Below, piece after piece: positions 1 to 23,299 of a stretch of DNA of 23,299 nt. The notes beneath the pieces were generated by a model that was not told the origin of the DNA, searched no databases, and saw only the letters and a list, made by a program, of their open reading frames with translations. A program made the position numbers and the translations under genes. Source of the stretch: a virus; IMG/VR virus record IMGVR_UViG_3300035228_000421, positions 1 through 23,299 of that record. One strand, 5' to 3'. Every line of letters begins with the position of its first letter. Position 1 is the first letter of the stretch.

Positions 1-321
1 TTCGAGAATGCTTACTGTCGCTGATAGACGGCCACTAGCAGCAGCTCCGGTCAGGCGTAGTTTTTCGCCAGCTTCCAATACAAGCTTGTTGGCAATCAAT
101 TCCAACGACGCATCTGCAGGAACAGTGATCGTGCTGGCGATTCGTGATTGCTCAGTGTTGCTGTTATTAGTGATCTTTGCGGTGATGTCGTCAGAGTTAG
201 TGCCATCGACATTTGCGATCAAGCAGCTCAGCACAATCGCCTGAGTAGCATTAGGGCATACATAGGCATCAGCCTCGGTCGAGGAGACGGCCAAAGACGT
301 GCGTTGAAAAGTTTCAGCCAT
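1..321 (-). CDS. Small phage structural protein, 3' end cut by window edge
   Basis: Reading leftward from an ATG at 319-321, the frame stays open for 107 codons to the window edge without a stop, so the C-terminus is missing. The protein begins MAETFQRTSLAV and contains AIVLSCLIANVDGTNSDDIT, then TVPADASLEL and LVLEAGEKLRLTG. This layout (a short all-beta domain with a PADASLEL turn followed by L-LEAGD-L) is one I recognise from small virion-associated proteins of many tailed phages that sit beside tail fibre genes. Its exact role is unknown. It lies 52 bases downstream of the big tail fibre gene and is the last gene visible in the transcription unit. The start has only a weak purine-rich leader (AAGAAAG). 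Coding is visible directly; the structural role is inferred from family resemblance and position. Confidence 0.75.
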   Translation of the reverse strand, partial: MAETFQRTSLAVSSTEADAYVCPNATQAIVLSCLIANVDGTNSDDITAKITNNSNTEQSRIASTITVPADASLELIANKLVLEAGEKLRLTGAAASGRLSATVSILE

Positions 322-353
322 GGAACAAACTTACTTTCTTAAAAGGTGATCCT

Positions 354-382
354 CTTGGTTAATTCTATCGAGTTTAACCAAG
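354..382 (-). other. Stem-loop at the end of the tail fibre gene
   Basis: On the minus strand CTTGGTTAA is followed 11 bases later by its exact complement TTAACCAAG, giving a perfect 9-bp stem. The upstream arm contains the fibre gene's TAA stop (374-376). It is AT-rich, and the sequence just after it is AGAGGATCACC, with TTTT only about 10 bases later, so it is not a classic intrinsic terminator. It may be a weak terminator, an RNA-processing or stability hairpin, or chance. Confidence 0.4.
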
Positions 383-2215
383 TGCGATTGCTAAACCTAG
401 GCTGGCTCCACCACCGCCAGATGCTGTGGAGTTAATAGTCACATCGACTTCTTCGCCACTCGCGTCGTCGTCAATTGTCAGGCTGACGTTGCTTCCCTCG
501 ATAAAATTGATAGTGCGACGAGTACCAATAGAGCCGCCGTTCTTTTCAACAGCGATACGGGCATTTGTATCAGCAGTAGAGGGAAGACGAGCAGCGTTGA
601 GTGCTGAAGTGGCAGCATTGATAATTGCGACCAACTGATCTGGGGTTAGATCAACCGGATCACCTGTGCTGGTCCCCGATGCCCGACCCTTGACGCTTGC
701 TTGCGCCATATTGGCGAGCTTGGCGTTGTCAACTGAGTCAGCAGCAATAGTGGAGTCACCAAAGACGCTGAATGTCAGTGAGTCAGTATCCAGCGTAGGG
801 CCAGAAACAGATTGGATAAAACTTTTACCTGCGTTCGCGGTGCCAGTTTCCACAAACGCAAAAGCACCTGCGCCAACCTCACTGCTGGTGTTGGAGTCCA
901 GGGCTCTGGTCAGAACAAATGCCGTCGATCCATCACCCGTGGTCGTAACCGTATAGATGCCGTTTTGGGTGCCGTCAGCTTGTGACCGTAAAAGCAGTCG
1001 GTCAGAAGTGCTCAGTGTCACTCCGTCAACTTGAATTGCGCCGTTGGAATTAGCAGTCAGAGTTTGACCGCTTGTTGCATATGTGCCAGCCAATCCGCCA
1101 ACAGTTGCAACTTTTACAGCTTCTTTTACATCCAGGCCCTGCGCGACACTCTCGACAAACCCACGGGTGGCTAGATCACTGGAGTTGATCGGCTCTGCAG
1201 CACCAGTGATCCTCGTGCCGTTGATATTGCGACTGCCTGTAACTGAGTCCAGCACATTGTTGCTGTTGACGCCGATCTGCACATCGCTACCATCCGTGGA
1301 AATATTTACGGTATTTCCCGCAGCTGGTTTTAAACCTTTCAGCTCCGCCCGATAAGCTCCAGAAACCAGAGTCTGTGTGCTGTGTACGAGACTTTGGCCT
1401 GAGGCACCGACGTGGACGACGGAGTTCAGACCAACCAAATTGGCTAGTGCTGCGCTTGAAGTCGTGGCTCCGGTGCCACCTTGTGCAATCGACAGCGCCG
1501 TAGTTAGTCCGCTAATCGCACTGATGTCGCTGTTCGCGCCTGATTTTGCAGCGCCCAAATTGGTACGGGCATTTCCGGCCGTGGAAGCCCCTGTTCCCCC
1601 AATACTGACACCCAGAGGTGTAGAAGAATTAAGATCGTTTAAATTAATATTTCCTGCATTAACATCAAGCGTCAGCGACTGGTTTGAGTCACTGAATACT
1701 GCAGAAATCTTGTTAGAGCCGAGCTTAATCGGGCGGATCTCAAGTGTCTTGCTGCCATCCGATTCGACATTGACACTGGATAACAGGTTATATGACGTAC
1801 CACTAACAGTGTTGTTAGCAGCACTAACAACACCAGTGTTTTTGACCGTAATGTTTGCACGGTCGTTAACTGAATCATCAGCTACTTCGACATTGACTCC
1901 GATGCCATCTACAAACCGACCCTCTTGACGGGTGCTACTTGTAGTTCCATCATGGAAAATGGACTTTTGAATTGATGTATTGTTATTGACTGATGCAGTT
2001 AATTGACCGTTTGCATCGTCATAAGTGAAATTGAGCGAAGTAGTGTCCGTAGACATCGCCCCGACAATATCTTGTATCGCCTCACTCAGGGCTGACCAAG
2101 TTATTTGCTTAGCCTCGGTGCTGGTTGCCGACAGTCGATCAACAATCAGCAGAATGTCATCCGCTGCCGGTGCGGTCAGACTATTCAGATCCGTAATGTT
2201 CCGTGTGGCAACCAT
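374..2215 (-). CDS. Mosaic tail fibre protein (613 aa)
   Basis: A probable receptor-binding or side fibre subunit at the tail tip. The start MVATRNITDLNSLTAPAADD and DRLSATSTEAKQITWSAL (about 25-45) are typical N-terminal fibre segments. Residues 205-250 carry two IGGTGAST/QGGTGATT repeats around NLGAAKSGANSDISAISGLTT, a motif common in phage fibres. Residues 345-468 match the recurrent DLATRGFVESVAQGLDVKEAV...DRLLLRSQ...NGIYTV...FVETGT fibre module. Residues 497-536 (NAKLANMAQASVKGRASG...DLTPDQLVAIIN) and 564-602 (GTRRTINFIEGSNVSLTIDDD...GGGG) are two further widespread fibre modules. Residues 83-128 (DGIGVNVEVADDSVNDRANITV) look like another copy of the last one. The tail end is glycine-rich and hydrophobic. 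The ATG overlaps the preceding gene's TGA by one base. Fibre assignment is strong; whether it binds host is inferred. Confidence 0.85.
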   Translation of the reverse strand: MVATRNITDLNSLTAPAADDILLIVDRLSATSTEAKQITWSALSEAIQDIVGAMSTDTTSLNFTYDDANGQLTASVNNNTSIQKSIFHDGTTSSTRQEGRFVDGIGVNVEVADDSVNDRANITVKNTGVVSAANNTVSGTSYNLLSSVNVESDGSKTLEIRPIKLGSNKISAVFSDSNQSLTLDVNAGNINLNDLNSSTPLGVSIGGTGASTAGNARTNLGAAKSGANSDISAISGLTTALSIAQGGTGATTSSAALANLVGLNSVVHVGASGQSLVHSTQTLVSGAYRAELKGLKPAAGNTVNISTDGSDVQIGVNSNNVLDSVTGSRNINGTRITGAAEPINSSDLATRGFVESVAQGLDVKEAVKVATVGGLAGTYATSGQTLTANSNGAIQVDGVTLSTSDRLLLRSQADGTQNGIYTVTTTGDGSTAFVLTRALDSNTSSEVGAGAFAFVETGTANAGKSFIQSVSGPTLDTDSLTFSVFGDSTIAADSVDNAKLANMAQASVKGRASGTSTGDPVDLTPDQLVAIINAATSALNAARLPSTADTNARIAVEKNGGSIGTRRTINFIEGSNVSLTIDDDASGEEVDVTINSTASGGGGASLGLAIALG

Positions 2216-3027
2216 CAGATAGCTCCTCTAACCTTGATTTCTTTCACAATTGGGGACGAATTAGAAGCTGACTGCTCACGACACCAATAGAAAAGACGCA
2301 GCGGGCTGGCCGAGTTTGTATTGGTGAAAGTCGCGATAGTAACGCCGTCTTTTTGCAGCGTTACACTGCCTGAACTACCGGCGCGAGTGAGCGTAAAAAT
2401 CTCATCACTGGCTATAGTAATTGTACCCGAACCGGATGATTGAATATCAATATCACTCCCTCCTAAAGCATTTGCTCGTGAGGTGGCAAGTTTAATAGTA
2501 TTCGCGGTTGCAGATATAGCGTAATAACTTATTGCTGAAGATAAACCGCCGGGGATAGCTGACGTGCTCTGAACAAGTACCCGATCACCAGTGTTAAAAG
2601 GATGACCAATAATTGAAAGTGCATTATCAGCCAGACTAACAGATACGACAGTTTGAGTTTTACCGATAGTAGTTACTTGCGTGCCTGATACATTTACACC
2701 AACCTTGTTTGAAGCCGTAGTCATGCGGCCAAAGCCGACAGCAAAAATATTTGCACTGGGGTTACTAATAAATGATTCGGTCCACCCAGATAGGGTATTA
2801 AGTTGAGAATCAATCGCTAATCCTATGGCCAGGTTTGATGCTCCAGAAGCTAGCGAGCCTGCCAACAAATCAGCGTTAGCTTTAAAAGAAATTACTGCGT
2901 CTGTAGGGTCGTCATTGGGGTTCAGAAAGATCTGTGTGCCAATAGCAAAAGAAAACGCTCGGTCTTCATTGTCCGAAGGCTGACCATTTGACGACGTATT
3001 AACAAGACTTGAGCCGGTTACCGACAT
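2215..3027 (-). CDS. LamG/SPRY-like tail fibre protein with FCCH-like insert (270 aa)
   Basis: Not recognised as a named gene. Residues 1-115 (AFSFAIGTQIFLNPNDDPTDAVISFKAN...WTESFI...FAVGFGRM) and 208-270 (EIFTLTRAGSSGSVTLQKDGVTIATFTNTNSASPLRLFYWCRE...IVKEIKVRGAI) read as two parts of one beta-sandwich of the concanavalin/SPRY type often used for glycan or surface contact. Between them, 118-205 (SIIGHPFNTGDRVLVQSTSAIPGG...YYAISATANTIKLATSRANALGGSDIDI...GSGT) matches a module frequent in phage fibres and labelled FCCH-like from ubiquitin E1 enzymes. There is no reason to think it has E1 activity. It overlaps both neighbours by a single base and sits in the fibre cassette, so it is probably an adhesin or fibre accessory. 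The domain reading is mine by eye. Confidence 0.6.
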   Translation of the reverse strand: MSVTGSSLVNTSSNGQPSDNEDRAFSFAIGTQIFLNPNDDPTDAVISFKANADLLAGSLASGASNLAIGLAIDSQLNTLSGWTESFISNPSANIFAVGFGRMTTASNKVGVNVSGTQVTTIGKTQTVVSVSLADNALSIIGHPFNTGDRVLVQSTSAIPGGLSSAISYYAISATANTIKLATSRANALGGSDIDIQSSGSGTITIASDEIFTLTRAGSSGSVTLQKDGVTIATFTNTNSASPLRLFYWCREQSASNSSPIVKEIKVRGAI

Positions 3028-5174
3028 TAGACAACCCCGTTAGTAAGATAAAGATTCACATTTGGTGCAGTCTGAACTGTGTATGCGTCAGAACTTGTCG
3101 TATTCACAAGCCGCATCCACTGGGCGTTGTATTCCTGGGTTTTATCAAAATTGGAATATGTAGCATTAAAAGGTTTAGCAACAAATACCAACTCTGTCCT
3201 GTAAATAGGTTTTAAAACAGAAGCTACGTTAGTGGTTAAGTCCAGCTCATACTGAGCGACGAGGGTGTCACCCGCAGAAATACCTGATAATACAGGCGTT
3301 GTATCTACTTTAGCCGCTTTGAGTGTAAAAGACCTGGAACTATCAATGGTGTGGACATAGTAATTTGCAGAACCTTTGGTAATTCGTTGACCTGCATACA
3401 GACGAATAGGGAAAGCTTGGTCAACAGTAATAATCCCGGTAGTCGTATTAAATGCTTTAACACTTATTGAATCAGTCTTTATTGGAAATTCTGGAGGTGC
3501 GTCAAATTCAGTTGAGATATTCTCACGACTTGCCCCAAAAATCTCCTTAAGATCTAAGCTTGCACCTTTGCTGTCAACGATAAATTTGCCTAGACAATCA
3601 CCAGATTTTACAACTCTGTAGTCATTAAAACTGACATCTAAGGTAAGCAAATCACCTGACGAATATTGTGTATTAACAGTCAGCCTTTCATTGGTTGGAT
3701 TCTCCTGGGTTATTGCAAACTCTGTCTGTGTCGAATCAAAACTTGTGATCAGTTGAGGAACAAGGTTAAAAGGTGAAACATAATCCCCTTCTCTGTGAGC
3801 CAACGTACCGTTGACGTGTCCTATCTCAACAGGATCGACCATCACAGGATCTTTGAAGATCTCAAGTTCTATCAGATCTGAAGATCCGACATTTAATACC
3901 AAAGGATTAGTAACAAGTAAGTTATCAACCAATAAACCGTCATTGTTAAGTAGTTTCTGTCTAGCTCGCAGTGTCATGACTGAGACACCAGCACCGTTGT
4001 AAGTGCCACCTACAACAGGATTAACAGCAGTATCGAATCCTGCATCAACCGTAGTAATTTTTGCTTTATCTGATGAGCCGCCATCAACAATGATGCTGGC
4101 ACCATACCGCTCTATAAATTCGGAACGGGCAAGGTTACCTGTGTTATTGATTTCAATCCATACAGGCAAGCTAGGGGTGCGCAGGGAAGGCACATCAAAG
4201 CTGCGTGTACCACCGGCACCGTCTGATTCAATTAAGTCGTTTCTTTTTGCTGTATCAGCCAGCACCAGTTCGTGAACGAGAATCCAGCGAGCACGAGGTA
4301 TTTGAGTAATTGATGTCGGAAGAGCTTCATCTTCATCGACTAAAAAACAATAAAACCTGACATCAGATGCACCATACCAGCCCCATTCACAGAGCCACAT
4401 ATGCGTCTTAGACAAATCTAAATTAGCCTTAGATTTACCCGTTCCGTCTAACTTATCACCGGTCCAATCCGACCTAGGAACTGTTTTCTCAAACTTAAGC
4501 CCGTTACCTGCACTGTTTCTATAAAGAATACTAAGCCGATCACCTACGCCATCACCTTTACACTGAACAAAAAATCCGTCAGAGGTATCACCAACACCCC
4601 ATAGACGAGTGACGCTTACGGGTGTTGATGCAACGCTGAGTTTGACGGCCAAGCTGACACGGACAATCCGACCGGGCTGATAGCGGTAACGCTTTTTGGT
4701 ACAAATACGAGCACGTTGAAAACCACCGTCATTGCTGTTTAAAAACAGCTGCGCTGAAGAAGCGGCTGAGTTGTAACGTACTTCCCCGTTTGGGGAAGGC
4801 GAATAAATCGCGGTGGCTTGTGACAGCTGAGTCCATCTAGCAGACTGAGTGCTGTCAATAGCAGGTCTTTCGTTTAAACCAGTAACGTCGTAAATCCAGC
4901 GATCACTACTGAGTTCGTATGCGTCATTTTGTGTGAGAAACTCAAAGCCTCTTGTGACACGCGGAAAACCTAAAAGGTCACGATCGATTTCAGTCGTGAA
5001 CCGATAGTTATCGATCGTTGGAAGGGTAAAACCATCTCGTGGAAGAACCGCAGGAATGCTCTGGGATGCCTGCTTTTGTCCGGCGGGAAATGAACCAGCG
5101 GCCTGAACCTCTTCACCGTTTGCTGTGACGGATTTTTGCCCGACATCTTCGGGTAGTTGATAGGCCGTAGTCAT
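3027..5174 (-). CDS. Large virion structural/tail-tip protein, paralogue of the upstream gene (715 aa)
   Basis: Residues 54-370 are clearly related to residues 45-365 of the adjacent 539-residue protein. Shared points in order: DN...RDLLGFPR, Y-PGRI--VSL, DTSDGFFV, VPR--W-GDKLDG, E(F/W)GWYG---R, ARWILVHEL, PSLPVWIE, and ERYGASIIVDGG. The segment around EWGWYGASDVRFYCFLV and ARWILVHEL resembles structural proteins I know from cyanophages and other aquatic phages, where the role is not established. The N-terminus (AGQKQASQSIPAVLPRD) resembles the SLPVV-ASDQ leader of many phage tail proteins. Residues 568-646 look like an FCCH-like module (TTTGIITVDQAFPIRLYAGQRI...SFTL) absent from the paralogue. 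The ATG directly abuts the upstream TAA. Probably a fibre or distal tail component; no enzymatic motif is visible. Confidence 0.65.
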   Translation of the reverse strand: MTTAYQLPEDVGQKSVTANGEEVQAAGSFPAGQKQASQSIPAVLPRDGFTLPTIDNYRFTTEIDRDLLGFPRVTRGFEFLTQNDAYELSSDRWIYDVTGLNERPAIDSTQSARWTQLSQATAIYSPSPNGEVRYNSAASSAQLFLNSNDGGFQRARICTKKRYRYQPGRIVRVSLAVKLSVASTPVSVTRLWGVGDTSDGFFVQCKGDGVGDRLSILYRNSAGNGLKFEKTVPRSDWTGDKLDGTGKSKANLDLSKTHMWLCEWGWYGASDVRFYCFLVDEDEALPTSITQIPRARWILVHELVLADTAKRNDLIESDGAGGTRSFDVPSLRTPSLPVWIEINNTGNLARSEFIERYGASIIVDGGSSDKAKITTVDAGFDTAVNPVVGGTYNGAGVSVMTLRARQKLLNNDGLLVDNLLVTNPLVLNVGSSDLIELEIFKDPVMVDPVEIGHVNGTLAHREGDYVSPFNLVPQLITSFDSTQTEFAITQENPTNERLTVNTQYSSGDLLTLDVSFNDYRVVKSGDCLGKFIVDSKGASLDLKEIFGASRENISTEFDAPPEFPIKTDSISVKAFNTTTGIITVDQAFPIRLYAGQRITKGSANYYVHTIDSSRSFTLKAAKVDTTPVLSGISAGDTLVAQYELDLTTNVASVLKPIYRTELVFVAKPFNATYSNFDKTQEYNAQWMRLVNTTSSDAYTVQTAPNVNLYLTNGVV

Positions 5175-6794
5175 TTAGCGTTGTCCCCATGTAATGGCTG
5201 CTTTGACGGTGTTGGATGAGTTATCCAGCGAACGTGCCGCGATCACCAACACATCACCCGCAAGACCGGAGGCGGCAGTGGATTCCCGCGTTAGGTACTG
5301 ACGGGCGAAGCTGAAAATATCCGTCAAGTTTTCAGTGGTGGCGTCTGCATCGCCTGTAAAGAACGCCGCGATCTGTTCTCCTCCTGTAAAGGCACTGATT
5401 GCATTTGAACTGCTGTCCGGGCTGTTCTGTTCAATTGCCGACAGAGTTCCAGTGCTGGCAAAGGTTGTGACGGCGGCAGAGCCTGAGTCCGTCATCGTGG
5501 TGGGGTTTTTCACCAAGATGAACTGGGCTCTGTGTGAGCTGACCATCGACAACAGCAGAGGGAAAACACGCATCAGATTGCGTTTGGATTCGCCTTGATT
5601 ATTGGTAATAAGCTCTTTGATTCTGATAGCCAGCAAAGGCTTGAATGTAGAGGTGCCTACTCCAGTAACTTTTGCGCCATCCTCAGAATAAACATCAAGC
5701 TTTGAAAAATCACCACCATCAATGGTGACCTGGGCTCCATATTTTCTAATATAAGCATTTGCGTTTAACGTTCCGGTCTTCTCTGCCCGGAATTGCATAG
5801 GCAAAGTAGGATTGCCCAATGATGGATAGGGTATTCTGTCACTACAATTTAGGTTGTGACATATCACCCACCTTGCAGTCTTTGCCGTTTCACCAGATGA
5901 TAAATTAGCATCGACAGGGACATAGAACAATAGGCGTGCTCCGGTCCCACCATACCAACCAAATTCCACCCTGCTCATTACTAAGTTAGTGAGCGAAAGT
6001 TGGTGTACTGAATTAGTATCTGCAGCCCCAATTAACGTGGCTCCGTTCGCACCAACCATGGTGTCACCATTCCATTTTGCTCTTGGAACAATCTCCTCCA
6101 TAATTGTCGGAGAAGACGAAACCAATTTATAAATGGTGCCGCTATCAGTGCGCGTTGGTTGTGCTGTCATTACAGCAGCGTCAACATTAAACGTCACTGG
6201 ATCAGAACCCTGAAGCGTGTAACCGTTTAGATGATCTTGAGGGCGCTCACCACTTGAGGTGCGACGTACGAAATAGACCTCGTCGCCTGTAACTCGAACA
6301 AAGTATCCATCGCTTGAGTCGAACATGCCAAACTCTTGTGTGGCATTGGAGTCACGGCTCAGAGCAACGCCAAACGAGGCAGAAGTGATTCGACCGGTCT
6401 GATAAGGGAAACTCTGCTTAGTAATCAAGCGAGCAATATTTCCATTAGAGGCACCAGGAGTGAGTAGTACCTCAGCAGCTGATTGCTGCAAAATATGATT
6501 AACTTGAGTTACTCGAACTCCACCAGTTACTTGTTCATTAGTGGCCCATACATTTGGCGAGATATCCACCAAATTGGTGTCATCGAACACTGCAAGCGGC
6601 GTTTGCGTTCTTGGAATACCAAGCAGGTCATCCCTGACCTGTGATGGTGCCGATAAATTATCAAGAATTGGAATCGGAGGTTGATCCGATGCAACTACAA
6701 CCGGCAGTGAATTTGCACTCGTAGCTTGACCCGCCGGGATCGGCGTAGTCTTGCCTACGGTAATTGTGCTTACACCTTCTGAAACGGTCGCCAT
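5175..6794 (-). CDS. Virion structural/tail-tip protein, paralogue of the downstream gene (539 aa)
   Basis: Opens with ITVGKTTPIPAGQ and SLPVVVASDQPPIPI, a leader common to phage tail and fibre proteins. Residues 45-365 form the block shared with the 715-residue neighbour: DDLLGIPR (56-62), YQTGRITSASFGV, DSSDGYFVRV (159-168), VPRAKWNGDTMVGANG (236-251), RVEFGWYGGTGARLLFYVPV (275-294), ARWVICHNL, LGNPTLPMQFR, and IRKYGAQVTIDGG. Compared with the neighbour it has extra sequence at about 185-232. The C-terminal half differs in detail (FILVKNPTTM, then ALSAFTGG-like sequence, ending VKAAITWGQR). No hydrophobic segment or catalytic motif is seen. It probably assembles at the tail tip, possibly side by side with its paralogue, and could be a receptor-contacting spike. 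Homology between the two is read directly from the translations; function is inferred. Confidence 0.65.
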   Translation of the reverse strand: MATVSEGVSTITVGKTTPIPAGQATSANSLPVVVASDQPPIPILDNLSAPSQVRDDLLGIPRTQTPLAVFDDTNLVDISPNVWATNEQVTGGVRVTQVNHILQQSAAEVLLTPGASNGNIARLITKQSFPYQTGRITSASFGVALSRDSNATQEFGMFDSSDGYFVRVTGDEVYFVRRTSSGERPQDHLNGYTLQGSDPVTFNVDAAVMTAQPTRTDSGTIYKLVSSSPTIMEEIVPRAKWNGDTMVGANGATLIGAADTNSVHQLSLTNLVMSRVEFGWYGGTGARLLFYVPVDANLSSGETAKTARWVICHNLNCSDRIPYPSLGNPTLPMQFRAEKTGTLNANAYIRKYGAQVTIDGGDFSKLDVYSEDGAKVTGVGTSTFKPLLAIRIKELITNNQGESKRNLMRVFPLLLSMVSSHRAQFILVKNPTTMTDSGSAAVTTFASTGTLSAIEQNSPDSSSNAISAFTGGEQIAAFFTGDADATTENLTDIFSFARQYLTRESTAASGLAGDVLVIAARSLDNSSNTVKAAITWGQR

Positions 6795-6803
6795 AATAAA
6801 CCT

Positions 6804-7523
6804 TTAGCTGGTGGAATCTCGTGAAATTCTTGGGATACACTCAAGTGTCCCGATAGCCAATGTGTCTTCTTTATAGACTTTGACTGTGCCTTGAAGCACA
6901 CCTACAGAAAATGCAGGAGCACCTGCAGTCGTAGGATCAATCTCAAAAACTTTACTGCTAATAATACTTAGTTTATTAGCATTGAAATTAACCCCATCAT
7001 AAACTGTTAGGCCTGTACCACTCAAAATAATCTGATCCTCAGAAGTAAGTTCGTGAGGTGCAGAAGTTGTAATCCTTATTTTGTTCGCGGTAACACCACC
7101 GGCGGTAAATGTGTTGCCTGAGGTAATCCCGGTGATGGTTGCTTGATCAACTGAGAAATACTCTCGTAAATCCCAAAGATAAGAGCCTTGTGTTTCGTCG
7201 GTTGAGTCAAGGCCTAGAGCTAGACCTGAAGCCGGCCTGTTTCGCTCTGTATAGCCTAAGGGTGTATTTCGCCCTAGTGCTTCAGTTTGGCGGCTTGTAA
7301 GTTTTAATGCAATCTTGCCTTTGGTAGGGTCTAATTCAACAATTCCAAAGTTACCAACCGTGTGGGTCGGAGTTTGGTTGTCATTAAAAAATCGCCTAAT
7401 ATCAGCAACCAGCACAGAATTGGAAATGTCGTGAGGAGTCCCCCACGGCTTTTCGATAACTAGGTGCAGTTCATCGAAACTATCACCTTCGCGAACTGTG
7501 ACGGCGATATTATCTAGGGCCAT
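6804..7523 (-). CDS. Baseplate/fibre protein, BppU-N-like fold with inserted FCCH-like module (239 aa)
   Basis: Residues 5-125 (VREGDSFDELHLVIEK...DISNSVLVADIRRF...GIVELDPTKGKIALKLTSRQTEAL...SYLWDLRE) follow the pattern of the small beta-sandwich found at the N-terminus of many phage baseplate and fibre proteins: a requested-input strand, an ADIR strand, a 'P--G-I-L-L' strand and a YLWDLR strand. The expected last strand, GTLECIPRISR, appears only at 225-235. The intervening 128-214 (ANKIRITTSAPHELTSEDQIILSGTGLTVYDGVNF...VFEI) looks like an FCCH-like module inserted into the hairpin. Such N-terminal domains usually attach fibres to a baseplate or connect partners. It sits 9 bases from the next gene and 3 bases from the previous one. 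Fold assignment is by pattern only. Confidence 0.5.
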   Translation of the reverse strand: MALDNIAVTVREGDSFDELHLVIEKPWGTPHDISNSVLVADIRRFFNDNQTPTHTVGNFGIVELDPTKGKIALKLTSRQTEALGRNTPLGYTERNRPASGLALGLDSTDETQGSYLWDLREYFSVDQATITGITSGNTFTAGGVTANKIRITTSAPHELTSEDQIILSGTGLTVYDGVNFNANKLSIISSKVFEIDPTTAGAPAFSVGVLQGTVKVYKEDTLAIGTLECIPRISRDSTS

Positions 7524-7526
7524 TGT

Positions 7527-8276
7527 TTACCTTCCAAATAGCTTACCCAAAAGACGTTGTTGAGGAGAGGTATCGGTAGAGACAGAGTTCTCCTGCGGAG
7601 TTTCACGCGCCTTGTCTAACTGTAACTGATACTGCTTAACAACTGATTTGTAGTATTCAGCATTTAGATCAGTTAGACGCTTATTTTCTCTCTCAAGAGT
7701 TTTAATTCGTTCATGTAATGCCGCAGGAGGAACTGGAACATCTCTATAAACTGTTCTAACAGTCGGAGTTTGTTGCTCGGAGAGTTGAGAAATTTGTTGG
7801 TCTCTGGTGATCATGGCATGATCAGAAGACTGCCTAAGAGTAACAAGATTACCCGTCAATTCCTCAATTCTGGCGTTGGCTTCGTCTAAGCTGACAGTCA
7901 AATTTGTATTTGATTCCAGAGCTTCTTCAAGTTCGTTGGCTACTGCTTTGAGCTGAACCCTTTCGTAGACACTTACAGACTCACTAGAAGCTTGCTGTGT
8001 ATTCTGCGCTTCTGCTCCGGGTGTCACGTCAAGAATGTCTGTATCGGGGATTCGCCATTTCAATGTATATGGTGTTTGTCGAGTGTCGCCCTTCTCCTTA
8101 TACCCGACAAAATACATGACACCCGGAGGAGTTGGTAGTAGTTCAATATCAATTGAACCGTCTACGACTTGATAGAACCGCTCATCCCTGGCGACTCCAA
8201 AAAAGGGCTGACTGGGTTTAATGGCTAAGATCCCTTCTCGGCCATCGTTAAATAATCTTCCTTGAATGCGAGTCAT
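7527..8276 (-). CDS. Structural protein with N-terminal beta domain and C-terminal coiled coil (249 aa)
   Basis: Residues 1-85 look like a small beta domain (IQGRLFNDGREGILAIKPSQPF...GSIDIELLPTPPGVMYFVGYKEKGD). After a QNTQQASSES linker, residues 102-167 and 186-223 are heptad-rich and charged (VANELEEALES...LDEANARIEELTGNLVTLR; ERIKTLERENKRLTDLNAEYYKSVV). The break between them is proline-rich (PTVRTVYRDVPVPPAAL). The C-terminus ends in a basic RLLGKLFGR. This architecture suits an oligomeric stalk or a chaperone-like assembly protein in the tail fibre cassette. I do not recognise a named homologue. It is 2 bases from its upstream neighbour. A scaffolding or fibre-assembly role is equally possible. 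Confidence 0.5.
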   Translation of the reverse strand: MTRIQGRLFNDGREGILAIKPSQPFFGVARDERFYQVVDGSIDIELLPTPPGVMYFVGYKEKGDTRQTPYTLKWRIPDTDILDVTPGAEAQNTQQASSESVSVYERVQLKAVANELEEALESNTNLTVSLDEANARIEELTGNLVTLRQSSDHAMITRDQQISQLSEQQTPTVRTVYRDVPVPPAALHERIKTLERENKRLTDLNAEYYKSVVKQYQLQLDKARETPQENSVSTDTSPQQRLLGKLFGR

Positions 8277-8278
8277 AC

Positions 8279-8701
8279 TCAGACCTCTCTATAAGAAACC
8301 ATCACGCCGTAACTGGAGACGATTGATGACAAACGTGCAAGCTTAAGAGGTTCGCCGGCTTCTGTCTCAAATAAACCCAGCTCAGAAGCGGCTGTGACTA
8401 CGCTGTCAGCTTTTAAATACAGTCTGTTTGAAACAGACAAGGGCGCTGAACTGTCTTGAAATTCGAGCGTCGTATCGGCGGTAGTGCAACTCAAAACAAA
8501 ACTGAGAATACGCAGCTTTTTATTACTGACCGCAGTAATAAGATCCAGCGATGTCTCAGCATTGATTGCCTCTGCTTTGGCAAACTTAATCTCGCCCGAA
8601 AATGAATCGTGGAAAGTTAAATAGCCGTCTGCTGTGGTGCCCGCGCCAGTTGCTCGAATATAAGCATCATTGCCCTGAGCATCGCGTCCGTATAGTGCCA
8701 T
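8279..8701 (-). CDS. Small beta-rich virion protein (140 aa)
   Basis: The translation has the layout of a common small phage virion protein: a variable N-terminus (MALYGRDAQGNDAYIRATG), then VSNKKLRILSFVLSCTTADTTLEFQD, a LYLKADSVVTAA strand, a GLFETEAGEPLKLA strand, and the ending SSIVSSYGVMVSYREV. The strand-turn pattern 'rIrvlSl-l---tav-v-F-sg ... Ly-aang-v ... G-f-t--GeaL-i' occurs in many phage tail-region proteins of unknown function. It has a single-residue ATG overlap with the following gene's stop (8701). Probably a capsid- or tail-associated jelly-roll-like subunit; the fold is a guess from strand spacing. Confidence 0.55.
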   Translation of the reverse strand: MALYGRDAQGNDAYIRATGAGTTADGYLTFHDSFSGEIKFAKAEAINAETSLDLITAVSNKKLRILSFVLSCTTADTTLEFQDSSAPLSVSNRLYLKADSVVTAASELGLFETEAGEPLKLARLSSIVSSYGVMVSYREV

Positions 8702-9048
8702 TAGAGGAATGAGAACATAAGTGTGCTGCCGGTTTTTCTGAGGTCGTAAACAAACCCCCGAACCAAATATGTTTTGGAAACGACTGCTGGTAAAACTGTA
8801 CCGTCAGTTTTGACTATCCGTATTCTTACTTTAACGGCTACGTTATCCTTGGCATCAAACTCGGAAAAACGTGCGGTTGTATTGGGCAGAGCTAAATACT
8901 CATCATTGTCAAAATCAAATTGCTCAATCCTGTAACCGTCAATAGTCGTATCATCTATTTCCTGAGAAAACAGCTTCCCAAAAAGAATAGGATCTAGTGC
9001 TGCGTACGGCAGTAGCGTATTTGCATCCCAAGTAACGTTGACTAGCAT
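8701..9048 (-). CDS. Unknown small protein directly after the gpI-gpJ fusion (115 aa)
   Basis: Not recognised. The protein is 115 residues, with acidic patches (SQEIDDTTIDGYRIEQFDFDNDEYLAL) followed by strand-like segments (VAVKVRIRIVKTDGTV, KTYLVRGFVYDLRKTG, LMFSFL). This reads as a single beta-sandwich, possibly Ig or Fn3-like. It starts 3 bases after the J gene's stop and overlaps the next gene by a base, so it is surely co-translated with the tail tip and fibre set. It may be the first connector between the J tip and the fibres, but nothing in the sequence proves this. Confidence 0.45.
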   Translation of the reverse strand: MLVNVTWDANTLLPYAALDPILFGKLFSQEIDDTTIDGYRIEQFDFDNDEYLALPNTTARFSEFDAKDNVAVKVRIRIVKTDGTVLPAVVSKTYLVRGFVYDLRKTGSTLMFSFL

Positions 9049-9051
9049 AAT

Positions 9052-11715
9052 TTAAGGTGTAGCATTATTGATTGTAAATTTAATACTGTTGCGCTTAACC
9101 CTGGAATTTGCGGTCTTTACAGTTGTAGTTGATCCATAACCAATTCCAGAGCTGCTGTCAAAAAGCTCACCATCATCAATAAAGTCAAACTTCCGCTCTA
9201 CATATAAGATTGCAATTATAGAGAACGTACCGTCACCCGACTCTTTGACAGATTGTACTCTGTAGCGTCTAAATGTATTTTCATCGTCCTCGTCAACCAA
9301 AACAAACATCTGAACACTAGAAGGCGTATTAGTGAACGAATTTTGAACAGTAATAGTCTGACTAGATATATTACTTACTTCGCTTCTCTGCGCAATTCCA
9401 GTAGATCCGTATGTATATACATACCAATCTTTTGTCATGTCTGGCGTTCCCAGATCTTTGTCCACAGTTAGCTGAGTGGTAGTTGCAGAAACAATCCTTC
9501 CGCCCGAATTGATTTCAGTCTTGAGTGGATCAGCAATTACAAGAATATCACCAGGAAGCAACATCGCCCCTTCGGTAGCAACCGTAAAAGATACAGTTTC
9601 AGTATTTAAAACATTACTACCTAACACGTAACGCCCTAACCTTCGCGCCTGCTCTCTATCGGTGCAACCCATAGCTCTGACAGTCTTGTGGTTATACCCA
9701 TATCGCTGGATGGCATCGGCGTCCTCTACAACCTCTTTGTTCTCCTTATAAAACTCGGATGGATTGACCCAGCTGACTTCAACGACTGATGTTCTGGCTT
9801 GCCTACCTGTGCCCTCATAGGAGAAGCAAGGGCTGGAAACTCTCCCATCTCCACCTACCTCTTGAATTACATTTGCTTCGGAATACAATCTAAAATTTCG
9901 GTTATAGCTTTTTTGGGCTTGCAGACTTTTTCTGTCTAGAACAAGGGTTATAAAACCCCCGGCGTAAATTAAAGAACCGTTAAATGCGGAGGCCACACTT
10001 CGCACAAGGTCTAAAGCATCCGCTTTACGGTTGATATAAGCATTAAAAGTAAAACGTTTTTTACCGTTGACAATATCATCGCAATACTGTGCTGCTGTAT
10101 AAAAGGACGCAAGATCAATGTCATCCATACTGATACCCGGAGTTGATCTTGTTACTGGGCTATCTGGATGTGTGGTTTCGTAGTCTTGACGACCCAGCCC
10201 ATACCGGGGATTAGTCAATAAATCAAGTAGTACATAAGCCGGATTATCACTGTGGGCATAGCTTACTTTTAGACTGCTACTTAAAACGGGTACTTTCAGA
10301 CCTTTCATTAAAACCTGCAGAGTTGGCATCTGATTAAACTCTGCGGCTTTGAACCTGACTCCAACTAAGGTTGTACCCGGATAAATAAGTTTCTCCGACC
10401 ATGTGACATCTGCAGAAACCAGCTGCACATCACCCTTGGCCCATTGAAAGTTATATTGATTTGCACCACCAGTAAATGTATCCGCGTCGGGAGCTGCACT
10501 TTTGTCGAGTCTGGTTAATTGAACAGATATCGGTACAGATTTGCCGGAGATATTGTAGGTTCTAATTTGTAGTTTTCTTGACTTAAGTTGCCGCTCAATT
10601 ACATCAAACGAATCATTTCCATCGGTATCTACTACAGCATTGCCTGCGCCATCAAACACTCTTAAAACATATTGAAGTGGTTGAATAGGATAGTTGCCAT
10701 CAGCATCCTTGGGTCTGTCGTCGTAGCGGTCATTATCGTGGGGTCGTTCGTCATAATCCCTATAATTGCTTTCGGTATTTCCGCCATCCTTTGGACTTTT
10801 GGTTCTGACCTGATAGCAAGGTCCACGAGTTAAACGGATCTTTAGTTCATCGGCCTCTGTCTGAGTAAAGCTGCGTACAACCTGAGGGTTCGGATCGTTG
10901 TCACCGGGGGTCTGTAGCGTTGACCCAATACCAAGATGAAATCCTGCTGATCTAACACCGGAAATACTTACCGAATCCTGTGTGCCGTCAGTAACTTGAA
11001 TATTATCTATAGCTGTACTGCTTGCTCGTAGTCCGTTGAAATAAATATCTTGACTAGATCCGTTCGGAAAACCCTCAACTGGTCCTTCAGAAACAATAGT
11101 TAGTAAATAACCTTCTTCCTCCTCGATATAAGAAGAAACAATCGGCATGTTGGTGGCCAGGTGAGTGCCATACAACAACGGAATGGGAGTGCCCGCAGTG
11201 CTGGTTTTAGCTGCTCCACCAAACACAGCGTCATCCGCTTCTGAACCCTCTTGTTTCCCCTCTTCAGGCACACCGGGGGCAAAAAGACCTGATATCCCTG
11301 TAAACAACAACCCTGCACCCAAGGTCACCATTGCGGTCTGAATACCGGCAGAGAGTGTCCCTGCTGGGCCAAAGGCCAGAAGCCCGACGCCAGGCATCGC
11401 CAAAGCGAGCAGCAAAACACCGATGGCAATAAGCCCAAAGCTCATACCCTTGCCGCCAAAAAATGCGCCCGTAATAACAGGAACTAAGACGAAATCGCTA
11501 CAACCGAGAGCCATCTCATCGTAAGAAGTAGCTGTCGTGTTATTTCGTTTTACTTGAAAGTAAATTCCGTGTTCATGTGCCGATGTCAGGTACTCTCGAA
11601 AACCTGGGACTAGGTGACACAACGAACGAATAGCTTCGTTTACGTTTTTTACGTTTAGCTGATAATGCCCACCAAAACGCTTTGCTAAAACACCCTCAAG
11701 TCTGATATTCATCAT
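9052..11715 (-). CDS. Fused tail assembly protein I and tip attachment protein J (887 aa)
   Basis: The N-terminal 200 residues have the exact architecture of lambda gpI. A ubiquitin-like domain (RLEGVLAKRFGGHYQLNV at 5-22, then VNEAIRSLCHLVPGFREYL) is followed by a DFVLVPVITGA strand, a glycine/alanine-rich hydrophobic segment at about 90-147, and the TPIPLLYG motif at 176-183. Without a stop it runs on into gpJ sequence: EGYLLTIVSEGPVEGFPNGSSQDIYFNG, GVRFKAAEF, the DLLTNPRYGLG region, YCDDIVNGKKRFTFNAYINRKADALDLVRSVASAFNGSL, QARRLGRYVLGSN and LLPGDILVIADP. gpJ builds the central tail tip and contacts the host. The total is shorter than I plus J in lambda, and the long C-terminal J fibre is missing. 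Two ATG codons stand in tandem; the first overlaps the JAB stop (ATGA), with GAGG about 11 bases upstream. Confidence 0.85.
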   Translation of the reverse strand: MMNIRLEGVLAKRFGGHYQLNVKNVNEAIRSLCHLVPGFREYLTSAHEHGIYFQVKRNNTTATSYDEMALGCSDFVLVPVITGAFFGGKGMSFGLIAIGVLLLALAMPGVGLLAFGPAGTLSAGIQTAMVTLGAGLLFTGISGLFAPGVPEEGKQEGSEADDAVFGGAAKTSTAGTPIPLLYGTHLATNMPIVSSYIEEEEGYLLTIVSEGPVEGFPNGSSQDIYFNGLRASSTAIDNIQVTDGTQDSVSISGVRSAGFHLGIGSTLQTPGDNDPNPQVVRSFTQTEADELKIRLTRGPCYQVRTKSPKDGGNTESNYRDYDERPHDNDRYDDRPKDADGNYPIQPLQYVLRVFDGAGNAVVDTDGNDSFDVIERQLKSRKLQIRTYNISGKSVPISVQLTRLDKSAAPDADTFTGGANQYNFQWAKGDVQLVSADVTWSEKLIYPGTTLVGVRFKAAEFNQMPTLQVLMKGLKVPVLSSSLKVSYAHSDNPAYVLLDLLTNPRYGLGRQDYETTHPDSPVTRSTPGISMDDIDLASFYTAAQYCDDIVNGKKRFTFNAYINRKADALDLVRSVASAFNGSLIYAGGFITLVLDRKSLQAQKSYNRNFRLYSEANVIQEVGGDGRVSSPCFSYEGTGRQARTSVVEVSWVNPSEFYKENKEVVEDADAIQRYGYNHKTVRAMGCTDREQARRLGRYVLGSNVLNTETVSFTVATEGAMLLPGDILVIADPLKTEINSGGRIVSATTTQLTVDKDLGTPDMTKDWYVYTYGSTGIAQRSEVSNISSQTITVQNSFTNTPSSVQMFVLVDEDDENTFRRYRVQSVKESGDGTFSIIAILYVERKFDFIDDGELFDSSSGIGYGSTTTVKTANSRVKRNSIKFTINNATP

Positions 11716-12053
11716 GATCCAAGGATCCTCTCAAAAATTTCTAAGCCTTGTGATTTAGACCATTTCTCAAGACGGTCAAATTCAACCACATAAACATATG
11801 ACGTTAATTCCATATTCGCAGCAACGGTAAAGTCGTGCTCGCTAAACCCATAATCACCTTGTGGATGTGAATGGTAAATAATTTCAGGTCTGTACTTAAG
11901 CCAAGTATCTGCGTCCATCATGAAGCACTCTTCTGGCTTTTCAGCCCTGTTAGGGCATGGAATTGCTTTGCCCTCAACAACACAGCCACACGCCTCCAGA
12001 GGTGCGGCTTTTAACGCATGTTTCGCAATAGCTTTGTGCAATCTTTTACTCAT
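11712..12053 (-). CDS. JAB/JAMM metallopeptidase tail protein, gpK-like without NlpC/P60 (113 aa)
   Basis: A complete JAMM zinc-metallopeptidase signature is present: Glu20 in APLEACGCVVEG, His61 and His63 in IIYHSHP, Ser71 and Asp74 in FSEHD. This gives H-x-H-x7-S-x2-D. In lambda gpK such a domain is followed by an NlpC/P60 peptidoglycan hydrolase, but here the protein ends at 113 residues with FERILGS and no NlpC/P60 part. Order gpL - gpK - gpI/J is that of lambda. Family knowledge says these phage JAB domains act in tail-tip maturation or cell-wall passage; the actual substrate is unknown. Starts with a TAATG overlap after the gpL gene and overlaps the next gene by 4 bases. Confidence 0.85.
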   Translation of the reverse strand: MSKRLHKAIAKHALKAAPLEACGCVVEGKAIPCPNRAEKPEECFMMDADTWLKYRPEIIYHSHPQGDYGFSEHDFTVAANMELTSYVYVVEFDRLEKWSKSQGLEIFERILGS

Positions 12054-12727
12054 TACCCTTGTACCGTGGGGAACCCTCCGTATCTAAGCTCACTATTGCG
12101 TCCAAACCTTTCACGACATCCTTGAAGTGTTTTTGGACAACCGTCCGGTTGCCCTGCATGAGCGACATTCGATCCGGCGTATTTACACTCGGGGCCTCTA
12201 TATTCAAAAGGGCAGAAATTACTGAACATTCTGCGCTTAGGTAGCTTCATACCCTCTACATCAAAGATCGAGGTTAATTCATAGTTGATACTTAAATTGT
12301 TCTCATCGGTCTTTCTAGAAAAGTACCAGTAATCAGGACTGAAATGAGCTTCCTTGTCATAACTATTCTGCCGCGTACCACTGCCAAACTTATCGACAAA
12401 CTTGGCAAAGGTCCTAATTCGGATAAGTCTGAAGCCAATCAAATCATCGTAATCTCTCGACATTTTGGTAAACTTTCCATCAACATTTGAAACGGTTAAC
12501 TTGGGATTTGGTAATTTATTGCTGCCCGATATTTCAACACCACCAAATTGGATGGGATGTGGAAAATATTTAATGTTTTCATTAGCTACTTCGTTGACAT
12601 AGGTGACGGACTCACCTCCAGACTGTTCTGGAGAAACAAAGTGTCTCCTGGCAAATGTCGGAGTGAACTGTGCGCTGTTTGAGTCGATAATAAATAGACT
12701 CAAAAGTGTATCTTGCTTAAGAGCCAT
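12053..12727 (-). CDS. Minor tail protein L-like, Fe-S type cysteine cluster (224 aa)
   Basis: The C-terminal third carries four cysteines at 172, 181, 197 and 204 in FCPFEYRGPEC...GCPKTLQGC. The spacing C-x8-C...C-x6-C and the PFEYRG(P/D)EC context match lambda gpL, whose C-terminal domain binds an iron-sulphur cluster. The N-terminal part has the expected beta-rich region (YFPHPIQFGGVEISGSNKLPNPKLTVSN...LIGFRLIRIRTF) and YELTSIFDVEGMKLPKRRMFSNF before the cysteines. gpL is part of the tail tip between the tape measure and gpJ. Its position two genes after gpM, and before the gpK-like gene, supports the call. It overlaps both neighbours by a single base. Confidence 0.85.
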   Translation of the reverse strand: MALKQDTLLSLFIIDSNSAQFTPTFARRHFVSPEQSGGESVTYVNEVANENIKYFPHPIQFGGVEISGSNKLPNPKLTVSNVDGKFTKMSRDYDDLIGFRLIRIRTFAKFVDKFGSGTRQNSYDKEAHFSPDYWYFSRKTDENNLSINYELTSIFDVEGMKLPKRRMFSNFCPFEYRGPECKYAGSNVAHAGQPDGCPKTLQGCRERFGRNSELRYGGFPTVQG

Positions 12728-13536
12728 TAGTTAAACCCCATTGCTTCTTTTCTAAGCTTTCGCTTTAATTGCGATGGCCTGTTATATCCTCTGTCAACTC
12801 CCTGATGATCATTCCACGCAAAATCAAATGACGTTCTAAGAATCGGTGTGTCTATTACCCGGCCATTATTATTGTCATAAGTACCTTTGGCCGAAGTATA
12901 GTCATTGTACTTTGGAGCAACAGAAGAATCATACAATGTTCCTAGCTTTCGGAACATGTGTAGCTGCTTACCTGTGTAATTGTTATTCGAGTTGTAAAAA
13001 GTAGGCACCTCGCCAAAACCGGTACTGGACGCTGCGTATTCAGCATCGTTAATTTCAAACTGCCCAGATGTTCCTGCTTGAAATAAAGACGTATTCTCGA
13101 ACGTTAAATCAAGGTTGAGCAGTCCAACCCCAGGGTTATAAAGCAAATAGTGCTCTTGAATACTATTATGAGCGACGATTGTTCCGGTAATACCTTCTAG
13201 AAGCCCGTCTTGATTGTGATGTGGGATTCTTACATAAAGACGATCGGCATCGATACCATTTGCATCTGTAGAGGCATCTGTCTCTGTCCGTTGATCTGAT
13301 GATGAGCCGGCCCTAGAGCTGTAATTCCATGGGTCATTTCCCCATAACTTGTCGTATTCTTGTTCAATCTTGTCAGCTGTAGTGCTAAGGCCGGGGTATC
13401 TATTTAATTGTGTTTCCCTGGCCTTATAAAAAGCTTCTTCTGCGTCTTTAAACTTGTCAATAGTATCAGCCACTGCTGCATAACCAGCTACGTTCACATC
13501 CAAAGAACTAAGCCTTACAACGTTTCTTCTTCCCAT
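12727..13536 (-). CDS. Unknown protein between gpM-like and gpL-like genes (269 aa)
   Basis: Not recognised. The protein begins with MGRRNVVRLSSLDVNVAGY and a charged helical region (about 15-70: DTIDKFKDAEEAFYKARETQLNRY...DKIEQEYDKLW). A serine/threonine/aspartate linker (SSRAGSSSDQRTETDAST) follows. The rest is beta-like and tyrosine/asparagine-rich (RLYVRIPHHNQDGLLEGITGTIVAHNSIQEHYLLYNPGVGLLNLDL, YNSNNNYTGKQLHMFRKL). It ends with a basic patch (PSQLKRKLRKEAMGFN). In lambda, M is followed directly by L, so this gene is an insertion in the order. Single-base overlaps on both sides show it is translated with the tail-tip genes, so it is most likely a tail-tip component or assembly factor. Confidence 0.5.
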   Translation of the reverse strand: MGRRNVVRLSSLDVNVAGYAAVADTIDKFKDAEEAFYKARETQLNRYPGLSTTADKIEQEYDKLWGNDPWNYSSRAGSSSDQRTETDASTDANGIDADRLYVRIPHHNQDGLLEGITGTIVAHNSIQEHYLLYNPGVGLLNLDLTFENTSLFQAGTSGQFEINDAEYAASSTGFGEVPTFYNSNNNYTGKQLHMFRKLGTLYDSSVAPKYNDYTSAKGTYDNNNGRVIDTPILRTSFDFAWNDHQGVDRGYNRPSQLKRKLRKEAMGFN

Positions 13537-13898
13537 CAGCTTGCGTATGCCTCTTGTAATGTGAACTGCAAAGTTTCTTTGAACGTATCGCTAACTGTAA
13601 GCATCTTTCGTTGATAACCTCCATCTTTTATTCTGTATCTGCGCGACTCAGTGCTGAACGGGGTCAATGTTGCGACAAAATAATCCCCCTTGATCACCTT
13701 ATCCAGATTTGTTCGCAGTGCTTGTGAATCCGCAGCAGACAAAGGGCGGGTTGTCACGCTGTACTCCGTCATGCGAGTGTTCACTCCATCAGAAGCAATC
13801 TGTTCGTAACCATCACCAAACCCAAATCTTTTTGTTCGGTGTTTTGTGGATTCTTGAACCTCACGGAGAAGATCCAAGCTCAAATTAACGTCGGCCAT
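13536..13898 (-). CDS. Minor tail protein M-like (about 120 aa, start revised)
   Basis: HRTKRFGFGDGYEQIASDGVNTRMTEYSVTTR is the hallmark of phage gpM-type minor tail proteins (lambda M: KVRFGDGYSQRAPAGLN). Strand-like segments to DTFKETLQFTLQEAY follow. gpM connects the tape measure tip to gpL. An open frame reaches an ATG at 13928, but I prefer the ATG at 13898 (MADVNLSLDLL). GGAGG lies about 10 bases upstream of it, whereas the 13928 ATG has none. This choice also reduces the overlap with the tape measure stop (13885) to 14 bases. Total length is about that of lambda gpM (109). The next gene begins with a one-base overlap. Confidence 0.85.
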   Translation of the reverse strand: MADVNLSLDLLREVQESTKHRTKRFGFGDGYEQIASDGVNTRMTEYSVTTRPLSAADSQALRTNLDKVIKGDYFVATLTPFSTESRRYRIKDGGYQRKMLTVSDTFKETLQFTLQEAYAS

Positions 13899-16800
13899 TG
13901 TAAAGAAGTCCTCCAGAACGGCGCTCATCCATGATGACCCGCTTCACAGCAGAGTCGATGGCTTGGCCCAATTTGTTTGCGTTATCCCCTTCAGTTTCGG
14001 TGGAAGCATTTCCACCTTGATCCACATTAACGGTGATATTTGTATTTACATTATTGCCTGCAGGTTTTTTACCCATATCAATTGGAATGGACTTGCCATC
14101 TGGCAAAGGAACAACAGCTTCGTTCATGCCACCTTCTCCAATTAGCGCTCTGGTAGGTCGAGTAACGATGCCGCCCTTTGCCATTTTCTTTTCTCCACCC
14201 CCAAACAGGCCCGAGAGGAATCCCATTAGACCCCCGCCACCTCCGCCGCCGCCGCCACCTAAAGAGGTGCCGGGATCGACACCAAGAGCCGCTTTTAAAA
14301 GGGAGATCATGATCAGTTTTGCAATCATCTGAGTTGCAAGCTTTAAGAAGCTCTTTCCAATATCTGCAAAGAAATTTTGAAATGCTTCGCCAATCGTGGC
14401 GGTGCCTGATACCACATCGTTTATCGCATTCCCCAGACTAGATTCAATCATTCCGGCCATGTCAACCATGCGGCCTTGGATATCGCCCAAATACTGCAGA
14501 TTGTTTGCAACGTATCCGGCTAAATTATTATTGTTGGCCGCTTGAGCCTCGGATAATTCATTGATTGATGTAGTCGCATCCTGCGCTGCTGTATTTAGAT
14601 CTGCAACCGAGATATTATACATATCTTGGTTTAGCTTGCCTGAAATAAGACCCTCATTTAGTTGTGCTAATTTCTCTGAACGCACACGATTTATTTCATT
14701 TATTTGCATCTGTGCTTCGATTTGCTCAGGACTAAATCCTTCCAGCATTAATCGATTGCGTTCTCTTAACGCCTGCGCTTCAAGCTTTGCCCCCTCTGCA
14801 CGCTCTCTGAAGCCAGCTGTAGTCTGAGCAACCATCATCCCTAGCGCGTTGTTGCGCATTTCAAGGGTTTCTCCTGCATATTGCTCTCGTTGATCTTGTG
14901 CTCCCGTCAAGCCTGTTTGTGCCCGTGTAACCCCTGTCTGTGCTCTTGCACGATCAACCGGGTCACTTGCTGCAGCTAGGCGTGCTTGAGCCGCTTTTAG
15001 GCGGTTCTCCGCAGCCGTAATATTTGCGTCGAGCTGTTCTACTTGTGCATCAATGGCTCTGTTGGCTTCGACAAAGCTGTTAATTATTCCGAGCTGTGTT
15101 CTGGCTTCACCTGTCAATAATGCTTCTGCTAATCGATGCCTTTCGGTCAGCAGCTGTGACTCGATCTGAAAACGCTGTCTGACCAGCACAAGCGTTTGTC
15201 TGGCAAGTAGCTGCTCATTGCGCAGCCTGGCGTCAGAGTAAATTTTTGCAATGCGCGGTGCATCCTTGGCTGCTTTCTTGGCTGCTGCTTCACTGGCCTC
15301 ATTTGCTTCCTTTTCCTCCCTTTCACGCTGGTCTGAGACGGTTTCAGGCGGGTTGACCGGGGTCAGACGACTCTTACCGTCAGTTTGGTACTCAATACCT
15401 CCGATCGTTCTGTTCGGAATAATTACATCAATAATCAGCTTCCGACGTTTTGTAAGTTCATCTATCTTTTCCTTAAGCTCATTAATCTTTCGCTGGAATT
15501 CCTTAATTTCAGCTTCTTGACCTCTATAGAATGCAGCCTTTTTAGCGTTGCTTAGGGCCTTTTCATACTTAACAGTAGTTTCCTGCAGCTTTTTAACTTG
15601 CTCATCGACCTCAGATACATCCTCAGTATTCAGCGCATCATCGAATTCCTCCTTCTTTTTAGTTGCGTCTTGTATTGACGCAGCAAGCAGTATAAACGGA
15701 GCAGCAATAAGTGCAATCTTGGCAGCAAGAATCGCAATTGGTATTAACGCCGCCGCACTTGCAAACCCTAGAAGCTTCACCGCTCCTGCAAGAGCTGCAA
15801 CACCAAGTCCTGCCGACGCAGCTACCGCACCAAACGTTTTTAACGGCTTGGGTAGATTGTTAAGAGTATTTAATAGATTAGTTAAAAGCTTAACAAGCGG
15901 TTCAACGACTGGTAGTAACGCATCACCAATAGATATAGCAGCATCGTCAATTGAGTTGCGCAGTGACTGAAAAGTTTGAGATGGTGAAAGTGCTATAAGT
16001 TCTTTGATCTTCTCGCTGTTTGCGTCAAAGCCTCTTGAGAGTGCTCCAACCAGAACCTCAGATGTAATCTTGCCTTCGGAACCTAGCTTTTTTAGTTCTC
16101 CAACAGTGACACCCATTTGTTGGGCAACAGGCACCAAAATACCGGGTATCTGCTCCGCAATAGATCTAAATTCATCACCTTGGAGACGACCACTTCCGAG
16201 GGCTTGTGCCAGTTGTTGAAATGCCACACGGCTCTCATTTGCAGAAGCGCCACTAGCCAGAGCAACCGCATTGAATCCTTTATATACCGTCTGGATTTTT
16301 TCTAGTTCAAATCCAAGTGGACGTAGTCGGGCATATACGTTTGCAAATTCTGATGTTGCGTCTCTTTGTGATTTATTGAACTGAAGTTGGTTACTCTCAA
16401 TGAGTTTTAGAATTTTTGAATATTCCCCATACTCCCTAGATAGAACCGACAGTTTTAGCTGTTGCTGCTCCAGATCTACAGAGGCACCAACAGACCCTGA
16501 AAGTGCTGCGCCAGCCCCAAGGGTCGTCGCAAGAGGCCCCAAACCACCCCCTGCTCCCATTGCACCCCGAACACCCGCAAACGGAGTTCCGACTGCTCCC
16601 CGGACCTTCCCCATAAAGGAGGCTGGTCTTGGTGCAGGGATGCTTGGGGCGCGACCCGGACCTGTTATTTGTGCAGGGCCTGGGGTTTGTAATTTCCCCA
16701 GTCTTGTGAACTCTCTAGCAAAATCTTTGGCTTCTTTTCTGCCCTTTCGTAAGGCCTCAGTAGTTCGAGTAAGTTTTTTATTTAGATGTTCAACCTTGGC

Positions 16801-17052
16801 AGCAGCTTCTTTAGCGCCGTTTACCGTTGCGTCTTTAAACTTGCTTGCAGCTGTTACAGATTTATTAAATTCCTTTCTTGTTTTATTTACCGCGATTGCC
16901 AGCCTGGCGTTTCCTGTCTCTCTTTTCTTAAGCTGATCTTCGGTAGCCTTAGTAGATTTTTCTACTTCCTTCGCAAATTTTGTCTGCTCCTTAATAGCCT
17001 GAGCAGCGCCTTTGACGTTGATGAGATATGTATATTGACCTTGACTTGCCAC
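13885..17052 (-). CDS. Tape measure protein (1055 aa)
   Basis: Sets tail length and is ejected with DNA. Residues 15-120 are coiled-coil and lysine-rich. About 190-400 is the conserved tape-measure N-terminal domain: VDLEQQQLKLSVLSR, ANVYARLRPLGF, VAFQQLAQALGSGRLQGDEFRSIAEQIPGI, KLGSEGKITSEVLVGALSRG, SLRNSIDDAAISIGDALLPVV. A hydrophobic span at about 410-460 could insert into the host membrane. A long helical middle follows, then GNAINDVVSGTATIGEAFQNFFADIGKSFLKLATQMIAKLI, a run of nine glycines (about residue 930-940), and MAKGGIVTRPTRALIGEGGMNEAVVPL typical of the C-terminus. The first codon is GTG, with AAGG about 12 bases upstream; no in-frame ATG precedes it. At about 0.15 nm per residue the tail would be roughly 155 nm. 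It is longer than lambda gpH (853 residues). Confidence 0.92.
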   Translation of the reverse strand: MASQGQYTYLINVKGAAQAIKEQTKFAKEVEKSTKATEDQLKKRETGNARLAIAVNKTRKEFNKSVTAASKFKDATVNGAKEAAAKVEHLNKKLTRTTEALRKGRKEAKDFAREFTRLGKLQTPGPAQITGPGRAPSIPAPRPASFMGKVRGAVGTPFAGVRGAMGAGGGLGPLATTLGAGAALSGSVGASVDLEQQQLKLSVLSREYGEYSKILKLIESNQLQFNKSQRDATSEFANVYARLRPLGFELEKIQTVYKGFNAVALASGASANESRVAFQQLAQALGSGRLQGDEFRSIAEQIPGILVPVAQQMGVTVGELKKLGSEGKITSEVLVGALSRGFDANSEKIKELIALSPSQTFQSLRNSIDDAAISIGDALLPVVEPLVKLLTNLLNTLNNLPKPLKTFGAVAASAGLGVAALAGAVKLLGFASAAALIPIAILAAKIALIAAPFILLAASIQDATKKKEEFDDALNTEDVSEVDEQVKKLQETTVKYEKALSNAKKAAFYRGQEAEIKEFQRKINELKEKIDELTKRRKLIIDVIIPNRTIGGIEYQTDGKSRLTPVNPPETVSDQREREEKEANEASEAAAKKAAKDAPRIAKIYSDARLRNEQLLARQTLVLVRQRFQIESQLLTERHRLAEALLTGEARTQLGIINSFVEANRAIDAQVEQLDANITAAENRLKAAQARLAAASDPVDRARAQTGVTRAQTGLTGAQDQREQYAGETLEMRNNALGMMVAQTTAGFRERAEGAKLEAQALRERNRLMLEGFSPEQIEAQMQINEINRVRSEKLAQLNEGLISGKLNQDMYNISVADLNTAAQDATTSINELSEAQAANNNNLAGYVANNLQYLGDIQGRMVDMAGMIESSLGNAINDVVSGTATIGEAFQNFFADIGKSFLKLATQMIAKLIMISLLKAALGVDPGTSLGGGGGGGGGGLMGFLSGLFGGGEKKMAKGGIVTRPTRALIGEGGMNEAVVPLPDGKSIPIDMGKKPAGNNVNTNITVNVDQGGNASTETEGDNANKLGQAIDSAVKRVIMDERRSGGLLYNGRR

Positions 17053-17083
17053 AGATACACCACGCCTTAAAGTAATTTTATCG

Positions 17084-17527
17084 CTATGTGCTTATAACTT
17101 TATTTAAACCTGCAATAACATGAACAGGTAATTTTTTCTGTTGAATGAGTTTTTTAATTACCTCCTGAGTCTCCATTCTAGAAGCACTGTGTTCAGGATC
17201 AAGATCGAACGGCAAATAATCTGTTAAAGGTATTTGCTTGGCTTTGTTTTTACCACCGCTGAAACTTTGAGCAATTGCCACCACAATCGAAGTCAGCCTG
17301 GCTGTAGTGATTGAATAGGTATTCGCTAAGCGTTTATCACGCTCACCACCAAGCCGGATGATTTCAAAGACGCACTGCATAGGCATCTGTAGAAATTCAG
17401 CTTTATCAATGCTTTGTCCTACAGGAGTTGCTTTGAATTCCGTGTAAGCCATCAGTAGATCAACTGCTGAGGTCGCCAAATATTCGCGCAATGTAGCGAT
17501 TCTGGTGTTGACGACCTCAAGGGTTAG
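17084..17527 (-). CDS. T extension of the tail assembly chaperone, made by -1 frameshift
   Basis: This frame has no convincing start of its own. The first in-frame start-like codon is a TTG at 17491 with no ribosome-binding site. The frame is open upstream to the GGGAAAC slip site, where a -1 shift from the upstream chaperone frame would enter at CTA (17525-17527) and add 147 residues. The resulting fusion of about 314 residues parallels lambda gpGT (279). Residues continue LTLEVVNTRIATLREYLATSAV and then helical, polar sequence (EVIKKLIQQKKLPVHVIAGLNKV). In lambda G and GT coat the tape measure and recruit tube subunits. The gene immediately precedes the tape measure, as expected. Confidence 0.85.
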   Translation of the reverse strand, partial: LTLEVVNTRIATLREYLATSAVDLLMAYTEFKATPVGQSIDKAEFLQMPMQCVFEIIRLGGERDKRLANTYSITTARLTSIVVAIAQSFSGGKNKAKQIPLTDYLPFDLDPEHSASRMETQEVIKKLIQQKKLPVHVIAGLNKVIST

Positions 17528-17533
17528 TTTCCC
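17468..17533 (-). promoter_or_regulatory. Programmed -1 ribosomal frameshift signal (slip site plus stem-loop)
   Basis: The heptamer GGGAAAC (17527-17533) lies as G GGA AAC in the zero frame, directly before the TAA stop (17524-17526) of the upstream chaperone gene. Seven bases later TGAGGTCGTCAA (17508-17519) pairs with TTGGCGACCTCA (17468-17479). That is 12 consecutive pairs including one G-U, with a 28-base loop. Slip heptamer, about 7-base spacer and stem fit the classic frameshift design; lambda uses GGGAAAG. The loop contains TCGC/GCGA, which could form a small inner hairpin. Frameshift efficiency and any pseudoknot are unknown. Confidence 0.85.
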
Positions 17534-18027
17534 TCGTCTTCCTCCTCTTCGCCCTCAGGCCAGCCATTGCGCTCCCATTCGACAAACAAATAGATTTCAT
17601 CCAGCAATTTACTGGGCATCTCTTTGGTGTCGCTCTCTTCCCAATCAGAAGTTTTGGCCCACTTGCCTTTTTCTTTGTATTCGGCTCGATAACGCATTAA
17701 CAGCGTCACCGTTTGGATTTTTTGTTCGCTGGCGGATTGACCGCTGCTCTGTATTGCAGCAAGCTCATCCACATAATCGAATAAGACATCTTGATTCTCG
17801 TCGGCGTTTCCTAAAATGTCTAGGGCTTCCTGAACAGGAATATCCCGTTTAAGTGCAAGATCGCGTCCGATCTTTAGCAGCTTATAAGTATTAGCTGCTT
17901 GTTGTCTTCCAACTTCCTCAATACCTTCGATCTCACCGGCAACTAAGTCCTTGTAGATCGGGAAGCGAAAGGGGGAAATGTCATGGTACTTTTTCTGACC
18001 AAAAAATACTTTTGAATACTTACTCAT
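17524..18027 (-). CDS. Tail assembly chaperone, gpG-like (167 aa)
   Basis: Encodes the short chaperone (G-type) that precedes the tape measure. The sequence is largely helical (IYKDLVAGEIEGIEEVGRQQAANTYKLLKIGRDLALKR; ALDILGNADENQDVLFDYVDEL; QTVTLLMRYRAEYKEKGKW). It ends in a strongly acidic tail (EGEEEEDEGN) where the slip site lies. I recognise it by position, length, acidic tail and the adjoining frameshift signal rather than by clear sequence similarity to lambda G. It starts 4 bases inside the previous gene (ATGA). Family role: with its frameshifted GT form it binds the tape measure and tube subunit during tail assembly, and is not in the finished virion. Confidence 0.8.
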   Translation of the reverse strand: MSKYSKVFFGQKKYHDISPFRFPIYKDLVAGEIEGIEEVGRQQAANTYKLLKIGRDLALKRDIPVQEALDILGNADENQDVLFDYVDELAAIQSSGQSASEQKIQTVTLLMRYRAEYKEKGKWAKTSDWEESDTKEMPSKLLDEIYLFVEWERNGWPEGEEEEDEGN

Positions 18028-18254
18028 TTGATGATGTAAAACGAGGTATCAGCGGCCACAACCTCAAAGGGTTGATTCGCGCCTTTTTCAGAAATTTCTA
18101 CTAATAAACTAGCACCATCTTCCGTCACAAGTTCTAAAGGCGAGGACGTAGAGGGGGCGATGTAAACCGCCCCAACCTCTAGTAGCTCTTTGTTTGATCT
18201 GCAATTAACAAAATAAGAACGTCCGTCCTTAGATAAGAGCAGATCAAACTTCAT
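18024..18254 (-). CDS. Unknown small protein between tail tube and chaperone (76 aa)
   Basis: Not recognised. The 76 residues (MKFDLLLSKDGRSYFVNCRSNKELLEVGAVYIAP...LELVTEDGASLLVEISEKG...FEVVAADTSFYIIK) look like alternating short strands, consistent with one small beta barrel or sandwich. The start overlaps the tail tube stop by one base, and the end overlaps the chaperone start by four (ATGA), so it is tightly co-translated with both. In lambda, G directly follows V, so this is an additional gene at this place. A minor tail or assembly factor is likely but unproven. Confidence 0.5.
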   Translation of the reverse strand: MKFDLLLSKDGRSYFVNCRSNKELLEVGAVYIAPSTSSPLELVTEDGASLLVEISEKGANQPFEVVAADTSFYIIK

Positions 18255-18856
18255 CAGCCGTAGATGTCAATCTTGGAGGTGGCTTGCTCCAACATACCGC
18301 TATAGATTTGACCACGGCTAGAGAAAGTCCAGCTCAGTTCCAACAAACCATCAGCAGGTGTCGATTCACTAATGTCGCTCACACCAGCACAAAATGCACG
18401 TACGTGATAATCAAATTTAGGCCCGCTGTCCTCTCCCATAAAGGTGAGCACCTCAACGTAAACTTCTTTATTGAGATCGTGCTCCGCGGCCAAGATCAAG
18501 GCCAGCGCGGGGTCGGCTGCAGGGACTGCTGCAACACCACCTGCGCCTGTACCCGAGGCGATGGTATTCAATGTGAAATAAGCCGTGCAGGCAAGATCAC
18601 CGGCAAGTGAAGTTCCTACAGAATCCCGATAACCTTCGTCTCCAAGCAGGAAAAACTCTTGGTTATTAGTTACAGGGGTGTAATCAGCCGTAATTAGGCC
18701 TTTAAGGCCAAGCATGGTTGCGCTGGAAGGGCTCTCGTACTCTGCTGTGTGGCTGCCTTTTGTAAATGTACTCGCAGCTAGACGGGTCGGGGCATCACAT
18801 ACTCGCACGATGCGATCCCTGCCCCTAACAAAAGCTGCACCTGGAAGTTGGGCCAT
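18254..18856 (-). CDS. Major tail tube protein (200 aa)
   Basis: Position just before the chaperone and tape measure genes, the about 200-residue length and a beta-rich sequence support a tail tube subunit that forms stacked hexameric rings. Visible features include RDRIVRVCDAPTRLAASTFTKGSHTAEYESP at the N-terminal end, a TADYTPVTNNQEFFLLGDEGYRDSVGTSLAGDLACTAYFTL segment, KEVYVEVLTFMG-DSGPKFDYHVRAFCAGVSDISE, and LLELSWTFSSRGQIYSGML close to the C-terminus. The last strand, which reads like the E-SW-F-S-G pattern of tube proteins, fits the family. Similarity to a named tube protein was not clear by eye, so context carries much of the call. Confidence 0.75.
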   Translation of the reverse strand: MAQLPGAAFVRGRDRIVRVCDAPTRLAASTFTKGSHTAEYESPSSATMLGLKGLITADYTPVTNNQEFFLLGDEGYRDSVGTSLAGDLACTAYFTLNTIASGTGAGGVAAVPAADPALALILAAEHDLNKEVYVEVLTFMGEDSGPKFDYHVRAFCAGVSDISESTPADGLLELSWTFSSRGQIYSGMLEQATSKIDIYG

Positions 18857-18858
18857 TT

Positions 18859-19260
18859 TTAGACTTGCTCCGTGTAAATCTGTGGATCGGGGATGTTTAC
18901 TTTCAGTGTCTCAAACGAAATATCAGTTTGTTGCTGATGAACTGATGATGTGATGTCTGGGAACGACCGAAAAAGTAGCAACCGAAAGTTATCTAATGTT
19001 TGGGCTGTGTCATAACTTGTCAAAGTGATTACCCACTCATTTTCAAGAACAACTGAACTAGATAGCGTCGGGATGTTCTTTGAGATTGGTACTTCATCTA
19101 TGACACATTCTGTGCCGGCGATTGTCCAATCTTTCGGAACTTGCTGAGAACCCCGGACCCAAAGGGCTGGGGATGTAGAACCATCTGGAAGATTATAATT
19201 TCCTAGTTGGCTCCCTATAACTGAGTCTATAAGACTGCGAACCTGGGATACGCTAGCCAT
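18859..19260 (-). CDS. Probable tail terminator (gpU-like) protein (133 aa)
   Basis: Position between the tail-completion-like protein and the tail tube, and the length of about 130, match the tail terminator that caps the tube (lambda gpU has 131 residues). The sequence has an N-terminal helix (VSQVRSLIDSVIGSQLGNYNL), a middle strand region (VVLENEWVITLTSYDTAQTLDNFRLLLFRSFPDI) and a C-terminal strand pair (ISFETLKVNIPDPQIYTEQV), consistent with that mixed alpha/beta fold. AGGAGAGAG lies just upstream of the start, within the previous gene. The start overlaps that gene by 8 bases. Sequence similarity to a specific family was not checked. Confidence 0.6.
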   Translation of the reverse strand: MASVSQVRSLIDSVIGSQLGNYNLPDGSTSPALWVRGSQQVPKDWTIAGTECVIDEVPISKNIPTLSSSVVLENEWVITLTSYDTAQTLDNFRLLLFRSFPDITSSVHQQQTDISFETLKVNIPDPQIYTEQV

Positions 19261-19681
19261 CTAACTCTCTCCTAAGTATATCTGCAAAGTATCCCATGGG
19301 CTGCACCTTATCTTCTGCAGTTTTCGTCCATGGACGTTGGGGATAAAATCCACCATTTTTTAAAGTTCCCCCATCGTGAACAATGGCAGAGTAATTAACT
19401 TCCCACTTAATCAAAAAAGAGTATTTACTCGTTTGCTGGGGTTCAGTTTGTGAATTTAAAAGACTGCCCAAGTCCACAATATCCCTAGGTTCTCCTACTA
19501 CCCTGCCATTCTTTCTAAAAGTCTTTTTTGCGCCGCCGATTGAATGCCACGGCCAAGTCGAGGATTTAATCTCTTTTTGAAATTGATCCTCTAGTTTATT
19601 TACAGTCTCCTCAAGTGCTTTTTGTACTGCACGAGGAAACCTTCTAGCGATATCTCTGGGTTGTACTCCTTTGGCACCCAT
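19253..19681 (-). CDS. HK97-gp10-like head-tail/tail completion protein (142 aa)
   Basis: Pattern YSAIVHDGGTLKNGGFYPQRPWTKTAEDK near residues 95-125 is that of the HK97 gp10 / minor tail Z family: a 'Y---VH-G' followed by an aromatic/basic 'RPW'. The N-terminal half (RDIARRFPRAVQKALEETVNKLEDQFQKEIKS) is helical and basic, as usual for the family. The family joins the connector to the tail. It sits between the probable stopper gene and the probable tail terminator gene. Confidence 0.75.
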   Translation of the reverse strand: MGAKGVQPRDIARRFPRAVQKALEETVNKLEDQFQKEIKSSTWPWHSIGGAKKTFRKNGRVVGEPRDIVDLGSLLNSQTEPQQTSKYSFLIKWEVNYSAIVHDGGTLKNGGFYPQRPWTKTAEDKVQPMGYFADILRRELDG

Positions 19682-19683
19682 AA

Positions 19684-20061
19684 TTAACCTGCTGCACCGG
19701 TTTGTTCAAACTGTCCAGTAAAATTCTGAAATTGGCTTGCTCTGGCGTAGGTCAACGTGTTTGACCCAAGGTCCGTTATCCGTAGCTTGCCGGTCACGCC
19801 GTTGACTGTTGCCTCGGCAAACATCCCGGCTTTAATCTTTGAACTGAAGGTCGAAGGATTTAACAACTTGCCTGAGCAACTTGTCTCAATCTCGTTAACG
19901 CCTTCTTTGTTTTCTGTAAATTTGGAGTTCAGCTGAACATTACAGACATAGGTCTGAGATTGATTTCGCTGAATCCTGTTACCAGTCGTCGGGTCCGTGA
20001 CGTATGACGAATAGACCTGGAAGACCAAAATCGCGTTGTCAAACGGCGCGTAGGAACCCAT
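19684..20061 (-). CDS. Probable head-tail stopper/adaptor protein (125 aa)
   Basis: Starts MGSYAPFDNAILVFQVYSSY and continues with short strands (QTYVCNVQLNSKFTEN, IETSCSGKLLNPSTFSSKIKAGMFAEATVNGVTGKLRITDLGSNTLTYARASQFQNFTGQFEQTG). All-beta with a length near 125 fits a stopper or head-tail joining protein (position of lambda gpFII). The gene lies between the DUF4054-type connector and the gp10-like protein. The ATG overlaps the previous stop (TAATG). Function is inferred from position; no diagnostic motif is visible. Confidence 0.5.
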   Translation of the reverse strand: MGSYAPFDNAILVFQVYSSYVTDPTTGNRIQRNQSQTYVCNVQLNSKFTENKEGVNEIETSCSGKLLNPSTFSSKIKAGMFAEATVNGVTGKLRITDLGSNTLTYARASQFQNFTGQFEQTGAAG

Positions 20062-20390
20062 TAGAACGTAAACCCGGTGATATTGACTAGCTCCTCCCTG
20101 AGATACAGATAGGTCGCTCCGTAGGTTGTGTCGGCAAGTGTGTAACCCGCCGCACCCCTGTAGTTAATAGTTCTGACGTTTGTTGCAACGCCGATCTGCT
20201 GTCCAATGGACTGCGTTCGAGATGCCAACAGATGGGCCGTCATGTAATTGACGGCGTCATCGTGCTGATTACCCCAAATACCCGAGTCGTTTTGGCGCTG
20301 TGCCTCGGCAATGGTCGCAGTCACAACAGCCGCTTCCAGGTTGTCAAACTCTGGAAAGCGAGCCAAAAATGTTGTGCTGGTAACTGCCAT
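20061..20390 (-). CDS. DUF4054-type head-tail connector protein (109 aa)
   Basis: The sequence TTFLARFPEFDNLEAAVVTATIAEAQRQNDSGIWGNQHDDAVNYMTAHLLASRT is the pattern of the DUF4054 family: 'FR-rFPEF----d--i---l--A' followed by 'W----d-A--ylaAHlla'. YGATYLYLREELVNITG closes the domain. Members are helical head-completion/adaptor proteins next to the capsid module in siphoviruses and myoviruses, analogous to HK97 gp6-type adaptors. It overlaps its neighbours by one base on each side. Confidence 0.85.
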   Translation of the reverse strand: MAVTSTTFLARFPEFDNLEAAVVTATIAEAQRQNDSGIWGNQHDDAVNYMTAHLLASRTQSIGQQIGVATNVRTINYRGAAGYTLADTTYGATYLYLREELVNITGFTF

Positions 20391-20800
20391 TAACCTTCAC
20401 CCGATGTGACTGCTGTAATCCGTTTTTGAATAGCGTTTTTGATGCGAATCCGGTTTTCTGCCAGATCCCATTCCTTGAGAAGCTCAAGGTCAAAACACTT
20501 ATTCACTAAATCCAAAGACGATTTGACAGACTTAGTTGAAAGTCCACCTTTCGCCACTGGTGAATCAGAAATAACCTCTACATCGTCTTCTACTCGAAGC
20601 GCACCGATCTCCAATAATTCGGGGACCAATGGGAGCTTTTTAATCTCCTCCCAAAGAGCAGCGTCAATATCACGATTGACACCGCCCTTTAGTTCTACAT
20701 ATTGGGTAGATCCCGCAGGTCCCGTGATTAAAGAGAAGCCTAAAGAGACATCCTTATCACGGGCAGGATTTTCGAGTTGAGGGTTGTAAATTACGAGCAT
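20390..20800 (-). CDS. Small head-associated protein of unknown role (136 aa)
   Basis: Begins MLVIYNPQLENPARDKDVSLGFSLITGPAGSTQYVELKGGVNRDIDAALWEEIKKLPLVPELLEIGALRV. The stretch 'G-N-VD--LWe--k--p-v--Ll--Gal-v' is one I have seen in small proteins beside phage capsid genes, but no clear function is known. The C-terminal half (GGLSTKSVKSSLDLVNKCFDLELLKEWDLAENRIRIKNAIQKRI) is helical and charged, like a small lysine-rich binding domain. It follows the capsid gene by 22 bases with a poor ribosome-binding site. It might decorate the head or assist connector loading. Confidence 0.5.
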   Translation of the reverse strand: MLVIYNPQLENPARDKDVSLGFSLITGPAGSTQYVELKGGVNRDIDAALWEEIKKLPLVPELLEIGALRVEDDVEVISDSPVAKGGLSTKSVKSSLDLVNKCFDLELLKEWDLAENRIRIKNAIQKRITAVTSGEG

Positions 20801-20822
20801 GATCTAAAGAAATGAACCCTTA

Positions 20823-21731
20823 TCAGGCTTTCTCAAGAACAATAGCGGACTTAGGATAGTAGAGCGAAACGCCACCAACCTTCGCCATTGCCGCAACACT
20901 GAATTCCAAACCCTGTCTAATCGGGGGTAAGAATTCTAGAGTCTTTGGCAAGTGCAGTTGCAGCTTGTCGGGTGAACGATCGTAAGCAATCATTCGATCC
21001 TTAGAAAGGCTGCCATTAGCTGCGGCAAGTTCGTTGATAGGTTCAACAGAACGGATGTAAGGATTGGTCCGTAGGAAAAATTCCAAAACGGTCGTATCGC
21101 TTGTGCTGGAGCGAGGAGTCGTCGAAATTTTGCGGTACGCATCCAGAGGGAGCAGCAAAGTATTGGGACGCTCTTTTTGCCGACTGTTAGAAACAATCCG
21201 GGTAGCGGGTTCGTTCAACAGATCGATCATTTCATCGGTCGTTGTTGCCGAATCAGTGAACCATTTGTTAGGTACTACCTTGTCTACTTGTGGAGAATTA
21301 AAGAATCCTTCCAGACCAACACTGCTATCTCCGAAGAAAGCAATATCCTGAATTTTTTCCTCTGATGCACGACGTACTGCGTTAGCACGACGTTGCTCAA
21401 GGTTCATTCCAGGGATGGTTGCAGCTGCTCGCGTTTCAGCGATCGTGTATGCAAATGCACCACCAATCGTGACCACCTTCGCGGTGACTTCCTTGCGGAG
21501 CACGTCGCTACGGGGGAGATCAGATGCCTTGTCCTGAATGATCTTCATGCTGCCTTGAGCATCGAAGATTCGGTATGTGTATGATTCTGCTGCTTCGCCA
21601 ATTTCTTGGCTGACAGGAATCAGATTTTGATACACAATATCACTGTAAGTAACTTCATACGTCCGTGAAAGGATCGTTTGAAGTTCGCGGGCTAGGAAGA
21701 TTCCTACCTCGTCGTTGCGGATTTCGGACAT
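20823..21731 (-). CDS. Major capsid protein, DUF2184 type (302 aa)
   Basis: DUF2184 capsid signature: LARELQTILSRTYEVTYSDIVYQNLIPVSQEIGEAAESYTYRIFDAQGSMKII, DLPRSDV, VVTIGGAFAYTIAETRAAATIPGMNLEQRRANAVRRASEEKIQDIAFFGD, VGLEGFFN. The first part matches the family closely: capsid N-arm, then YR--D--G--K-I, DLP--DV and the 'A-GYS--E-RAA---G--L---R---A-RA-EEK---I-F-GD---GL-G--N' stretch. It has the strongest ribosome-binding site in the window (AGGAGGT, 8 bases from ATG), in keeping with the most abundant virion protein. It follows the cement protein gene by 20 bases. No upstream prosequence is obvious. The fold is presumably HK97-like. Confidence 0.9.
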   Translation of the reverse strand: MSEIRNDEVGIFLARELQTILSRTYEVTYSDIVYQNLIPVSQEIGEAAESYTYRIFDAQGSMKIIQDKASDLPRSDVLRKEVTAKVVTIGGAFAYTIAETRAAATIPGMNLEQRRANAVRRASEEKIQDIAFFGDSSVGLEGFFNSPQVDKVVPNKWFTDSATTTDEMIDLLNEPATRIVSNSRQKERPNTLLLPLDAYRKISTTPRSSTSDTTVLEFFLRTNPYIRSVEPINELAAANGSLSKDRMIAYDRSPDKLQLHLPKTLEFLPPIRQGLEFSVAAMAKVGGVSLYYPKSAIVLEKA

Positions 21732-21739
21732 GAATTAAT

Positions 21740-21746
21740 ACCTCCT
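21740..21746 (-). promoter_or_regulatory. Strong Shine-Dalgarno for the major capsid gene
   Basis: AGGAGGT, a full anti-16S complement, 8 bases from the capsid ATG. It is the most complete site among the starts inspected and should raise capsid output. Confidence 0.8.
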
Positions 21747-21751
21747 AGTTA

Positions 21752-22336
21752 TCAAGTATCGGCGGTGACAGACATTGCAGCAGCATCAATCTCCAGAAGA
21801 GCAATACCACCAGCAGCACAGCTGCTCAACCAACGTGCGCCAGAGACCAAAAATGTCTTGCCTGCTTCCGCAGTCTTTCCGAACCTACCCAAGTAAGCCC
21901 CGTTCGATGAAACGGAAGCGGAATTTGTGTGGAACAGACGTACATCATCGCCAACAGCAACGGCGTGGGCGCTATACACATAAGCAATCCCTTCGCTAAG
22001 AATGTTGCAAGCCTTAGCTGTTGGATAACCCTTACGGCCATCAGCTGTTTTGGCGTCGTCGTCCAAAACAAACGTCAGACTGTCCAGAGCAATACCGACG
22101 ACCTGGGTAGCAGAAGCACCGGCAGGTAGTTTTGCGGACAGATCTGCAGAGCCAGATCCGTTGTTGATTACAGCATGTCCGAACGGAATAACCGCACCGG
22201 ACTCGTTTTCGTATGCGAGGGCTGTATAGGAAGCGGCATTGCCGAGCATTCCTTCGTGCCCTTTGGTCAAATTAAGCTCGTAAGAGCCCTGAACACCAGC
22301 CGGAGAACCGGTAGTGGTGGTGTAAGAAACTGCCAT
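21752..22336 (-). CDS. Capsid cement/decoration protein, Gp24-like (194 aa)
   Basis: MAVSYTTTTGSPAGVQGSYELNLTKGHEGMLGNAASYTALAYENESGAVIPFGHAVINNGSG begins the typical phage 'structural cement protein Gp24'-like sequence (GM---A--YT--SYE-E---I-FG--V). VVGIALDSLTF, GYPTAKACNILSEGIAYVYSAHAVAVGDDVRLFHTNS and FGKTAEAGKTFLVSGARWLSSCAAGGIALLEI make up the rest of the beta-tulip/trimer layout. Such proteins bind the head surface and stabilise it. Preceded by AGGAGA 8 bases from ATG. Located between the protease/scaffold and capsid genes, as in related head modules. Confidence 0.8.
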   Translation of the reverse strand: MAVSYTTTTGSPAGVQGSYELNLTKGHEGMLGNAASYTALAYENESGAVIPFGHAVINNGSGSADLSAKLPAGASATQVVGIALDSLTFVLDDDAKTADGRKGYPTAKACNILSEGIAYVYSAHAVAVGDDVRLFHTNSASVSSNGAYLGRFGKTAEAGKTFLVSGARWLSSCAAGGIALLEIDAAAMSVTADT

Positions 22337-22351
22337 TGATTTTTTCTCCTA

Positions 22352-23299
22352 TCAGGCGTGTGCGGAAAGATTTTTCTTCCAGCCGTTCAACAATTGATCG
22401 CGGTAGGAATCAGTTGCGTCGGATTTCTCGACAGCTTGCACCTGGGCAAGAGCTGCACGGACCTCAGCCACATTTGATCCATCTGCTTCGGGGACGAATT
22501 CAGAGTCATTCTTGATCTCCTCCTCATCCTCTGAAATGTCCTCCATTGCTGCAAGAACACCATCCAGAATTCCTAGAAGGTAGTCAGCGCTGGCGTCTTC
22601 ACGAGGTCCCTTTTCAAAGACATTCTCGTAAGCAATGGCCATGAGAGCTGCTTCGTCCTGACCGTCAAATTTGAATTGATCGGGAAGGATTGGGGCAAAT
22701 TTTTGTAGAGCTTGCAAACGCTTGTTCACTGCAGCATTAATGTCCGCAGCGTCGTCGCGTTGTTCATTTGCAGCAGTGGAGTCAACCAGTTGCTGCTCAA
22801 GTTCTTTAATACGCTCATTAGCCGCGTCAACGCGGTCCTGAACTTCAGACTTCTCAAGGTTCACGGATTGGATCTGGGCTTCCTGGGCATCCAGTTTTTG
22901 CTGGAATTCCGTCGCAGACCGCTCACTATCCTTCACGAATGAAGAGACGGCCCCAGCAACATCTGCAGGAAGTTCTAGTCCCATTCCGTCGATTTGAATG
23001 GTGGCCATGGTGATAAGTGGCGAATTCGACGGTGGTTCAATATCGGCAACCGCATCATTGCGATCGCACGAATCGAGTAGTAAACGAACATCTGATCCTG
23101 CACGGCCTCTCGGAACAACAGCGATGTGATTCGCTCGAATTGTTCTTTGAACGCCGTCGTAGGACTGTCCGTCAGGAGTTACACCAGGAGTCGGGTCGTA
23201 ATCAACGCGGTAACCCGCGCTTACTTCCTGAGCATCACCTCGTTCAATTTTGTTAATTGCGTCCTCATCAGTGATGACGACTGCAACTTCAACAAAACC
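22352..23299 (-). CDS. DUF2213-type prohead protease/scaffold protein, 5' end cut by window edge
   Basis: The frame stays open to the right edge: 315 residues are visible, and the true start is outside. Residues 1-75 give FVEVAVVITDEDAINKIERGDAQEVSAGYRVDYD...YDGVQRTIRANHIAVVPRGRAGSDVRLLLD, the DUF2213 core, with Ser in VSAGY and NH-A-VPRGRAG. This family sits beside capsid genes and is thought to be the prohead protease. From residue 98 (internal ATG at 23008) the rest is a long acidic, helical scaffold-like section: SVNLEKSEVQDRVDAANERIKELEQQL, then EDISEDEEEIKNDSE and a basic C-terminus (LLNGWKKNLSAHA). The frame passes the ATG at 23008 without a stop. No ribosome-binding site precedes it, so treating 23008 as the gene start would truncate the protein. 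Which residues are catalytic is my guess. Confidence 0.85.
   Translation of the reverse strand, partial: GFVEVAVVITDEDAINKIERGDAQEVSAGYRVDYDPTPGVTPDGQSYDGVQRTIRANHIAVVPRGRAGSDVRLLLDSCDRNDAVADIEPPSNSPLITMATIQIDGMGLELPADVAGAVSSFVKDSERSATEFQQKLDAQEAQIQSVNLEKSEVQDRVDAANERIKELEQQLVDSTAANEQRDDAADINAAVNKRLQALQKFAPILPDQFKFDGQDEAALMAIAYENVFEKGPREDASADYLLGILDGVLAAMEDISEDEEEIKNDSEFVPEADGSNVAEVRAALAQVQAVEKSDATDSYRDQLLNGWKKNLSAHA

Follow-up and report, generated by a model that had tools for sequence, protein, structure and literature searches.

A predicted lambda G/GT-type programmed -1 frameshift in the tail assembly genes of an environmental virus contig

The window, which is the whole stretch of DNA that was analysed (a 23,299-base virus contig from IMG/VR, probably an incomplete genome), carries two overlapping frames between the genes for the major tail protein and the tape measure protein. 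We read them as a tail assembly chaperone pair expressed by a programmed -1 ribosomal frameshift of the lambda G/GT type, with a probability of roughly 0.96. The gene order is major tail protein, 76-aa ORF, G, GT and tape measure, and only the 76-aa ORF intervenes before G. Table 1 collects the coordinates of the features.

Table 1. Features of the predicted G/GT system and its neighbours in the window
Feature	Position	Strand	Basis
-1 slippery heptamer G_GGA_AAC	17527..17533	-	X XXY YYZ phase; unchanged across the window and its 40 close relatives; all 82 loci have an in-phase XXXAAAZ heptamer
Zero-frame stop TAA of the G-like gene	17524..17526	-	Immediately 3' of the heptamer; sequence and close relatives
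7-nt spacer UAACCCU, heptamer to stem, stop included	17520..17526	-	Sequence
5' arm of the 12-bp stem, UGAGGUCGUCAA	17508..17519	-	RNA fold; covariation; top covarying helix in the unbiased scan
28-nt loop; its small internal hairpin varies among relatives	17480..17507	-	RNA fold; helix scan
3' arm of the stem, UUGGCGACCUCA	17468..17479	-	RNA fold; covariation; helix scan
TTG likely to be picked by a gene caller as a separate T start	17489..17491	-	Ribosome-binding site absent; not kept in relatives
T-like -1 frame extension, 147 codons and stop	17084..17527	-	Open frame; relatives; dN/dS 0.14; shuffles
G-like tail assembly chaperone (predicted), 167 aa, main zero-frame product	17524..18027	-	Homologues; place in the gene order, after major tail protein and before tape measure
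76-aa ORF, conserved	18024..18254	-	Follows the major tail protein gene and precedes G
Major tail (tube) protein, 200 aa	18254..18856	-	17/26 homologues match PHROG 1407 major tail protein, best 2.6e-5; model
Tape measure protein, 1055 aa, GTG start	13885..17052	-	PHROG 339, E = 6e-44; Pfam TMP_3, E = 5e-33

The slip site and its conservation

At the end of the G-like gene the minus strand reads ...GAC GAG GGA AAC TAA CCC TTG AGG.... The final two sense codons of the zero frame lie within the heptamer and the stop adjoins it directly, so that the earlier note, which had placed GGGAAAC in the X XXY YYZ phase beside the stop, is confirmed by direct reading. In-phase heptamers of this type are no rarity, with 25 among the window's 7,310 codon positions, and the one described here is the only one found less than 90 nt from the stop of its own gene. 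A chance origin is excluded because the heptamer is conserved across 82 loci.

These loci are the window, 80 IMG/VR contigs and the Synechococcus phage S-CBS4, with identities down to about 30%. A search with the G protein gave 40 IMG/VR contigs at 66-96% identity, and a profile search gave 115, of which 80 were kept. The 82 are not all independent, as some are near-identical, and the close clade amounts to 32 distinct sequences. S-CBS4 is the only clear named relative, and the nearest named matches of the capsid and J-like proteins also lie in this phage. A nucleotide search against named phages gave no real match, and two scans of bacterial genomes found no prophage relatives.

It was found that all 82 loci carry an in-phase -1 heptamer (64 GGGAAAC, 15 GGGAAAG, 1 GGGAAAA and 2 AAAAAAA), and that the stop is as invariant as GGGAAAC itself in the window and all 40 close relatives. 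The heptamer lies 7-67 nt from the stop, farther upstream in the distant relatives, with its phase kept. S-CBS4 and L118, which are the most distant of all the relatives, are the two with a run of seven A residues, A_AAA_AAA. Judged from these alignments, the conserved phase is best understood as a record of selection for slipping and not as a chance motif.

The -1 frame and the rival readings

From CTA (17527) the -1 frame runs to TAG at 17086-17084, leaving 31 nt to the GTG of the tape measure gene, and the 147 residues up to the tape measure boundary that the earlier note had counted are borne out. Together with G, the extension makes up a predicted GT-like product of 314 aa with the junction ...EDEGN-LTLEV.... 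The frame was open over a comparable length in none of 5,000 shuffles, it is open for 144-171 codons in every relative with a long enough contig, and a T homologue is present in all 10 records tested. Both the G frame and the -1 frame are under purifying selection; for the latter the median dN/dS is 0.14 (64-73 usable pairs, with synonymous sites near saturation).

The strongest rival would make T a separate protein with its own start, at the TTG at 17491 or another codon, reached by re-initiation or translational coupling after the G stop, while the heptamer would be incidental. The TTG lies about 32 nt past the G stop, some relatives have a TTG or GTG within the first 25 codons, and a tetramer loosely resembling a Shine-Dalgarno sequence precedes a candidate start in 21 of the 82 loci. 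However, the first candidates in the window (TTG at codon 13 after the slip, TTG at codon 17 and ATG at codon 26) all lack a Shine-Dalgarno-like sequence, as the earlier note had stated for its TTG, and no start in the downstream frame is conserved across the 82 loci. ATG, GTG and TTG are all absent through codon 45 in 32 loci, and ATG and GTG in 54 (a few of these contigs are truncated). Residue conservation in the T alignment begins at the slip site itself (LTxE), and 23 of the 41 close loci carry, immediately 5' of GGG, a TGA that belongs to the -1 frame, so the frame cannot be reached there from an earlier start. A separate start would also leave unexplained the heptamer in every locus and the covarying stem described below. 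Relatives with a broken heptamer or stem and an intact separate start, which the earlier note had named as evidence against its reading, were sought and the opposite was found. On comparison of the sequences we consider a separate start very improbable and largely refuted.

Slippage of RNA polymerase on a homopolymer run, rather than of the ribosome, could also produce a fusion, and it is conceivable on the seven-A run of S-CBS4 and L118. But 80 of the 82 loci carry GGGAAAC, GGGAAAG or GGGAAAA and no long homopolymer, and the conserved phase and the stem at a fixed distance fit the ribosome, which leaves this explanation still less probable than a separate start. Errors of sequencing or assembly can break a single fused gene in two and so mimic a frameshift between adjoining frames in a metagenome contig, but chance or artefact is the least credible account of all, given the same arrangement in 82 records from many samples, the selection on both frames and the shuffles.

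The downstream stem

Stimulatory RNA structures downstream of tail slip sites are common but not universal. The earlier note had described a 7-base spacer, a 12-bp stem with one G-U pair and a 28-base loop, and both the sequence and the RNA fold agree with it: the stem has 12 pairs, one of them U-G, and it was recovered in the fold of 17440-17540 (-29.5 kcal/mol, z = -2.73 against dinucleotide shuffles). For the stretch fitted to the stem, z is -4.6 as the best of four lengths.

The earlier note had proposed to look for covariation of slip site and stem in related phages. In the close clade the heptamer does not vary, and the stem is kept with compensatory changes. Among the 32 distinct close sequences, 89% of the stem cells are paired. 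Cells changed on both sides number 48, compared with 14.6 +/- 3.9 in shuffles, and 0 of 500 shuffles reached as high a count; the covariation score is 0.356 against 0.144 in shuffles. When the partner is slid by 1-3 columns the score falls to 0.004-0.09 and the signal is lost. For example, the seventh pair is found as G-C, A-U, U-A, C-G, G-U and U-G within the close clade. The sixth pair is a C-A mismatch in 17 of the 32 sequences, and therefore the helix tolerates one mismatch. In an unbiased scan of all possible helices over 120 nt, the 12-bp stem ranks first and is alone in covarying strongly. A pseudoknot had also been raised for 17440-17540; pairings of the loop with downstream bases found no convincing support in the same scan. 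No known Rfam family was detected in the window.

The covarying bases are mostly synonymous third codon positions of the -1 frame (GTC with GCG, GTT with GCA, GTG with GCC), and constraint on the protein consequently fails to explain the covariation. Most T codons vary freely. In the first 60 only GAG (the fourth) and ACC (the nineteenth) are perfectly kept at synonymous sites, and both lie within the stem. The codon analysis shows the same fixity for GGA AAC, the final two codons of G.

Single-sequence folding (best of four lengths) predicted a different stem in the corresponding position for several other clades, with z falling below -5 in some of them, and no significant stem in the two A_AAA_AAA relatives. 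These folds are only suggestive of turnover of the stem between clades and of its absence with the seven-A heptamer.

Under the G/GT reading, most ribosomes would translate the G-like gene to its TAA and release the 167-aa chaperone. A ribosome that has GGA in its P site and AAC in its A site would be halted by the stem lying 7 nt farther on, and in a fraction of ribosomes both tRNAs would re-pair on GGG AAA and thereby enter the -1 frame, where translation for 147 codons would complete the 314-aa fusion. In lambda, where gpG and gpGT are made at a ratio of 30:1, the role of the G part is to coat the tape measure protein and that of the T part is to recruit the major tail protein (PMC5009743). 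By analogy, the G part here would coat the tape measure protein, the T part of the few fusion molecules would recruit the major tail protein, and tail assembly would need a fixed G:GT ratio. We infer in this way the occurrence and rate of slipping and the chaperone role of the products. More tentatively, and with less than even odds in our view, the heptamer may stay nearly fixed in this phage group while the stem turns over, in which case the stem would offset a weak A-site codon (AAC) and steady the G:GT ratio as its own sequence changes. Natural variants would then allow a trade-off between heptamer and stem to be measured.

Known systems and the gene neighbourhood

The G/GT-type chaperone reading proposed in the earlier note is supported by the heptamer in 82 of 82 loci, the covarying stem, and the major tail protein and tape measure neighbours. 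As in lambda, the order is major tail protein, G, T overlap and tape measure (V-G-GT-H), save for the extra 76-aa ORF, a GGGAAA heptamer for a -1 slip lies near the end of G (the lambda site is G_GGA_AAG, record positions 10109-10115 of NC_001416), and two products with a common N-terminus are predicted. The third A-site base is C here and G in lambda, the heptamer abuts the stop here whereas lambda G continues past it, and a strong covarying stem sets the present site apart. No sequence similarity to lambda G and T was detectable (hhalign probabilities below 1%), and membership in the G/GT type therefore rests on architecture and not on homology. Neither G nor T gave a named Pfam or PHROGs match above chance, alone or with every homologue scanned, and no solved structure was matched by the G sequence. 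The fold search with the G model, which is mediocre (pLDDT 64), returned no confident named match, its best BFVD hit being unnamed with a TM of 0.35.

A nearly identical layout has been published for gp18/gp19 of Burkholderia phage KL1: GGGAAAC is the predicted slip site, the stop that ends the shorter protein follows directly, and mfold places a stem-loop close behind (PMC3483164). As described there, KL1 differs in that another tail gene separates the pair from the tape measure gene and in that the stop is TGA, and its frameshift passage reports no covariation test (PMC3483164). KL1 was not among the matches of the G protein search in phages. The slip site G_GGA_AAC has also been reported in the tail chaperone genes of the haloarchaeal virus HCTV-1 (PMC5009743) and of Caulobacter phage Colossus (PMC3556154); the likeness is in the slip site, and the hosts are unrelated.

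S-CBS4 provides a true homologue of both halves: G is 28.8% identical (E = 2e-12), T could be aligned, a -1 heptamer lies within the overlap and the tape measure gene comes next. Its heptamer is A_AAA_AAA, 46 nt before the stop, it has no significant stem, and the two genes, gp032 and gp033, are annotated as hypothetical proteins, the second with a later ATG. In our locus numbering (L042, HQ698895.1), positions 6001-6968 (record 19779-20746) look like one frameshifted G/GT pair, with A_AAA_AAA at L042:6498-6504 and the -1 frame open to 6968. The gp032 gene probably starts 69 nt earlier than annotated, at the ATG at 6001. The S-CBS4 literature, as far as it was accessible, held no description of a tail-gene frameshift.

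The lambda frameshift is well known, and the finding is sound but ordinary. It gives a predicted function, as a tail assembly chaperone pair, to a phage protein family unnamed in PHROGs and Pfam. Ordinary gene calling would wrongly split the pair in some 80 environmental contigs, as it did in S-CBS4. What is contributed is a stimulatory stem for a tail frameshift that is backed by covariation, where the usual evidence is a single folded sequence, and a corrected reading of gp032/gp033.

For the major tail protein, a structure model (pLDDT 77) built from an alignment without the S-CBS4 row matches tail tube structures (E 6e-6), namely 80alpha, monocin and, less strongly, lambda. Two members of the alignment of its homologues match the Pfam Big_5 Ig-like domain, and in the distant relatives L111 and L113-L116 the homologue is longer (332-342 aa against about 195). 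The 76-aa ORF overlaps the start of G (ATGA) and is kept in its position in nearly all relatives. A 113-aa K-like protein is encoded at 11712-12053 (-), and the only domain detected in it is the JAB metallopeptidase (Prok-JAB). The 887-aa protein encoded at 9052-11715 (-) has a match to tail assembly protein I (PHROG 32) over residues 1-200 and then one to central fibre J (PHROG 31) over residues 431-874; it is an apparent I-J fusion, and its S-CBS4 counterpart consists of two annotated genes.
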